Below, one piece after another: positions 1 to 64,000 of a DNA stretch of 64,000 nucleotides (positions are counted from its first letter, which is position 1; each line of letters begins with the position of its first letter). The stretch is from assembly GCA_035629175.1 (NCBI GenBank), contig DASPIL010000021.1, forward strand, positions 1-64,000. The letters are read 5' to 3'. The position numbers and the translations under genes were made by a program. Origin of the DNA: Verrucomicrobiia bacterium. GTDB lineage: Bacteria; Verrucomicrobiota; Verrucomicrobiia; Limisphaerales; DASXHY01. A model generated the notes under the pieces. It made no database searches. It saw only the letters and a list, made by a program, of their open reading frames with translations, and was not told the origin of the DNA.

Positions 1-933
1 CGCCTACGGCTCCAGGGACTCCGTTCCACCGAAGGGGGTGGTTTCGAAAGGGTTGAAAGATGACACAGAGATGAAAACAAAACCGGCAGGCACAGTGATT
101 TCTAATTGTCACTGAAGTGAAGAATAATTGTCATTGAACACCCTCTCCGCTCGTGACCGGTGTGGCTTGGGTGGCGTCGCGCATCACCCCAGCCGCCGAA
201 CGGTTCCTGCGAGTCACGCGAGATTCCGCGAAGGAAAGCTAAAGGCGACTGCACTATGGTGACGCTTCGTTGCTATCCCGGGTTGGGCCGCAATTCGCCG
301 GACTCCGGTCCCGTCGGGACAACATCTGATCGGACCACCAGGAACCCAGCGCCATACCGCTGATATTGTTTCCAGCCGGTGCTGCAACGGCCGGGCACCT
401 CTAATCCATTGAGCCAATCTCAAGCGCGTAAATCTCCCGGGCGAGACCTGCTGGGTGGCGGGGAGGAGAGATAAGCCGGTGGCGTTATCCAATGAAGCCG
501 ACCGGTTTGCACATTGCCTGGGAAGACATTCGAAATAATATCGACGTAGTTTGCAGGCGAATTCTCAGTTTCGGTCGCGATGAGATTTTTCGGCCAAGTC
601 AAGTTGGCAACAGTTGGCAACAGCGGCACTGCCAAATAGTGCACTTTCGCGCGGCAGATGTTCGTCAGGCGAAATCTATAATGGTCTTAGCGCTTTGAGG
701 GAAATTGGAAATTTGTTTCCATGATTCGAATCCCTTCGCTCGCTCCATCTTTTTCATCCACTTCTCATCCCCCGGTTCTGGTTCACTTTGAGCGGTAACG
801 TTCCGCAGCGGAATGCGACCGAGCGCATCGGCGCGCCGCTGGCCTCGCTCCGCCTCCCCGACGCAGCGATAAACGCGAATTCATAACCACGGTCCCCCGC
901 GAGTTCCTCGAGCTGCGGTGCGACTCCGCCTCC
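1..933. other. Intergenic region, no supportable gene
   Basis: No gene can be supported here. The short open frames on both strands overlap each other and resemble no family I recognise. The only local structure I see is a pair of similar 14-mers, TAATTGTCACTGAA at 103-116 and TAATTGTCATTGAA at 125-138, set 22 bp apart, plus a small inverted repeat CAGTGA...TCACTG at 93-114. This region lies beyond the 3' end of the minus-strand sugar importer operon. Confidence 0.5.
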
Positions 934-1905
934 TTACTTTAATTCCTGCCCGCCCTGGCGAACGTTGCTGGCATCGAACAATCGTGTGCCCAGAATGATC
1001 TCCCTGGGCACCGTCTCTCCTTTGAGGATTTTCAGTGCGGTGTCGATTGCTTCTGCGCCTCCGCTTGGATACTCGAAGGTGGCATCGAGAATGGATTGGC
1101 TGACATAGGCAACGCCTTCCTGCGGCAAGGCATCAATCCCGACAAATTTGATTCCGGTTCGGCCCGACGCCTTGGCTGCGAGATAAGCACCGTGCGCCGC
1201 AGCATCGTTGTGCGCGTAGACCAGGTCAATTTTCTCGAAGCGCGACAATGCCGATTCCATCTCCTTGCGCGCATCAGGCTCGAGCCATTTCATGTCCGCG
1301 CTAAAAATGATTTTGATGTCGGAGCCGGCGATGCCTTCCAGGAATCCGCTGTGCCGATCCTGGCCGGGGGTTGATGTTTGAAGGCCCATCAACTCCACAA
1401 CATTCCCCTTGCCGCCCAGCGTTTTCACAATCCACTCGCCCGCTGCCTTTCCTATCTTCTTATTGCTAGCCCCTATGAAACACGTGAACTTGTCGCCGAG
1501 CAACGCGCGGTCGAGCACGATTACCGGGACGCCGGCCTGTATCGCCTTAGCAACAGGTTCAGTCAGCGGCTGGGCTTCCTTGGGACTGATGATGAGCAAA
1601 TCCACCTTGGAACTGACGAACTCCTCCACGTGCGCACGCTGCTTGAGGGTGTCGTTTTGCGCATCCTTGAACACCACTTTCAGGTTGGAGTGTTTCGCCG
1701 CCGCATTCTTGATATCCTCGTTCATCTGCACACGCCACGGTTCTCCCAAATTGCATTGAGACATGCCGATTGTGTACACCCGGTTCTCACCATCCGCTTT
1801 CGATTCGTTGCCGGATTTTGAGGCCGGGTCGGAACAGCCATTCGCCAGCAGACTGAGGAAAGAGAGAATTGCGAATGCCAGGCTGCGGATGTGGTTTGGT
1901 TTCAT
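934..1905 (-). CDS. Sugar ABC transporter substrate-binding lipoprotein (RbsB-like)
   Basis: This 323-residue protein is the binding component of a ribose/galactose-type ABC importer. It should sit on the periplasmic face of the inner membrane and deliver a monosaccharide or small furanoside to the permease. A lipoprotein signal is visible, a hydrophobic stretch ending LLANGC at about residues 19-24, followed by a Ser/Lys/Glu-rich linker. The rest matches a type I periplasmic-binding fold: YTIGMSQ near the start of the domain, VDLLIISPKEAQPL, VPVIVLDR and FVGIDALPQEG are typical cluster-B motifs. The length is usual for the family. It is the last gene of the minus-strand operon, 28 bases after the permease stop. 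The ligand cannot be read from the sequence; the neighbouring furanosidases suggest arabinose, fructose or a short oligosaccharide. Confidence 0.9.
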   Translation of the reverse strand: MKPNHIRSLAFAILSFLSLLANGCSDPASKSGNESKADGENRVYTIGMSQCNLGEPWRVQMNEDIKNAAAKHSNLKVVFKDAQNDTLKQRAHVEEFVSSKVDLLIISPKEAQPLTEPVAKAIQAGVPVIVLDRALLGDKFTCFIGASNKKIGKAAGEWIVKTLGGKGNVVELMGLQTSTPGQDRHSGFLEGIAGSDIKIIFSADMKWLEPDARKEMESALSRFEKIDLVYAHNDAAAHGAYLAAKASGRTGIKFVGIDALPQEGVAYVSQSILDATFEYPSGGAEAIDTALKILKGETVPREIILGTRLFDASNVRQGGQELK

Positions 1906-1933
1906 GAGTTTCGTCAGTTGCTAAAAAATGCGC

Positions 1934-2947
1934 TCAACTTTCACGGCGGCGTTGGGTCAACACGGCTGCGACAATGATCACCCCGGTCAACATCAACCGG
2001 CCCGCCTCCGGCACGGCATTGATGCTGAGAATCTTGTCCAAATAGCCAATCGTCAGCACGCCGAGCAAGGTCAATCCCATTCCCCCACGGCCGCCTGACA
2101 AACTCGTTCCGCCGATCACCACCATCGCGATGGCAATCAATTCGTAGCCGGCGCCTGCCTCGGGATCACCCTGCTGTTCCTGCGCCCCCTGGCAAATCCC
2201 GGCCACTGCAGCCAGCACACCGGAAGCCGCATAAGCGCAGATTTTGGCGGAGACCACCGGCACACCAGAAAGCCGGGATGCCTCTTCATTGCCTCCGATT
2301 GCATAAAGTTGCCGTCCCCAGCTGTGTTTCGCGAGCGCAAGCCATGAAAAACCAAGGCAGATCAAAAAAATCACTGTGACCATTGATACGTTGTCCCCAA
2401 GGATGCGAGTGTCCACGGCGCGGAACAGTGCGGGCACGTCCACGTAGTCGTAACTGCCACTGGAGCTCTTCACGGCTGTCGAAACCTTCATTCCGCCGGA
2501 GAAGTATTTGGCAGCCCCTCGAGCAGCCACCATCAACGCCAGGGTGGCTATGAACGGCTGCACCCGCAGTTTTGCTGCCACAACACCAGACAATCCACCG
2601 CTCACCGAACCCACCAGCATGCAGGCAGGAACAACCAGCCACCCGCTCCAACCCCAGTGAATGGCCATCTTCGCGCAGCACACAGCGACCAGCGCCAGCA
2701 CGCTTCCGACTGCCAGGTCAATGCCGCCAGAGATGATGACGAGCGTGAGACCGCAAGCCAGAATTCCGTAGACCGACGCCTGTCGCAGGGCGTCACGGTG
2801 GGTGCCGATTTTGAAGAATGCTCCGTCGGCATTGAAGATTGCTCCCACCACAAACACGAGAACCAACGCCATGAACGCCCGCCCGGCTGCGCTTGTTGAG
2901 AACCTCCGCAGTCCATTCGTTTTTGCCATTGTCGAATCGCTGCTCAT
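1934..2947 (-). CDS. Sugar ABC transporter permease (RbsC-like)
   Basis: A 337-residue inner-membrane permease of the ribose/xylose/arabinose importer family (BPD_transp_2). The family signature GIDLAVGS lies at residues 75-82, just after the second hydrophobic segment, and GGTSLSGGRGG in the C-terminal part is also typical. About nine or ten hydrophobic segments can be seen. The start codon overlaps the stop of the upstream ATPase gene by 4 bases (ATGA), so the two are translationally coupled. There is one permease gene, so the channel is probably a homodimer served by the double-domain ATPase. No unusual feature is seen. Confidence 0.93.
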   Translation of the reverse strand: MSSDSTMAKTNGLRRFSTSAAGRAFMALVLVFVVGAIFNADGAFFKIGTHRDALRQASVYGILACGLTLVIISGGIDLAVGSVLALVAVCCAKMAIHWGWSGWLVVPACMLVGSVSGGLSGVVAAKLRVQPFIATLALMVAARGAAKYFSGGMKVSTAVKSSSGSYDYVDVPALFRAVDTRILGDNVSMVTVIFLICLGFSWLALAKHSWGRQLYAIGGNEEASRLSGVPVVSAKICAYAASGVLAAVAGICQGAQEQQGDPEAGAGYELIAIAMVVIGGTSLSGGRGGMGLTLLGVLTIGYLDKILSINAVPEAGRLMLTGVIIVAAVLTQRRRES

Positions 2948-4512
2948 GCCACGATAGCGGGCGTCGCGTTGCCGACCCTCCCCATTGCCGCAGCCAGAAT
3001 CGCTTCCGGCGTAGCGTCAGTCCGGTTGAATCTCGCAGTCACCCTGCCGCGGTGCATCACCACGATGCGATCGCTCAACGTGAGCAACTCGGGCATCTCG
3101 GAACTGATCAACAGGATCGCCATTCCTTCGGACGTCCATTCATCCATCAGTTGGTAGATTTCGCGTTTGGCAGCGACGTCGATCCCGCGCGTGGGTTCAT
3201 CGAGAAGCAATACCCTGGGTCGCGTTTGGAGCCATTTTGCGATCGCCACCTTTTGCTGGTTGCCGCCGGAGAGCGCACTCACTTCCAGCTCGAGCGACGC
3301 GGCGCGCAACTTCATCCGGCTCGTGGTCTTTTCGGCCGCGGCCCGCTCCGCATCTGCTCGCCGCCATCCCGCCCTCGACAACTCCCGCAATCCGGCCAGA
3401 GTCGCGTTTGCAATAATCGAAAGGGACAGCACCAGTCCCGTCGCCTTGCGATCATTCGTGAGCAACGCCAATCCAGATTCAATCGCGGCGCGCGGGGAGG
3501 CGAACGACACTTCCCTGCCATCCAGGCGCATGGCGCCCTGCGTGGCGCTGCAGGCGCCAAACATTCCCCAGAAAAGCTCGCTGGCCCCCGAGCCCTGCAG
3601 GCCGCCGATACCAAGGATCTCCCCGGCGCGAACCTCGAGCGACACTCCGTGCACCGCGTTTTTCTCAGCGAATCCTTTGGGAAACACACTGAAATTCTCC
3701 AGGCGCACTCTCTCGGGTCCCGGATTGGGCGCGCGTCGTGGAAACTGTTCGCCGAGATCCCGTCCCACCATCCATTGGATAAAACGTTGCGCCGGCAACT
3801 CCGTTGCAGGTGCAGTGCCGACCCATTGTCCATCGCGCAACACCGTGATGCGATCCGCGATCTGCTCGATCTCCTCCATCTTGTGCGAGATATAAACGAT
3901 CCCGCAGCCGCGTTCTTTCAAGGTGCGGATGAGTGCGAACAGCTTCTCAACCTCAGGCGCGTTCAAGGCGCTCGTGGGTTCGTCCATCACAATCACCTTT
4001 GCCTTTTGGCTCAGCGCCTTCGCGATCTCGATGAGTTGCTGCACTGCAATCGGAAATTGCTCGGCGCAACGGCGCACATCAATTTCCAATCCCAATTGCC
4101 TGACCCAGTGCAAGGCTTCCTCGTGCTGCCGCGCCTCACAGACGAAGCCAGCTCGCGTTGGTGTCCGGCCGAGAAAAATGTTGTCGGCCACGCTCATCGG
4201 CCCAATCAGGGAAAGTTCCTGATGTATCACAGCGACCCCGAGCGCACTGGCTTCCAGCGGAGAACACGGCCGCGCTGGCCGACCGCAATACTCGATCAGT
4301 CCTTCGAAGTCGGTGTGGATCCCCGCAAGGATCTTGATTAGCGTACTCTTTCCCGCCCCGTTTTCTCCCGCAAGCACGTGAACTTCGCCAGCCGCCACTT
4401 CAAACCTGACATCCCTGAGAACCGTCACGGCGCCGAAACGCTTCGTGATACCGGATAGCCGCACCAATGGTTCAGCGAGGGACGTGGTGCCGGACGACGA
4501 AGTCGCGTTCAC
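2944..4512 (-). CDS. Sugar ABC transporter ATP-binding protein, two nucleotide-binding domains (RbsA/MglA-like)
   Basis: This 522-residue cytoplasmic ATPase powers the adjacent sugar importer. Domain 1 carries Walker A GENGAGKST (49-57) and Walker B VIVMDEPTS (173-181), but its signature region reads FPIAVQQ instead of the common LSxGQQQ. Domain 2 has the family's degenerate P-loop GLQGSGAS (about 304-311), a perfect signature LSGGNQQK (414-421) and LLLDEPTRGID (436-446). An asymmetric pair is normal for RbsA/MglA/AraG proteins. The start overlaps the stop of the GH127 gene by 4 bases and the end overlaps the permease start by 4 bases. This is strong evidence of one operon linking hydrolase and importer. 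Confidence 0.94.
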   Translation of the reverse strand: MNATSSSGTTSLAEPLVRLSGITKRFGAVTVLRDVRFEVAAGEVHVLAGENGAGKSTLIKILAGIHTDFEGLIEYCGRPARPCSPLEASALGVAVIHQELSLIGPMSVADNIFLGRTPTRAGFVCEARQHEEALHWVRQLGLEIDVRRCAEQFPIAVQQLIEIAKALSQKAKVIVMDEPTSALNAPEVEKLFALIRTLKERGCGIVYISHKMEEIEQIADRITVLRDGQWVGTAPATELPAQRFIQWMVGRDLGEQFPRRAPNPGPERVRLENFSVFPKGFAEKNAVHGVSLEVRAGEILGIGGLQGSGASELFWGMFGACSATQGAMRLDGREVSFASPRAAIESGLALLTNDRKATGLVLSLSIIANATLAGLRELSRAGWRRADAERAAAEKTTSRMKLRAASLELEVSALSGGNQQKVAIAKWLQTRPRVLLLDEPTRGIDVAAKREIYQLMDEWTSEGMAILLISSEMPELLTLSDRIVVMHRGRVTARFNRTDATPEAILAAAMGRVGNATPAIVA

Positions 4513-6371
4513 GGGGACTGCACGCCTCCTGGATTTTGTTCAGCCAGCGGCATCCAAACTTGGTAAGGGTCCTGGGTGCTGCCGGCTTCAGCAAACGAGA
4601 TGAGTTGAAGCGCGAAAATTTCATTTGTCGCGCGCTCTGCTGAAGGAGTTGTCCGGATGGCGTGAACAGAGCCGCGTTGTTCGCCGATTAACGTGCCAGC
4701 CTGCATCTTCGACTGTGCCGGCAAAATGCGGAAAGTTCCGATGGGTGCCCCGGGATTGAGGGCATCGTCTGCCGCCAGGATTAAAGGACCTCGCGCAAAA
4801 GCCACTTTGCCCGCATTTCCATGCGCTCCGACGATCGTGCGAAGCGACATTGGCATTCTCAACGTGATGACATCACCGTCATGCCATTCCCGTCGCAGCG
4901 CTGCATACTCGCCAGCGGGCAGCGACCTTTCCTGAGATCGGTCGTTTACCGAGAGCGTTGCTGTTTGGCTCCAGGCGGGCACGCGCAATTTCAAGGTGAA
5001 CACCGAGGCTTGGTCGAGAACGACTTTAACGCGCATGTCGCCGGTTCCGGGATAGCCGGATTCAATTTCAAGGCGAACGAATTTGCCGTCGGGCAGCCGC
5101 AGCCGGGATTTCCCAGCTGTCAGAAAATTGATGATTACGCCTTCATGGTCGGCCGTCACCGCAAATGTCGGCACGAGAGCCAGGCCACGGGGTCCGCTTG
5201 AAAGGCAGCAATGCCCCGAGAGCTCCGCCGAGTAGGGTTTCTTTCCCTCGAGTTGCACATAATATCCCCAGCCACTGCCGTCAGGTTTCTGCGCGCCCAG
5301 TAATTGATTGTAAACGGCACGTTCCAACTCTTCCGCAAAGCGCGCTTCGCCAGTCAGCCGAAGCAACTGCGCGTTGAATTGAATCCACGTGACGGTCACG
5401 CACGTTTCACCCACGTCGGCATTGCCATTTGGGAGTTCATGGTCCTTGTGGAAATGCTCGTGGTGACTGGCGGTGCCTGTGAGATACAGGCGGCTGTTGA
5501 CGATGTCCTGCCACGCATTCAATGCCGCCTCCAGCAACTGCTTCTCGCCTGTCGTGCGATAAAACTCGAGGGCGCCATTCAGGCACGAAAGCATTTCATA
5601 GGCTTTGGCGTTGCCGACCTTGTCCACGCGTTTGGCTGAAAGCAGAGTCGAAACAATTTTTGGCCCCGCGGGAGTCTCCCACGATGCGAGGATGTAGCGG
5701 CAGAATTCGAGATACTTCGTTTCCCCTGTCAGCCGATACAACAGGACCATCGGTTCCAGCACGCTCGTAGGAGCCATGCCCATGTGCCAGCCGGCTTTAA
5801 GAATGTCCCGCTGCCCGGCATTTGTTCCAAAGGTGCGACACAACAGATCGGCGCAACGCCGGCTGATGGCGAGCGCGTTGGTGTTCCCTGTCGCGCGATA
5901 ATAAGTCAGCAGCCCAAGCATGTCATACTTGTGAGCCCAAACATCCCACTCCGTCCAACGTTGCTCGGGCAAGTAGGTTCCAAGATAGCCATCTTCCATC
6001 TGACACTTTCCCAACTCGGCAACAACGCGATCCAATTTCGTGCGGAGTTCGGAACCTTGCGAGTATTCCCACGCCAATGTCGCAGCGTGCAGCCATTTGC
6101 CAGCGTGTTCTCCATCCCATGCCTGCCGGCCTGGACGCTTGCGAAAACCTTCGAGCAGTCGTTCCTCATCAACCTTCGCAAGCCGATTCGTGACATTTGC
6201 GTCCAACCGCTTGCCCAGAAACCCACCCAGCTGGATCGCCGCTGGGATCGTGGCTTCCTGCCTGTCCTTGACGGCTGGAGGGACGGCGTCGACGACAACC
6301 GGGGCGCCGTGCAGAGCGGCGGCCAGTGAAAACAATCCGACCATTGTTGCGTTGAGAAACAGACACTGCAT
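4509..6371 (-). CDS. GH127-family (DUF1680) glycoside hydrolase, putative beta-L-arabinofuranosidase
   Basis: A 620-residue secreted or periplasmic enzyme with an N-terminal hydrophobic segment ending about HGAP. The central region is an alpha/alpha barrel of the DUF1680/GH127 type. The family's zinc-thiolate catalytic site is visible: G-E322-T-C324 and H-C388-C389 match the Glu/Cys/Cys/Cys zinc ligands of Bifidobacterium HypBA1, whose first Cys of the CC pair is the nucleophile. Glu305, in SHHEHFH, sits where the HypBA1 acid/base Glu lies. The C-terminal third looks beta-rich. Known members release beta-L-arabinofuranose, for example from extensin-type glycans; the substrate here is inferred. 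The gene lies 4 bases after the GH172 gene and overlaps the importer ATPase by 4 bases, so the product sugar is probably imported by that system. Confidence 0.9.
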   Translation of the reverse strand: MQCLFLNATMVGLFSLAAALHGAPVVVDAVPPAVKDRQEATIPAAIQLGGFLGKRLDANVTNRLAKVDEERLLEGFRKRPGRQAWDGEHAGKWLHAATLAWEYSQGSELRTKLDRVVAELGKCQMEDGYLGTYLPEQRWTEWDVWAHKYDMLGLLTYYRATGNTNALAISRRCADLLCRTFGTNAGQRDILKAGWHMGMAPTSVLEPMVLLYRLTGETKYLEFCRYILASWETPAGPKIVSTLLSAKRVDKVGNAKAYEMLSCLNGALEFYRTTGEKQLLEAALNAWQDIVNSRLYLTGTASHHEHFHKDHELPNGNADVGETCVTVTWIQFNAQLLRLTGEARFAEELERAVYNQLLGAQKPDGSGWGYYVQLEGKKPYSAELSGHCCLSSGPRGLALVPTFAVTADHEGVIINFLTAGKSRLRLPDGKFVRLEIESGYPGTGDMRVKVVLDQASVFTLKLRVPAWSQTATLSVNDRSQERSLPAGEYAALRREWHDGDVITLRMPMSLRTIVGAHGNAGKVAFARGPLILAADDALNPGAPIGTFRILPAQSKMQAGTLIGEQRGSVHAIRTTPSAERATNEIFALQLISFAEAGSTQDPYQVWMPLAEQNPGGVQSP

Positions 6372-6375
6372 GCGA

Positions 6376-7902
6376 TCAGTTCTTTTGCAACGTGCGGAGG
6401 TCGACGCTCGCGGGGCGGCTGTAAACCGGCGTTTGCGCCGTCAACGCATCGAATCCCAGGAAGTACCCTGCAGACTTCTCGGATTTGCCGGCGCACTCGA
6501 ACCGAAGCGTGTGCTTGCCTGCGGCAACGTGATGCGTGCCCAGCTTGTGCTGCGCTTGAGTGATTCCGGGCGCGTAGAGATCAAATTGTCCGATTTCCCT
6601 GCCATCCAATTTCACCCGATAGATGCCGTAATCCCACGAGTGGGTGACTTTCCACGCAAGGCCGAGCGGCTGGTCCTTGTCGGTTTCGAATGAAACCTCC
6701 ACCCAACCCTGGTCATCGGTGGGCTTGAACCAAAGTTGTTTTCCGTCAATGACGCCACCGAGTGGCTGGACTTCAAGCGGATGGTTCGAATGCCTGGCGG
6801 CCACAACGGCTTCATACCCCTTCAGCACCAAGCGTTCGCGGAGTGGCAGACGATCCACACCCGAAGGCAGCGCTGGCCACGGCTTGTGCGGTTCGGTCTG
6901 GTACCAGATGGCAACACTGGAAAACAGATCGTCGCGTTCGATGCAGCCGTCACTTTTTCCGTCGGGAAATTTCTGGAAACCTTTGTGTTCGATTTCCAAC
7001 CGCAGGGATTTCTTGAAAGTGACCGGGTCAGGCAGATGAAATCTATAGGCCGTGCCTCGGTCGCCCGTATTGAATCCTTCCCACAAGGGTGTTCCATAGA
7101 ACGGTCCGGCCTGCTCGCGAAAGCCCCAGCCGTCGCAGAAATAGTCTTCAGTGCCCGTGCCGCGCAAGCTGGGCGTTTTTTCGCCGTCGATGAAAAAGAA
7201 ATCATCGCCCTCACCGTACCAGCCCCCCGAAGAATGATAAACGCTCTTGATCGTACCGACGTAGTGACCCCGTCCCTCAATGTCCGCGATCAAATAGTTC
7301 TGGCCCATAACACAGGGGAATTCCTGGCGATACATTGCGTGGAAATAAGCGGTGTCGGCCGGCAGGGAGTCATGCTTCTGCCAGTCGATGTAATAATAAA
7401 AGCAATCGCAGCGCCTGTCGCTTTCGTTAGTAACGGTGATGCGGGCTTTCTTGCGGAATGGCATCGGCCAATAGGAGTTTCGCCCGCGGCCCTCGGAGCT
7501 GACGCGAAGGGGAATGGATGTGAATGGTTTGTCCACGCCGAAGCCGATGCCAAAGAAATCACCGATGGGACATTCGACGCTGGGATGCTCCTCGTCGTCC
7601 CAATAAATCCGCAATGTAAGCTTGGCCGAGTAGAAGGGATCGCCGTGTGCAATGGTGATCCAGATGTGCACGATCTTGCCGGGTCCCTCGAGTTCAGCGA
7701 GCGTCAGCATTCCTCCGGGTTCGATTGGCCGCAGATCGCCATTTCCGTTCTTCAGGTCCGGATCTGTTGAAGACGCGCGGCGGGTTTCAAATCCCTTGAG
7801 CCGCTCCAGCCCGCCGAGCGGATTGCCAAGGTTCTCCTGCCCGGAAGAACCAAGGACGGTTAATGACAGGAACGCTGTGAAGACGAGACAGTGCAATTTC
7901 AT
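6376..7902 (-). CDS. GH172 (DUF2961) glycoside hydrolase, secreted
   Basis: A DUF2961 protein of about 508 residues. I start it at 7902 because the Met there opens a clean signal peptide (MKLHCLVFTAFLSL, ending near GSSGQ). A longer frame to 8007 would overlap the preceding gene. The family motifs are present: CPIGDFFGIGFG, FRKKARITVTNES, DIEGRGHYVGT and the hallmark GTGTEDYF, whose Glu is conserved in both DUF2961 proteins of this window. DUF2961 is classified as GH172, with members acting on alpha-D-fructofuranosides and, in other studied cases, alpha-D-arabinofuranosides. The C-terminal ~150 residues look like an extra beta-sandwich with WEVTHSW-like segments. It sits directly upstream of GH127 and the sugar importer, so the two are probably co-transcribed. 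Confidence 0.87.
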   Translation of the reverse strand: MKLHCLVFTAFLSLTVLGSSGQENLGNPLGGLERLKGFETRRASSTDPDLKNGNGDLRPIEPGGMLTLAELEGPGKIVHIWITIAHGDPFYSAKLTLRIYWDDEEHPSVECPIGDFFGIGFGVDKPFTSIPLRVSSEGRGRNSYWPMPFRKKARITVTNESDRRCDCFYYYIDWQKHDSLPADTAYFHAMYRQEFPCVMGQNYLIADIEGRGHYVGTIKSVYHSSGGWYGEGDDFFFIDGEKTPSLRGTGTEDYFCDGWGFREQAGPFYGTPLWEGFNTGDRGTAYRFHLPDPVTFKKSLRLEIEHKGFQKFPDGKSDGCIERDDLFSSVAIWYQTEPHKPWPALPSGVDRLPLRERLVLKGYEAVVAARHSNHPLEVQPLGGVIDGKQLWFKPTDDQGWVEVSFETDKDQPLGLAWKVTHSWDYGIYRVKLDGREIGQFDLYAPGITQAQHKLGTHHVAAGKHTLRFECAGKSEKSAGYFLGFDALTAQTPVYSRPASVDLRTLQKN

Positions 7903-8003
7903 TTTAAATTGACGGAGTTCATTTGAGATTCGCGGGCGATGAAACGCAAGCTTTGGCATGCCTCCCGGCACGGCCAAAGCTTGACGTTCGGAACGAATGC
8001 AGA

Positions 8004-10079
8004 TCACTGGGCGAGCCGATAAAATCTGCTGGAGTCAGCGCCCGGAACAATCACCGCATTGTTGGTGATTCCTGCAACAGGCTGCCATTCTGGAGTAATG
8101 AGGTCGACCGCTTGTTCCAGTGCATAACCCACATAACCGGCCGGCCAGGATACGACCGCGCCAGCCGGAGAGCTTTGAACCGAAAGTGCGGGCGCGGGTG
8201 AGAGACTGGGAACGAAAATTCCACTCGCCCTGGCCGCACCCAATCCCGCGATCTCGGATGCAGATAGCGCGCGATCCACGAACGCGATACTGCTCACATA
8301 GAGCTCGTGCGTGTAAGTTCCCGAACTGTCTCCCTCATTAAACAGCAACAGGTCGGGACCTGGATCCTGATTTGAATAAAGGGCCCAGCGCCCGCCAATC
8401 CCATCGGCAGCCCGCGTCTTGACGTTCGTTCCATTGACGTAATACGTGAGCGTGTTCGCTACAAGGTCGGCGACGAACGCCACGCGGTTCCAAGTGCCGG
8501 GCGTGATGACGCCTGCCGCGGAATACCCACCGCCGCCGATTCCGACCGAACCATCCGCGGCAAAATAAAAGTCAGCATCATTCAAATTGAACGGATCAGT
8601 GTTGAACAGTGCGGTCCAATCCAATGGCCCCGGCTCCATCACGTCAAAGAGCAGGGTGTAGCGATTGATCGAGGCGTTTGTGCCCGTATTGGGACCACTG
8701 CCTGAAAAACTCAGGTGGTAGCCGTCCGTGTCGGAGGCAAAAGCCGGGACATGCATATAGGTGGCAGGCATCCCCTCGATGTGCGGAACGGTGCCGCCAT
8801 CGGTCGTGCCGAACGAAGTGAGACCCGCGTTGCCGGGGTCTGCATGAGCCAGGACACCGTTCCCGAGAGCGGCGCTCAGGTCGCCTTCGGTGAAACGCCA
8901 CTCATAGGGAGTGTAGTTCTGGACCGTAAACGTGACTTCGTTCGTTGCAAGAGTCTCGCCAGAACCGGCGATCAGCGTGTAGGTGTGCGTCGAGCCACCG
9001 CGAAGGAGGCCGCCGCTGGATGACTTGATTGCCTTTGTGGCAGCGGATGTGATTTCGATCGGCATCGGAACACCATCGAGCAGCAATTGAATCGAGTTGG
9101 TATTGATCACGTCATCCGGATCAAGAATGGTCGCCTGAAAAGAAAAGTTCGGCGCAACATTCGTCTCCCCTTGTGCAGGCGACATCGACGTCAGTGCTGG
9201 AGCCTGGCTCGGAAAAAGCAAAGGCGTTGGCGAAGCCGCCTCGCCGATCCACCCGCCCATCCCGGCGACCTCCGCGTCGGTCAACGGCCGATTCCATACC
9301 GCCGCAGTGCCTGCAAGACACCATGCGTCTTCCCAGTTGTCGTCTGCAAACAGGTGGAATCGATCCAGTTCCAAGGCCCATCGCCCGTCAATGGCCTGGC
9401 CGGGTCCATCGAGGATCAACGTTCCATCCACGTAAACGCGGAAGAAGTTTCCGTTGTCGACGGACCACACGATTCGGTGCCATTTTGTTGCATCAAACGT
9501 GATGGTTGAATACCCAACGCCTGAAACGCCGACGACGGCGTTGGAAACGGATGAGGCATTCACCCAAAGGTCGGCATCATTGGCGTTACCATTGAGCGAC
9601 GTCTGGTACAGACTGTTCCAGCCAACACCCGCGAAGAAATCGACGGCAATCGTGTACTTGTTGATGTACTCGCCGTCGCCTTTCCCTTCCGCCCCAATGC
9701 CGTGATACACCGTCAGGAAATCAAAGCTCCGATCCTGGACGATTCCACCATCGCTATACTTGGTATGCCACGATTCCACCCCAAGATCAGTCCACGGACC
9801 CAGCAGGAAGTTGGCATTGTCGACATGGCTGTTTACGAGATTCGCACCGATCGTCGCGGTCAACTTGTCTGCACTGTTCTGAAAACGCCAAAGTCCCGTC
9901 ACGCCCGGGGGAACGTTTGCCGCCTCGAGGTGGCCCGCGCCAATCAAAGCGAGCGAGAAAAGCGCTGCGTTCATCAGTAGCGGCAGCCGCGTTCCCCTGA
10001 TTTCACCCCCCTGATGGGTTGTCCCGACTGCCAGGCATCCATGGATGCGAGGCACGGCCGAACGTTTGGTAGTATTCAT
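8004..10079 (-). CDS. Secreted LamG (concanavalin A-like) protein with two lectin-like domains
   Basis: About 691 residues from the Met at 10079. An upstream ORF start at 10148 and an internal Met at 9974, just before the hydrophobic signal segment (MNAALFSLALIGAGHLEA), are alternatives. Two LamG/concanavalin-A-like modules are visible, one near residues 90-300 and one near 430-640. Each has the KWHRIVW/TWNRVAFVAD, YVDGT/YVNGT and RPLTDAEVAG/RALSASEIAG strands typical of LamG_3. A Big/Ig-like linker with NVAPNFSFQ lies between them. The C-terminus (YALEQAVDL...SSRFYRLAQ) is a small beta domain often found at the end of secreted verrucomicrobial proteins. It probably binds or displays at glycans; there is no catalytic motif. 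It is the first gene of the minus-strand glycan cluster. Confidence 0.75.
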   Translation of the reverse strand: MNTTKRSAVPRIHGCLAVGTTHQGGEIRGTRLPLLMNAALFSLALIGAGHLEAANVPPGVTGLWRFQNSADKLTATIGANLVNSHVDNANFLLGPWTDLGVESWHTKYSDGGIVQDRSFDFLTVYHGIGAEGKGDGEYINKYTIAVDFFAGVGWNSLYQTSLNGNANDADLWVNASSVSNAVVGVSGVGYSTITFDATKWHRIVWSVDNGNFFRVYVDGTLILDGPGQAIDGRWALELDRFHLFADDNWEDAWCLAGTAAVWNRPLTDAEVAGMGGWIGEAASPTPLLFPSQAPALTSMSPAQGETNVAPNFSFQATILDPDDVINTNSIQLLLDGVPMPIEITSAATKAIKSSSGGLLRGGSTHTYTLIAGSGETLATNEVTFTVQNYTPYEWRFTEGDLSAALGNGVLAHADPGNAGLTSFGTTDGGTVPHIEGMPATYMHVPAFASDTDGYHLSFSGSGPNTGTNASINRYTLLFDVMEPGPLDWTALFNTDPFNLNDADFYFAADGSVGIGGGGYSAAGVITPGTWNRVAFVADLVANTLTYYVNGTNVKTRAADGIGGRWALYSNQDPGPDLLLFNEGDSSGTYTHELYVSSIAFVDRALSASEIAGLGAARASGIFVPSLSPAPALSVQSSPAGAVVSWPAGYVGYALEQAVDLITPEWQPVAGITNNAVIVPGADSSRFYRLAQ

Positions 10080-10155
10080 ATATCTGGTTTTGTATTCCGA
10101 TGAAGCGTTGGTTCGAATGTCTTCGTATGATCTGCGCGGATAGGGCAAGGGGGCG

Positions 10156-10533
10156 CTACGGCGTCACCTGGGAGGCGCCCCATTTTTGCAAATCGTCTTT
10201 GTGTGGTTGCACCAAGGCGTGCTTGAGCTGAGCGTTGCACCGCTCGCAAACAGCAGCGCCTTCAGGTCCCGGTACTTTGGGTCGCAGAGTCAGATGCTGG
10301 TCATTCGCACATCGATATCCCACAACTTCTGCCAGGGCGTCCTCCTTGCACTTAGGACATTTTTCCAGGAACACCTTGCGCTCCGTGAACATCTTGCCCC
10401 TGCACTTCTGGCAGAAATAGCCGTTCGCATCTGTCTCAATCGCTTCACTGCCTGGCTCCGGGAAACAACCCGCGAGAACCAGACATATCACTGCTGCGAG
10501 CAAAGATTCAAAGATGAAAAAACGCGACTTCAT
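10156..10533 (-). CDS. Small zinc-ribbon lipoprotein, unknown function
   Basis: About 125 residues from the Met at 10533, chosen because it opens a lipoprotein signal (MKSRFFIFESLLAAV...LVLAGC). The mature part carries CQKC, CPKC, a single Cys in GYRCAND and CERC, so seven cysteines apart from the lipid-anchored one. This looks like one or two rubredoxin-like or zinc-ribbon knuckles facing the periplasm. I do not recognise a named family. It lies between the prepilin-like gene and the LamG gene on the same strand, with short gaps, so it may be transcribed with them. A metal-binding role is inferred from the cysteines only. Confidence 0.65.
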   Translation of the reverse strand: MKSRFFIFESLLAAVICLVLAGCFPEPGSEAIETDANGYFCQKCRGKMFTERKVFLEKCPKCKEDALAEVVGYRCANDQHLTLRPKVPGPEGAAVCERCNAQLKHALVQPHKDDLQKWGASQVTP

Positions 10534-10578
10534 GAGCCACAAACGCGTCCGCCACATGCATCCGCCAAACGAGTTGAG

Positions 10579-11337
10579 TCAGGGGTCGGCATCTGTTCCG
10601 AGGTAAATTGCGGTGATGTATTTTGTGTCCGGCCGGGCGCTGACAAATTCAGCGTGTCCGTCGCAGAAGGATATATTTCCGCCGCTCGCCCCGTGATTAT
10701 CAATCGGATCAGGAAAGTTGCTTACATCCGTGCGCGTGCTTTGGTACGCCGAATCGCCATCCAAAAAGAGACAGGCACGCGACGGACCCGCCGCCATGCC
10801 TTTGTAGCCTGCATTATACGGAAATATGGATGTGAACTGGTAAACCCATGACTGGACGTTGCCTTGAGTTTTGGCCGCCGGAACGGGAGTGGGTTTCCCC
10901 TGGTCACCCCACCATGAAAACAACTCGTAGCTGGAACCCGGCTTCAGCGTTTTGTTGCCTGCATAGGACAACAAGTCGCGGAGAACCATTGGACCTGCAG
11001 GCGGAGGGCTGGGGACCCAGCTGTCCCGGATGAAATTCTGTGTGCCAGGACATACAAACGAATTCATGTTCGGAATGTACGCCTTGTAGAGCCACGTCTG
11101 GTTGTCGTCCGAGGGATCCACTGTCGGCGCGAACTGGCCTTTTCGATTTTCGTCAGAATACATGATGCTGCCGAGCGTCAGTTGTTTCACGTTGTTGAGG
11201 CAACTGATCCGCCGCCCCTTGTCCTTCGCCTTGGCAAGCGCCGGAAGGAGCATGGCTGCGAGTATCGCAATGATCGCGATGACTACCAGCAGCTCGATCA
11301 GGGTAAATGCACGCTGTGTCTGTCTGCTGGTTTGCAT
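10579..11337 (-). CDS. Prepilin-like (type II secretion/pseudopilin) protein with H-X-DG tail
   Basis: About 252 residues from the Met at 11337, which gives a short basic leader ([10 protein letters not shown]) directly before the class III signal [16 protein letters not shown] longer frame to 11508 adds a leader without typical features. The peptidase site would be between Ala and Phe instead of Gly and Phe, which is common in Verrucomicrobia and Planctomycetes paralogues. A hydrophobic helix is followed by [19 protein letters not shown]. The C-terminus has [18 protein letters not shown], close to the 'H-X9-DG' processing-associated motif but with ten residues between His and Asp. These genomes carry many such proteins and their individual roles are unknown; a secreted or surface pseudopilin fits. 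Confidence 0.87.
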
Positions 11338-11729
11338 AATGCGAGACGCTTGAAAAACGCCAGACGTTGGGCCTGGTCTGGGACCGGCATGAACCCTACT
11401 CGATGGCGCCGCCTGGATCGATGTCTCACCTTCGTGATTTTTCAGACGGACACGCATGCCTCGGGTAAAGCTCGGTTTGGGTTCTGCGGAAAACTTTACA
11501 TGGTGCAAATGCTTTCTCCATACCCTGTTTTAGGGAGACTTCTGGTACGGCGGGGCCTGGCGCATTCGCCTGCTTCAGGCTCTTCGTCAACAAACCCTGA
11601 ATCAATATGATCTGATCGCGCACCTGCAGATCCCCACGGGAATGGCCGACGTTCTGCCAGGATTCCACACGCACGCGACTGCCAAATCTGGAACTTGAGG
11701 TATTTGCCGCCGTGGCTTAAAGAGGAGAC
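11338..11729. other. Intergenic region between divergent prepilin-like and LuxR-type genes
   Basis: This 392-base stretch separates two divergently transcribed genes and must hold both promoters. I see no confident -35/-10 pair. A purine-rich AAAGAGGAGAC stands immediately before the GTG start of the regulator at 11730 and could serve as its ribosome binding site, although the spacing is short. Confidence 0.4.
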
Positions 11730-13064
11730 GTGTTCAAGAAACGTCCAAGAACTCGACGCCATCCGGTTACTGATTCATCGGTGTCTGGCGGGCTTTCGAA
11801 GATGGAATCCGCTTACTGGGGGCAACGATTGTTCAAAAACACGTTCACCTACAAGGGGCGCAGAAGAAAGGTGAACGCCTGGTCTGTAAAAATACAGTTA
11901 TTCGGCAAGCGCAAAACCTTTTCTCTCAGTTCGAGCGACCCAGCCGAAGCAGCAATAGAGGCCAGCCACATCTATCAAACCATCAACAGCCAGGGCTGGG
12001 ATGCTGTCGGGCAGCGCCGTGGCAGGACAGGATTTCATCCGCCACTCGCTGAATCCAGAGCGGCTGCCACCGCCTCGACGGAACTTGGCCCGGAGTATTG
12101 GAAAGGACGGTTGATCCATCGAAAACATCCCGAGCCGGCCAGCGCCAGCGGCGAACGCTCTCTCTCGGTGCGCATCGAGCATTCCGGCGTCAGCCGGTAT
12201 TTTCCGTTGGGCACGGGAGACGAAAGCCGGGCGGCGATCCAGGCAATGCACATTTATCAAGTGGTCGCCAGTCAGGGTTGGGGGATCGCCAACCAAAGAT
12301 TTGCCAGGGAGCTCACCCTGGCCTTTCGCTGGCTGGAAGATCCCCTGGCGTGGACTTATACCACGTTACACACCCGGACCAACTCGGATGCACCCGTTTT
12401 TCTCCCAGGCTCGAAGTCGAAAGCTGCGAAACGAACTGTTGCCATCATAGAGCCCGATGCTGGCATTCGAAACGCGCTGATCGTCTGTGCCAACAGCCAG
12501 GAGGGATTCGGGTGTTGCGCTGCGTACAGCGGTGTCGCTGAAGCCATGCGCGAAATCACCCGGCGGCGCATTGACCTGATGATCGTCAACTACGCGCTCC
12601 CCGATCAGCCTGGCTCGAGCTGCCTGGAAGCGTTGGACAAGGAAAAGTCCGGCACGGTTGGCCTTCTCTACTCGGTGTTTGAAGATAGCGACCAGCTTTT
12701 CAAGTCCACGCCCGGAGGAGCGGTTGGATACATGTTAAAGCGCACGCCAACCAGCCGGATTTTCGATCCCATCGCGCAAACTGCTGGCGCACTGACGCGC
12801 GAAGTTATTGCACTGAAGATTCGCGAATATTTTCAACGGCTCGTTGCGGCAATGCCGTCGGGCCCCTCAGCCCTGGATATGGCCAGGCTCACTCCACGAG
12901 AACTGGAAATTCTGACGCTCCTCGCCAAAGGCGATCTTGCGAAGGAAATTGCCGACTCCCTGGACATCAGCGTGTGGACCGTGCATGGCCACGTAAAGAG
13001 CATCTTCGAGAAGCTCAACGTGCATACGCGGACTGAAGCCGTCTTGAAATTCCTGCAAAAATAG
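11730..13064 (+). CDS. LuxR-type regulator with duplicated integrase-arm-like N-terminal domain and degenerate receiver
   Basis: A 444-residue cytoplasmic regulator of unusual build. Residues about 29-93 and 123-187 are two copies of one module: YW-G-RL, a short basic stretch, SVKI/SVRI, FSL/FPLG, a D-(P/E) turn, AAI-A-HIYQ and SQGW. This resembles the arm/SAM-like N-terminus of verrucomicrobial tyrosine recombinases, but no recombinase catalytic domain follows. Residues about 235-345 are a receiver-like domain: AIIEPDAG carries part of the acidic pocket and MLK the conserved Lys, but the phospho-acceptor position in DLMIVNYALPDQPG is Asn287 and not Asp. Residues about 386-444 are a classic LuxR/GerE HTH (LTPRELEILTLLAKG, VHGHVKSIFEKLNVHTRTEA). 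It starts at GTG after AAAGAGGAGAC; Met25 is an alternative. Its targets are unknown. It is probably not switched by phosphorylation. Confidence 0.8.
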   Translation: MFKKRPRTRRHPVTDSSVSGGLSKMESAYWGQRLFKNTFTYKGRRRKVNAWSVKIQLFGKRKTFSLSSSDPAEAAIEASHIYQTINSQGWDAVGQRRGRTGFHPPLAESRAAATASTELGPEYWKGRLIHRKHPEPASASGERSLSVRIEHSGVSRYFPLGTGDESRAAIQAMHIYQVVASQGWGIANQRFARELTLAFRWLEDPLAWTYTTLHTRTNSDAPVFLPGSKSKAAKRTVAIIEPDAGIRNALIVCANSQEGFGCCAAYSGVAEAMREITRRRIDLMIVNYALPDQPGSSCLEALDKEKSGTVGLLYSVFEDSDQLFKSTPGGAVGYMLKRTPTSRIFDPIAQTAGALTREVIALKIREYFQRLVAAMPSGPSALDMARLTPRELEILTLLAKGDLAKEIADSLDISVWTVHGHVKSIFEKLNVHTRTEAVLKFLQK

Positions 13065-13085
13065 ATTCGCTCGGGAGAGCTTGCT

Positions 13086-14450
13086 TCACCGGTGGATGGC
13101 CGCTGAAATGGCCGGAGGGACGGCATTCCATTTGGGCAACAACAACAGTCCTGCGAAAACCACGGCAGCACCCAGGCAGTTGAATACACCCTGCCAGCCC
13201 CAGCTTTCCTGCAGCAACCCGGGAATCACTCCACCCGCCATGGCTCCAATTGAACCCAGGCCGTTCACCAGTCCCGTCGCGGTTGAAGCACCTTTCTTCG
13301 CGCCGAAATCAACCACCGCGACTCCCGCGATCATGGCGTCCGGAGCGTAGGCCAGGAATCCAAGCAGGAACAGGCTTGCGCCGAGCGCCCAGCGCGTCGC
13401 CGGCAAATGATCAAGGGCGAACAGCAATCCACCCAACAAAAACAGGCACAGTATTGAGACAGGCATCCTGCGCGCGCCAAAAACCCGATCAGACACAACG
13501 CCCATCAGCAGAATGCTGAATGGCCCAGCCAATTCAAACATGGAGCTCAAAATTCCCGCCTCTGCCATGTCAGATCCCAGCCGGTCGTAGATATATTTCG
13601 GGCCCCAGAACAAGATCGCGTAACGCGTCGGCTTCAGGCAGAAATAAACCGCTCCCAGCAGGATCACCATCGGATTGCTCAGCACCGCGCGAATCACCTT
13701 CCACGATCCTTCCGGTTCCTCCTCCGGCGTTTCACCCGCCTTTACCAATGGCGTGGGCTCACCGTGATAGGTCTCCACAGGCGGCAAACCGAGATCTTCG
13801 GGACGGTCGCGTTGGAGGCAATAGAACAGTATCCAGACCCCAAGCAGAATTCCGGCGGGAACATAGAACGCGTATCGCCAGCCCAATCGCTCGGCGACAA
13901 CACTCGCGATTAGAGAAGCCATCAATCCGCCGACGGCGTAATTCGTGCACCACAATCCAAGGACGAACCCGCGCTCTCGCCGCGAGAAAAAATTCCCAAC
14001 ATTCTTCACAAGCGGGGCCCAGCCGCTGGATTGGCAAAGTCCCTGGAAGAAAAAAAGGGCGACAAACATCGTGACGTTCGAACAAGCGCCCATCACGAAT
14101 CCCGCCAAGACAGAACACAGCATCCCCGTGAGAACAACCCTGCGCGGCCCGAATCGATCCCCAGCCACACCCCAGAAAAACTGGCCGATCGCATAAGCGG
14201 CGAGAAACGCACCATCAATCCCGGCCATCTGCCTCTCGGTCAGTTGAATGTGCGTGTCTGCCTCGATGCCGGCCTTCGAAACGGCAAACGACATCCGAGT
14301 GAGATTGAAACCGGCGTAGGCCAGCCAGGTGATGGCGAAAGTCTGCCAGCGCCAGCGCTCATACAGGGGGTCGCTGCCGAGCTTTCGAAAGATTGGATCC
14401 AACGCCCCGCTGCCGACGAAGTCCGGCCTTGCAGCTTTGGGCGATGGCAT
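13086..14450 (-). CDS. MFS transporter of the organophosphate:phosphate antiporter (OPA/GlpT-UhpT) type
   Basis: A 454-residue membrane protein with about twelve hydrophobic segments in two halves joined by a charged loop near residues 215-240 (EEEPEGSW). Motifs of the GlpT/UhpT group are visible: WRWQTFAITWLAYAGFNLTRMSFAVSK at the first helix (with the Arg that contacts phosphate in GlpT-type proteins), GDRFGPRRV in loop 2-3, and FFFQGLCQSSGWAPLVKNVGNFF. It likely exchanges a sugar phosphate, glycerol phosphate or related compound for phosphate. The phosphodiesterase-like gene ends just upstream on the same strand with a 9-base gap, suggesting that one generates and the other imports an organophosphate. 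The exact substrate is not readable. Confidence 0.85.
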   Translation of the reverse strand: MPSPKAARPDFVGSGALDPIFRKLGSDPLYERWRWQTFAITWLAYAGFNLTRMSFAVSKAGIEADTHIQLTERQMAGIDGAFLAAYAIGQFFWGVAGDRFGPRRVVLTGMLCSVLAGFVMGACSNVTMFVALFFFQGLCQSSGWAPLVKNVGNFFSRRERGFVLGLWCTNYAVGGLMASLIASVVAERLGWRYAFYVPAGILLGVWILFYCLQRDRPEDLGLPPVETYHGEPTPLVKAGETPEEEPEGSWKVIRAVLSNPMVILLGAVYFCLKPTRYAILFWGPKYIYDRLGSDMAEAGILSSMFELAGPFSILLMGVVSDRVFGARRMPVSILCLFLLGGLLFALDHLPATRWALGASLFLLGFLAYAPDAMIAGVAVVDFGAKKGASTATGLVNGLGSIGAMAGGVIPGLLQESWGWQGVFNCLGAAVVFAGLLLLPKWNAVPPAISAAIHR

Positions 14451-14459
14451 CCGTTGTTA

Positions 14460-15566
14460 CTACTTGGCGGTCCCGACCGGGAGCAAGTCCTGAATCGGCG
14501 GGCCCGACTTCGGCACCGCAGAATGGTAATCCTCACCCAAAAGCGCGGCGAGTGTCGCGGCAATCTGGCTGTGCGTTACCTGTGCGATGTTGGTTCGTTC
14601 ACCGAGCGGCCGGGTGTCAGGTCCTATCACAGCCAGCCATGTTTTCTCCGCGCCGGCAACACCCGCACCGTGGTGCTTCCACTCCGCCCCGCTGCCACGT
14701 CCGTGATCGCAGGTAATGATGAAAGTGGTCTTGTCCTTGTAAGCAGCGATGGACTGCACAGTGTCCCAGAGCTTCCCTATGTAACGGTCCGAGTTGTTTG
14801 CCGCCTGCAGGTAATGCTCGTAATTCCCTCCGTGCCCCCATTCATCCGTTTCGCTTAACGCCAGCCAGACCAGGCGGGGTTGCTTGTCCCGCATATACTC
14901 GTTTGCCGCATGGAAATAAAACGAGTCAAAGGTCATCTCGTACCAAATCTGAATCGTATCCTTCTGCAGCTGTTGAATGAGTTCCAGCCGCGAGCCGGGT
15001 TCGCCCGGAAAGTTGGTGTCAAAACCCGACCATACCGGTATCCCACTGCGCTGCGTGTTCAGGACGTAGGGATGCACCGCCCAGTTCGCAAAGCCCACGA
15101 CGCGACCCGCAAACGCTGGTTTGCGATGCAGCCATTCCAGAACGGAAACATTGGAATTATACCGCTTCTCGTTTTTGTCGATGCGATCGTCGGGTGAGCC
15201 AGTGAATATCTCATTGAAGCCTGGATACGTGAAATTTTTTCCGTTGGTGACAATGGAGACGCTGCCTTTGTTGCCGTTGCCGTAGAGCTGTCCTCGTTTG
15301 CCGATGGTTTTCCAAAGGAACGGCATGAGCGCCTGTCGTCGTTCCTCCGTCGTTTCGCGCCAGAACCAGGAACGCAAGCGGTTCGTATCCCACACCCCGT
15401 ATTCTCTCGTTGCCAGCTGTTCCTCCATGCCCATAAAGACTTCCTGCCACCGCAGTCCATCCAGGGTGATCAACACCACATTTTCGGTCTGATGCGCAGG
15501 GGCAGCGATGGCCAGAAGACGCACGCACGAGAGCGCTGCCGCGATGAGGACAATTCTTTTGAACAT
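14460..15566 (-). CDS. Alkaline phosphatase superfamily protein, NPP/phosphodiesterase-like, secreted
   Basis: A 368-residue protein with a Sec signal (MFKRIVLIAAALSCVRLLAIAAPA). The alkaline-phosphatase fold motifs are visible in order: VVLITLDGLRW (metal Asp), NFTYPGFNEIFTG (with Thr in the position of the NPP nucleophile), SETDEWGHGGNY (Asp and His metal ligands), ITCDHGRG (Asp-His pair) and KHHG (His). It should therefore be a two-metal phosphomonoesterase, phosphodiesterase or phosphonate hydrolase in the periplasm. It is followed after 9 bases by the OPA-type transporter gene. It could instead act on a phospho- or sulfo-glycan; the superfamily also contains sulfatases, but the Cys-x-Pro-x-Arg sulfatase signature is absent. 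Confidence 0.82.
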   Translation of the reverse strand: MFKRIVLIAAALSCVRLLAIAAPAHQTENVVLITLDGLRWQEVFMGMEEQLATREYGVWDTNRLRSWFWRETTEERRQALMPFLWKTIGKRGQLYGNGNKGSVSIVTNGKNFTYPGFNEIFTGSPDDRIDKNEKRYNSNVSVLEWLHRKPAFAGRVVGFANWAVHPYVLNTQRSGIPVWSGFDTNFPGEPGSRLELIQQLQKDTIQIWYEMTFDSFYFHAANEYMRDKQPRLVWLALSETDEWGHGGNYEHYLQAANNSDRYIGKLWDTVQSIAAYKDKTTFIITCDHGRGSGAEWKHHGAGVAGAEKTWLAVIGPDTRPLGERTNIAQVTHSQIAATLAALLGEDYHSAVPKSGPPIQDLLPVGTAK

Positions 15567-15758
15567 AGAAGGTTTCGTTGAGTCGCGACGAATGTAAATT
15601 TCCCGATGTGAACGGCAATGCCTTGTTTAGGTGAGAATGCCGCCTTGCTTGGACGCATCTTGGACAGGTGGCATCCCAACCGCGGGCCGACCGACCAAAT
15701 CAAGCCATTGACGTTACGCCACCAGCTTCGCGAGGCTACGAACACACCAAAATCACCC

Positions 15759-16997
15759 ATGAGCTCACTCGTGCGAAAATCGTTGCGGCTACTCCTCGCG
15801 ATAACCGCCATTTCACTTCCTGCTGCGGAACCGGCATTCGAGATCCGCCTCGAGGGCGTCAAATTCGATTATCCTGGCGCGGAGCAATGGGCGGCGATTG
15901 CCCGGCCTGATGGGCAAACAAACTGGGCATTTGCCATCTATACGGGCCAGAACAAATGGACCGTTCCACTCCAGGAAGATACGCCAGGCACATACCGGAT
16001 TGTTCGCGTTGAGCGGCGGGCTGGGGAAAAGAAATCTGATGTCACCATTGGCAACGAGTCGCAACTCGCTCTCGATCTGCCGGCCGGGACGAAAGTTTCC
16101 AAACCCACCGCTGCGTCACAGCCCCTTTTGGAAGTCGGAGAATTTAAAACATTCTACACCGCTGCAGAACCGTGGTGCGTGAACGATCACACGTTTGTGC
16201 AGGGACCGGACAAGACATGGCACCTGTTCGGCATTACGCATCCAAAACCCCTGGTATGGGAGAAGGACCCCGGCCGGCAGCTGGCGCATGCCACCGCAAA
16301 AACCTTGCTGCAGATTCCGTGGGACAGCCAGCCGTTTGCGGTGACGCGCGATTGGGAGAAGTATCGCGAGTTTGTCTTCTGGGCTCCGCACGTCGTGCGA
16401 CACGATGGAACGTATTACATGTTCGTCTGTGTCGGGGACCGCGATACCCACCGATATCGTATCCACCTCCTGACTTCGTCCGACCTCAAATCATGGACGC
16501 GCAGTCCGCACAATCCGATGGTGGTGGACGGCTTCGACGGTCGCGATCCATTCGTGATGCGTGTTGGCGAGCAGTGGGTGCTCTATTACACCGCCAACTC
16601 AACCCCCGAATGCGGCAATTACATCATCGCCGCCGTGACGAGCAAGGACCTTGTTCATTGGTCTGATCGCAAGGTGATTTTCATACACCCACGTGCCGGA
16701 AGTTTTGGCGGGCCCACGGAATCGCCCTTCATCGTGCGTCGCGGCGGCCAGTATTACCTGTTCGTCTGTGACAACGAATGGACAGACGTGTATGTGTCAA
16801 CCGATCCATTCCACTGGGACTTTACACAGAAGAACACGCGGTTCCTTGCGCACGCATCCGAAATCGTTCGTGACACCGACGGGAAATGGTTCATCAGCCA
16901 CGCCGGCTGGACCAGCGGACCGTTGAAGATCGCGCCTTTGAAATGGAAGGACGGTTTGGATATGGAAGCCACAAACATTTTGCCCGCTGAAAAATAG
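15759..16997 (+). CDS. GH43/GH32-like five-bladed beta-propeller protein, secreted
   Basis: About 412 residues, started at 15759 because that Met opens a signal peptide (MSSLVRKSLRLLLAITAIS ending near PAAEP). The frame continues upstream to 15618 without typical coding features. After an N-terminal beta domain of about 110 residues, propeller blades are visible: NDHTFVQGPDKTWHLFG, FWAPHVVRHDGTYYMFV, DGRDPFVMRVGEQWVLYYT, GPTESPFIVRRGGQYYLFV and the terminal SEIVRDTDGKWFISHAG. The repeated W-A-P-H-V, D-P-F and E-S-P-F triad resembles the three acidic residues of GH43/32/68/117-type furanosidases, with Asp or Glu in at least two. It lies 36 bases before a GH172 gene on the same strand, so a furanoside substrate is likely. 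Confidence 0.75.
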   Translation: MSSLVRKSLRLLLAITAISLPAAEPAFEIRLEGVKFDYPGAEQWAAIARPDGQTNWAFAIYTGQNKWTVPLQEDTPGTYRIVRVERRAGEKKSDVTIGNESQLALDLPAGTKVSKPTAASQPLLEVGEFKTFYTAAEPWCVNDHTFVQGPDKTWHLFGITHPKPLVWEKDPGRQLAHATAKTLLQIPWDSQPFAVTRDWEKYREFVFWAPHVVRHDGTYYMFVCVGDRDTHRYRIHLLTSSDLKSWTRSPHNPMVVDGFDGRDPFVMRVGEQWVLYYTANSTPECGNYIIAAVTSKDLVHWSDRKVIFIHPRAGSFGGPTESPFIVRRGGQYYLFVCDNEWTDVYVSTDPFHWDFTQKNTRFLAHASEIVRDTDGKWFISHAGWTSGPLKIAPLKWKDGLDMEATNILPAEK

Positions 16998-17033
16998 ACT
17001 CCCGCGACAATCCCAACCAATTATCCGACGCGC

Positions 17034-18215
17034 ATGAAACCAACATCGAAAAAAACCGCGCAGGGCGAGATCCAGGCGGGCATGGATCGGCGCCGGTTTG
17101 TCACGGCCGTCGCCGCGCTTGGCGCTACGGCCGCCTTGCCAGGCATTGCCACCGCCGCAGAATCCACGCCCTCCGACGTCAGTAATCCAGCTTTCCGAGT
17201 GGATGCTCTGCGCATGGCAACGTTGCGCAACGAAACCACCCGGCAATTCACGACGTTCAATCTCGATCGCAAGAGCAAAACCATTCCGATTCCGAAAGGC
17301 CAGCGCGTCACGATCGGCGAGGTGAAGGGAGAAGGATATGTGACACAGTTCTGGCTGACGTTTCCAGGCTGGTTCTGGCAGCACTGGAACACCAAAGCCG
17401 CAGTCAATCAATCCATCCTCAAGACATTGCTCCTTCGGATTTATTTCGACGGTGCGGAGCGGCCCGCTGTCGCCGCGCCCGTGGGCGATTTTTTTGGTGC
17501 TGGATTGTGTGAAGTGGCCAGCTTCGCTTCCCTCTACTTCGGGACCTCGAGCGGCGGATTTTTCTGCAAGTGGCCGATGCCGTTCCGCAAAAGCTTCCGT
17601 GTGGAGTTGGAGAATGTTGATCCCGAAATTACCACCGACGTGTTCTGCAACATCCTGTATCAACTCGCGCCTCTGCCGGATGGAACCGCCTACTTCCACA
17701 CGCAGTTCCACACCGGCTTCAACAAAGGTCCGGAGCCGGTGAAAATCGCCGAAGCGCACGGACGCGGTCATTACGCCGGCTGCCAGCTCTACATGCAGGG
17801 CGAGGATCGCAACTACCTCAGCTTCCTGGAAGCGCCCGAGTACGTCTATGTGGACAACGACTGGGAGAAACCGCGCTTTGCGGGCACCGGCCTCGAGGAT
17901 TATTTCCTCGGCGGCTGGTATTTTCGCGAGGGAACCATTGCCGGCCCCACCCATGGCGTGACCATCAAGGACACGCTCAATTCAAACGTGGCGATGTATC
18001 GCATCCACGAATCCGACACCATCCACTTCCGCGAGCGGCTTAAGTTCTCGTTCGTAAATCCCTGGTCACCCGATCGGTTAAAGCCTTTCTGCTTTTCCTC
18101 CGTGGCGTTCCTGTATCTCGACAAACCCGAGGGCCAGGGCCCTGCCATCCCGTCCGCAAAAGACTTGATGTGCTGGTATCGCATTCGCGACACCGATCAC
18201 CTGAGCGTGCCGTGA
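17034..18215 (+). CDS. GH172 (DUF2961) protein with Tat signal
   Basis: A 393-residue DUF2961 protein. The N-terminus has a twin-arginine signal (DRRRFVTAVAALGATAALPG), so it is exported folded. The core motifs match the first GH172 of the window: APVGDFFGAGL, FRKSFRVELEN, EAHGRGHYAGCQLY and GTGLEDYFLGGWYF, with the conserved Glu. It is shorter because it lacks the C-terminal beta domain seen at 6376-7902. The upstream GH43-like gene is on the same strand and close, so they are probably co-transcribed. Substrate inferred: alpha-fructofuranosides or alpha-arabinofuranosides. The gene converges on the alpha/alpha-barrel gene, with only 19 bases between their stops. Confidence 0.87.
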   Translation: MKPTSKKTAQGEIQAGMDRRRFVTAVAALGATAALPGIATAAESTPSDVSNPAFRVDALRMATLRNETTRQFTTFNLDRKSKTIPIPKGQRVTIGEVKGEGYVTQFWLTFPGWFWQHWNTKAAVNQSILKTLLLRIYFDGAERPAVAAPVGDFFGAGLCEVASFASLYFGTSSGGFFCKWPMPFRKSFRVELENVDPEITTDVFCNILYQLAPLPDGTAYFHTQFHTGFNKGPEPVKIAEAHGRGHYAGCQLYMQGEDRNYLSFLEAPEYVYVDNDWEKPRFAGTGLEDYFLGGWYFREGTIAGPTHGVTIKDTLNSNVAMYRIHESDTIHFRERLKFSFVNPWSPDRLKPFCFSSVAFLYLDKPEGQGPAIPSAKDLMCWYRIRDTDHLSVP

Positions 18216-18234
18216 TCACAGCCGCGCGGACGGC

Positions 18235-19866
18235 TTACCAGTTGTCGAGCGCCAGGGTGGCAGCATCATCGCGATGGAGCGGAATGGATTTAAGCACCAA
18301 CGCGCGTTCGCGATCCACCAAAACGCGGTCGAGTTGGAGCAGGGAGTAAAGCAGGCAGCCGACGCCATCCAAAGCCTCGTAGTAGGGCTTTGCGGGGTGA
18401 CCCCGAAAAAGCCCGCGATACTCCAGCCGTTCCGTGGCGTCTTCTGCAACCTGCTGCGCCGTATTTAAATAGTGTGCGTCTCCGGTCAGCAAGAACATCT
18501 GGATGAAGAACGAAATCGTTTGCCCATAGATCCCTGCATAAGTGCCCCTGGGCGCGTACTGTTGCGAGTAGCCTCGATACCACGTGTTCGTCTCGCATTG
18601 GCGGGGCGGCAGCTCGCGCCCAATCCATCGGGCAAATCTTTCAGCTGTGACGCGCAACTCGGAGTCGCCCGTTCGCAACGCAGCAAAAGCAAACATTTGA
18701 GCCGTCGCGATCGGATGTTCGTAACCCGCGACGTACGGCTGCCACAGATCCAGATGCCCGCGCGGCTCATAGATCCCGTATTCTTCGGCCTGGAGTTCCT
18801 GATCCTGGCCTGCTGGAGGCGGAACGCGCGGGCCGCGCACAGGTGTTCCATCCAGATTAAGGGAGCCCCAAAACTTTCCTGTCTGCGCATCAAAGCCGTA
18901 GCGGCCGTAGGCTTTCAAATACGTCACCGCCTGATCCTGGAAGCGTGCATCGCCCGTCAGTTCAGTGCACTTGAAAAGCGAATGACAAAAAAGCCCGGTG
19001 TCGCTCGTCAGGAAATGCGATCCATCAAACCGATTCGCTCCAGCGTTCGGCCGGTCGGGGAACAAGCCGGTTGCGGGATTGCGGCTGTTCCAATACCGGT
19101 CTGAAAGCAAACGCACGCGATCCAGCCACACCCGCTCCCCGGTCTGCCGATGCAGAAACGCAAACGCTTCCGCACATGAACCGGCCGACATGGCAAAATC
19201 GCAGCCTCGCACCCCGTCACCATGGCGATCCACCTCTCCGGTTTCCTTGTCGATGACGTGCCACCGCCAGATGGCTTCAATCTCCCGGAGAACCGCATTG
19301 GAGTTCACATTCCAAAGTTGGGCCCACGGAATGTCATGGATGGCGTGGATCTCGTGGTGATTACCCAGATGCCCTGCCCTCTTGTCCGCGAACACGTCAA
19401 AGTGCCGATGCCAGCCCCACCAGATGAAACCCCGCTCGTCAACGAGATGCTGCAGATACCAGCCAACATACCTGTCTGCGAAATGCGCAAACTTCTCCTC
19501 GCTCGCGATCTTTGAAAGCGAATACATCGTTTTCAACATCGGAAGATCGGTAAGAAGGTTTGCACCCGCAGGATTGCGCCGCTCGCGACGCACTGCCCGC
19601 CAGGCTTCATCCAGCGCTGCCGGGTTGCTGGGACATTGACGGGTCTCGACATCGAGAATGCTTACAAGGATCGGGGCGTTCGATCTTCCGTAACGATCCG
19701 TGCCGTCACCCATCAGGATGGTAAGACAATCCCAAACCCGGCGGGCATAGACCGATTCAACCTCAGCCCCGCAGGCACCAGAGAGGAACACGAAACAAGC
19801 CAGCACCGCGCCAATCAAAACACTGCCGCGACAATAACAATCCATTTTCATGCCAGGTGCGCTCAT
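18235..19866 (-). CDS. Secreted alpha/alpha-barrel protein, putative glycoside hydrolase or lyase of unknown family
   Basis: About 543 residues from the Met at 19866. A GTG-started frame extends to 20001 but runs into the chrA gene. Mets at 19851 and 19845 are alternatives nearer the hydrophobic signal segment (SVLIGAVLACFVFLSGACG). The body is a run of helix-rich repeats typical of six-hairpin glycosidases: WYLQHLVDERGFIWWGWHRHFDVF, EIHAIHDIPWAQLW, LTSDTGLFCHSLFKCTELTGDARF, PYVAGYEHPIATAQMFAFAALRTGD and YAGIYGQTISFFIQMFLLTGDAHYL. It has no motif that fixes a family, although the layout recalls pectate-lyase-like or GH105/GH88-type barrels. Surrounding glycan genes suggest polysaccharide breakdown. 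Function unassigned. Confidence 0.7.
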   Translation of the reverse strand: MSAPGMKMDCYCRGSVLIGAVLACFVFLSGACGAEVESVYARRVWDCLTILMGDGTDRYGRSNAPILVSILDVETRQCPSNPAALDEAWRAVRRERRNPAGANLLTDLPMLKTMYSLSKIASEEKFAHFADRYVGWYLQHLVDERGFIWWGWHRHFDVFADKRAGHLGNHHEIHAIHDIPWAQLWNVNSNAVLREIEAIWRWHVIDKETGEVDRHGDGVRGCDFAMSAGSCAEAFAFLHRQTGERVWLDRVRLLSDRYWNSRNPATGLFPDRPNAGANRFDGSHFLTSDTGLFCHSLFKCTELTGDARFQDQAVTYLKAYGRYGFDAQTGKFWGSLNLDGTPVRGPRVPPPAGQDQELQAEEYGIYEPRGHLDLWQPYVAGYEHPIATAQMFAFAALRTGDSELRVTAERFARWIGRELPPRQCETNTWYRGYSQQYAPRGTYAGIYGQTISFFIQMFLLTGDAHYLNTAQQVAEDATERLEYRGLFRGHPAKPYYEALDGVGCLLYSLLQLDRVLVDRERALVLKSIPLHRDDAATLALDNW

Positions 19867-19957
19867 GTCGATGCCAAGCAAGCATGACGCCGAATCCAGG
19901 CTGCGCGAGTCATTTCTCCACGTACGTGACTCGTGAACAAAATTTGAAACTCGCAAC

Positions 19958-21199
19958 TCAAAATGAACTGCGGAATAGAAGCCATCCGAGTAGGCCAGCA
20001 CCCATCACGACGCATGGGATCACAGTCTTGCCTTTCCACACGTACAAGGGGATCAGCGCGAGGACAAACACGGCCGCCGCCTTCACGTTGGTGATGGTTC
20101 CCACTCCGAGCGTGATCAGCGTCGACACAATGATTCCGACAACCGCAGCGGTAACGCCTTCCAACACCTCGCGCAACAGCGGCCGTTCCATCAACCGTTC
20201 GAGCTGCGTGTGAAAGAGCAGCGAGAAACAAAACGCCGGGAGAAAGACCCCGATGGTCATCAGAAGCGCTCCCAGTGCACCCCCGCCAATATAGCCGACA
20301 AACGTGGAGAAGATGATCAACGGCGCGGGCAGGGTTCCCGAAATCGCGACACCGTCCAGGAACTCGCCATCGCTCATCCATCGGCCGTTGTGGACGGCAT
20401 CACGCTGCAAAAATGGAATCGCCGTGTAAGCTCCGCCAAACGTCAGCAACCCGGCGCGCAAGCCCGACACGAACAGTTGCGAGCCTGAGGCCGTGTGGCT
20501 CCCTTCAAGGACGGTGGATTGCATTGTTCCGGTCCGCTGTGTTGTTTTGAAAAGTTTTTGTTCAGGCCCATACGTCACCGCGCCCGCAAGCAAGACAGCC
20601 CCAAGCACGGCAGCAACCATCCAGCGCTTCTGTGTTGCAAAGAGATACGCCAGTCCGGCCACGGCAAGCGTCATCCAGAACGGCACGCCCAGCAGATCGA
20701 CAACCCCGCTCACTACCGCAATCACGAGCAGCGCCCGATCGGTCAGGACATGTGATCCAATCCGATGCGCCGCCCGGAAGATCAACGCAATCACAGCCGG
20801 TTGTATTCCCAGAAACACCGCCTGCATTGGCGTCTCCGTGATTTGATACGCCACGTACAACCAGGAAAGGAGGAACATCAAAAGGAAACCCGGGAGCATG
20901 AAACCGAGCCCTGCCAGGATGCCGCCAATCCTGCCACGCGCCAGCATTCCAAAATAGACGCAGAGCTCGTGGGCTTCGGGTCCTGGCAGGATTTGATACA
21001 TCGCAAGGAGCTTTTTGAACCGGGAAGGCGACACCCACTTCTCCTCTGTCACCAACTCCTGTCGAATCATGTCGATCTGAGCGACGGGCCCGCCCCACGC
21101 AAGAAGACCGAATCGCAAAAACCGCAGGAACAGCTTTGCGAACGATTCACGGGGTGGACCGTGGACGTCTGCTGCGTCATCCAGAAATGCGTGCGCCAT
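19958..21199 (-). CDS. chrA: Chromate transporter, ChrA family (CHR)
   Basis: A 413-residue inner-membrane protein with the duplicated-half layout of long-chain CHR proteins. Half 1 begins FLRFLRFGLLAWGGPVAQIDMI and carries LLAMYQILPGPEAHELCVYFG. Half 2 begins GLRAGLLTFGGAYTAIPFLQRD and carries FLDGVAISGTLPAPLIIFSTFVGY. The PGP motif of half 1 and the GG(P/A) pairs are hallmark features. Family members expel chromate or transport sulfate-like anions; in organisms not exposed to chromate the real substrate is often unknown. It stands upstream of the alpha/alpha-barrel gene on the same strand. No ChrB-like regulator is visible nearby. Confidence 0.9.
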   Translation of the reverse strand: MAHAFLDDAADVHGPPRESFAKLFLRFLRFGLLAWGGPVAQIDMIRQELVTEEKWVSPSRFKKLLAMYQILPGPEAHELCVYFGMLARGRIGGILAGLGFMLPGFLLMFLLSWLYVAYQITETPMQAVFLGIQPAVIALIFRAAHRIGSHVLTDRALLVIAVVSGVVDLLGVPFWMTLAVAGLAYLFATQKRWMVAAVLGAVLLAGAVTYGPEQKLFKTTQRTGTMQSTVLEGSHTASGSQLFVSGLRAGLLTFGGAYTAIPFLQRDAVHNGRWMSDGEFLDGVAISGTLPAPLIIFSTFVGYIGGGALGALLMTIGVFLPAFCFSLLFHTQLERLMERPLLREVLEGVTAAVVGIIVSTLITLGVGTITNVKAAAVFVLALIPLYVWKGKTVIPCVVMGAGLLGWLLFRSSF

Positions 21200-21278
21200 G
21201 GCGGCCTTTTATGAGTGCAACACCTGGAGCAATCAAGTGCTTACAACGACAGCGTGACAGTGACAACTTTCCCGGTTT

Positions 21279-21935
21279 CTACTTGCCAGTGCTCGCATGG
21301 GGCGCTGCGACCTCCTTGGATTCCGCCGAATCCTTCTGCCGCAACCAGATCGAGAGAACTACAATGGCGAGGACCGCGAGGAACTCGCTCTGCCAGTTCT
21401 GGAACGACTCGAACCAAAACCGCGCCGAACTCGCGTACTCTGCCAGCGACAACTCCGCCAGGCCGTGAACACTTCGCTCCTCGTTATATTCCTTCACCCC
21501 CGAAATCGCGTGGCCAAGCATTGAAAGGAGAAACAATAGCCCCAGGGCGATCGAGAGTGAGTTCTCATAGATTTTGAGCATCCAGCCTCCACGCCGCACC
21601 GGGCTGGGCGTTTCGTCTGTAATTTTGCCGCAGCCTTCGGATTCGGATTTGTCGGGATCCTTTGACTCCGCCGAACCGCGCTGAAAGAGGAATGCTGTCA
21701 GGACGACGTACGCAGCCATTTGCAGGAATTCGCTTTCCCAGTTTTCAAAGAGAGCTTCGAGGAAGTGACTGCTGCGGATGTACTCGCCGAATGTGCTGGT
21801 CGGTTCGTTGTGGAGCCTTTGATCCTCGTTGAACTCGTGATTTCCGGCACGTGCCATGCCGAATAGGAAAATGACGAAGAGGAACACCAGAGTGAGCGAA
21901 AGACCGTTGTTGCGTAAGAAGTTCCTCATAGTCAC
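21279..21935 (-). CDS. DUF6766-like membrane protein with internal duplication
   Basis: A 218-residue protein made of two similar halves of about 90 residues. Each half has a hydrophobic helix (NNGLSLTLVFLFVIFLFG / ENSLSIALGLLFLLSMLG), an (F/Y)NE(D/E)(Q/R) motif, a soluble stretch with H-G/N and EY, then F(E/Q)NW(E/Q)SEFL and a second helix, ending in QRGSAESKD / RQKDSAESKE. Four membrane segments are expected, with the acidic stretch between helices on one side. The motif set fits the DUF6766 family as I recall it. Its function is unknown. Neighbours are chrA and a UPF0114 protein, all on the minus strand but separated by about 80-105 bases. Confidence 0.75.
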   Translation of the reverse strand: MTMRNFLRNNGLSLTLVFLFVIFLFGMARAGNHEFNEDQRLHNEPTSTFGEYIRSSHFLEALFENWESEFLQMAAYVVLTAFLFQRGSAESKDPDKSESEGCGKITDETPSPVRRGGWMLKIYENSLSIALGLLFLLSMLGHAISGVKEYNEERSVHGLAELSLAEYASSARFWFESFQNWQSEFLAVLAIVVLSIWLRQKDSAESKEVAAPHASTGK

Positions 21936-22039
21936 TGGTCCGCTGACCTGCGTTCGCTCCCTCAGTCACCCGAGGCATCGTCGCGCGGAAACGTCGGACG
22001 GTAAACTGGAGCAAGTTGCCCAGCGGCTATGGGGAGAAT

Positions 22040-22606
22040 CTAATGGGCTCTTGCCGCAGGAACGGTGAGCCTGTCAATCCACGCCAGCGCAATGGCGGAA
22101 GCAACGAACGTCACGTGAATGATCACCTGCCACAACATTGTTTTCTGATCGTGCGAACCTGCGCTGATGAAGGTCTTGAGCAGGTGAATCGAAGAAATGC
22201 CGATCAGCGCCGTCGCCAGCTTGACCTTGAGAATGCCTGCGTTGACGTGCGACAACCATTCCGGCTGGTCGGGATGCCCTTCCAGCCGCAGCCGCGAAAC
22301 GAACGTTTCATATCCGCCGACGATGACCATGATGAGCAGGTTGGCGATCATCACCACGTCGATCAACCCCAGCACGCTTAGCATCACGATCGATTCAGCA
22401 TCCGTGGCCGAGGTAGTGACCGAGGCCGGGGCAGGATGATTGAACAGTGCGAATCCGAGCAGATGCCAGAGTTCCAGCAGGAACCGATAAACGTAGACGG
22501 CCTGCGCCACGATGAGCCCAAGGTAGAGAGGAGCCTGGAGCCAGCGGCTCAGAAAAATAAAACTCGCGAGCGTCCGTTTACGTTGTGGACTGATTGCAGA
22601 CGTCAT
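22040..22606 (-). CDS. UPF0114 (YqhA-like) membrane protein
   Basis: A 188-residue inner-membrane protein with about four hydrophobic segments. Diagnostic parts of the UPF0114/YqhA family are [16 protein letters not shown] in the first helix, [28 protein letters not shown] in the middle, and [22 protein letters not shown] followed by a final helix ending IDRL. Family members are uncharacterised small membrane proteins. It begins the minus-strand run that continues into the DUF6766-like gene after a 104-base gap. Nothing looks damaged. Confidence 0.88.
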
Positions 22607-23996
22607 GGTTCAGATTCGGGTCTCGTTCAAATGGTTGTGCGGCGACAAGTTATTGGTCGCCAGCGCAGCGTCCAGCAGAAAGCCGCGGAACGATCGAAAG
22701 GCAAACGGCTTTACGCGAATTACGCTCATTTTCGTGAAGTTCATCGATGTCTCTTCAGCCTCCGTTCGAGAGCTTCGCGCCACCATTCGGTTAGCTCGTC
22801 CGCTTCCGTGCTGCTGTCCGTCAAAGTCTCGTTCTTTTGGCAAATTTTAGGCGGCAATCTTTCGTAAGCTCCTGAATGTCAGCCTGCGACCGCAGTGTCT
22901 TTCGTGGCTATACCTCTTCTCCGCGGCCAAACAAATAATCTCACGCGAAGGCCGCGGAGGTCCCGAAGAAAAAAGACGTCGAACGGATTTCTGTTTTAAG
23001 TTTTTCGTGTTTCAGCATTTTTCTTCCATCCGTGTCCATCCCGTTTAACAGGAGCAAGCAGAGGCAGCAGAGAAAGGGCAAAGGAAGCTGTTTCCGAATC
23101 CGGGTTCATCCGTCTCCATCCGTGATTAGATTTCCATCTCCATTGCTGTCTCTTCGTGTGGTTCGTGTGATTCGTGGTTGAACTTCCTCTCTTCCAATCC
23201 GCGCAATTCGCGTAGACCCGTTTTGTCTTTCCCGATCTGCCTCCAGAATTCAAAAGAAGTTGCCTCACGGGAAGGGCACAAGAAGCGCGAAGAGAAGACG
23301 TTTAACAGGAGCACTCAGAGGCAGCAGAGAAAAGGGCAAAGGAAGCTGTTTCCGAATCCGGGTTCATCCGTCTCCATCCGTGATTAGCTTTCCATCCCCA
23401 TTGCTGTCTCTTCGTTTGGTTCGTGTGGTTCGTGGTTGAACTTCCTCTCTTCCATTCGCGCAATTCGCGTAGACCCGTTTTGTCTTTCCCGATCTGCCTC
23501 CAGAATTCAAAGAAGTTGCCTCACGGGAAGGGCACAAGAAGCGCGAAGAGAAGACGTTTAACAGGAGCACGCAGAGGCAGCAGAGAAAAGGGCAGAGGAA
23601 GCTGTTTTCCGAATCCGTGTTCATCCGTCTCCATCCGTGATTAGATTTCCATCTCCATTGCTGTCTCTTCGTGTGGTTCGTGTGGTTCGTGGTTGAACTT
23701 CCTCTCTTCAATTCGCGCAATTCGCGTAAACCCGTTTTTTCCTTTTCGCGTTTTGGTTGCGGCTCTGCCGTGCTGTGTGATTCGTGGTTGCTTGTCTCTT
23801 TCCCTTCAATTCGCGTAAACGCGTTTCCCCATTTCGTTTGGGTTGCGGCATTGCCCTGCTGTGTATTTCCTGACGTCCGTTTTCCCCTTAGTCTATGTGG
23901 AATCCGAACACGATTCGCGATCTCCCAATTGATCGTTGACAGCCGGCTGCATGACATGGCTAATGGAACGCAGTTGTTTGCGGAGAAAGGTGGTAC
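22607..23996. other. Long non-coding region with degenerate and tandem repeats
   Basis: No gene is supportable in about 1.4 kb. Frames here translate into low-complexity peptides such as NHTNHTKR and NHESHEPHE, a sign of repeat DNA. Between about 22690 and 22870, phrases like 'gcgaattacgctcattttcgtg' fragments look like an older, eroded relative of the repeat that starts at 23043. The tail at 23755-23830 holds another partial relative (ATTCGTGGTTG, TTCAATTCGCGTAAACGCG). Confidence 0.6.
23043..23737. repeat. Tandem repeat, ~257-bp unit, 2.7 copies
   Basis: Units begin with GTTTAACAGGAGCA at 23043, 23300 and 23556, so the periods are 257 and 256 bases; the third copy fades out near 23737. Copies differ by only a few substitutions and single-base indels (for example one A in the AAAGAAG run near 23255 versus 23510). 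The unit holds internal short echoes such as TTCATCCGTCTCCATCCGTG and GGTTCGTGTG(A/G)TTCGTGG, and AATTCGCGTAGACCC. The near identity implies recent expansion. No open frame runs through it, no inverted ends are seen, and no transposase is near. Confidence 0.85.
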
Positions 23997-24035
23997 ATTA
24001 CGAAATCCAAATCTTCCCGAAAAAGCCTGCTGCTG

Positions 24036-26432
24036 TTGACTGCTGTTATTTTCTGTTTTGTCATCGGCCATTGTGGTCGGGCGCAAACCTTGGCTGACGC
24101 CGTGGATGCCAGCAGCCTCTCGTGGACAACTGGAGGTGATGTTCCGTGGGACGCGCAAACAACCAACACTCACGACGGCGTTGACGCAGCGCAGTCTGGA
24201 AACATCCAGTCGAACCAGATCTCATGGATCGAGACGGAGGTTGTGGGACCGGCAACGATCCATTTCTGGACGGCGACGCAGTTCGACGCATCCGGATCTT
24301 TCGGTTTCGTTTGGGAATTTACCATCAACGAAAGGCGGTCTGGTGTTTACCTTATGAGTTCGTTTTGGACGGAGCAGGTGCACGATTTGCCGGCCGGAAC
24401 AAACGTGTTGCGCTGGACGGGCTTTTGTCACCATGGGAATTCCGGTTCGGTTTGCCTGGATGGGTTTGCCGTATCGGAGCCGCGGCCTCTGGCCATCGAT
24501 TACGGACCGGCGGACGTGACTGCGTTCATGGGAGAGTTTGCCGGGATTTCTGTTTCAGCTTCGGGAACTCCGCCGTTCCGGTTTCAATGGCGGCGCGACG
24601 GAACGAACATCGTTCATGCGACGAATTCGTTTCTATATTTCCCGGCAGCAACCACAAACGATTCTGGAACCTACTCGGTCCTCGTGACTAATTCACAGGG
24701 TTGGATCGTGAGCAGCAATGCTTCGGTCACCATCCTGCCGCCGGTCCCCCCGTTTTTTACTTTCGAGCCGGAATCAGCCATTGCTTACACGGGGCAGAGC
24801 TTCACTGGGTGGGGCGGCGTCGGTGGTTCGCCTCCCTTTTGGTTTCAATGGCGAAAGGCCGGCTCGGACTTGCCCGGCGGCATCGGGGAATGGCTGAACC
24901 TCACGAACGTCTCTCCCGCACATGCCGGCAGCTACAGTCTCTTTGTCACGAACGCTTTCGGAAGCGTCGAGAGCAGCAATGTGTCGTTGACAGTGATCAC
25001 GTCCGTGGCCCCGGTCATCACCTGTCAACCGCGCAGCGTGGAAGCAGCAGAAGGCGTGAACACGCATTTCACGCTTGAGGCCGCAGGTTTGCCGGACCCA
25101 TGGGTTCGTTGGACCAAAGTCGGAACAACGTCATCGCCAAACCCCGGCGTGCCTTTTCCGCAAACTGCTGGCGCCAGTCGAACCAGGAGGTTCGACAACG
25201 TGAGCACCAATGATTCGGGCGTTTACTTTGCCACGGCGGGGAATTACGGCGGCGAAGTCGGCAGCCGTGAGGTGCTCCTGACAGTGCTGCCTCCCATCGC
25301 ATCCATAGGCACATGGAACCAGGACGCGGAAGACGTTGTTGTAGCGAACGGCCTGGCTTATCTGGCTAGAGGAACAAACGGGCTCTCCATTGTCAGCGTG
25401 ACCGATCCCGCGTCGCCGCACCTGGTCGGGAGCTTCGCCACTGCGGGTTATGCTTCGAAGCTAACTGTCTGCGATGGCTTGGCCTTCGTCGCCGAGGGAA
25501 TTCTTGGTTTCGAGATCATCAGTGTTGCAGATCCCTCCGCTCCATTTCTGCTGGGCGGCTGCAACACCGCAGGATATGCGAGCGACATTGCCGTGCGTGG
25601 AAACTTCGCATATGTGGCCGACGGAAGCGCAGGGCTCCAGATCTTCGACATCAGTAATCGAGAAGTTCCTGTTCTGGCGGGCGGCTTTTCTACCAATATC
25701 CAGCCTCGCCACATATGCCTCTCCGGCGATATCGCGTACCTCACGTCAATTGCAGCCATTGTCCCGATTGGCTCCAATTCGTCGCCTGGTGGACTGCTCA
25801 TCGTTAATGTCTCCGATCCAACCCACCCGTATGAAACGGGCCGTCTGGAAACGTCCGTCTTCGCAATCGCCGCCCAACAGGATTTTTTAATCGCTGACAC
25901 CTCGATCATCTCCGTGACCAACCCAGCACAGCCCGCTTCGATCGGATATCTGAGCTACCAGACCCCCAATTTCCCGCGGCTTCTTCGCATCTCGGCAGTA
26001 CAGATCGTGAACGGATTGGTTTATCTCGTCGATTCTGACGGCAGCACCATGGAACTGATCGTGTTCGACGTACGGGAACCGGAACTCCCGGTGCCGGTCG
26101 GCTACTACCGAGGTGACGGCTATTGCAGCGCCATCTCGGTGGACGGCAATCGCGTCTATGTTGTCGGATATGACACGCCGATGCGGATCATTCAAACGCC
26201 GTTCAATCTGAATTCCGCACCCGCGCCTGAGTTGTGGCTCTTCGGGCAGGACGGAATGAAGCTGATTCTCCGCGGGCGGCGTGGGCTGCACTACGCACTC
26301 GAGGTTGCCGACGATTTGAACAGTCCCGAATGGCAGAGCTCCGCAACAATGCTGCTCACCAACGACACCAGGGTCTTGGACGTGCCCGAGGGTCCACCCC
26401 AACGGTTTTTCAAAGCGAGGTGGGTGGACTGA
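24036..26432 (+). CDS. Secreted Ig-like and LVIVD-repeat protein
   Basis: At least 798 residues from the TTG at 24036. That start falls inside the signal peptide: the same frame is open back to 23964, and reading from the ATT at 23997 gives a textbook signal (basic TKSKSSRKS, then LLLLTAVIFCFVIGHCGRA) preceded by AAAGG six bases upstream. The protein has an N-terminal beta domain, then three Ig-like modules (about residues 150-430; PPFRFQWRRDGTNI, NDSGTYSVLVTNSQG and PPFWFQWRKAGSDL are typical strands), then LVIVD-type repeats (DVVVANGLAYLA, GLSIVSVTDPASPHLVG, IAVRGNFAYVADGSAGLQIFDIS), and a C-terminal small domain (YALEVADDLNSPEWQ...FFKARWVD). It is probably exported and binds surfaces or carbohydrate. 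No catalytic motif is seen. Confidence 0.75.
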   Translation: MTAVIFCFVIGHCGRAQTLADAVDASSLSWTTGGDVPWDAQTTNTHDGVDAAQSGNIQSNQISWIETEVVGPATIHFWTATQFDASGSFGFVWEFTINERRSGVYLMSSFWTEQVHDLPAGTNVLRWTGFCHHGNSGSVCLDGFAVSEPRPLAIDYGPADVTAFMGEFAGISVSASGTPPFRFQWRRDGTNIVHATNSFLYFPAATTNDSGTYSVLVTNSQGWIVSSNASVTILPPVPPFFTFEPESAIAYTGQSFTGWGGVGGSPPFWFQWRKAGSDLPGGIGEWLNLTNVSPAHAGSYSLFVTNAFGSVESSNVSLTVITSVAPVITCQPRSVEAAEGVNTHFTLEAAGLPDPWVRWTKVGTTSSPNPGVPFPQTAGASRTRRFDNVSTNDSGVYFATAGNYGGEVGSREVLLTVLPPIASIGTWNQDAEDVVVANGLAYLARGTNGLSIVSVTDPASPHLVGSFATAGYASKLTVCDGLAFVAEGILGFEIISVADPSAPFLLGGCNTAGYASDIAVRGNFAYVADGSAGLQIFDISNREVPVLAGGFSTNIQPRHICLSGDIAYLTSIAAIVPIGSNSSPGGLLIVNVSDPTHPYETGRLETSVFAIAAQQDFLIADTSIISVTNPAQPASIGYLSYQTPNFPRLLRISAVQIVNGLVYLVDSDGSTMELIVFDVREPELPVPVGYYRGDGYCSAISVDGNRVYVVGYDTPMRIIQTPFNLNSAPAPELWLFGQDGMKLILRGRRGLHYALEVADDLNSPEWQSSATMLLTNDTRVLDVPEGPPQRFFKARWVD

Positions 26433-26507
26433 CCCTTGCGCAACGAAGCTTTGTTCTACGGGATATTTCGCTTTGGCTTCGATCGCGTGTTCTGTTTTAA
26501 CTACCGC

Positions 26508-27674
26508 ATGCGTTCAATCCCTGGCAGCTTCTGTCTGGCTTTGGTCTTATTGTCCGCCTTAGTGACCATGGCTGGTGAGCCCCCAGGATCCTCCGCAACC
26601 TCCAATCTCGAACAAGCTGCCATTCGCGACGTCCTGAAGCGCGTGGCCGACTGGCAATTGGTCAATCCTTCATCCTCCAGCAACCGTTATACTGAAGACT
26701 GCTGGACGTGGGCGGCCTTTTACACGGGGCTGATGGCATGGAGCCGAATGGCGGACGACCCACGCTATCACAACGCCATGCTGCAGATGGGCAAACGATT
26801 CAACTGGCAGCCGGCCCGGCGCATTTATCACGCGGACGACCATTGCGTAAGCCAGACATACCTCGAGCTTTATTTGCAGCATCGCGATCCTGCCATGCTT
26901 CAACCCACAAAAGCGCGCTTTGATTACATCCTGGAACATCCAAACACCAACAGCCTTCAATTCGATATCCGCGGCGCGCTGGATCGATGGTCCTGGTGTG
27001 ACTCGTTGTTCATGTCGCCGCCGGCCCTTGCGCGTCTCTTCACCGCGACGGGAGATCGGCGATACCTCGACTACATGACGCGCGAATGGTGGATCACGAC
27101 CGATTACCTTTACGACCGGGAAGAACGTCTCTATTTCCGCGACAGCACGTTCTTCAGCCGCCGCGAGGCAAACGGCCGCAAGATCTTCTGGAGCCGCGGC
27201 AATGGCTGGGTGCTGGCGGGGATTGCGCGGGTGCTGGAACACCTGCCGGCGGATCACCCAGATCGTCCACGATTCAACACGCTCTTTCGCGAAATCGCAG
27301 GGAAAGTTCTCGCGTGTCAACAACCCGACGGTCTTTGGCGAGCCAGCTTGCTGGACCCGCAGAGTTATCCAATGAAGGAAACCAGCGGATCCGGGTTCTT
27401 CGTGTACAGCTTCGCCTGGGGGGTCAACCACGGCCTGCTAGACCGAACGGAATTCGAACCCGGAATTCGTCGAGGTTGGCACGCGTTGGTGGAATGCGTT
27501 CAACCCGACGGAAAGCTCACGCATGTTCAGCCCGTGGGTGCCAATCCCAAAGAGTTCGAAGCATCGTCAAGTGACGTTTTCGGCGTCGGGGCCTTCCTGC
27601 TCGCAGGAAGCGAAGTCCATGCACTTGCTGTTTCGCTGTCCAAGGCCGAGCCACAAACATCAGAAAAACAATAG
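26508..27674 (+). CDS. GH105-like unsaturated rhamnogalacturonyl hydrolase, secreted
   Basis: About 388 residues from the Met at 26508, which opens a signal peptide (MRSIPGSFCLALVLLSALVTMAG); the frame extends to 26436. The alpha/alpha barrel is of the YteR/YesR (GH88/GH105) type: NRYTEDCWTWAAFYTGLMAWS, HADDHCVSQTYLELYLQH, DRWSWCDSLFMSPPALARL, IFWSRGNGWVLAGIARVL, KETSGSGFFVYSFAWGVN. The DxxxM-type acid (WCDSLFM) and the W-S-R-G-N-G-W stretch are diagnostic. These enzymes cut the unsaturated uronic acid left by pectate or rhamnogalacturonan lyases. It lies downstream of the Ig/LVIVD gene on the same strand and converges on the alginate-lyase-like gene, which could produce its unsaturated substrate. 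Confidence 0.88.
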   Translation: MRSIPGSFCLALVLLSALVTMAGEPPGSSATSNLEQAAIRDVLKRVADWQLVNPSSSSNRYTEDCWTWAAFYTGLMAWSRMADDPRYHNAMLQMGKRFNWQPARRIYHADDHCVSQTYLELYLQHRDPAMLQPTKARFDYILEHPNTNSLQFDIRGALDRWSWCDSLFMSPPALARLFTATGDRRYLDYMTREWWITTDYLYDREERLYFRDSTFFSRREANGRKIFWSRGNGWVLAGIARVLEHLPADHPDRPRFNTLFREIAGKVLACQQPDGLWRASLLDPQSYPMKETSGSGFFVYSFAWGVNHGLLDRTEFEPGIRRGWHALVECVQPDGKLTHVQPVGANPKEFEASSSDVFGVGAFLLAGSEVHALAVSLSKAEPQTSEKQ

Positions 27675-27687
27675 GGCAGTGGCTTCG

Positions 27688-28887
27688 TCATCTCAGCCAT
27701 AACAGCGGCTGAGTGATGGCGATGTTTCGTTTAACCTCCCCATCTTCGGGGTCGGGCGGCAGCTCGGTCCATAGCTTGATGTATTTGGGCTCATCAAACA
27801 TGAGTCCTGCAAACAGCAGGCACGGCTGGCGCGCCGGCCATCCGTTCCAGGCTTGCACATCGGGCGGATTCGGCCAACTCGACTTGTCTGCCAGATACGG
27901 AAAGAGGTGCTGCATCGCCCGCCGGATTCCGCGGCCGTCAGGCAACGCAAAGCGCCACAAATCATCTTCCGGCGTGGACGCGACCTGGCACAGCGACGTC
28001 ATGTTATCGAGCTGAAAAATCGAATAGGCATAAGGTTTGGTGCGGCGTAATTCCGCTGGAAAGCTGCCATCCTGCGCCATCTGCTTCGCGACGAACACCT
28101 CCTTGAAACGCCTGCGGACTTCAGCGAGCCGATTCGAGTCACCCGTCAGGCGCGCGAAGCACGCCACCTGCAGCCAGTACGCCACTGCATGATTGTTGCC
28201 GGTGTTTGCCTCATCACGCCCGTTCCTGCTGGTGATCATCCACTCAGTGTATTCCCTGAACCATTGTTCAACGGCTGTCGCAACCTCGCGCGAAAAGGCC
28301 GGCGACTTTCGTAATGCGAGCACCGCCAGCGGCACTTCGGCAAGGTGCAGCGTATCGATGATGCCGATCCCCCGGCCGGGAGTGATCCCCGGAATGGCCT
28401 GTGCAAAGTTGAGGCTCGGGTTCATTCGCGTTTCAGCATCAACAAAGAAAACCCGCAACAGGGTTGCGCCCTTTTCCGCGTAACGTTCCTCCCCCGAAAT
28501 GCTGTAAGCCGCCGCCAGCGCTGCCACAGCGTCGCGCAACCGCATCACGCAACGGCGATGCTCCGCGAAATTTTCAGGATTGGATTCCCCGTCCCGCTGC
28601 ACATATGGCAACCCGTTTGTTGTATTCGGGTTGGGCCACCAATAGTCGCCGTTCGAATAAAAATCGTGAGGTCCTCCTTCGCTCAGCTTCGCCCGGAATT
28701 GCGTGATCGTGATTGGCGCCATTGCCAGCGCGAGGTCCGCCGCACGGAAGATCCGCGCCCGATCAATTCGCTCCACATCCGCGGCCGCGAACGGGAACTC
28801 CGTTGCCGACAGTCTCTGAACGAAAGACAAACTCCCGATGAGATAGATGACGAGACGGAAAACCTGCAGCGCGCGACCAGTGTTCAT
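27688..28887 (-). CDS. Alginate-lyase-like protein (PF05426 type), secreted
   Basis: About 399 residues from the Met at 28887, the one that gives a signal peptide (MNTGRALQVFRLVIYLIGSLSFVQ). An earlier in-frame start at 28974 only adds an unlikely Cys-rich leader. Visible motifs of the alginate lyase superfamily alpha/alpha barrel are DYWWPNPNT, RNGRDEANTGNNHAVAYWLQ (with the Asn-His of the active site) and RRTKPYAYSIFQLDNM (with a conserved Tyr). It is a predicted periplasmic polyuronate lyase; the exact uronate (alginate, glucuronan or other) is not readable. It is convergent with the GH105 gene, whose enzyme class processes unsaturated uronides. Confidence 0.83.
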   Translation of the reverse strand: MNTGRALQVFRLVIYLIGSLSFVQRLSATEFPFAAADVERIDRARIFRAADLALAMAPITITQFRAKLSEGGPHDFYSNGDYWWPNPNTTNGLPYVQRDGESNPENFAEHRRCVMRLRDAVAALAAAYSISGEERYAEKGATLLRVFFVDAETRMNPSLNFAQAIPGITPGRGIGIIDTLHLAEVPLAVLALRKSPAFSREVATAVEQWFREYTEWMITSRNGRDEANTGNNHAVAYWLQVACFARLTGDSNRLAEVRRRFKEVFVAKQMAQDGSFPAELRRTKPYAYSIFQLDNMTSLCQVASTPEDDLWRFALPDGRGIRRAMQHLFPYLADKSSWPNPPDVQAWNGWPARQPCLLFAGLMFDEPKYIKLWTELPPDPEDGEVKRNIAITQPLLWLR

Positions 28888-28995
28888 GTTTTCAAGGGAT
28901 CGGGTGGACAAGTTCCAAAATAACCGCGGACAAACGCAGGCATCATGCACGACCTGGTGACGGATCCATTGCATCTCCGCGAACTCGCGGGCTAT

Positions 28996-30210
28996 TTACT
29001 TTGGCATCTCGAGACCAACTTTTGCCGCGACTTGCGAGACGTCCTTGTCGCCGCGGCCGGAGAGGTTGGCGATCAGGATTGAATCCTTGCCCATGCCTGG
29101 CGCGCGGCGGAGGACTTCAGCGATCGCGTGGGAACTCTCCAGGGCGGGAATGATTCCCTCAAGCCGGGCCAGTTTCATGAACGCTTCCAGCGCCTGCTCG
29201 TCGGTGGCGAAGGTGTATTCGGCACGATGCGCATCACGCAGGTAGGCGTGCTCAGGTCCGACCGCGGCATAATCAAGTCCAGCGCTGACACTATGCGTCG
29301 ATTGAATCTGGCCGCAGTCGTCCTGCAGGATGTAGCTGCGGGTTCCCTGCAATACGCCAAGCGAGCCGCCCTGGAATCGCGCGGCATGCTTCTCAGGCTG
29401 AATGCCGAGACCGCCGGCCTCCACTCCGATCAAGCGAACGGAGGTGTCTCCAATGAACGGGTAAAACAAACCGATGGCATTCGATCCTCCGCCGACGCAG
29501 GCCACAAGTGCGTCTGGAAGGCGCTGCTCTTTTTCGAGAATCTGCCGCCGCGCTTCGTCTCCAATCACGCGCTGGAAATTCCGCACCATGACAGGATAAG
29601 GATGAGCGCCGTACGCGGTGCCGAGAATATAATGCGTGCTGCGGACGTTCGTGACCCAGTCGCGCATCGCCTCGTTCACGGCCTCCTTCAGCGTCTTCTG
29701 GCCCGCATGCACTGGAACGACGTCGGCCCCCAGCATCTTCATGCGGTACACGTTCAGTGCCTGCCGTTCGCAATCGACCGCTCCCATGTAGATCACGCAC
29801 TTCAAGCCAAACATGGCGCTCACGGTTGCCGTGGCGACTCCATGCTGGCCCGCGCCGGTTTCGGCGATGATCCGCGTCTTGCCCATGCGCCTGGCGAGCA
29901 GGATCTGACCGATGGCGTTGTTGATTTTGTGCGCGCCCGTGTGGAGCAGGTCTTCGCGCTTCAGGTAGATCTTTGCGCCGCCGAGTTCGCGCGTGAGCCG
30001 TTCGGCAAAATACAACGGCGTCGGGCGGCCGCAGAACTCGCGGAGGTAATACTGAAACTCGCGCTGGAATTCCGGGTCCTGCTGCGAACGAAAATATTCC
30101 GCTTCCAGTTCCTGGAGCGGGTGCATCAGAGTTTCCGGAACGTAGCGGCCGCCGTAGGGACCGAAATGCCCCTGGGCGTCCGGAACAGTTTCAGCAACAG
30201 GATGGTTCAT
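28996..30210 (-). CDS. trpB: Tryptophan synthase beta chain
   Basis: A 404-residue cytoplasmic enzyme that joins indole with serine to form tryptophan, using pyridoxal phosphate. [13 protein letters not shown] marks the N-terminus. Lys95 in [12 protein letters not shown] is the Schiff-base lysine and [11 protein letters not shown] is the phosphate-binding loop. Ends such as [18 protein letters not shown] and [10 protein letters not shown] are family hallmarks. Full length, TrpB1 type. trpF lies upstream on the same strand with a gap of 282 bases; trpA is not in the window. The spacing makes a separate promoter possible. Confidence 0.98.
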
Positions 30211-30492
30211 GGCGGAAACCTAAGGCAAAGCGCGTGAGGGAGAAAGTGGGAATGTGGTGCGCGTCTGCAGCACGAGCGCTGACTTGCAGCCTGCTTAGGA
30301 CGCTCAACAAGACGATCACGCGAGCGAATGGCGAGTTTAGTCCAACTCGCAAACAGGCCCAACGCTGCACTGGCAACTTCAAGGCTTAAGCCAAACTGCA
30401 GGCAGGGTGTAACCGCAGCGTTCTAAACGTTTCGGCGTAATCGACGCGCAGCCGGCTTGGAAGCCAGCGATACAACAGGTTGGGAAACCTCG

Positions 30493-31116
30493 CTACGCCG
30501 GCTCTCCCTTGGCTGCGCGGATGAACTCGCGAACTTTCACGTGATCCTTCACGCCCGGTGCGGATTCCACGCCGCTCGAAACGTCCACGGCAAAGGGTTG
30601 CACGCGCGTCACGGCGTCACCGACGTTCTTTGGTGTCAGGCCGCCTGCAAGAAAAATCAGGCGCCCCCACTGTTTCGCCTGCAGGGCAAGATCCCAGTTA
30701 AACTGCTCGCCCGTACCGCCAATGCTCTTTTCTGAAAACGCGTCCAACAACCAGGCGTCCGTTGGATAATCAGCGAGTTGCTTCAGGGAATCGGCATCAC
30801 GCACACGAAAGGCCTTGATGCTCATCACTCCGAATTGAACGCAGAACTCAGGCGATTCGTTGCCGTGAAACTGCACGACGTTCAGGCCGCACTCGGTGAT
30901 CGCCTGGAAGACGAGATCCTCCGGCGGGTCAACAAAGACGCCCACCTTCAGCACGAATGGAGGCAGGTTGCGAACGATCGCTGCGGCTTCGCTGACGCAC
31001 ACATAGCGCGGGCTTTTTTCGTAGAACATCAGGCCAATGGCGTCGGCCCCCGCCTCCGCCGCGGCAAACGCGTCGGCGGCGCTCGTGATCCCGCAGATTT
31101 TGACTTTTACGGACAT
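30493..31116 (-). CDS. trpF: Phosphoribosylanthranilate isomerase
   Basis: A 207-residue TIM-barrel enzyme of tryptophan synthesis, converting phosphoribosylanthranilate into the carboxyphenylamino-deoxyribulose phosphate. The N-terminal KICGIT motif (residues 6-11) carries the catalytic Cys, VQFHGNE is the usual strand-3 motif, and FAVDVSSGVES contains the catalytic Asp and phosphate loop. The length is normal. It starts 53 bases after the stop of the GH43-like gene and lies upstream of trpB, so it sits at the end of a run of minus-strand glycan genes. Whether it shares their transcript cannot be seen. Confidence 0.97.
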   Translation of the reverse strand: MSVKVKICGITSAADAFAAAEAGADAIGLMFYEKSPRYVCVSEAAAIVRNLPPFVLKVGVFVDPPEDLVFQAITECGLNVVQFHGNESPEFCVQFGVMSIKAFRVRDADSLKQLADYPTDAWLLDAFSEKSIGGTGEQFNWDLALQAKQWGRLIFLAGGLTPKNVGDAVTRVQPFAVDVSSGVESAPGVKDHVKVREFIRAAKGEPA

Positions 31117-31169
31117 TGAGTGGCCGCATCATTCCACGGAATTCCGGGAATCTCAATCGATGTCGTGGC

Positions 31170-32279
31170 TCAAGGTTTCGGACGAAGGTCGCGCGACGTT
31201 GCCAGGGCAATGGTGCGATGGTGATTCTTGCCGCCGACCGCGCAGTAGAAATGGTACACCACTCCATCATGCTTGATGAGCCATGGCTTGTGCGCAAACG
31301 GCGTGTCGAACGGCTCGCTTGGCTTGACGAGATCCTCGCCGTCCCATTTGGTCCAGTTCACCAGGTCGCGCGAAGCCGCAAACGTGTCGAAGGCACCCTC
31401 CTTCCAAAACGCACCAAAATAGAACATCACCCAGAGATCATTCATGCGCACCACTTGCGGATCCCCGCTGATCACGCCATGGCGCGCGCCCGCTGGCGGA
31501 AGATTCTCCAACGCAGTGCCTGAGCCGAACCGCTTCCATGTTTTCATGTCGTGCGAGGTCGCGGCAAATATCTGTTCGCTGCCGCGATTCGGCTTGGCGT
31601 TGTAAAACATTACAAACGGTGCGCCCAGCGTCCGGTGTTCATCCCGAAAAATGTAACTCTTATACAGCGTCTCTTTTTCCTGCGGGCGTGCATCGGCATC
31701 GTCCGCCCTCAGAACGGGCTTCGGAAGCTTTCGCCACGGCTCCGGACGCGAGGGATCGCTTGTGTAGCCCAGGCCGATCGCGAGCGGCGTTTTTTCGTAT
31801 CCGAACAATTCGCCGCCAAGATAGGAGAGCCAATACTGCCCTTCGTATTGAAGAAGCGTATTGCTGCCGCCCCACTTGGTGTCGAAGAGCGCGACGCCTC
31901 CGCCCGCATTGGCATGATCCCATGTATTCGTGCCGCCACGATTCAGGATGGTGCCGAGGGGCTGCCAATGCAGCAGGTTCGTGCTTTCCGCCAGTTGCGT
32001 GGTGTAACCTTCAGGCGAGTTCTCAAGCAGCACATACATCATGTACCAGCGGTCTCCCGCGCGGAACACGTTTGGGCAATCAACCTTTTTTCCAGGAGGC
32101 GGCTCGAGAACAACGCCGTATTTGCACGGCGTTCTTACCTCCTCATAAATTGCCTGCATTTCGACCGGCGAAACGCCATTGGTTTCGGCGGCGTTGCTTG
32201 TGCCTGACGCCAGCAACATCAACAAGAGCGCTGTGTTCACCAGCAGGTTCCGCTCACGCGAACAGCTTAAAGTTTCCAT
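31170..32279 (-). CDS. GH43-like beta-propeller glycosidase, secreted
   Basis: A 369-residue protein with a signal segment (NLLVNTALLLMLLASGTSNA). Five-bladed propeller strands are seen: VDCPNVFRAGDRWYMMYVL, YEGQYWLSYLGGE, LGAPFVMFYNAKP, SGDPQVVRMNDLWVMFYFG and FAHKPWLIKHDGVVYHFYCAVG. The D-C-P-N-V and G-D-P-Q-V segments carry the acidic residues expected in GH43/GH117-type enzymes. The start overlaps the end of the Gfo/Idh/MocA gene by 13 bases, so both belong to one operon with the DUF4450 gene. The substrate is inferred to be a plant or algal oligosaccharide. Confidence 0.8.
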   Translation of the reverse strand: METLSCSRERNLLVNTALLLMLLASGTSNAAETNGVSPVEMQAIYEEVRTPCKYGVVLEPPPGKKVDCPNVFRAGDRWYMMYVLLENSPEGYTTQLAESTNLLHWQPLGTILNRGGTNTWDHANAGGGVALFDTKWGGSNTLLQYEGQYWLSYLGGELFGYEKTPLAIGLGYTSDPSRPEPWRKLPKPVLRADDADARPQEKETLYKSYIFRDEHRTLGAPFVMFYNAKPNRGSEQIFAATSHDMKTWKRFGSGTALENLPPAGARHGVISGDPQVVRMNDLWVMFYFGAFWKEGAFDTFAASRDLVNWTKWDGEDLVKPSEPFDTPFAHKPWLIKHDGVVYHFYCAVGGKNHHRTIALATSRDLRPKP

Positions 32280-33625
32280 GCATCTCGATACGGTTTGGGA
32301 GCCAGCAGCTTTTCCGCTGCCTCATCGCCAATCACCTTTTCCGCGGTCGGATCCCACTTCAGCGGCCGGCCTGTTTCCATCGCGGCCAGCGCGAGATGAC
32401 ACAGGCTTGTGTTGCGATGCCCCGCCTCCACGTCGTAGAGCGGTTGTGTTCCCGCTTTTACAGCGTCGAGGAAGTCCCGCTTTTCACTTCTCTTGTAGGT
32501 CAGGTGCAAATCGTCCGGGCCAGGTGTCCATCGAATCAGCGCCTTGTCGCTCGCTTCAACGGAGCCTGAGTCGTTGACCTGAATCCATCCATCCGTCCCT
32601 TCATACCGCACAAAAGGCTTCGGGTCGGTTTTGCAAATCAGATCCATTCCATTCGCAAAGCGATAGGTCACTTCGAAGTCGATCACCACGTTCCAGAGAT
32701 TCTCCCGCGGCGGGAACTTGCCGCTTCCCCGCACTTCAACAGGCCCTGTGTGCTCAAGGTTCATTGCCCAAAGCGCCATGTCATTCAAGTGCGCTCCCCA
32801 GTTCGCAATCATCCCGTCCGCATAATCCCGAATACAAATCCAGCCGGGCCGTTTTCCCGTGTTATGCCGCGTATGAACGCGTTGCTCGGTATAGGGGGCC
32901 TCGGGTGCAGGTCCCAGCCACATGTCGTAGTCGAGTTCCTCGGGCACAGGCATCGCCGGCTGCGGTTCCAGCGTTGGATCGCGCGGGGTGGCGGTGATGA
33001 CGCGCTGCAGCTTGCCGATCCTGCCGTTGCGAACTGCCTGAATAGCGTTGAAGAAGAACTTGCGGGAGCGGTATTCGCTATCTGTTCGAAAAACCACTTT
33101 GGTCTCCTTCACGACGTCGCAAAGCTTGCGTCCTTCAGCAATGCTGCGCGTCAACGGCTTCTCGCAACTGATCGACTTGCCAGCGCGCGCTGCAGCGATG
33201 GCCTGGATGACGTGCCAATGGTCGGGCGTCGAGATCATCACTGCATCGATATCCTTGCGCGCGATCAGCTCCCGCCAGTCGCGGAATGTGGCGCAACCCC
33301 TGTAGGTTCCTTCCTGCTTTGCAGCGTAGAATTCCTCGATCTGTTTTCGCGCCTGGCCCATGCGCCACGAATCCACATCGCACACGGCAACGCATTGCGC
33401 ATCGTTCTCGTTGAGCAACGCGGGAATGTTTGCGTAGAACGCCTGACGCCCCGTGCCAATGAAGCCGATCGTAATCCGATTGCTCGGAGCGACTCCTCCC
33501 TCGAGGCCAAGCACGCGGGCGGGAACAATCATCGGGGCAGCGACGGCGGCAGCCGCTGCGGCGGCGGAGCGGGATAGAAAACGGCGCCGGCTCCAGTCCG
33601 GCTGCCACGACATCTTTTTGTTCAT
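32267..33625 (-). CDS. Gfo/Idh/MocA-family oxidoreductase with Tat signal
   Basis: A 452-residue NAD(P)-dependent oxidoreductase exported by the Tat route: SRRRFLSRSAAAAAAAVAAP at residues about 12-31. The Rossmann motif ITIGFIGTGRQ follows, then DAVMISTPDHWH and CEKPLTRS (Lys of the EKP motif). The C-terminal half has the usual alpha/beta domain (NWGAHLNDMALWAMNLEHTGPVEVRGSG). Secreted members of this group are abundant in Verrucomicrobia, Planctomycetes and Bacteroidetes glycan clusters and may act on oligosaccharides by redox-assisted cleavage. It follows the DUF4450 gene by 21 bases and overlaps the GH43-like gene by 13 bases. Confidence 0.92.
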   Translation of the reverse strand: MNKKMSWQPDWSRRRFLSRSAAAAAAAVAAPMIVPARVLGLEGGVAPSNRITIGFIGTGRQAFYANIPALLNENDAQCVAVCDVDSWRMGQARKQIEEFYAAKQEGTYRGCATFRDWRELIARKDIDAVMISTPDHWHVIQAIAAARAGKSISCEKPLTRSIAEGRKLCDVVKETKVVFRTDSEYRSRKFFFNAIQAVRNGRIGKLQRVITATPRDPTLEPQPAMPVPEELDYDMWLGPAPEAPYTEQRVHTRHNTGKRPGWICIRDYADGMIANWGAHLNDMALWAMNLEHTGPVEVRGSGKFPPRENLWNVVIDFEVTYRFANGMDLICKTDPKPFVRYEGTDGWIQVNDSGSVEASDKALIRWTPGPDDLHLTYKRSEKRDFLDAVKAGTQPLYDVEAGHRNTSLCHLALAAMETGRPLKWDPTAEKVIGDEAAEKLLAPKPYRDAWKL

Positions 33626-33646
33626 AATCGAAAAAACAGATTGGTC

Positions 33647-36600
33647 TTAACGCGCGAGGGTTACACTCATGAGGCCAATGACCACTTCGTTCGCGAGCGC
33701 GCGAACCGTCAGTGACTTCAATTCCTTCGCGGGATTCAGCGGAAGGTCGAGCACGGTTGCGGCGCCGCCCGCCACGGTGCGACCGCGTCCTTTGAATTCC
33801 ACAGGATCGGTAACACGCACCTGCCCGGTCTTCAACACCACTCGCGGAGGAATGGGTTCGTCACGGCGAAACGCAAAGTCATCAATGAAATAATCCTGGT
33901 CGATCAACCACCAGTTGTCCGGGTTTCGCAGCGGCAAGCGCTCCACTGAGCCGTCCGTGTAGGCCACCACCACTTCACCATTGTCGAACCGGCTTTGCAT
34001 CGGGCTCGACGAACCCGCCATCAACAGATACGCGTGCGATGCCTTCCCGCTGAGCCCAACCGCGGCTTCACTCGGATAGTTGTCCCACTGTGACGTGAAA
34101 AGCACATTGCGAGCGCCGTCCTGAGAAGGCGTTCGCAGGGGAACACCGTTCGGCAAACGGAGGACGCCTTCATTCGAACCCGCCAGGGCGCGCAAGCCGG
34201 AATCGTCGATATCGAACTGATCAGCGGGATGACACCAGCTGCCGATGCCTTGCTTGGGAACGGCGAGCGAACAGAACGGCGAGCGCGGCGAAAGGTATTC
34301 GTTCTTGAAGATTTGTGACACGCGGTCGTTGAAAACCGCGGCAAGATCCACCGCCTCGAAACGGGAATCCGCCGCAGCATCCAGTCGCCAGTTCACCACG
34401 CTGTTACTGACGGTCAGCGAATCAGAAATCTTCACTGAGACGAGATTCGCGCCGGGAACAAGGCGTTTCGCTGAAAGCACAATTTCATCGGATTCCGCGA
34501 ATGCGCCGACTGGCACCTGCAGTCGCACGGTTTCATCTCCGGCCTCGCACGAGACCGCGCGGCTCAGCGGGTCTGGTGTGTTGTTGCGCAGTCGAAACCG
34601 AAGTTCACCAGGACGTTGAACGACCGAACCCACAATCTCCCAAGCCGGCCGCACTTCGAATTCGAGCGGCTCGCGCCATCGCAGTTTCCCCTGCTCAACC
34701 AGTGCAAAGACGGTGCGATGTCCAATCGTGCCGGCGACTCTTCCAGAAACAGTCGAGCCTTCGAACCCTTCGTCGTGCAACGCGTCTTGAGGGTCAGAGA
34801 GGCTGATGACGCGCGGCCCATTTGCAGCGCGATATTCGGATTGCAACGCGGCGATCGCAGGTCCTTGCATGTGGCGGATACCTCCGCCGTTCCAGTCGAT
34901 CGTCACTGCGTGCGCGGAGCCCGCTTCGGTTTCAATTTCGATTGCTGGAGTGCCGATTGCGGTTTCAATTGGCTTCCAGGAAAGCTGTCTGCCATTGCAT
35001 GTGACAGTGGCCTGATCGCGCAAAGCGGGTGCGTGCAGTCGCAGTTTCACGGGCTTTGCGAAACGCGAATGAAAGACGTAGTGCTCGCGGGTCCCATCCC
35101 GCTCGAAACGAATCGTGAAATCGGGATGGTCCATACGGGCGAATTGCCAATCGCCAGGGAAACCTGGGCGCACACGAACCTCGCCCTGCAGCAGGTCTGG
35201 CTGCACGCCAAACAATCCTTCCACAAGCGCTCGAGAAAGACTGCCAACGCCATCAGCAAAGTCGCGTTGCGATTCGCGGCGGTATGCGTCGTAGAAGGTG
35301 CTCATTCCAACGTTCCCCGGGCAGAGGCCGAGGAACATGCTGTCGAGCAACGCGCCTTTGAAGAGCGGCATCGCGGCATCCCGCCTTCCTGCCTGCCAGT
35401 GTGCGAGCGCGGTGTGCTGGACTTCGGACAGCACCACGTTGTTCAGCGACCAACTGTAAGGCATCCACGTGGTGGTCGGTTGCGTATGCGCACCTTCGGG
35501 AACGCCGGGTCCCCGCACGGGAATCTTCGTGATCTCCTTTTGCGCAAACCGGCTCATCTGCCACGCCTCTTCAGCTGAAGGCACCGCGGAATCGATCGTG
35601 TGATAGAAAGTCCAAGCCGCAGCATTTGGGTGAACGAGTTGAAGCCCGAGCAAATCCTTCCACTCAGCAAACCAGCCGCGTTCCGGCAGCCAGAGTTCAC
35701 GCCGCATGGCCTGCCTGATGAGATCGGCTTCGCGATTGAAAGGCGCTGCATCTTTTCCAAGCCGTGCCGCAACACGCGCAGCCATGCGTTGATGAAAATA
35801 ATTATACGCTGAACCATGCGTCGAACCTCCGCCGTTGTAGGCAAGATCGTCGCTCGCCCAGATCGCCGCATAAGCTTCGTAAAGCGGGAGCCGATCTGAT
35901 CCAAACTCACGCCGGAACAACCGCCTTTCCCAGGCGAAATGGCGTTCAATCACAGGCCACATCCGCGCCGCGAATTCCAAATCACCCGTCCACAGCAGGT
36001 GGCGAAAGAACGCGTCCACAGCCACGAGGTTCATGTCGTAGTGGTTGCGCGTCATGTTGCCATTGCTGTGCAACGCCGCTTCGCTTCGGGACAAATTGGC
36101 CGATGCGTCGGCAGGAGGAATTATTTCAGGTATCGCGTTGGTATTCTGCTGCCGCGCGAACCCGTCGAAGTGGCGGCGCGTCCGTTCGTGCCAGCCCAAT
36201 GCGTCACCCGAGTACATGCCGCGCCAGCCCAGCAACCGATTGCGCCACGCAACAGCGCCATGCATGAAGGATTCCTGGCGCGCATCCCACACGCCGTCCG
36301 CCGCGATGTTCAACGCCGCCGCCGCCGCGTTGATGAAGGGATCGGGAGTTTCAACCCGCACGCGTTCTGCGATGCGTTTGCGATGCTCCTCGGCTTCAGC
36401 GAATAATCTCGCGAGCGAAGCTTCGTCAGTTTGTGCCACGTCACGCGGCGCCGAATTGGTTTCCACCTGGCGCAGGACGAAGTGAAAGGCAGCTTGCGAT
36501 TGAGCGTTTCGTCTGAGCACTGCCAATTGATTCTCGATGTTCGCTGCATTCGTATTCTGCAGGAGCGAAGACAGCGACGACCAATGGTTCGCATCGGCAA

Positions 36601-37384
36601 TGACGGCGCGCGAAAGAGGCAGCACGCCTGCAATGGCTCCCGGCCGCCCGTGCGTGATGAACACCCCGTTGCCAGGCGTGATCCTGTCATCACGACACTG
36701 TTCCGGGCGCAACTGAAAGAACTGGCTTATGGGAAGGTTTTCGCAGCCGATGTCCCCGCTTCGCCTGCCCCGCATTCCATTCACCCCGCCGAATGCGAGG
36801 ACCCATTCGGTTCCGTTTTGAATCGATGATCCCGGCTCAACGCGTCCAACCAACCCGCGCGCATCCTTCAGCGGCAGGACCGTTAACCGCGCAACGTGTT
36901 TCCCCGATGAGTCGGTGACATCGTAGATCAGGGATCCAGGCCGATACCGCGCGACGATATTGGAACTTTGGTCCAGCCAAGCTGCGGCGCCATTTGCGAT
37001 CCAGCCCAAACGCAAATTTCCCCCGCGGCCTGGAAGGTAAAGCGAAAATTCCGGGCGATCGCCGCCATCGATCCGGAACGGCGCGTTGGCGGCATACAAC
37101 GGGCGATTGAAATACTCTGTTCCGTTGGTGATCACGAAATCCGTTCCCTGCGGGGTGTAGCGCAGCGGACGATCGATCATGTTTTCGAGGATTGGCGTGA
37201 GTCCATGCGTCTCCTGCTCAGGTGGCCGCTCTGCGGCTGGCGTGGGACGGCAGACAACCAGCAGCGAAAGTATTCCATGCAGCAGTACCGTAAACCGGCC
37301 GGAGCTCCGTCTGCCGCACGCGCTTCGAACCCATGGGGCGCCGAGGCGTAAACCGCGCGTTCCAATAGGTGTATGCATAGGCAT
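33647..37384 (-). CDS. Large secreted DUF4450-like glycan-degrading protein
   Basis: A 1245-residue protein with an Arg-rich n-region and a hydrophobic signal segment (FTVLLHGILSLLVVCRPTPA). An N-terminal beta domain of about 320 residues precedes an alpha/alpha barrel (about 350-720; MYSGDALGWHERTRRHFDGF, NHYDMNLVAVDAFFRHLLWTGD, YEAYAAIWASDDLAYNGGGSTHGSAYNYF, TTTWMPYSWSLNNVVLSE), then beta domains with GFPGDWQFARMDHPDF and an NPCBM-like or jelly-roll end. This layout fits DUF4450 proteins, which occur in polysaccharide utilisation loci; the enzymatic activity is not certain. It heads the operon DUF4450, Gfo/Idh/MocA, GH43-like. A tRNA-Arg ends 21 bases upstream of the start codon, so its own promoter lies in or beyond the tRNA, or the start is further downstream. 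Confidence 0.72.
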   Translation of the reverse strand: MPMHTPIGTRGLRLGAPWVRSACGRRSSGRFTVLLHGILSLLVVCRPTPAAERPPEQETHGLTPILENMIDRPLRYTPQGTDFVITNGTEYFNRPLYAANAPFRIDGGDRPEFSLYLPGRGGNLRLGWIANGAAAWLDQSSNIVARYRPGSLIYDVTDSSGKHVARLTVLPLKDARGLVGRVEPGSSIQNGTEWVLAFGGVNGMRGRRSGDIGCENLPISQFFQLRPEQCRDDRITPGNGVFITHGRPGAIAGVLPLSRAVIADANHWSSLSSLLQNTNAANIENQLAVLRRNAQSQAAFHFVLRQVETNSAPRDVAQTDEASLARLFAEAEEHRKRIAERVRVETPDPFINAAAAALNIAADGVWDARQESFMHGAVAWRNRLLGWRGMYSGDALGWHERTRRHFDGFARQQNTNAIPEIIPPADASANLSRSEAALHSNGNMTRNHYDMNLVAVDAFFRHLLWTGDLEFAARMWPVIERHFAWERRLFRREFGSDRLPLYEAYAAIWASDDLAYNGGGSTHGSAYNYFHQRMAARVAARLGKDAAPFNREADLIRQAMRRELWLPERGWFAEWKDLLGLQLVHPNAAAWTFYHTIDSAVPSAEEAWQMSRFAQKEITKIPVRGPGVPEGAHTQPTTTWMPYSWSLNNVVLSEVQHTALAHWQAGRRDAAMPLFKGALLDSMFLGLCPGNVGMSTFYDAYRRESQRDFADGVGSLSRALVEGLFGVQPDLLQGEVRVRPGFPGDWQFARMDHPDFTIRFERDGTREHYVFHSRFAKPVKLRLHAPALRDQATVTCNGRQLSWKPIETAIGTPAIEIETEAGSAHAVTIDWNGGGIRHMQGPAIAALQSEYRAANGPRVISLSDPQDALHDEGFEGSTVSGRVAGTIGHRTVFALVEQGKLRWREPLEFEVRPAWEIVGSVVQRPGELRFRLRNNTPDPLSRAVSCEAGDETVRLQVPVGAFAESDEIVLSAKRLVPGANLVSVKISDSLTVSNSVVNWRLDAAADSRFEAVDLAAVFNDRVSQIFKNEYLSPRSPFCSLAVPKQGIGSWCHPADQFDIDDSGLRALAGSNEGVLRLPNGVPLRTPSQDGARNVLFTSQWDNYPSEAAVGLSGKASHAYLLMAGSSSPMQSRFDNGEVVVAYTDGSVERLPLRNPDNWWLIDQDYFIDDFAFRRDEPIPPRVVLKTGQVRVTDPVEFKGRGRTVAGGAATVLDLPLNPAKELKSLTVRALANEVVIGLMSVTLAR

Positions 37385-37404
37385 GTCTGATCCGGCAACG
37401 GCAG

Positions 37405-37480
37405 TGGTACCCCCACCCTGAATTGAACAGGGATCAACGGTTTAGGAAACCGCTGCTCTATCCATTTGAGCTATGGGGGC
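37405..37480 (-). tRNA. tRNA-Arg (anticodon CCU)
   Basis: A 76-base cloverleaf on the minus strand. The acceptor arms GCCCCCA and TGGGGGT pair with one G-U, the D stem is GCTC/GAGC, the anticodon stem GCGGT/ACCGT encloses loop TTCCTAA with anticodon CCT, and the T stem CCCTG/CAGGG encloses TTCAATT. The CCA end is encoded. It reads AGG codons. It lies just upstream of the DUF4450 gene. Confidence 0.96.
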
Positions 37481-37653
37481 GACCCAATATCGGAGGCTCA
37501 ATCGCGCCTCACGGTCCTGGATGAGTGTCGGAGAATACTATTCAACCGCTGCGGGATGCAGCAAGAGGTTTGGCCGGGATCCCGCCATGAGAATGGATGG
37601 TTCGCCGCGCCGCATCAAAAAGGCACAGAAGAATTAGATCTTCCAAGTTCGGG

Positions 37654-38073
37654 TCAGGCAGGGACAGCCGCTTCCGCCGCAGCCTGCTGTTCGAAAATCT
37701 GTCTCACTCTGGATACAAGGTGTGCGGGAGTGACTGGTTTCGCGACAAAGTCCGTCGCGCCGGCTTCGATCCCGGCACAACGAGGCAGTTGCCCGCTCAG
37801 GCCGCTGACCATGATGATCGGTATGCTTCGCGTGCCTTCGTGCTTCTTCAGCAGTTCGCATACAGCAAACCCATCCAGTTCAGGAAGAATGACATCCAAC
37901 ACAATCAGGTCGGGTTGAATGCTGCGCGCCTTGCGCACGGCTTCGAGGCCATCGACCGCAGTCGCCGTGGCGAATCCCTCCTCCTTGAAATGGATGCGCA
38001 GGAGTTCCAAGAGCTCCACCTGATCCTCCACCAGCAGGACCTTTTTCCGCCTGAATAGACTCGTTTGATTCAT
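37654..38073 (-). CDS. Single-domain response regulator (CheY-like)
   Basis: 139 residues from the Met at 38073. The frame runs back to 38751 but that part is antisense to the next gene and upstream of the receiver. The receiver is complete: KVLLVEDQVELLELL (acidic pair), PDLIVLDVILPELDG (phospho-acceptor Asp), IIMVSGLSG (Ser switch position) and FVAKPVTP (Lys). There is no output domain, only a short Ala/Glu tail (IFEQQAAAEAAVPA). It could be a relay or a CheY-like protein. No kinase gene is adjacent; the nearest is at 43964-45658. Confidence 0.9.
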   Translation of the reverse strand: MNQTSLFRRKKVLLVEDQVELLELLRIHFKEEGFATATAVDGLEAVRKARSIQPDLIVLDVILPELDGFAVCELLKKHEGTRSIPIIMVSGLSGQLPRCAGIEAGATDFVAKPVTPAHLVSRVRQIFEQQAAAEAAVPA

Positions 38074-38247
38074 GAGATGCCTCAATTTGGTCCGTTGGAC
38101 CGCGTTTCTGGAAAACCGGGGTTGGTAAAGCACATGCGGTGCCGGAGCCCCGGCGTAAAAACCGGGAAGTGAATAGGACACTGAGGGTGCCAGTCTGAAT
38201 ATCAAAATGGATCGCGCTGCAAAACCGGCGTATCTTCGAAAGAGCCA

Positions 38248-40563
38248 ATGAAAACAAAAATCCTTTGGAAATGGAGTTTCGGAATGGCCCTGGCCTTCCT
38301 CCCATTCCTGGGCTGCGGCCAGAAGACCCCACCTCCAAGCCCTGTGGTGGTTCAAAACACAGCTCCTCTGGCAGGCATCGCCGCAAACACTAATTCCACT
38401 GCGGTTGAATTGCCGGATGTGGACGAATCCGAGGCAGCGCCTGAAGGCGAGTCGCTCGAGAATGCGCCTGCCCAAATTGTCGCCCCTGCGGAAATTCCTG
38501 CCGAGAACCTTTCCCGAGCGGCCGCGGAGATCGTCAAGCTCGCGCAGGCAGGATTGGACGAAGCGGTGATGATGGCGTTCGTAACGAACTCGACAAACAC
38601 CTTTCGGCTCTCTTCTGACAATCTGGTTTACCTGAACGACATCGGCGTTCCAGGAACCGTGATCACCGCCATGATCCAGCGGGATCAGGCTGCAGGCATC
38701 AGCACCAGCGAGGCAGAAACTGTGATGCCCGCAGCAGCCCCCACGAATCAACCCACTTACGTCGCTGGTGCGCCGACTCCCTATTCGATGGAGGCCCCGG
38801 CAGCGACTGCTCCCGTTGATGTTCCTTCCGCTCCTGTTATCCAGGCGCCCGCAGAATCACAGGTGAATGTCGCTTACACCTACTTCTACGATTCGCTGGC
38901 GCCGTACGGATCATGGATCAATGTTCAAGGCTACGGGCTCTGCTGGCGGCCGACGGCAGTCGCAGCCGATCCCGGGTGGCAGCCTTACCTGCATCGGGGC
39001 CGCTGGTTGTATACGGACGCAGGATGGTATTGGGCTTCTGATTACACCTGGGGCTGGGCGCCATTTCATTACGGTCGATGGTTTCGGCACAGCAACTGGG
39101 GCTGGTGCTGGGCGCCTGATACGGTCTGGGGTCCTTCCTGGGTCAGCTGGCGGTACACGCCGGATTACTGCGGATGGGCTCCTTTGCCGCCCTCGGCTTA
39201 TTATCGTCCTGGTTACGGCTTCAGCTATTACGGCCGTTCGGTCGGGATCGGATTCGGGTTTGGCCTTTCTGCCAATTACTATTGTTTCGTTCCCACGCGC
39301 AATTTCCATGGCCGGCACATTCACCATCACCGTCTGCCTCACCATCGCGAACGGGAGCTTTATCGCCATACGCGGCCGCTTCAACGGTATGACCGCGACG
39401 AACGCAACCGCGTCGTGAATCGCGGAATTCCGGTTGAACATGTCCGCGCTGCTTCACGCAGTGACATTCGCCCCATTCCGATTCGGGAGACCGATCGTCC
39501 GACCCCTGCGCGGTTGGAACGGCAGCGAGACAACACGCCAAGGCTCGCGGTATACCGCCCTGAGATGCCCCAACCCGAGCGCAACGGCAGATTGGTCGGC
39601 GAAGGCATCCGCCCCGCTCCCATCAGGATCCAGCCTCGCACTGTCGACAACCCGCGAGGAGAAGGCGCTGTTCCGACACCCGCCCGCACCGGCAGAGAAG
39701 CAGGCCGGGGACCTGCGCGCGATGGCAACGGCAACGGTGCGGCAAACGCGGTTCCCAGAAATGCAGTCCGGACGCGGGACATTTCTCCGAGGGAGCGCCC
39801 GCAGGTTGCTGATACTCCGGCGCCTGCTGGAAGTGTTACAACGCCGGTGCGTGTCGCGCCGCAGGGCCGGGATGGACAAGTCTCGAATTTGCGCGGGAAC
39901 AATCGCCCTGAAAATCCAATCGCGGCGCCCCCCCCGCCCACTCAGGCAGTTCAGCCGTCGGTGACGCCGAACCAGCCCACCGAACGGACTGTTGTCCGCC
40001 CGCGAAACCCAGGTTGGGCCGCACGGACTGCCACTCCCCAGCCAGCGAGCCCATCGGCAACACCTGGCCCGACACCCACGCCAACGGTCCAGCCGCGCCC
40101 GCAAACGCAGGCTGAGCGCGGGGTGAGTCCACAGGCAAATCCGCTCCCTCGGATGAATCCGGGGGCCGCGAGCCCTCAACCGGGTCCCACACGCCAAGCC
40201 CCGATGGTCCGGCAGCTTCAATCAGCTCCCGCACCCGCCCCCGCACCGAACCCAGTTCACAATCAGGGTCCAGCAATTCGTCGATCCGTTTCACAGCCTG
40301 CTGTGACACCGCGCGCGTTTAATCCTGCGCCTGCACCAACGCCTGCGCCCAGGCAGGAGATCCGAACTGCACCGCGCGTAATGGAACAGCCCCGTGCCGT
40401 TTCGCCGCGCATGGAAGTTCCCGCACCTCGCGTTTCTCCGCCGCCACAGATGCAATTGGCCCCCCGCCAGGTTGTAACACCTCAGCCGCGCCCCTCCCCG
40501 CAACCGCGCCAAGCGCCTCAGACTCAGCCAGGTAACCGAGGTGAGGGGCGGCGCAACCGGTGA
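38248..40563 (+). CDS. DUF6600-type lipoprotein with aromatic repeats and Pro-rich tail
   Basis: A 771-residue lipoprotein (signal MKTKILWKWSFGMALAFLPFLGC). After a Pro/Ala-rich linker and a short helical stretch (about 80-160), residues about 210-350 hold a Trp/Tyr/Gly-rich domain: FYDSLAPYGSWINVQGYGLCWRP, WGWAPFHYGRW, WGWCWAPDTVWGPSWVSWR and CGWAPLPPSAYY. This is the DUF6600 signature. A His/Arg-rich loop follows (FHGRHIHHHRLPHHRER), then about 380 residues of disordered Pro/Ala/Arg/Gln sequence. It is probably a surface or outer-membrane-anchored structural protein. Function unknown. It is transcribed away from the response regulator. Confidence 0.78.
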   Translation: MKTKILWKWSFGMALAFLPFLGCGQKTPPPSPVVVQNTAPLAGIAANTNSTAVELPDVDESEAAPEGESLENAPAQIVAPAEIPAENLSRAAAEIVKLAQAGLDEAVMMAFVTNSTNTFRLSSDNLVYLNDIGVPGTVITAMIQRDQAAGISTSEAETVMPAAAPTNQPTYVAGAPTPYSMEAPAATAPVDVPSAPVIQAPAESQVNVAYTYFYDSLAPYGSWINVQGYGLCWRPTAVAADPGWQPYLHRGRWLYTDAGWYWASDYTWGWAPFHYGRWFRHSNWGWCWAPDTVWGPSWVSWRYTPDYCGWAPLPPSAYYRPGYGFSYYGRSVGIGFGFGLSANYYCFVPTRNFHGRHIHHHRLPHHRERELYRHTRPLQRYDRDERNRVVNRGIPVEHVRAASRSDIRPIPIRETDRPTPARLERQRDNTPRLAVYRPEMPQPERNGRLVGEGIRPAPIRIQPRTVDNPRGEGAVPTPARTGREAGRGPARDGNGNGAANAVPRNAVRTRDISPRERPQVADTPAPAGSVTTPVRVAPQGRDGQVSNLRGNNRPENPIAAPPPPTQAVQPSVTPNQPTERTVVRPRNPGWAARTATPQPASPSATPGPTPTPTVQPRPQTQAERGVSPQANPLPRMNPGAASPQPGPTRQAPMVRQLQSAPAPAPAPNPVHNQGPAIRRSVSQPAVTPRAFNPAPAPTPAPRQEIRTAPRVMEQPRAVSPRMEVPAPRVSPPPQMQLAPRQVVTPQPRPSPQPRQAPQTQPGNRGEGRRNR

Positions 40564-40581
40564 TCGGTGCTATGTTCCGGC

Positions 40582-40974
40582 ATGCAAATCACAAAGCAGC
40601 TGGCGCTATTCCTCGATAACCGTCCCGGAACCCTGGCCCGCATGGCCGACGCGTTGTCCGAAGCCCGCATTAATATCTACGCATTCGCCACCAGCGACAC
40701 CGTTGACCACACGGTGGTCCGGCTTGTCGTGGACGATTATCGAAAGGCCTTGGATCTATTCGAGGAGCATGGAACGCTTGTGATCGAAGATGATGTCCTC
40801 ATGGTGAATGGTGACAACAAACCGGGTTCGCTCGGGCGTATCGCACATAAGCTGGCCAAGGGAAAAGTGAATATCGAATACGCGTATTGTGCCACTCCCC
40901 CCGACGCCAAAAAGGGCCTCATGATTCTGCGGGTAAGCGATGTCAAGAAAGCCCTCAAAGTGTTGAACAGCTGA
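40582..40974 (+). CDS. Tandem ACT-domain protein
   Basis: 130 residues from the ATG at 40582; a GTG five codons earlier (40567) is an alternative. Two ACT modules are visible: QLALFLDNRPGTLARMADALSEARINI and VNGDNKPGSLGRIAHKLAKGKVNI, each with the (N/D)-(R/K)-P-G-(T/S)-L loop that binds amino acids. Stand-alone ACT pairs usually sense an amino acid or regulate a partner enzyme. It lies four bases after the DUF6600 stop region and ten bases before the GH13 gene. No amino-acid biosynthesis gene is adjacent, so its partner is unknown. Confidence 0.85.
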   Translation: MQITKQLALFLDNRPGTLARMADALSEARINIYAFATSDTVDHTVVRLVVDDYRKALDLFEEHGTLVIEDDVLMVNGDNKPGSLGRIAHKLAKGKVNIEYAYCATPPDAKKGLMILRVSDVKKALKVLNS

Positions 40975-40983
40975 CGCGCTGCC

Positions 40984-42483
40984 GTGCCGTTGCTTTACGA
41001 AATCAATACACGATGCTGGCTGCGAGACCTGTCCTCACGATGTGAAAGCGAAGTCACGCTCGGAAACGTTCCTGAATTTGAGTTTCAATTCTGGGCCAGC
41101 GCCGGCTTCACGCACATCTGGTTGATGGGGGTCTGGCCGTCAGGCCCGAAAAGCCGCCGATCCGCACAACTGCACATTGCCAACGCGATACGTGCAGGCG
41201 AGTTGCCGCCCGTGGATCCAGACGATGTCGTCGGTTCGCCCTATGCCGTCTCAGCGTATTCGGTATCACCTGACTTCGGGGCAGCCGGGGAGTTGAGCGC
41301 GTTTCGTCATCGACTCAACTCCCACGGAATCCGGCTGATCCTTGACTTCGTTCCCAATCATCTCGGGATCGATCACCCATGGATCGAGCAACGTCCACAG
41401 CTGTTCGTTGGAACCAGCTCGGAACGGCCGGGATTTTTCCGACCCGGCACGCCACAGGGCTCGCGATGGATCGCACACGGAAAGGATCCATTCTTTCCCG
41501 CGTGGTGCGATACCGCTCAACTGGACTATCGCAGCGACGAAACCCGCCAAACCATGATCTCGTTGTTGCATACAATTGCCGCGCAATGCGATGGCGTTCG
41601 TTGCGACATGGCAATGCTGCTGTTGAACGACGTCTTCAACGAAACCTGGGTGGCGTTCCAGATCGGCCAGGAGAACTCGGCAATGCACTCCGAGTTTTGG
41701 TCTGAAGCCATCGCAGCCATCAAAGAGGAGAATGCCCGGTTCGAATTCATTGCCGAAGCCTATTGGGGCCGCGAAGAGCAACTCCAGCAGCTGGGCTTTG
41801 ATTTCACCTACAACAAGGACCTCTACGATGCGCTGGTCGGAGGCAACTCCGCGGCAGCAGTCAAACTCGTTGCAGAGACGCCGCCTCAGATGCTCGAGCG
41901 CGGCGTTCATTTCCTCGAGAACCACGACGAGCGTCGAATCGCGGGAACCCTTCCTCTTGCGATGCATAAACTCGCCGCATTGCTGACTTTCAGCCTGCCG
42001 GGAATGCGGCTTGTTCACGAGGGACAACTATCGGGAGCGCGAATCCGTGTGCCTGTTCAACTCGGCCGGCGGCCTGAGGAGGCGCCTGATCCTGTGATAG
42101 GCGGGTTCTACGACGCATTGCTGGCTGCGATTCGCAGTGCGGGCGTTGGCATTGGAATTTTCTCGATCTTGCGTCCATCGACCAACCGTCTTGATGAACG
42201 TTCCTCAGATTGCGCAATGGCGCTGCTTTGGCAACGACCTGGCCGGCTTGCGTTGACTGTTCTCAACTTGGGTGACGAGCCAACCCGATTGCGCGTTGAT
42301 TTGCCCGAAGATGGATTGGCTGCTGAGGATCTCCTGAGATTGGAACCTAAGATCGCGTTTGAGTTGGCGGGAAAGCAGCTGGTGTTCGACCTTCCTGCAA
42401 AGAGCGGAACCCTTTTGGGATTGTGGCGCTCCTGCATTTCGGTTGTTCGCAATTCATCGCTGTTCCATACTGCGCCGCATTGA
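40984..42483 (+). CDS. GH13 alpha-amylase family enzyme
   Basis: A 499-residue TIM-barrel enzyme, GTG start, without a signal peptide and so cytoplasmic. The four conserved GH13 regions are present: DFVPNHLG (I), GVRCDMAM with the nucleophile Asp (II), FIAEAYW with the acid/base Glu (III) and FLENHDE with the third Asp (IV). The C-terminal part (about 390-480) looks like the usual beta-sandwich domain. It likely acts on alpha-glucans or maltooligosaccharides inside the cell; the subfamily is not clear. The stop codon overlaps the probable TTG start of ubiX. Confidence 0.9.
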   Translation: MPLLYEINTRCWLRDLSSRCESEVTLGNVPEFEFQFWASAGFTHIWLMGVWPSGPKSRRSAQLHIANAIRAGELPPVDPDDVVGSPYAVSAYSVSPDFGAAGELSAFRHRLNSHGIRLILDFVPNHLGIDHPWIEQRPQLFVGTSSERPGFFRPGTPQGSRWIAHGKDPFFPAWCDTAQLDYRSDETRQTMISLLHTIAAQCDGVRCDMAMLLLNDVFNETWVAFQIGQENSAMHSEFWSEAIAAIKEENARFEFIAEAYWGREEQLQQLGFDFTYNKDLYDALVGGNSAAAVKLVAETPPQMLERGVHFLENHDERRIAGTLPLAMHKLAALLTFSLPGMRLVHEGQLSGARIRVPVQLGRRPEEAPDPVIGGFYDALLAAIRSAGVGIGIFSILRPSTNRLDERSSDCAMALLWQRPGRLALTVLNLGDEPTRLRVDLPEDGLAAEDLLRLEPKIAFELAGKQLVFDLPAKSGTLLGLWRSCISVVRNSSLFHTAPH

Positions 42484-43037
42484 AACTGCTCGTCGCCATC
42501 ACTGGAGCCAGCGGCGCGCTCTACGCGCAACGGTTGCTCGATCACCTGGATCCCACGAAGCACGAGGTGCATGTGGTGTTGAGCAATTACGCGCAACAGG
42601 TGATTGCACAGGAGCTGCCGCAAGGGCTGAAACTGCCGGAGGGTGTGCGCTCGCATAACCTGAAGAGCATGAACGCGCCCTTCGCGAGCGGATCCAATCC
42701 GCCCGACGCCATGGTGGTCATTCCCTGCACCATGGGCACGATGGGCCGCATTGCACATGGCTACAGTGAAGATGTCCTGCTGCGGGCTGCTGATGTCGTG
42801 TTGAAGGAGAAGCGAAAACTGATTCTGGTGCCGCGCGAAACGCCGCTGAGCCTCGTCCATGTGAAGAACATGGAACTGCTTCTCCTGGCCGGCGCGATTA
42901 TTCTTCCGGCCAACCCGAGCTTCTATGCTGGGCCGAAATCGATTCAGGAAGTCGTCGATACCGTTGTCTCCCGGGTGCTCGACCACCTCGGAATTGCCAA
43001 TCAACTCGCGCCGCGTTGGGCGGAGGAAAACGAATAA
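42480..43037 (+). CDS. ubiX: UbiX-like flavin prenyltransferase
   Basis: 185 residues from TTG at 42480, which overlaps the amylase stop (TTGA) and puts the start just before the FMN-binding LKLLVAITGASGALYAQ. The ORF can extend to 42423. Other hallmarks are VVIPCTMGTMGRIAHGYSEDVLLRAADV and KLILVPRETPLSLVHVKNM. It makes prenylated FMN, the cofactor of UbiD-type decarboxylases. It is followed after 6 bases by a UbiA-like prenyltransferase gene, which suggests a quinone pathway. In organisms with the futalosine route these are the MqnM/MqnP partners; that is inference here, because no mqnA-D gene is in the window. Confidence 0.93.
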   Translation: MKLLVAITGASGALYAQRLLDHLDPTKHEVHVVLSNYAQQVIAQELPQGLKLPEGVRSHNLKSMNAPFASGSNPPDAMVVIPCTMGTMGRIAHGYSEDVLLRAADVVLKEKRKLILVPRETPLSLVHVKNMELLLLAGAIILPANPSFYAGPKSIQEVVDTVVSRVLDHLGIANQLAPRWAEENE

Positions 43038-43043
43038 CTGCCC

Positions 43044-43940
43044 GTGTTTTCCCGCGTCGGCAAATGGCTCGCGTTCGTGCGCTTCTCGCACACGGTGTTC
43101 GCCCTTCCGTTCGCCCTGGCGGCGATGTGCGTTGCCGCGCGCGACAATCGCGGATGGCCGGGATGGCGCCCGTTTGGTCTGATCCTCGCCGCGATGGTCT
43201 GCGCCCGCACCTGCGCCATGGCATTCAATCGCGTGGTCGATCGCCGTTTCGATGCGTTGAATCCGCGAACGGCACGGCGCCATTTGCCTGCTGGAGAAGT
43301 ATCGGTCGCGGGCGCCGTAACACTCTGCGCCCTCTCCGCGGCTGGCTTGATCGCGGCAAGTTACTTCCTCAACCCGTTGTGCTTCTATCTCTCGCCCGTT
43401 GCCCTGGTTGTCATCTGCTTTTATTCGCTCACAAAACGGTTCACCGACTACACCCACGTGTTCCTGGGGATCGCCCTCGCGCTGGCACCCATCGGCGCAT
43501 GGCTCGCTGTTAAAGGATCCAATCTAAGCATTTTGGAAATCATCCAGATGCTCGTTCTCTCGGCTGCGGTCGTGTTGTGGCTGGTCGGTTTCGACATCAT
43601 TTACGCGCTTCAGGATTATGAGTTCGACCGTGCCCACGGCCTCCATTCGCTGGTTGTCGCATGGGGACCGAAGAATGCGCTTCAAGCGGCGTTTCTTGCG
43701 CACATGGTCATGTGCGGCCTGCTCTTTGCCTTCGGCGTGCTCTGCCGCTTTCGTGTCGTTTACCTGGTCGGCTGGATGATCATCGCGCTCTGCCTGGCGC
43801 TGGAACATTGGATCGCACGCAGGCGCAGCTTGAACTGGGTGAACGTGGCGTTCTTTCGTTTGAACGCGATTGTCAGCGCCGTGTTCTTCGCCGTCGTTGC
43901 CGCAGAAGTCATTTTTCGGGGCGGCTTCCGATGGCGTTGA
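43044..43940 (+). CDS. ubiA: UbiA-family prenyltransferase
   Basis: A 298-residue membrane enzyme with about eight hydrophobic segments. The two Asp-rich Mg-diphosphate motifs of UbiA proteins are present: NRVVDRRFDALNPRT and DYEFDRAHGLHS, along with YSLTKRFT. It attaches a polyprenyl chain to an aromatic acid in quinone synthesis, either 4-hydroxybenzoate (UbiA) or the futalosine-derived naphthoate (MqnP). It starts 6 bases after ubiX, so the two are co-transcribed. The C-terminus is complete (VIFRGGFRWR). It converges on the histidine kinase gene. Confidence 0.93.
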   Translation: MFSRVGKWLAFVRFSHTVFALPFALAAMCVAARDNRGWPGWRPFGLILAAMVCARTCAMAFNRVVDRRFDALNPRTARRHLPAGEVSVAGAVTLCALSAAGLIAASYFLNPLCFYLSPVALVVICFYSLTKRFTDYTHVFLGIALALAPIGAWLAVKGSNLSILEIIQMLVLSAAVVLWLVGFDIIYALQDYEFDRAHGLHSLVVAWGPKNALQAAFLAHMVMCGLLFAFGVLCRFRVVYLVGWMIIALCLALEHWIARRRSLNWVNVAFFRLNAIVSAVFFAVVAAEVIFRGGFRWR

Positions 43941-43963
43941 TCATGACCGCCAGCAAAGCCAGG

Positions 43964-45658
43964 TCAGGGCGGCGGCTTTTGAAGGCTGATCCAAAACCGG
44001 CTGCCGCGGCCCGGCTCCGATTCCACCCCAACCGTTCCGCCAATGCGCTGGATCGATCGACGAACAATCGCCAGTCCGATTCCCGTTCCAGCGTAGGTCT
44101 TCTGCGAATGCAACCGTTTAAAAACCTCGAAAATACGCTCGTAGTATTGAGGCTCGATGCCGATTCCATTGTCTCCAATCCAGATACGGTAGTGGCTGCC
44201 CGTATCCTCGGACCACACCGTGATTTCCGGCTTAACATCCTGAGCAACAAATTTCATGGCGTTGTTGAACAGGTTGGTGAATACCGTTGCCAGGACAAGA
44301 TCGTGGCCCAGAACGACAGGCAGCTTACCCTTGCGAACGACTTTCGCATGGCGTTCCTGCAGGGTCACGTGCAGGTTTGCAATGACTCGGTTCAGAATCT
44401 CGTTGGCATCAACAGCAGTGGCCAGCAACTCGACGGTGTTGAAACGGCCATACTCGAGCAGGTCCTGGATCAAGGTGTCCATCTGCTGGCCCGCGGCCAC
44501 GATGCGCCGCACGAAATCCGCCCCGCGGTCGCCGAGGCGCACGTTGGGGTCCTCCTGGAGCGCGGTGCCAAAGCCCGCCATGACACGCAACGGCCCGCGC
44601 AGGTCGTGTGCGATGCTGTAGCAGAAGCTCTCGAGCTGCTTGTTGCTTTCACGCAGCTCGTGCGTGCGGGCATCCACGCGGCGCTCCAGTTCCTCGTTCA
44701 GGTGCTGCAGCAACTGGTTCGTCTGGGCAACCTGCTCCTCCGCGCCCTTCCGCGCCGTAATATCCTCCAGGGCAATCAACAGGACGGGCGCCGAATCCTC
44801 CTTGTGCTGGAGTCTGCGAACGTTGCACAGGAGCACCTGGGGACCGGACGCCCGATGTTGCATCCTGAATTCAAAATTCTTCAACGGAACGTTCTTGAGC
44901 AGGACATCTTCAAGCCGGCTTCTCAGGTCGTTGCCTGTCCACGACACCTTGAGCACTGCTTCCAAGGACAAACCAGTCATCAGCTTCGGCGCCGCGTGGA
45001 AAAGCTCCGCGAACGCTTCGTTCATCCTGAGGATCCGAAACGAAGCGTCGACCACCAAAAGGGGCTCGTGAATGGTCTGGATGATGGCGTCAGCAAACTC
45101 CCTCGCTTCCCGTACGGCACCTTCGTTCTTTTGCCGCTCTGTCAGGTCGACGATCGCCGTCTGGTATTCCCGCCGCCGCTCTGTTCCCGAGCATGTGCTC
45201 ACCATCTGCACGGGGATGGATCGTCTCTCAGTGTGCTTCAAACGCAGCTCCGAAACCACTAGGCCGCCGCCATTGCAGCGGCCGCAACGCCGCAGATGCA
45301 GCAGCGCAATGTCGATGTCTTCGCATAAAACAAAATTCTGAAGTGCGGGATTGAGCATGCTGTGGAATTCCAGCCCGAGAAGATTGGCCGCCGTACGGTT
45401 GCAATCCGTGATCAGGCCGTTTTCGTCCAGGGTGACATAGCTGATGGGAATATTCTGGTACAGGTTGTGAAGGCGATCCCGGGCTTGTTGCAACTCCTTC
45501 TGCTCGCGGTGCAGGTGGGCGATCTCCATTTCCGCCTGGGTCTGTTGAAGTTCCAGGGAAACAACCAATCTATCCCGTTCCTCTTTGGCCGCTGTGGATT
45601 CCCCTGATGTCATGCGCCTCAAGGAGACATGCCGACGATTCCTCGCCAGTTTCTTCAT
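43964..45658 (-). CDS. Soluble PAS-PAS histidine kinase
   Basis: A 564-residue kinase with no membrane segment. A coiled coil (residues about 25-65) is followed by PAS 1 (about 66-175; ends DLTERQK) and PAS 2 (about 185-305; ends DITARKG), a second coil with EELERRVDARTHELRESN, and the HisKA box SIAHDLRGPL with His351. The ATPase has LFNNAMKF (N box), GDNGIGI (G1), EVFKRLH (F box) and GTGIGLAIV (G2). It resembles bacteriophytochrome-type kinases without the chromophore module. PAS 1 includes CGRCNGGGL, two cysteines that might bind something, but this is uncertain. It lies 119 bases downstream of the CheB-CheR fusion on the same strand and may be co-transcribed. Confidence 0.9.
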   Translation of the reverse strand: MKKLARNRRHVSLRRMTSGESTAAKEERDRLVVSLELQQTQAEMEIAHLHREQKELQQARDRLHNLYQNIPISYVTLDENGLITDCNRTAANLLGLEFHSMLNPALQNFVLCEDIDIALLHLRRCGRCNGGGLVVSELRLKHTERRSIPVQMVSTCSGTERRREYQTAIVDLTERQKNEGAVREAREFADAIIQTIHEPLLVVDASFRILRMNEAFAELFHAAPKLMTGLSLEAVLKVSWTGNDLRSRLEDVLLKNVPLKNFEFRMQHRASGPQVLLCNVRRLQHKEDSAPVLLIALEDITARKGAEEQVAQTNQLLQHLNEELERRVDARTHELRESNKQLESFCYSIAHDLRGPLRVMAGFGTALQEDPNVRLGDRGADFVRRIVAAGQQMDTLIQDLLEYGRFNTVELLATAVDANEILNRVIANLHVTLQERHAKVVRKGKLPVVLGHDLVLATVFTNLFNNAMKFVAQDVKPEITVWSEDTGSHYRIWIGDNGIGIEPQYYERIFEVFKRLHSQKTYAGTGIGLAIVRRSIQRIGGTVGVESEPGRGSRFWISLQKPPP

Positions 45659-45777
45659 TCAATGCCTGTCTTCTGCGACGGACCACGAGAGTGGCGGAGC
45701 CCGAGAACGCAGCCTAAGCTGGTAAAAATGCCGCTACAAGGAGTTTTCGAACAATACGGAATTGTCCTCGGAAAAAA

Positions 45778-48700
45778 TTACTGAGAAAGAGAGGCGGCCG
45801 ATGTCGTGGCCTCACCAAATCGCACGACAACATAGTGAGTTCCTTTCGATTGCTGGTATATGCGCCGCGCCGCCACCATGAATGTTGAGGGTTCGCCCGA
45901 TTCTCCGAGGATGTCCACGCGGCGGTTCGCCGCCCGTTTGTTTTCCGGAAGGAGCTCCGTAAGCAAAGAACGAAGAGCAGGAATGTTCCATCGGCTGTTG
46001 CGCATCTCGAAAATCCCCTTCGCCTCGGTTTCTTCACGAGAGAGGCCAAACGTCAGCAGGAAGTTATCGTTTGCCTTCGCCACGACCAGCTCCTCATTGA
46101 GAATCAGCATCGGGTCCGACGTCATTTCCGTGATCTCATCGATTGCTTGGCGGATATCCCCGATGTCCACAAGGACGATGACGGCGCCTTGAATTCGATT
46201 CTCGCTCGTGCGATACGGGCGAATCCTCATGGAATACCAGTGACCTTCCTTGTCCTGGACGTCGATTTCTCGCATTATCAGGCTGTCGATTACCTCGGAA
46301 ACGATGCGATCCAGCCGGGGAACCGTGATGTTGGGATTGATGTCACTGATGCGGCGTCCAACGTCGGCTGGGATGAGATTGAAGAGCCTCTCGGCAAGCG
46401 GTGTGAATCTTCGAAGCGCGAGATCGTTGTCGAGCATCAGCATCGGCATGTTAAAGCTGCCGAGCAGGTTGTTCAGGTCGTTATTGGCCTGGCTGAGTTC
46501 CACGTTCCGGTTCTGCAATTCCTCGTTTAATGTGGTGAGTTCCTCATTACTGGATTGCAATTCCTCCTTCGCCGTTTCCAGTTCTTCGTTGGTGCTTTGC
46601 AACTCCTCGTTGCTCGACTGGATTTCCTCGTTCGCAGACTTGAGCTCCTCGTTCGTGACCTCCTGCTCTTCGATGATGGTCTGGAGCGATTCCCGCGTGT
46701 GATTAATCTCCTTACGCAGTCGCTGAATCTCGCGTTCAGTGAGCTGCTGAGCCTTCGGCACCTTCGCCCGCCGCCCCTTTTCCTCCTTCTGCACGCCAAT
46801 CACATCGTGGAACAGCACGAGGAAAAAGCGGACGGAACTGGGAGAGGTCTTGAAAGGAACAACTTCCACGCCGACTTCACGATAATGACCGTTGTAGCGG
46901 ATGCGGACGGGGTGTTTTCGAACGGGAAGCCTCGTCTTGGATGCCTGTGCGAACGCCGTGCGGATGTCGATGATCAACTCTTCGCGCGCCATCTTGAGCA
47001 GGTTCAGGCTGGCGGTCCCCGGCGCGGGTTCCATGTAATAGCCCGTGCGTCCTCGAAAATGCAATACTTCGAGTCTGGAATTCACAACCACACCTGCCGG
47101 CGCGTATTGCGAAAGAAGGATGTCATCCGCCCGGCGCTGCAGGTCCAGAGGACTGAGATCCTCTTTCAGCCGGGCGGGCTTGTTCTGGGAGATCTCAGGC
47201 GAGGGTGACGGAAAGAACTCCAGATCAGGCCGCGAATGATTCTCCACCTTGCAATAAATCTTGTTCTTCTTGTCTACCACTGAGAAAAGCGTGGCAAAAC
47301 TTCCCACAGTTTCAGACGTGCCAAGCATCAAGAAACCGCCCGAACGCAGCGAGTAATGGAAGGTTGGCATCACCTTGCGCTGCAGTTCCGGCCCCAGATA
47401 GATCAGAAGGTTGCGGCAGCTGATGAGATCGAGCTTGGAGAACGGGGGATCCTCCGCAACGTTCTGGCGGGCAAAGATGCAGAGATCGCGGATGAACTTT
47501 GCAATCTGGTATCCGTCCTCGACCTTCACAAAATATCGGCGCAGCCGCTCTGGCGATACTTGCGCCGAGATGTTGGAGCTGTATAACCCGATACGCGCGC
47601 GGGCGACAATCGCATCGCTGATGTCGGTTCCGAAAATCTGGATCTGCTTGCCGCTCACATTCTTTCCGAGGAATTCGTGGAGGCATATGGCCAGCGAATA
47701 CACCTCCTCGCCAGTCGAACAGCCCGGAACCCAAATGCGGATCGGAATTTCGCTGTTCTTGTTCTTTGTAATTCCCGGAAGCACCTTCTTCTTGAGCGCC
47801 GCAAACACCTGAGGGTCTCGAAAGAAGCCAGTGACTTTGATCAGGATGTCATTGAAAAGCAGGTCGACCTCGGCCGGATTCTTTTGCAGGTGCCGCAGGT
47901 ATTCCTGAAGGCTGCTCATCCTGCGCAGCACGATTCGCCGAAGGATTCGGCGCTTGAGAGTTGTGACCTTGTAAAACGTGAAGTCCACGCCCGTGGCGGA
48001 TCGAAGCAGGGAAAAAATCCGGGTCAGGTCCGCATCCATCTCGGGTTGGGGAGCGTGCAACTCCTCGATCCTGGCGCGCGGCGCCGCCTGGGAAATACGC
48101 TTCAGCTCGCGCGCGATGTTTCCCGGCGACATGACAAAATCGACACATCCCGCCCGCACGGCACTCCCTGGCATCGCCCCGAATTTTGCAGAACGCTCCT
48201 CTTGCGCAAACGTGATCCCGCCCTCCGCCTTGATCTCCTGCAGACCCTCTGTGCCATCCACACCATTTCCAGAAAGCACAATTCCAACCGCCGCATTTCC
48301 CTGGTCCATGGCAAGGGACCGAAAGAAACGGTCGATCGGCAGGTTCGGCCCTTGAACTTCCTTGCGTGGTGTCAGATAGAGCACGCCGCCCGCGATTTCC
48401 AATGAACGGTCGGGCGGAATAACATACACGTGATTGGCCTCGACTACCGTTGCGTCCTGGATATCCCTCACGAGCATGGATGTCGCAGGTGAGAGGAGAT
48501 GCGTCAGGCTGCTTGCGTGCGATGGATCCAAATGCTGCACCAGCACGAACGCCATGCCCGTGTCCGTGGGCAGATTCTCCAGCAGCTTCGAAAAAGCCTC
48601 CAAGCCGCCCGCCGACGCTCCGACTCCAACGATAAGAAACGGCTTGTTTCCGTCGGAAGAATGGGTGTTGATCCGCGACGTTGCGGCTGCCTCCTGAACC

Positions 48701-48918
48701 TCGGACTTTGCCGCTTGAGGATGGCCTGCTTCGCCGCCTTGCCCGGCCCCCATCGCAAAAGACGCGGCTGATTTCGATGAGCTTCGTGTGCTGCGCTTTT
48801 TCCGGGATCCTTCCACTGGCCGCGCAGAAGGGATTTTCGTGGTGGCCGGTTCGGGGAGCGGTGAAGATGCCTTGCGTGGCTTCGATTTCGGGCTTCGGGA
48901 GTTGGATGACTTTGACAT
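45778..48918 (-). CDS. CheB-CheR-coiled coil-PAS fusion protein
   Basis: About 1046 residues from the Met at 48918; the frame extends to 48987. After a basic Ser-rich linker of about 90 residues come a CheB methylesterase domain (GVGASAGG with the catalytic Ser, QHLDPSH with the His, GNGVDGTEG with the Asp) and a CheR methyltransferase domain (about 290-545; WVPGCSTGEEVYSLAICL is the SAM-binding motif). A long coiled coil then runs from about 725 to 805 with repeats of the heptad NEELQS(S/T), and two PAS-like domains follow (ends DIGDIRQ and VRFG). No receiver domain precedes CheB. Such fusions pair with hybrid kinases and are thought to act in two-component signalling rather than in flagellar chemotaxis. 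Followed by the histidine kinase. Confidence 0.92.
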   Translation of the reverse strand: MSKSSNSRSPKSKPRKASSPLPEPATTKIPSARPVEGSRKKRSTRSSSKSAASFAMGAGQGGEAGHPQAAKSEVQEAAATSRINTHSSDGNKPFLIVGVGASAGGLEAFSKLLENLPTDTGMAFVLVQHLDPSHASSLTHLLSPATSMLVRDIQDATVVEANHVYVIPPDRSLEIAGGVLYLTPRKEVQGPNLPIDRFFRSLAMDQGNAAVGIVLSGNGVDGTEGLQEIKAEGGITFAQEERSAKFGAMPGSAVRAGCVDFVMSPGNIARELKRISQAAPRARIEELHAPQPEMDADLTRIFSLLRSATGVDFTFYKVTTLKRRILRRIVLRRMSSLQEYLRHLQKNPAEVDLLFNDILIKVTGFFRDPQVFAALKKKVLPGITKNKNSEIPIRIWVPGCSTGEEVYSLAICLHEFLGKNVSGKQIQIFGTDISDAIVARARIGLYSSNISAQVSPERLRRYFVKVEDGYQIAKFIRDLCIFARQNVAEDPPFSKLDLISCRNLLIYLGPELQRKVMPTFHYSLRSGGFLMLGTSETVGSFATLFSVVDKKNKIYCKVENHSRPDLEFFPSPSPEISQNKPARLKEDLSPLDLQRRADDILLSQYAPAGVVVNSRLEVLHFRGRTGYYMEPAPGTASLNLLKMAREELIIDIRTAFAQASKTRLPVRKHPVRIRYNGHYREVGVEVVPFKTSPSSVRFFLVLFHDVIGVQKEEKGRRAKVPKAQQLTEREIQRLRKEINHTRESLQTIIEEQEVTNEELKSANEEIQSSNEELQSTNEELETAKEELQSSNEELTTLNEELQNRNVELSQANNDLNNLLGSFNMPMLMLDNDLALRRFTPLAERLFNLIPADVGRRISDINPNITVPRLDRIVSEVIDSLIMREIDVQDKEGHWYSMRIRPYRTSENRIQGAVIVLVDIGDIRQAIDEITEMTSDPMLILNEELVVAKANDNFLLTFGLSREETEAKGIFEMRNSRWNIPALRSLLTELLPENKRAANRRVDILGESGEPSTFMVAARRIYQQSKGTHYVVVRFGEATTSAASLSQ

Positions 48919-49072
48919 TTGACCCGTTCGACAGTAACCGGAATTGAACGTGAGCTTAGAACCAGCCTCTACAAACGCAATCGCCATCTGCGCACGGCCA
49001 CGACGCCACCGCGATTGGAAGGGTCATCGCGTTCAGAAACTGCGTTGGTATTTCGCTGCACATCTCTGCTCT

Positions 49073-50002
49073 TTACAAGCGCCCCAGCACCTCTTCCAGC
49101 AGCTTGATATCATGCGCAGCGGCGCTGGCGTTTTCTTTGTAACGTTTTTTTAATTGGGCGTTTGAACCCTCTGCAAGGTGCTCGTAAATCGCCTGGCTTT
49201 CCCGCAGCTTCCGCAAAGCAACCCAAACCGCGCGTTCAACGGCCTCGGAATGCCCTTCGGTGAAACTCTCAAACGAAAAGCGATGGCCGACATGGCAATG
49301 CAACTGTGTGGATTTCCCATTCTTAAACTCGAGCAGCGCGCCGCCGCAATCGGGGCATGTAAAGGCGATTGGCTCGTTGTTTGCCGCTATGTCTTCGGGC
49401 ATTTCGCACTCATCTCCGGCAAGCTCAGGCAAATCCGTGACACGCTTGTTGGAAACCATCCGCACCAGCGCTCCTGCAATATCGCCGATCTTGAGGCATT
49501 GATCCGTCTTCACCTGCCGCATGACGTTTGAAGGCATGTCGGAGACTTCAGCATCGCTCGGATCCTGGACGATCACAGAGCCGCCGCGGGATTTCACTGC
49601 AAGCGCGCCCGCGCTGCCGTCGTCCAGCGCACCCGAGAGCACCACGGCCACAACTGATCGTCGATAAGCGCGCGCCGCGCTGCGGAACAATGTGTCCACG
49701 GCCGGGCGGTGACGATTCTCCCGCGGGCCCATGGTGGCAATGGCACAACCGCGCTTCACGATCAGGTGTCGATTTGCCGGTGCCACATAAACGCTTCCGG
49801 CGCGCAGCGGCGTCGGCTGCTCGGGGCTGGTCACAGGAAGTTTGCTGGAACGCTGGAGAACATCGCGCAGCGCACTGGAGTGTTCGGCAATATGGATCAC
49901 CGCGAGGATGGGCGCCGGAAAGTCCGGCGGAATACCTCGAAGCAGCGAGCACAACGCCTGAATCCCGCCAGCGGAACCGCCGACGACGATGACTTTCTTC
50001 AT
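49073..50002 (-). CDS. cheB: CheB methylesterase with C-terminal zinc-ribbon extension
   Basis: About 309 residues from the Met at 50002, which puts KKVIVVGGSAGG directly at the N-terminus; the frame extends to 50050. The catalytic triad is visible: Ser in GGSAGGIQAL, His in AVIHIAEHSS and Asp in SGALDDGSAG. No receiver domain is present. Residues about 215-255 add a zinc knuckle (CPDCGG ... HCHVGHRFS), then a helical tail rich in Glu/Lys ending ELLEEVLGRL-like. This C-terminal extension is found in many soil-bacteria CheB homologues; its role is unknown. It lies 154 bases upstream of the CheB-CheR fusion on the same strand. Confidence 0.9.
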   Translation of the reverse strand: MKKVIVVGGSAGGIQALCSLLRGIPPDFPAPILAVIHIAEHSSALRDVLQRSSKLPVTSPEQPTPLRAGSVYVAPANRHLIVKRGCAIATMGPRENRHRPAVDTLFRSAARAYRRSVVAVVLSGALDDGSAGALAVKSRGGSVIVQDPSDAEVSDMPSNVMRQVKTDQCLKIGDIAGALVRMVSNKRVTDLPELAGDECEMPEDIAANNEPIAFTCPDCGGALLEFKNGKSTQLHCHVGHRFSFESFTEGHSEAVERAVWVALRKLRESQAIYEHLAEGSNAQLKKRYKENASAAAHDIKLLEEVLGRL

Positions 50003-50169
50003 CCCAAAGGGTAGCACGAGGCACGGGCCGCCGAGAGTGGTAGTTCTCACCAGCCCGTGAATACTGGGGAGAACCGCCGCCCAAAGGCCGGTCCTCTCGA
50101 AATCGGGGTTCGTTGCTGCGGGTAATGGCGTTGTTGGCCATTTGCTCTCTCCCAGTGCATAATGGAAGC

Positions 50170-50538
50170 ATGAAAACCGTTGCGATCATCGGAGCATCGA
50201 GCAACCGCGGAAAGTTTGGGAACAAGGCAGTTCGCGCATTTCTACAGCAAGGTTACACGGTCTATCCCGTGAATCCCAATGAAGCTGAGGTCGAAGGATT
50301 GCCAACGTTCAAAAATGTGCGCGATGTTCCTGAACGGCCGCATATGATCAGCGTTTACGTGCCGCCTTCGGTTCTGTTGAAGGTGTTGCCTGATATCGCG
50401 GCGCGGGGATGTGACGAGCTGTGGCTGAATCCGGGAACGGAATCAGACGCCGTGCTGGAGGAAGCGAAACGCCTGGGGCTCAACGTTATTCAGGCTTGCA
50501 GCATCGTGGGAGTGGGTGTCTCGCCGTATCGCCTTTGA
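50170..50538 (+). CDS. CoA-binding domain protein (YccU-like)
   Basis: 122 residues, start at 50170 with GGAAG five bases upstream. A Rossmann-type CoA-binding domain is complete: KTVAIIGASSNRGKFGNKAVRAF, GYTVYPVNP, LPTFKNVRDVP, SVYVPPSVLLKVLPDIAARG and ELWLNPGTESD. Members are small cytosolic proteins of unclear role related to succinyl-CoA synthetase alpha. Transcribed away from cheB and convergent with the sdhB gene. Confidence 0.9.
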   Translation: MKTVAIIGASSNRGKFGNKAVRAFLQQGYTVYPVNPNEAEVEGLPTFKNVRDVPERPHMISVYVPPSVLLKVLPDIAARGCDELWLNPGTESDAVLEEAKRLGLNVIQACSIVGVGVSPYRL

Positions 50539-50572
50539 AGGCGAATCCATCACCTAACGCCATTGCCTGCAG

Positions 50573-51319
50573 CTATTTGCCTTTCAGCGCAGCCAGGCCG
50601 TAATCGCGGTTGAGCTTGGCGATAAAGCTGAGGCTGATTTCCTTCGGACACACGGCCTCGCACGATCCCGTCACTGTGCAATTGCCGAATCCTTCCGCGT
50701 CCATCTGCCGCACCATGTTCATCGCCCGGCGATCCTTCTCAGCCTTGCCCTGGGGCAGCAGGTTGAGGTGCGACACCTTGGCGGCAACGAACAGCATGGC
50801 TGACGCGTTCTTGCAAACCGCAACGCACGCTCCGCAACCAATGCAAGCCGCGGCGTCCATCGAAAGATCCGCATCAGTTTTGGGAACTGGCAATGCGTTG
50901 CCGTCCGGAGTTCCGCCCGTGTTGACGGAAACAAACCCGCCCGCCTGGATGATGCGGTCAAACGCCGCGCGATTCACCGCCAGGTCTTTGATCGTGGGAA
51001 ATGCTTTGGCGCGCCAGGGTTCGATCGTGATGGTGTCGCCATCATGGAAATGGCGCATGTGCAACTGGCAGGTGGCCGTGCCTCGATGGCCGCCGTGCGG
51101 TATGCCGTTGATCACGAGCGAACACATGCCGCAAATGCCTTCGCGGCAATCAGAGTCAAAGGCGATCGGATCCCCGCCGGCCTGGATGATGTCCTCGTTA
51201 ACGACGTCCAGCATTTCCAGGAACGACATGTCTTCGATGACACCCTTCGCCTGATAGGTTTCAAAGCGCCCCGCGGAGCTCGCGTTCTTCTGCCGCCAAA
51301 CTTTCAGTGTAAGATTCAT
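50573..51319 (-). CDS. sdhB: Succinate dehydrogenase/fumarate reductase iron-sulfur subunit
   Basis: About 248 residues from the Met at 51319; the frame runs to 51439 into sdhA. The [2Fe-2S] ferredoxin domain has CREGICGMC and a further Cys (ATCQLHM), and the C-terminal ferredoxin-like part has [11 protein letters not shown] and [17 protein letters not shown] for the [4Fe-4S] and [3Fe-4S] clusters. It passes electrons between SdhA and the membrane cytochrome. It is the last gene of the sdhC-sdhA-sdhB operon, with 26 bases between sdhA stop and this start. Confidence 0.96.
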
Positions 51320-51345
51320 GACTAACGGAATGTTGCTAAAGCTTC

Positions 51346-53262
51346 TTACTTGTAACTGCGGGTGCTCATGTGCACTTCCTCGTACACGAGCGGTTCCTTG
51401 TGCAACACGGGCTTCTTGTCGAGCCCCTGGTATTCCCATGCGGCAACATACGAGAAGTTGTCGTCATCGCGTTGCGCCTCGCCATCAGGAGTCTGGAATT
51501 CCGTCCGGAAATGGCCGCCGCAAGACTCATTGCGATGCAACGCGTCGAAGCAGAGCAGTTCCGCAAACTCCATGAAGTCGGCAACACGGCCGGCATACTC
51601 GAGGTCCTGGTTGAACTCGCCGCCCTCACCCGTCACGCGCACGTTCTTCCAAAACTCATCGCGCAGTTCCGGAATGCGTTTCAATGCCTCCTTCAGTCCC
51701 GCCTCATTGCGCGCCATGCCGCACTTCTCCCAAAGCAGCTTCCCGAGTTCGCGATGAAAGGAAGTGACTGTGCGCTTGCCCTTGATGCCGAGCAAGCGAT
51801 TGGTGAAGTTGCGGATGTCCTCCTCCACCTTCCTGAATTCCGGGTGGGTTACCGAAGGTTTTGCCTGCTTCGATGTCGCGAAATAATGGCCGATTGTATA
51901 CGGCAGCACGAAGTAACCGTCCGCCAATCCCTGCATCAATGCACTGGCGCCCAGGCGATTGGCTCCGTGGTCGGAGAAATTCGCCTCGCCCACGCAAAAC
52001 AAGCCTGGGATGGTTGTCATCAGGTTGTAATCCACCCAGGTGCCGCCCATCGTGTAATGCACCGCGGGATAAATGCGCATCGGCATTTGATACGCGTTTT
52101 CGCCCGTGATCTTTTCATACATGTCGAAAAGATTTCCGTAACGCTCGCGAATCTTGTCTTCGCCCAGGCGATTGATGGCATCGGCAAAATCAAGGTAAAC
52201 GCCCAGTCCGCCGGGCCCCACGCCACGGCCGTCGTCACACGCTTCCTTGGCCGCTCGTGAGGAGATGTCGCGTGGCGCAAGATTTCCGAAACTCGGATAT
52301 TTGCGTTCGAGGAAGTAATCGCGGTCCTGCTCGGGAATCGACGATACCGGCTTGCCGCAATCCTCCTTGCGCTTCGGAACCCAGACGCGCCCGTCATTGC
52401 GGAGCGATTCTGACATGAGTGTCAATTTGGACTGATGCTCTCCGCTGACAGGGATGCAGGTGGGATGAATCTGTGTGTAACATGGATTCGCAAAGGCTGC
52501 GCCCTTCTTATAGGCGCGCCACGTTGCCGTGACGTTGCAACCCTTGGCGTTGGTGGACAGGAAGAACGCGTTGCCATAGCCGCCCGTGGCCAGGACCACG
52601 GCATCCGCAGCGTGCGATGCGATCTCACCCGTAACCAGATTGCGCACGACAATGCCCTTGGCATGGCCGTCAACGAGGACCACGTCGAGCATTTCCGTGC
52701 GCGGATACATCTGCACCGATCCCAATCCAATTTGGCGGCAGAGCGCCTGGTACGCACCGAGCAGGAGTTGCTGGCCGGTCTGGCCGCGCGCGTAAAAGGT
52801 GCGGGAAACCTGGGCACCGCCGAACGAGCGGTTGTCGAGCAATCCTCCGTATTCGCGGGCGAATGGAACGCCTTGGGCAACGCATTGGTCGATGATGTTA
52901 ACGCTCACTTGTGCCAGCCGATGCACATTCGCCTCGCGCGCCCGGAAATCGCCGCCCTTGATGGTGTCGTAGAAAAGCCGGTAAATGCTGTCACCGTCGT
53001 TCTGGTAATTCTTGGCGGCATTGATGCCACCCTGCGCCGCGATGCTGTGGGCGCGCCGCGGGCTGTCCTGGAAGCAAAAGCACTTCACGCGATATCCGAG
53101 TTCGGCGAGCGTTGCCGCCGCGGAGGCACCTGCAAGGCCGCTGCCTACAACGACGACATCAAATTTGCGCTTGTTGGCCGGATTGACGAGCTTCAGGTCG
53201 AATTTGTGCTTGTCCCACTTCTGACCGATGGGACCGGAAGGGATTTTGGAATCGAGGACCAT
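51346..53262 (-). CDS. sdhA: Succinate dehydrogenase/fumarate reductase flavoprotein subunit
   Basis: A 638-residue FAD enzyme interconverting succinate and fumarate. [23 protein letters not shown] is the dinucleotide fold; [21 protein letters not shown] carries the His that holds FAD covalently. [15 protein letters not shown] and [20 protein letters not shown] are active-site and FAD-contact segments. Full length. It follows sdhC with only one base between stop and start. This long form with an N-terminal extension ([14 protein letters not shown]) is typical of the Bacteroidetes/Chlamydiae/Verrucomicrobia type complex. Confidence 0.97.
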
Positions 53263-53263
53263 A

Positions 53264-53992
53264 TTACTTCAGCGCCTCCTTCCCGAAGCCAAAGAGGATG
53301 GCCGCGGGAATTGAGATGTAACCGAGAAAAATCAGGACTGCGAGAATGCGCGCCCCTTTGTCCAGGCAAGGTCCGTAAACCTTGTTCTTCCAGCCGAGCG
53401 ATTGAAACATCGCGCTCGCACCGTGACTCAGGTGAACACACAGCAGACCAACGCCCAGTGCGTAAAAGAGCGACACCCAGACGTTGCTGAAGCCGATGAT
53501 CATCATTCGGTAGACATCATGCCGATGCAGGTCGACTGTCCCGCGGATCGGTTCGGCAAACGATGGGTCGTGGAAATCAACACCTGTGAAGTTAACCGCC
53601 TTCACGCGCACGGTGTAATGCAGCAGGTGATAGATGATGAAAACGAAGACGATCAATCCGCTCATCATCATCGTCCGCGACGCGAAGGTGGACCCAACGG
53701 GTTTGTATTCGCGATAGCCCACGGGACGTGCCGCCATGTTCTGCGTGGTGAGCGTGACTGCAGACCAGATGTGCAGACCGATCATCGCGAGCAGGCCACC
53801 GCGTACGAGCCAGAGCCCCTCACCCAGGTTCTGCAGGAAGTGTCCGTAGCGGTTGATGGCTTCAGGTCCCAGGAAGATCTGCAAATTGCCGATCAGGTGA
53901 CCGATGACAAACAAGAACAGACCACAGCCCGTGACAGCCATGATGTACTTCTTGCCCAAGGAGGTTCCGAAGATGTTGTTGATGACTTTCAT
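53264..53992 (-). CDS. sdhC: Succinate dehydrogenase/fumarate reductase cytochrome b subunit
   Basis: A 242-residue membrane anchor with about five hydrophobic segments, the single-subunit type that carries two hemes in related complexes (B type). Candidate heme ligands are His residues in [46 protein letters not shown] and [14 protein letters not shown]. It heads the sdhC-sdhA-sdhB operon. A possible promoter, TTGACG-18-TAGATT, lies about 35 bases upstream of the start. Confidence 0.93.
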
Positions 53993-54026
53993 TTAGCTGG
54001 CTCCCGACCAGGGGAAACGCGAAGGC

Positions 54027-54056
54027 AATCTACGTATCATTTGCGCGCACCGTCAA
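54027..54056 (-). promoter_or_regulatory. Candidate sigma70-type promoter of the sdhCAB operon
   Basis: Read on the minus strand, TTGACG (54051-54056) is followed by an 18-base spacer and TAGATT (54027-54032). This matches 5 of 6 and 4 of 6 consensus positions. Transcription would start about 27 bases before the sdhC start codon, which is preceded by GGGAG. Not tested. Confidence 0.45.
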
Positions 54057-54106
54057 TGTTGCAGTATTAGCTATAAGGATTTCCCGTTCGCAGCATTCAA
54101 ATCCAC

Positions 54107-54781
54107 TTATGCACATTCAATTCGGCGCACCAGGCTGAGGAGGTTCGGGACTGTCATCTCAGTTTCAACGTCTTGCCCGCGATCGAGCAGCACTGCCTGG
54201 AATCTTGCGTTGCGCGCGCCGTGCACATCCATTTCCAGACTGTCACCGACGTGAAGAATTGCCGCGGGGTCGACTTTGAGAACCGAAGCAGCCCGATCAA
54301 AAATGACACGGGACGGTTTGGGTGCGCCCACTTCGCACGAAATGAATTGCGACTCGAAATACTGCGCGAGTCCCACGCGATCGAGGAGGAGTCTCAGCCG
54401 TTCGTCCCAATTGGAAATGACTGCAAGCTTCACGCGCTGGGATGCCACGGCGTCCAACGCAGGCTTTACGTCGTCGAACACCTTCCAAACATCGGGTTCC
54501 GTGAAGCGTTCGTACAGGTCCGCGAAGAATGGCACTGAGCCGCCGGGAAATTGAAACGTCTCTTGAACCAGCTCCTCCCATCCGCGCCGCGTGTAATCGA
54601 ACATGGCGCACGCACGCCACGCCTTTCCAAATCTCTCGTTCAAGAGCTGCGGGGAAGGGGGAACAAACCCGTTTCGCAGGGCGACTTCGGCATACACGTG
54701 ACCGACTGATGGCCACGGGGAAATCAGTGTCCCGCCAACATCGAACGTGATCGCTTGAATTTTCGAGGAGGATTTGGCCAT
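54107..54781 (-). CDS. HAD-superfamily phosphatase (HDHD3/haloacid dehalogenase-like)
   Basis: About 224 residues from the Met at 54781, directly preceded by GAAGG; the frame extends to 54808 inside the folC coding end. HAD motifs: ITFDVGGTLISPW (I; the second Asp of the classic DxD is replaced by Gly, as in haloacid dehalogenase-type and HDHD3 proteins), LAVISNWDERL (II), a Lys in GAPKPSRVIF (III) and ILHVGDSLEMDVHGARNA (IV). The substrate is unknown. It lies just 4 bases after the folC stop. Confidence 0.87.
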   Translation of the reverse strand: MAKSSSKIQAITFDVGGTLISPWPSVGHVYAEVALRNGFVPPSPQLLNERFGKAWRACAMFDYTRRGWEELVQETFQFPGGSVPFFADLYERFTEPDVWKVFDDVKPALDAVASQRVKLAVISNWDERLRLLLDRVGLAQYFESQFISCEVGAPKPSRVIFDRAASVLKVDPAAILHVGDSLEMDVHGARNARFQAVLLDRGQDVETEMTVPNLLSLVRRIECA

Positions 54782-54785
54782 GCCT

Positions 54786-56081
54786 TCAGCGCCTGCCTGC
54801 CCATTCATTCAAGTGCCGTTCATCTCCTGCATCGGGCGGCGCAAGTCCCAGCAACTGGATCGCTTCGCCCACCAGGTAGAGCGATCCCGTGATCACCACA
54901 GTTTGGGGGGTTGCAGCGGGACGGATCGCTTCAGCCAGTGTGCTGCAAGCAATCACCTCCGCTGACGGATTCGATTGCACGCAGGCCTCGACAAGCTGCG
55001 CAGGCATCGCAGTCCGTTCATTCTGAACAGGCACCAACAAAATGCGTGGGGCCAGCGGGCTGAGTGCATGGCAGATTGCGGAGTAATCCTTGTCCAGCAG
55101 GATCCCCAGGATGAGCGTGCGTTGTTGGGATGCCTCCCGGCCCAAAGCACCTGCCAGCGCCTCAGCTCCCGCGATGTTGTGAGCACCATCCAGCAGGAAG
55201 CGCTGACCGTTTGCGGCGGTGAAACTCTGCATGCGTCCAGGCCAATGAACCGTCCCAAGCCCCGTCCGGATTGAGGATTCAGGAACGGGAAGGATTCCCT
55301 GCAAGGTTTCAATTGTCGCGATAGCTGTCGCCGCATTCCGACGCTGGTGAGCGCCCGACAGCGGTAATGGGACCTTCTCCAGTGACGGAAACATCGCTTC
55401 AAAGGGCTCAGCCTTGTGAACAGCAGAGCCGCACGCCTGCGCCGTGTCGACGATGACCTGGAGCGGCTCGTCTCCAGTTTCCCCCGTGATTACTGGCACG
55501 CCGGGTTTAATGATTCCGGCCTTTTCCGCAGCGATCTCGCGCAACGTGTTCCCGAGCCACTTCTGATGATCGAACTGGACGTTCGTAATGATGCTTGCCA
55601 GCGGTGTGACCATGTTTGTGGCGTCCAACCTCCCGCCGAGTCCCGTCTCCCAAATCACGACATCGCAATGCTGCTCCGTGAAGTAAACCAGCGCCATGAC
55701 TGTGAGGGCTTCGAAAAACGTCGGGTGATTCTCTTGAGGAAATTGCTCCAGAAAGGGGCGGAGTTGGTTCACCAGGCGAATGACGTCATCGCGGGAAATC
55801 CACGTCCGGTCCACTTGCAAACGTTCACGGAATGAAACCAGGTGCGGCGAAGTGAACAATCCGGTTCGGTATCCCGCGGTTCGGTAGATGCTCTCGAGCA
55901 TCGCACAGGTGGAACCCTTGCCATTCGTTCCGGCAACGTGGAGGAATCGAAGGTGCCGCCCAGGATTCCCCATCCTTCCCGTCAATGCTCGGACATTCTC
56001 CAAACCGAGCTTCGCGCCGAACCAACGAAGATCGTAGAGATATGCGAGCGCCTCCGCATACTGGTTGATTTGCTGAGTCAT
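54786..56081 (-). CDS. folC: Folylpolyglutamate synthase/dihydrofolate synthase
   Basis: About 431 residues from the Met at 56081; the frame extends to 56096. P-loop FLHVAGTNGKGSTCAML, ETGLGGRLDATN and LLDGAHNIAGAEAL are the signatures of the Mur-ligase-type FolC enzyme. It adds glutamate to dihydropteroate or folate. The HAD phosphatase gene follows on the same strand at 4 bases' distance, so the two form a short operon. Confidence 0.95.
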   Translation of the reverse strand: MTQQINQYAEALAYLYDLRWFGAKLGLENVRALTGRMGNPGRHLRFLHVAGTNGKGSTCAMLESIYRTAGYRTGLFTSPHLVSFRERLQVDRTWISRDDVIRLVNQLRPFLEQFPQENHPTFFEALTVMALVYFTEQHCDVVIWETGLGGRLDATNMVTPLASIITNVQFDHQKWLGNTLREIAAEKAGIIKPGVPVITGETGDEPLQVIVDTAQACGSAVHKAEPFEAMFPSLEKVPLPLSGAHQRRNAATAIATIETLQGILPVPESSIRTGLGTVHWPGRMQSFTAANGQRFLLDGAHNIAGAEALAGALGREASQQRTLILGILLDKDYSAICHALSPLAPRILLVPVQNERTAMPAQLVEACVQSNPSAEVIACSTLAEAIRPAATPQTVVITGSLYLVGEAIQLLGLAPPDAGDERHLNEWAGRR

Positions 56082-56245
56082 TCGAGCTGTTCGCAAAAGT
56101 TAGAACTGGCCCGGTCCAAAGCGAGAAGTTTCTGAACCGCTGCACTGCAGCCGAGAGAATCCAAACACACCGACCGGGACATTTCCAATGCTGCGCCACG
56201 ACGGCACACAAAAGCCAGCCAATCGCCGTCACAGATTGTGTCATT

Positions 56246-56274
56246 TTGTCTTATTACTTGTTGAGGTTTATACG
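56246..56274 (+). promoter_or_regulatory. Weak candidate promoter of the hsp20 pair
   Basis: TTGTCT (56246-56251), a 17-base spacer and TATACG (56269-56274) form a weak sigma70-type pair (4 of 6 positions each), about 97 bases before the first hsp20 start. No heat-shock element (CIRCE or a good sigma32 site) is visible. Confidence 0.3.
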
Positions 56275-56370
56275 TAAGTCGTTGATTTTCAATGGTCAAA
56301 ACTCCCGCACACTTGTGGCATAGGCAAAGCTAAAAGGATCGTGAAACAATCTGTGAAGAAAGGAATGAAT

Positions 56371-56838
56371 ATGAACGTAATACGATGGCAAAGACCTGTG
56401 CTGGCCAACTGGCCGAACCTGGATCGCTTGACCGGGCTGCGTGCTGAGTTGGATCGCTTCTTCGAAACCCCGCTTGCAGAGCTCGCTCGGAACTCACAGG
56501 TATTCAGCGGCTGGAGTCCAGCGCTGGATCTCTATGAGGACAGCGACAAGTTTACCGTCCACGTGGAGTTGCCCGGGATGAATAAGGAAGACATCGACAT
56601 CTCGCTGCATGGCGGCAGCCTCAGCATCTCCGGTGAACGGAAAGTGGAGGAGAAACACGAAAGCTCTGAAGCCTACCGATCCGAACGTTACGTCGGACGA
56701 TTCCAACGTTCCGTGCATCTGCCCGCGCCCGTTGCTGGAGATCGGGTCACCGCACAGTACAAGGACGGTGTGCTCACAGTGACATTGCCGAAGGCCGAAG
56801 AAGCCAAGGCGAAGCAGATCAGCGTGCAGGAAGGTTAA
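56371..56838 (+). CDS. Small heat-shock protein, Hsp20/alpha-crystallin family
   Basis: 155 residues, start at 56371 chosen because AAAGGA lies six bases upstream; in-frame starts at 56341 and 56365 are poorer. The alpha-crystallin domain spans about residues 45-145: SPALDLYEDSDKFTVHVELPGMNKEDIDISLHGGSLSISGERK and the terminal DGVLTVTLPKAEEAKAKQISV. The C-terminal I-x-V-like motif (QISV) is present. It holds unfolded proteins in soluble oligomers. A second hsp20 gene follows after 27 bases on the same strand. Confidence 0.94.
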   Translation: MNVIRWQRPVLANWPNLDRLTGLRAELDRFFETPLAELARNSQVFSGWSPALDLYEDSDKFTVHVELPGMNKEDIDISLHGGSLSISGERKVEEKHESSEAYRSERYVGRFQRSVHLPAPVAGDRVTAQYKDGVLTVTLPKAEEAKAKQISVQEG

Positions 56839-56865
56839 CACAAATTCGGAGACGAAAGGAAAAGC

Positions 56866-57243
56866 ATGAAAAGCGTTACTGAAGATCGCACAACAAACGG
56901 CACGACGTCGCGCAGCAATGGCTTCATCGGACCTGCTGTGGACGTTTACGAAACTGAGGACGGTTACGTTCTCACGGCTGAGATGCCCGGCGTGAACAAA
57001 GATGGGCTCGAAGTGACCCTCGAGGGAACTGAGATCACGATTATCGGCCGCCGCAATCAACTCGAGCGAACAGGCGAATCGTTGATCCAGGAGAGACTGA
57101 ATGCGGACTACCGCCGCGTGTTCGAACTGGATCCCGCGATCGATACCGCACGGATCAGCGCGCGGGTGGATAAGGGGATTCTGACGCTGACCCTGCCGAA
57201 ATCGGAGAAGGTTAAACCGAGGAAGATCAAGGTTAAGGAGTAA
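56866..57243 (+). CDS. Small heat-shock protein, Hsp20/alpha-crystallin family (second copy)
   Basis: 125 residues with a good ribosome binding site (AAAGGA, eight bases before ATG). The alpha-crystallin domain is complete: GPAVDVYETEDGYVLTAEMPGVNKDGLEVTLEGTEITIIGRRN and ARVDKGILTLTLPKSEKVKPRKIKV. It is shorter than its neighbour, with almost no N-terminal arm, so the two may form mixed oligomers. A strong terminator follows 51 bases downstream of the stop. Confidence 0.94.
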   Translation: MKSVTEDRTTNGTTSRSNGFIGPAVDVYETEDGYVLTAEMPGVNKDGLEVTLEGTEITIIGRRNQLERTGESLIQERLNADYRRVFELDPAIDTARISARVDKGILTLTLPKSEKVKPRKIKVKE

Positions 57244-57294
57244 TCAAGCGAACCTCCGGTTCTGCCCGGCGTTTCGAGGCAGAAGAATAACGAG

Positions 57295-57335
57295 ACATCC
57301 TCCCGAACAATTCGGGGGGATGTTCTTTTTACGAA
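57295..57335 (+). terminator. Rho-independent terminator after the hsp20 pair
   Basis: A 13-bp stem ACATCCTCCCGAA / TTCGGGGGGATGT (one T-G wobble) with a 3-base loop is followed by TCTTTTT. It ends the hsp20 transcript and lies at the end of the small convergent zinc-ribbon gene as well. Confidence 0.9.
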
Positions 57336-57529
57336 GCGTTGACCGGCGTTTCAGACGATTGCACAGCAGGGGGCACCTCAACCATCATGCGCGCTGCGTC
57401 GGATACAATATCCTCCATCATGCCATCCCCCAGCCTCGAACACGACGCGCAAACATTGGGGTCACGTGACATAGCGCCACCACCATTTGACATGGTTTCT
57501 CCGCAGCAGATACAGACAGTTGATTTCAC
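57329..57529 (-). CDS. Small zinc-ribbon-like protein, hypothetical
   Basis: About 66 residues from GTG at 57529, with GGAGG eleven bases upstream. A TTG start at 57571 would give 80 residues. Cysteines VCICCGETM and NVCASCSRL make a four-Cys knuckle spaced as in small zinc ribbons, followed by an acidic helix (GMMEDIVSDAARMMVEV). No named family is recognised. It converges on the second hsp20 gene and shares its terminator hairpin. tRNA-Tyr and its promoter lie upstream on the same strand, so it might be expressed from the same transcript. Confidence 0.5.
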   Translation of the reverse strand: MKSTVCICCGETMSNGGGAMSRDPNVCASCSRLGDGMMEDIVSDAARMMVEVPPAVQSSETPVNAS

Positions 57530-57666
57530 CTGCCATGATTCCTCCGTCAACTCTGGAAATTTGCAATGCAAAGATGCTCACAAAGTGGGTAGGTAAAACC
57601 CGCAGTGGTCCGTATGTTTTCGTGGCGGACGGGAGCGGATAGGCAGAGAAATCGATGACTCGAAGG

Positions 57667-57752
57667 TGGTGGTAGGTGATGGATTCGAACCATCGAAGGC
57701 GTAAGCCAGCAGATTTACAGTCTGCCCCCGTTGGCCACTTGGGTAACCTACC
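57667..57752 (-). tRNA. tRNA-Tyr (anticodon GUA)
   Basis: An 86-base class II tRNA on the minus strand. Acceptor GGTAGGT pairs with ACCTACC, the anticodon stem GCAGA/TCTGC encloses CTGTAAA with anticodon GTA, a long variable arm (about TGGCTTACGCCTTC) follows, and the T stem GATGG/CCATC encloses TTCGAAT. The CCA end is encoded. Confidence 0.96.
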
Positions 57753-57768
57753 GTCGCAAAGGGCGCAC

Positions 57769-57797
57769 ATTAAGCCACGTGGTCATGGCCTTGTCAA
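57769..57797 (-). promoter_or_regulatory. Promoter of tRNA-Tyr
   Basis: Read on the minus strand, a perfect -35 box TTGACA (57792-57797), a 17-base spacer and CTTAAT (57769-57774) stand 16 bases before the tRNA start. The -35 box overlaps a TTGTCA on the plus strand that may serve ffh. Confidence 0.7.
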
Positions 57798-57825
57798 CCT
57801 AGTCTCAGTAACCTAGCTTACGCAA

Positions 57826-59172
57826 ATGTTCGACTCGCTCAGCAGCAAACTTCAGAACGCTTTTCGCAATCTGCGAGGGCTCGGAAAAATTTCCGAGGAG
57901 AACGTGTCCGATGCGCTGCGCGAAGTCCGCCTCGCACTGCTCGAAGCCGACGTCAATTTCAAAGTCGCGCGCGATTTCATCGAACGGGTCAAAACCAAAT
58001 CCATCGGACAGGAGGTCGTCCAGAGCATTCAACCCGGCCAGCAGATCGTCAAACTCATCAGTGATGAGCTCGTCGCCCTGCTTGGATCAGAGAATTCCGG
58101 GCTCGAACTAGGCGGGAATCCATCGTCGATTCTGATGGTCGGCCTGCATGGCTCAGGAAAAACAACTTCGAGCGGCAAGCTCGCGCGGCTCTTGCGCAAG
58201 CAGGGTCGCGCACCACTGCTCGTCGCCGCGGATGTGTATCGTCCTGCTGCGATGGACCAGCTCGAAACGTTGGGCAAACAAATCGATATCCCTGTGTTCG
58301 TGAAACGCGGCGAATCCGACGTTCTCAAGATTGCGCGGGAGGCATTCGATTTCGCCCGCGCGAACCAGCGGACGACGTTGATTTTCGATACGGCCGGGCG
58401 CCTGCAAATCGATGAACCGCTCGTGCAGGAACTCGTGCGATTGCGGGACCTGGTCAAGCCGCAGGAGATTCTCCTGGTCCTCGACGCTGCAACGGGTCAG
58501 GAAGCGGTAAATGTCGCCAGCCACTTTGACCAGGCGCTGAATATCACGGGTTCAATCCTCACGAAACTGGACGGCGACGCTCGTGGCGGCGCCGCCCTGA
58601 GCATGAAGGCGGTCACCGGCAAACCCATCAAGTTTGCGGGCATGGGCGAAAAACTTGAGGATTTCGAACCGTTCCATCCTGAACGCATGGCATCGCGGAT
58701 TCTTGGCATGGGCGATGTCGTCAGCCTTGTCGAAAAGGCAGCTGAAGCTGTTGACGCGGACGAGGCCAAGCGCCTTGAGGAGAAAATGCGCAAGGGCCAG
58801 TTCACACTGGAAGATTTTCTCGAGCAACTACGTCAGATGAAGAAGCTTGGATCGCTGGAGAGCATTGTCGGAATGCTGCCTGGCGGAGCCGAGGCGTTGA
58901 AGGACGCGGACCTCACAAAGTCTGAAAAGGAATTTCAGCAAATGGAGGCAATGATCTGCTCGATGACGTTCAAGGAGCGCCGCAATCCGCAAATCCTCAA
59001 TGCGAAGCGGCGCGTGCGCATCGCCAAGGGCAGTGGAACGACAGTCGCCCAGTTGAACCTGATGCTGAATAAATTCGGCCAGATGCAGCAAATGATGAAG
59101 AAAATGGGCAAGTTTCAGAAGATGATGTCGAAGATGGGCGGCGGCGGCTTGCCTGGGATGCTTCGGCGGTAA
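57826..59172 (+). CDS. ffh: Signal recognition particle protein Ffh (SRP54)
   Basis: A 448-residue GTPase that binds 4.5S RNA and signal peptides for co-translational targeting. N domain, then the G domain: GLHGSGKTTSSGKLARLL (P-loop), DVYRPAAMDQL, DTAGRL and TKLDGDARGGAAL. The M domain is rich in Met (QMQQMMKKMGKFQKMMSKM) and ends GGGGLPGMLRR. Full length. A TTGTCA-17-TAGCTT pair ends seven bases before the ATG, with no ribosome binding site between, so a leaderless message is possible. It diverges from tRNA-Tyr. Confidence 0.98.
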   Translation: MFDSLSSKLQNAFRNLRGLGKISEENVSDALREVRLALLEADVNFKVARDFIERVKTKSIGQEVVQSIQPGQQIVKLISDELVALLGSENSGLELGGNPSSILMVGLHGSGKTTSSGKLARLLRKQGRAPLLVAADVYRPAAMDQLETLGKQIDIPVFVKRGESDVLKIAREAFDFARANQRTTLIFDTAGRLQIDEPLVQELVRLRDLVKPQEILLVLDAATGQEAVNVASHFDQALNITGSILTKLDGDARGGAALSMKAVTGKPIKFAGMGEKLEDFEPFHPERMASRILGMGDVVSLVEKAAEAVDADEAKRLEEKMRKGQFTLEDFLEQLRQMKKLGSLESIVGMLPGGAEALKDADLTKSEKEFQQMEAMICSMTFKERRNPQILNAKRRVRIAKGSGTTVAQLNLMLNKFGQMQQMMKKMGKFQKMMSKMGGGGLPGMLRR

Positions 59173-59293
59173 TCTGGATCCTGCCAGCCTGTTCAGCAAC
59201 ACGTCGGGGATCAGGCGCTTGCAGATCCGAAATTCGCGGGAAATTCGGCTTGTTTTCCACAGGACAGGTGATACTTTTTCCGGCCTTTGATTT

Positions 59294-59536
59294 ATGAAAG
59301 CAGACATTCATCCAAAATATGTGGACGCGGAGATACGTTGCGCGTGTGGCAACGTAATCAAGACGCGCTCCACCAAGCCGACCGTCATTGTCGGTATTTG
59401 CAATAACTGCCATCCCTTCTATACCGGCCAGCAAAAGTTCGTCGATACCGCCGGTCGCGTGGACAAGTTCCAGCAGCGCGCTGCCAAAACCCAGGCGGCA
59501 CAGGAAGCCTTTGCTTCCAAGAAGAAGAAGAAATAG
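59294..59536 (+). CDS. rpmE: 50S ribosomal protein L31, zinc-binding type
   Basis: An 80-residue ribosomal protein. The zinc ligands are C-A-C-G and [10 protein letters not shown], so this is the Cys-containing form; the C-terminus is a Lys tail (ASKKKKK). KADIHPKY at the start and [17 protein letters not shown] in the middle are family signatures. A strong terminator follows. Confidence 0.97.
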
Positions 59537-59550
59537 CGATTTTCAGAACA

Positions 59551-59594
59551 CCGCCCGCAACACCGTTTATCGGAGTTGCGGGCGGTCTCTTTTT
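59551..59594 (+). terminator. Rho-independent terminator after rpmE
   Basis: An 11-bp perfect stem CCGCCCGCAAC / GTTGCGGGCGG with a 13-base loop is followed by TCTCTTTTT. It lies 15 bases after the rpmE stop codon. Confidence 0.9.
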
Positions 59595-59704
59595 ATCTGC
59601 TCTTCGCCACTCGTGATTCCCGCTCGAGCTGTTCGTCCTCTTCGTGGCACGTTTTTGTGCTGGGATGAACCCGCGCTGTGACGACGATGCCAGGAACTCT
59701 GGAC

Positions 59705-60784
59705 ATGGATCTGATTCCCCACATTGATCGATTCGCCCGCCGCTTTGCAGAAGTCGAGGCGGCCTTGAGCGATCCGCGCCTTTTCGACAACCCGCAGCGC
59801 GCCCAGGAGCTTTCGCGCGAGTATGCGAACCTCAAGGAACTGGTCGCTGTGGGAACGCGCTTCAGGAAGGTCCTCGCCGACCTTGAAGACAATCGCGCCC
59901 TGCTTCGCGATGAGGCGTCCGATCCCGAGCTGGCGCAAATGGCCCGTGAGGAAATCGCACGGCTTGAGGAGGAACATCGCCGGCTCGCGCTCGAGCTGCA
60001 GAAAGGCATCGTTCCGCCGGATCCCACGGACTCGCGAAATACGATCGTCGAAATACGCGCCGGCGCCGGGGGCCAGGAGTCGGCCCTGTTCGCCGCCGAC
60101 CTGTATCGCATGTACACCCGCTACGCCGAAACCTGCGGATGGAAGGTCGAAGGCCTCGATTCCAGCGCGTCGGATTTGGGCGGCTTCAAGGAAGTCGTGT
60201 TCCAGGTCAATGGCAGCGACGTTTACAAGCGCTTGAAATACGAGAGCGGGGTGCATCGCGTTCAACGCGTTCCAGCGACTGAAGCACAGGGCCGGATTCA
60301 TACCAGCACATGCACGGTCGCGGTGCTGCCTGAGGCACAGGAGGTGGATATCGAGATCAAGCCTGATGATGTCGAAATCACGGTTTGCCGCGCGTCGGGC
60401 AAGGGTGGCCAGGGCGTAAACACGACGGATTCCGCCGTTCAGATTCAACACAAGCCGTCCGGGTTGATCGTGCGCTGCGCTGATGAGCGGTCCCAAATCA
60501 AGAACCGCGCCCGCGCAATGACCGTGCTGCGATCCCGTTTGCTTGAGCGCAAGATTGCCGAAGAGAACGCGAAATATGCGGCGCAACGCAAGGAACAGGT
60601 GGGGACTGGCGAACGGTCTGAAAAGATTCGCACGTACAACTTTCCGCAGAACCGCGTCACGGATCATCGCATCGAAGTCACGTTATACAATCTCGCGAAC
60701 GTGATCGAAGGCGACCTGAATCCCTTGCTGGATCCGTTGATGGCGCACGACCTCGAGCAAAAACTTGCCGCCCTGAATTTATGA
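59705..60784 (+). CDS. prfA: Peptide chain release factor 1
   Basis: About 359 residues from ATG at 59705, the start with AGGA nine bases upstream, giving the usual length (E. coli RF1 has 360). In-frame GTG at 59678 and ATG at 59687 are alternatives. GAGGQESALFAADLYRM carries the GGQ that triggers peptide release, and VQRVPATEAQGRIHTST carries the PAT tripeptide typical of RF1 (UAA/UAG). C-terminal NFPQNRVTDHRI is also typical. The stop overlaps the start of the HAD gene by 4 bases. Confidence 0.97.
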   Translation: MDLIPHIDRFARRFAEVEAALSDPRLFDNPQRAQELSREYANLKELVAVGTRFRKVLADLEDNRALLRDEASDPELAQMAREEIARLEEEHRRLALELQKGIVPPDPTDSRNTIVEIRAGAGGQESALFAADLYRMYTRYAETCGWKVEGLDSSASDLGGFKEVVFQVNGSDVYKRLKYESGVHRVQRVPATEAQGRIHTSTCTVAVLPEAQEVDIEIKPDDVEITVCRASGKGGQGVNTTDSAVQIQHKPSGLIVRCADERSQIKNRARAMTVLRSRLLERKIAEENAKYAAQRKEQVGTGERSEKIRTYNFPQNRVTDHRIEVTLYNLANVIEGDLNPLLDPLMAHDLEQKLAALNL

Positions 60785-61350
60785 TCAAAGGATTGATTTT
60801 TGATTGCGACGGAACGCTGGCCGACACAATGCCTCTGCATTGGCGCGCATGGCAGATCGTCTCCGCGCGCTACAAACTGCACTTTCCGGAGGAACGCTTT
60901 TACTCGCTGGGTGGCGTGCCTTCGCGCGACATCCTCAAGATGCTCGCGGAAGAGCAGGGCCTGACGCTCGACCACATCAAGGCTGCGCACGAAAAGGAGG
61001 AAGCCTATCTGCCGCTGATGGCCCAGGTGGAACCGATTCACGTGGTGGTGGATGTCGCACGCGAAAACTTTGGAAAGATTCCCATGGCCGTTGCCTCAGG
61101 CGGCACCCGCCAGATTATCCCGCAGGTTCTCGAACATCTCGGCATCCGCCACCTGTTCAACGCGGTCGTCACGAGCGAATGCGTGGTGAACCAAAAGCCT
61201 GCGCCCGACATTTTCCTTGAAGCCGCCCGCCGGATCGGGGTGGAACCGCGCCTCTGCCGCGCATATGAGGACACGGACCTCGGCTTGCAGGCAATCCGTT
61301 CCGCAGGGATGGAAGCCGTCGACGTTCGCACGCTGCTCGCAGCGCGGTAG
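60781..61350 (+). CDS. HAD-superfamily phosphatase, beta-phosphoglucomutase-like
   Basis: A 189-residue cytosolic enzyme whose ATG overlaps the prfA stop (ATGA), so it is translationally coupled. HAD motifs: IFDCDGTLADTMPLH (I), AVASGGTRQIIP (II), QKPAPDIFLEAA (III, Lys) and YEDTDLGLQAIRSAGM (IV). The cap domain is the short helical type of the beta-PGM/YqaB group. A sugar-phosphate phosphatase or mutase is likely; the exact substrate is not readable. Confidence 0.92.
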   Translation: MIKGLIFDCDGTLADTMPLHWRAWQIVSARYKLHFPEERFYSLGGVPSRDILKMLAEEQGLTLDHIKAAHEKEEAYLPLMAQVEPIHVVVDVARENFGKIPMAVASGGTRQIIPQVLEHLGIRHLFNAVVTSECVVNQKPAPDIFLEAARRIGVEPRLCRAYEDTDLGLQAIRSAGMEAVDVRTLLAAR

Positions 61351-61404
61351 GAACAGGCTGCGGCGGTTGCCCGAAGCAATGTGGGGCAGCGCGCGGACCG
61401 TGCG

Positions 61405-62640
61405 TTACGCTGTGCGTCTCTTCTTCCAGATGTAGCGTCCCATCAGCACGCGCAGCACCGCGGTGAGCGGAATTGCAAGGATTCCTCCCAGCAATCCGCC
61501 GAGCAAAGTGGTACCTGCCATCACGGCAATAATGATCGTCAGCGGATGCAAGCCGACGCGATCGCCCATGATCTTGGGCGCGATCAGCACGCCCTCCAGT
61601 GCCTGCACCACGGCAAAAACAATCAGGACGTATAACGGATGCAGCCAGTCACCGAATTGAACCAGCGCGATGATCACGGCCGCAACGGACAACACGATTG
61701 CGCCAAGGAATGGAATGAGCGTGAGAAAGATGGCTGCGAATCCAAGCAGCACCGCGTAGGGCAGGCCAATGATCAGGAAACCGATGGTATAGAGCAGCGC
61801 GTCGCAGATCGCCACCAGCACCTGCCCCCGGAAGAATGCGATCAGGTATTCATTGATCGAGTTGAGGATGAAAACGAGTTCCTCCTTCAGCTTGGAATCC
61901 GAAAGCGGAAGATAACGCGTCCAGCTTGATTCAATGCCGCGCTTCTCGAGCAGCAGATAAAAGGTGTAGATCGGCACCAGCGCGAGCCCCACCAGCACCC
62001 CAATCCACGATGCCACGCGGGTTACCTGTTCAAGCACCCATTTCCCCGCCTTCGGCAGAAGGCTGGTAGCGGATTGGATTGTATCGGCACCCAAAGCTCC
62101 ACTGAGCAGCGTCGGGTTGTTTGTTGATGCCGACGGCGTGTTGGTTGCGGTTTGCACGATAACCTCGCCTTGGTCATTCGTGACGGCAGACGGAAGCGGC
62201 GTCACCGCCGTTTTCTTTGGTCCCGACGGCTGGAGAAAACGCTGCACCGTGGGATTTTCGATCCATTCGGTGACGCGCCGTTGCAGACGCTCCGCGTACT
62301 CGGGAGCATTCTTTGCCAGCTCGCGGGTTTGAAAAACGATTTGAGGAATGACACTGCCCACGGCTCCGGCGACAAGCACCAGCGCCACCAGGAAGACGCA
62401 CAGGATCGCGCGCGGCCGCGGGATGCCTTTCTTTTCAAGCCAATCGACGACTGGATCGAGAAGGTAGGCAACCACGCCGGCAACGGCGAGCGGCCACAGC
62501 ACCGGCGCAAGGATTTGAACCACCTTGCCAAGCCCCCAAATCAGACCCACAACCAGGCTCACCATTATGGCGATCGACAGGCCTGTGATAGCCATCCACA
62601 CAATTCGCGCCTGCTTCGCCGATGGTGGAGGAAAGCTCAT
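61405..62640 (-). CDS. AI-2E/PerM family transporter
   Basis: A 411-residue inner-membrane protein with about eight hydrophobic segments and a soluble insertion near residues 130-200 rich in Thr/Pro. The C-terminal part is typical: FFRGQVLVAICDALLYTIGFLIIGLPYAVLLGFAAIFLTLIPFLG, LEGVLIAPKIMGDRVGLHPLTIIIAVMAG and GGLLGGILAIPLTAVLRVL. Family members include the TqsA/PerM proteins; many transport unknown compounds and the name AI-2E should be taken loosely. It lies 9 bases downstream of proC, so they are one transcript. Confidence 0.92.
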   Translation of the reverse strand: MSFPPPSAKQARIVWMAITGLSIAIMVSLVVGLIWGLGKVVQILAPVLWPLAVAGVVAYLLDPVVDWLEKKGIPRPRAILCVFLVALVLVAGAVGSVIPQIVFQTRELAKNAPEYAERLQRRVTEWIENPTVQRFLQPSGPKKTAVTPLPSAVTNDQGEVIVQTATNTPSASTNNPTLLSGALGADTIQSATSLLPKAGKWVLEQVTRVASWIGVLVGLALVPIYTFYLLLEKRGIESSWTRYLPLSDSKLKEELVFILNSINEYLIAFFRGQVLVAICDALLYTIGFLIIGLPYAVLLGFAAIFLTLIPFLGAIVLSVAAVIIALVQFGDWLHPLYVLIVFAVVQALEGVLIAPKIMGDRVGLHPLTIIIAVMAGTTLLGGLLGGILAIPLTAVLRVLMGRYIWKKRRTA

Positions 62641-62649
62641 GTTCTCTGA

Positions 62650-63465
62650 TCAGGCCTGCCCAAGCTTCTTCGATTTCTCAGCCGCCGCGCGAACGGCGCT
62701 CATGACGGTTCCCCGGAATCCCCCGTTCTCCAACTGGTGCAACCCTTCAATCGTTGTGCCGCCAGAGCTTGTCACCATGTCCTTCAGCGCACCGGGATGC
62801 AGCCCCGTTTCGAGCACCATGCGAGCCGCGCCCGATACGGTCTGCGCAGCAAGCTGGGTCGCGACATCGCGCGGCAAACCAGCCGCCACGCCGCCATCGC
62901 TTAATGCCTCAATGAACATGTAAACGTAAGCTGGCCCGCTGCCACTCAATCCAGTCACCGCATCCAGCAGATATTCCTTCACCTGCACAGCGACTCCCAG
63001 CGACGACAGCAGGCGTTGCGTCAGCTGGCTGTCGGCGGAGGAAGCAAAGTCCCCGGGCGTGAACGCACTCGCCGACGCCCCGATCAATGCGGGTGTGTTG
63101 GGCATCACACGCACGATGCGCGACCGGTCCGGAAGGCCGGCTTGCAAACGGGCAATGTTGATGCCTGCAGCAATGGAGATGATCAGATGATCCTGTCCGA
63201 GGAAATTCCGGATTTCCGCCAGAACACCCGAAACCTGGTCCGGCTTGACCGCGAGAATCAGCACATTGGCGAACTGCACGACGTCCGAATTGCGGGAGGT
63301 CGTTCGGGCGCCGACCGCCTTTGCGAACGCAGCCGCGGCAGCCTCACTGGAGTCGCTGGCGATCACCTGGCCCGCAGCCACCAGGCCGGCATTCACGAAA
63401 CCTTTTGCAAGGGCAGTTGCCATTTTACCGGCGCCCAGGAATCCAATGGACAAAGTGGCTGACAT
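62650..63465 (-). CDS. proC: Pyrroline-5-carboxylate reductase
   Basis: A 271-residue NADPH enzyme that makes proline from pyrroline-5-carboxylate. SIGFLGAGKMATALAKGF is the Rossmann motif, LILAVKPDQVSGVL and ISIAAGINIARLQAGL follow, VRVMPNTPALIGA is the conserved middle motif, and VTGLSGSGPAYVYMFIEALSDGGVAAGLPRDVA with SSGGTTIEGL forms the signature end. Full length, followed by the AI-2E-type gene. Confidence 0.97.
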   Translation of the reverse strand: MSATLSIGFLGAGKMATALAKGFVNAGLVAAGQVIASDSSEAAAAAFAKAVGARTTSRNSDVVQFANVLILAVKPDQVSGVLAEIRNFLGQDHLIISIAAGINIARLQAGLPDRSRIVRVMPNTPALIGASASAFTPGDFASSADSQLTQRLLSSLGVAVQVKEYLLDAVTGLSGSGPAYVYMFIEALSDGGVAAGLPRDVATQLAAQTVSGAARMVLETGLHPGALKDMVTSSGGTTIEGLHQLENGGFRGTVMSAVRAAAEKSKKLGQA

Positions 63466-63530
63466 GCGGCGCTTTTCTAACAGGCCGGCGCGAAGGTGTC
63501 ACTTTCCAACTTCAGGACCGTTCAACTCCC

Positions 63531-63702
63531 GTGGCGGAAGGCATCCTTGCCTGCCGTGGAGGGCGCGCATCCTTGCCGCCCGGAAAGAAAGGAAAAAGTG
63601 CGAGAGACGCTTGAGTTTTCAACCTCGCCCGACGAGGCCTCATGTTCCTTCCGCCGGGCTTGGAAGCCCCGGCTCTACGGCAGGCAGGATGCCCGCCGCT
63701 AC
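63531..63702. repeat. Repeat element with inverted ends, copy 1
   Basis: About 172 bp, repeated 179 bp downstream. The arms GGCATCCTTGCCTGCC (63540-63555) and GGCAGGCAGGATGCC (63679-63693) are inverted, differing by one inserted base. A pair of such arms and a GC-rich centre could fold into a large hairpin. It resembles a small non-autonomous repeat (MITE/REP-like); no transposase is near. Confidence 0.8.
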
Positions 63703-63709
63703 AGCTTTC

Positions 63710-63881
63710 GTGGCGGCTGGCATCCTTGCCTGCCGTGGAGGGCGCGCATCCTTGCCGTCCGGAAAGAAAGGGGAAAGGGCGAGAGACGCTTGAGTTTTCA
63801 ACCTCGTCCGACGATGCCTGATGTTCCTTCCGCCGGGCTTGGAAGCCCCGGCTCTACGGCAGGCAGGATGCCCGCCGCTAC
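63710..63881. repeat. Repeat element with inverted ends, copy 2
   Basis: Nearly the same sequence as copy 1 with few substitutions (for example GGCGGAAGGC in copy 1 against GGCGGCTGGC here, and GCCCGGAAAG against GTCCGGAAAG). The inverted arms are kept. The two copies stand in direct orientation separated by 7 bp. Confidence 0.8.
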
Positions 63882-63916
63882 TGCGGAGGCCGGACAGGTT
63901 TCGAAACCTGCGCTAT

Positions 63917-64000
63917 TCACGTCACCTCCTCCAGCGTCCCATCGGCGCGCAATCGGAATTTTCGTCCGCGCCACTCCACTGTGTTTCCCGCGAATGCAAA
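63917..64000 (-). CDS. C-terminal fragment of a probable glycosyltransferase (window edge)
   Basis: The gene runs off the right edge; the visible 27 C-terminal residues include AGNTVEWRGRKFRLRADG. A 'VEWRGRKYRL' ending is common in HpnI/ceramide glucosyltransferase-like GT2/GT21 enzymes (for example hopanoid glycosyltransferases). The stop is TGA at 63917-63919. The assignment rests on this short tail only. Confidence 0.5.
   Translation of the reverse strand, partial: FAFAGNTVEWRGRKFRLRADGTLEEVT

Follow-up and report, generated by a model that had tools for sequence, protein, structure and literature searches.

The window analysed here, a 64,000-nucleotide stretch of a Verrucomicrobiia genome (contig DASPIL010000021.1), carries a gene for a NarL-type transcription regulator in which two domains homologous to the arms of tyrosine recombinases precede a receiver that has lost its phospho-acceptor and a LuxR-type helix-turn-helix (HTH). 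This architecture is conserved across the order Limisphaerales, the proteins that bear it form a single clade, and their genes are linked to pseudopilin genes. We think it probable, if by no means assured, that the protein regulates independently of phosphorylation and that its repurposed arm domain or domains would bind DNA together with the HTH, probably at the divergent pseudopilin cluster; the binding and its targets are what we infer. The features on which this proposal draws are collected in Table 1.

Table 1. Features of the regulator gene and its neighbourhood, in window coordinates.
Feature	Coordinates	Strand	Basis
Regulator gene, 444 aa, GTG start, stop included	11730..13064	+	ORF; full-length homologues in same order
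Repeat 1, residues 29-93, recombinase arm-like, basic	11814..12008	+	
Repeat 2, residues 123-187, second arm-like domain, less basic	12096..12290	+	
Linker, residues 190-218, conserved RELTxAxxWxxxPxxWTYTTLHT	12297..12383	+	
Receiver domain, residues 237-345, phospho-site lost	12438..12764	+	Pfam PF00072; NarL/FixJ fold matches; active-site counts
Pro242 codon, replaces second metal-binding acidic residue	12453-12455	+	
Asn287 codon, phospho-acceptor position	12588..12590	+	
LuxR/GerE helix-turn-helix, residues 386-439	12885..13046	+	Pfam PF00196 E = 2.7e-17
Intergenic region between regulator and divergent pseudopilin gene, putative operator	11509..11729	.	gene order
Pseudopilin gene (N_methyl, DUF1559), putative likely target	10579..11508	-	Pfam/NCBIfam
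Small zinc-ribbon-like protein, same divergent cluster, also at L115	10156..10557	-	
Large secreted LamG/Big_5-like protein, divergent cluster	8004..10148	-	weak Big_5 match

The regulator gene is real, since full-length homologues occur in other genomes of the order, and its GTG start is supported because several of these homologues begin with the same M-x-K-x-RP motif. Pfam places a receiver at residues 237-345 (1.6e-8) and a GerE domain at residues 386-439 (2.7e-17) and returns no significant match before residue 230. A receiver fold followed by a GerE HTH is the order found in NarL/FixJ-type regulators, which are also the best matches among solved structures. Phage_integrase is absent from the Pfam matches to the protein, and so the regulator has no catalytic domain with the RKHRH + Tyr set. 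In one homologue (G014, L023:1501-2844), a TGA codon in frame separates the N-terminal part from the receiver, which may mark either a pseudogene or a mistake in the assembly. The apparent second regulator ORF at L108:7842-8768 is spurious.

The earlier note on this DNA had picked out by eye two repeats of about 65 residues (29-93 and 123-187), and both are where it placed them: YWGQRL and YWKGRL at residues 29 and 123, AAIEASHIYQ and AAIQAMHIYQ at 74 and 168, and SQGW at 87 and 181. The two repeats are homologous to each other, aligning gap-free at 37% over 62 residues (BLASTP E = 7e-14), with a local score of 106 against a maximum of 49 among 5000 shuffles; hhalign of one against the other gives 99.3%. 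Chance similarity is ruled out by the BLASTP value and the shuffles. The further suggestion that the repeats resemble the N terminus of verrucomicrobial tyrosine recombinases is upheld by sequence homology: the best pair, formed with the closest recombinase found (L073), shows 53% identity over 74 amino acids (E = 2e-19), hhalign against recombinase arms scores repeat 1 at 99.86% and repeat 2 at 99.55%, and when profiles of the whole N terminus and of whole recombinases are compared, the value is 99.5% (E = 4.7e-23). Repeat 1 also retains the conserved Trp, Gly-x-Arg, and Ala-Ala positions of the recombinase arms. By homology, then, the repeats are recombinase arm domains.

The recombinases in question are about 450 to 520 amino acids long and carry a single copy of the domain at about residues 40 to 110, ahead of their core-binding and catalytic parts, which is the N-terminal position that the arm-binding (AB) domain occupies in complex tyrosine recombinases (PMC8138268). 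Phage_integrase (PF00589) was present in all 10 recombinases scanned first, in some of them under Pfam's own cut-off, and is matched by 22 of the 24 that were aligned; read by eye, their R-K-HxxR-H-Y set is apparently complete (R in GLRRxEID, K, HxLRK, RH, and Y). The Pfam arm-domain models miss both the repeats and the recombinase N termini, save for sub-threshold matches to DUF6538 and one match to AP2, and L071, L073, and the class-wide loci L144-L163 all hold recombinases whose N-terminal arm escapes these models.

Structure prediction, which the earlier note had proposed as a check, gave no indication of an unrelated fold. AlphaFold2, run on the N-terminal fragment from a 40-sequence alignment, returned a mean pLDDT of 84 and modelled repeat 1 as three strands and then a long helix (E16-22, E25-38, E41-46, and H52-69 in fragment numbering), as in the Tn916-type arm-binding domain, whose fold is three strands plus a helix (PMC8138268). 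Repeat 2 is modelled as a very short first strand (3 residues), two clear strands, and a helix, and its AB pattern is less clear. Foldseek with the tandem model gave no match under 1e-3; its upper matches, none of them significant, were tandem double-stranded RNA-binding domains (dsRBDs) and phage HNH/AP2 proteins, with a tandem AP2 protein at rank 28. These are small sheet-plus-helix nucleic-acid-binding domains, and at the level of predicted models they are consistent with the arm reading, if no proof of it. Perhaps the weak Foldseek result arose because domains of uncertain arrangement were compared as one body, or perhaps no close structure exists. A search of solved structures with the N-terminal profile returned weak matches to oligopeptidase A (best, 0.0027), which we took as chance.

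Matches to the regulator N terminus were found in 114 of 320 genomes of Limisphaerales, and they are of two kinds: some are regulators built in the same way, and the others are tyrosine recombinases with a single N-terminal copy. The search for other Verrucomicrobia with the repeat-receiver-HTH order was therefore rewarded within this order. In a class-wide sample, all 20 strong matches examined were recombinases, one of them from the regulator's own order, and further matches in a phylum sample were weak (in the 1e-4 range); across the three samples (order, class, and phylum), the regulator was found in its own order only. A tree of receiver plus HTH, for which the comparison set was 18 canonical receivers from the window's genome and 1 from another, places every regulator in a single clade (100/100) that excludes the canonical receivers. 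Members without repeat 1 sit inside this clade at more than one place, and because they are scattered in this way, the ancestor seems to have had two repeats, with losses coming later.

Where did the arm domains come from? In a single-arm tree, unrooted and built from only 73 columns, repeat 2 forms one clade (100/99) and repeat 1 branches among the recombinase arms, with those of L071 and L073 (96/95); one recombinase falls inside the repeat 1 group, and one regulator repeat stands beside L071. This placement of repeat 1 argues for an origin from a recombinase, and the direction from recombinase to regulator is favored because arm-bearing recombinases are spread more widely than the regulator. 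Thus, the comparisons favor the idea that the regulator's arm domains came from a recombinase, and mobile DNA seems to have supplied parts for gene control. A fusion in the reverse direction, in which L071/L073-type recombinases took their arm from the regulator, would change the history and not the function, and we consider it improbable. An unrooted tree of this length, which simply shows repeat 1 next to the L071/L073 arms, is compatible with such a fusion, but arm-bearing recombinases occur class-wide (20/20 examined), whereas the regulator was found only in its own order. As to other sources, a phage or plasmid origin was set aside, given no phage match for the N terminus and plasmid matches listed that hit the receiver or HTH alone; IMG/VR, in a search that detects close relatives only, likewise held no match for the N terminus.

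If repeat 1 and repeat 2 share this ancestry, do both still read DNA? The mean net charge across the family is +9.6 for repeat 1, +2.5 for repeat 2, and +6.9 for the recombinase arms, and given the low charge of repeat 2, a single DNA-reading arm may describe the protein better than two do. Beyond repeat 2, the linker motif is strongly conserved and, among the proteins gathered, restricted to the regulator family, being absent from every recombinase and every other protein; it is modelled as two strands (175-181 and 189-195, fragment numbering). An alternative is that the arm domains no longer bind DNA at all and serve as oligomerization or ligand- or protein-interaction modules, such that the LuxR HTH alone contacts DNA. 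The separate clade and low charge of repeat 2, the regulator-only hairpin that adjoins it, and the persistence of the family after repeat 1 was lost in several branches all speak for this alternative. However, repeat 1 exceeds even the recombinase arms in basic charge and keeps their conserved positions, and we regard a complete loss of binding as rather unlikely. We continue to favor a DNA-binding role for at least repeat 1.

For the receiver, the earlier note had reported Asn287 in place of Asp at the phospho-acceptor site (LMIVNYALP) and had reasoned that homologues with Asp there would indicate a chance substitution. The residue is as reported, and no such homologue was found: among 50 aligned family members, position 287 is Asn in 45, Ser in 2, Thr, Arg, and Tyr in 1 each, and Asp in none, a distribution that excludes chance substitution or sequencing error. 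Since Asp is present in 19/19 canonical receivers, Asn287 is a conserved trait of the family. In a 47-member set, the second acidic residue (D13-equivalent) is kept in 2, the switch Thr (T87-equivalent) in 1, with Ser in 23, and the Lys in 17, whereas the canonical paralogues compared have Asp, the acidic residue, Thr, and Lys in 19/19 each. The window's protein has Ser315 and Lys337 and lacks the phospho-acceptor Asp and the second acidic residue; the full NarL/FixJ active-site set (Asp, acidic pair, Thr/Ser, and Lys) is thus incomplete. Judged from these residues, the receiver is dead across the regulator family. With receiver homology and no phospho-acceptor Asp, it falls in the class known in the literature as aspartate-less or pseudo-receivers (PMC4395418, PMC12632262). 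RitR, for instance, has Asn53 at this site (PMC4395418, PMC12632262), and Asn accounts for 16% of ALR substitutions (PMC4395418).

Could Asn287 instead be deamidated to Asp, giving a receiver that is slowly matured and still phosphorylatable? We find this hardly credible. Asn followed by Gly deamidates fast, but in this family the residue after the Asn is mostly Arg, His, or Tyr; moreover, 45 of the 47 members carry another residue in place of the second acidic one and 46 lack the switch Thr, and the Lys is kept only in the minority given above. The strong preference for Asn would suit such a maturation, and conversion of Asn to Asp at the phospho-acceptor site has been reported in a receiver and brought up as a possibility for RitR (PMC4395418). 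A receiver without phosphorylation control remains the reading that we adopt.

The genes around the regulator suggest what it may control. Pseudopilin genes were found at 13 of 20 regulator loci versus 1 of 17 control regions (Fisher p = 0.0002), LamG-like large secreted proteins at 12/20 versus 2/17 (Fisher p = 0.003), and TPR-sulfotransferases at 9/20 versus 0/17 (Fisher p = 0.001), p-values that are rough, the controls being hand-picked regions from related genomes without the regulator, mostly first contigs and some of them shorter. Two control regions that held regulators were excluded from the comparison. At most regulator loci, the nearest such neighbor gene is upstream and divergent. 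The gene types of the window's own cluster (8004-11508, minus strand) recur beside regulator homologues across the order, and the TPR-sulfotransferase gene that often adjoins the regulator elsewhere (e.g., L108:6241-7785 and L115:10501-12081) is missing beside the window's copy. A search upstream of the regulator family for a conserved operator motif found 8- and 9-mers that did no better than resampled controls.

These neighbors also bear on a different function, in which the regulator recognizes the DNA sites bound by the arms of arm-bearing recombinases and controls or prevents excision. Because repeat 1 groups with the L071/L073 arms, the site specificities could overlap, but the neighbors are pseudopilin and secreted-protein genes rather than mobile-element genes, and in the window's genome, which is 96% complete, neither single-sequence nor profile searches found an arm-bearing recombinase. 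There, the regulator N terminus occurs once, and the regulator itself is the sole match to the whole-recombinase profile. Control of a mobile element is, therefore, highly improbable in our estimate; a recombinase partner in the same genome was rejected by the same searches, and because the genome has none, the regulator is independent of arm-bearing recombinases.

In total, we posit a NarL-type transcription regulator that would no longer be under phosphorylation control and that has acquired, at its N terminus, two domains homologous to recombinase arms. In this model, repeat 1, which is basic, would bind specific DNA as an integrase arm does, as might repeat 2, and the LuxR HTH would bind a second DNA site. 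The Asn receiver would act as a dimerization or interaction module and not as a switch, and repeat 2 and the linker may have a structural role. The regulator would act at sites composed of several parts, and the likeliest place for these is the region that it has in common with the divergent cluster of pseudopilin, LamG-like, and sulfotransferase genes. More tentatively, we speculate by analogy with the arm and core of an integrase that these proteins could represent a new, one-component-like class, in which domesticated arm domains and the LuxR HTH bridge separate DNA sites and so control a pseudopilin/secreted-protein cluster without phosphorylation.

Here a DNA-binding domain from mobile elements appears to have become part of a host transcription regulator, a concrete example on the scale of a single domain, in which the donor family can still be recognized at about 50% identity. 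The pseudo-receiver, with Asn as a trait of a whole family whose members are many and diverse, is useful for understanding how pseudo-receivers work without phosphate, and the linkage to pseudopilin and secreted-protein genes suggests a testable function for poorly described genes of Verrucomicrobia. In the literature searched, which took in few subscription papers, we found no precedent for a regulator built from recombinase arm domains.

How does the regulator compare with known systems? It shares with the Int-Tn916-type AB domain (PMC8138268) a sequence homology to arm-bearing verrucomicrobial recombinases, the N-terminal position, and, for repeat 1, the predicted three strands and helix, but it has two copies and not one, lacks a core-binding and catalytic domain, and has a receiver and LuxR HTH attached. 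The order of receiver and GerE HTH is that of NarL/FixJ response regulators, from which it differs in the missing phospho-acceptor Asp, the altered metal site and switch residues, and an N-terminal extension of ~220 residues. Like RitR and the aspartate-less receivers (PMC4395418, PMC12632262), it has lost the phospho-acceptor and, as in RitR, has Asn at the site; unlike them, its output domain is LuxR-type and not OmpR-type, the Asn is family-wide, and recombinase arm domains stand at the N terminus. Each of the modules is known, and what is new is their combination on a pseudo-receiver NarL-type regulator.
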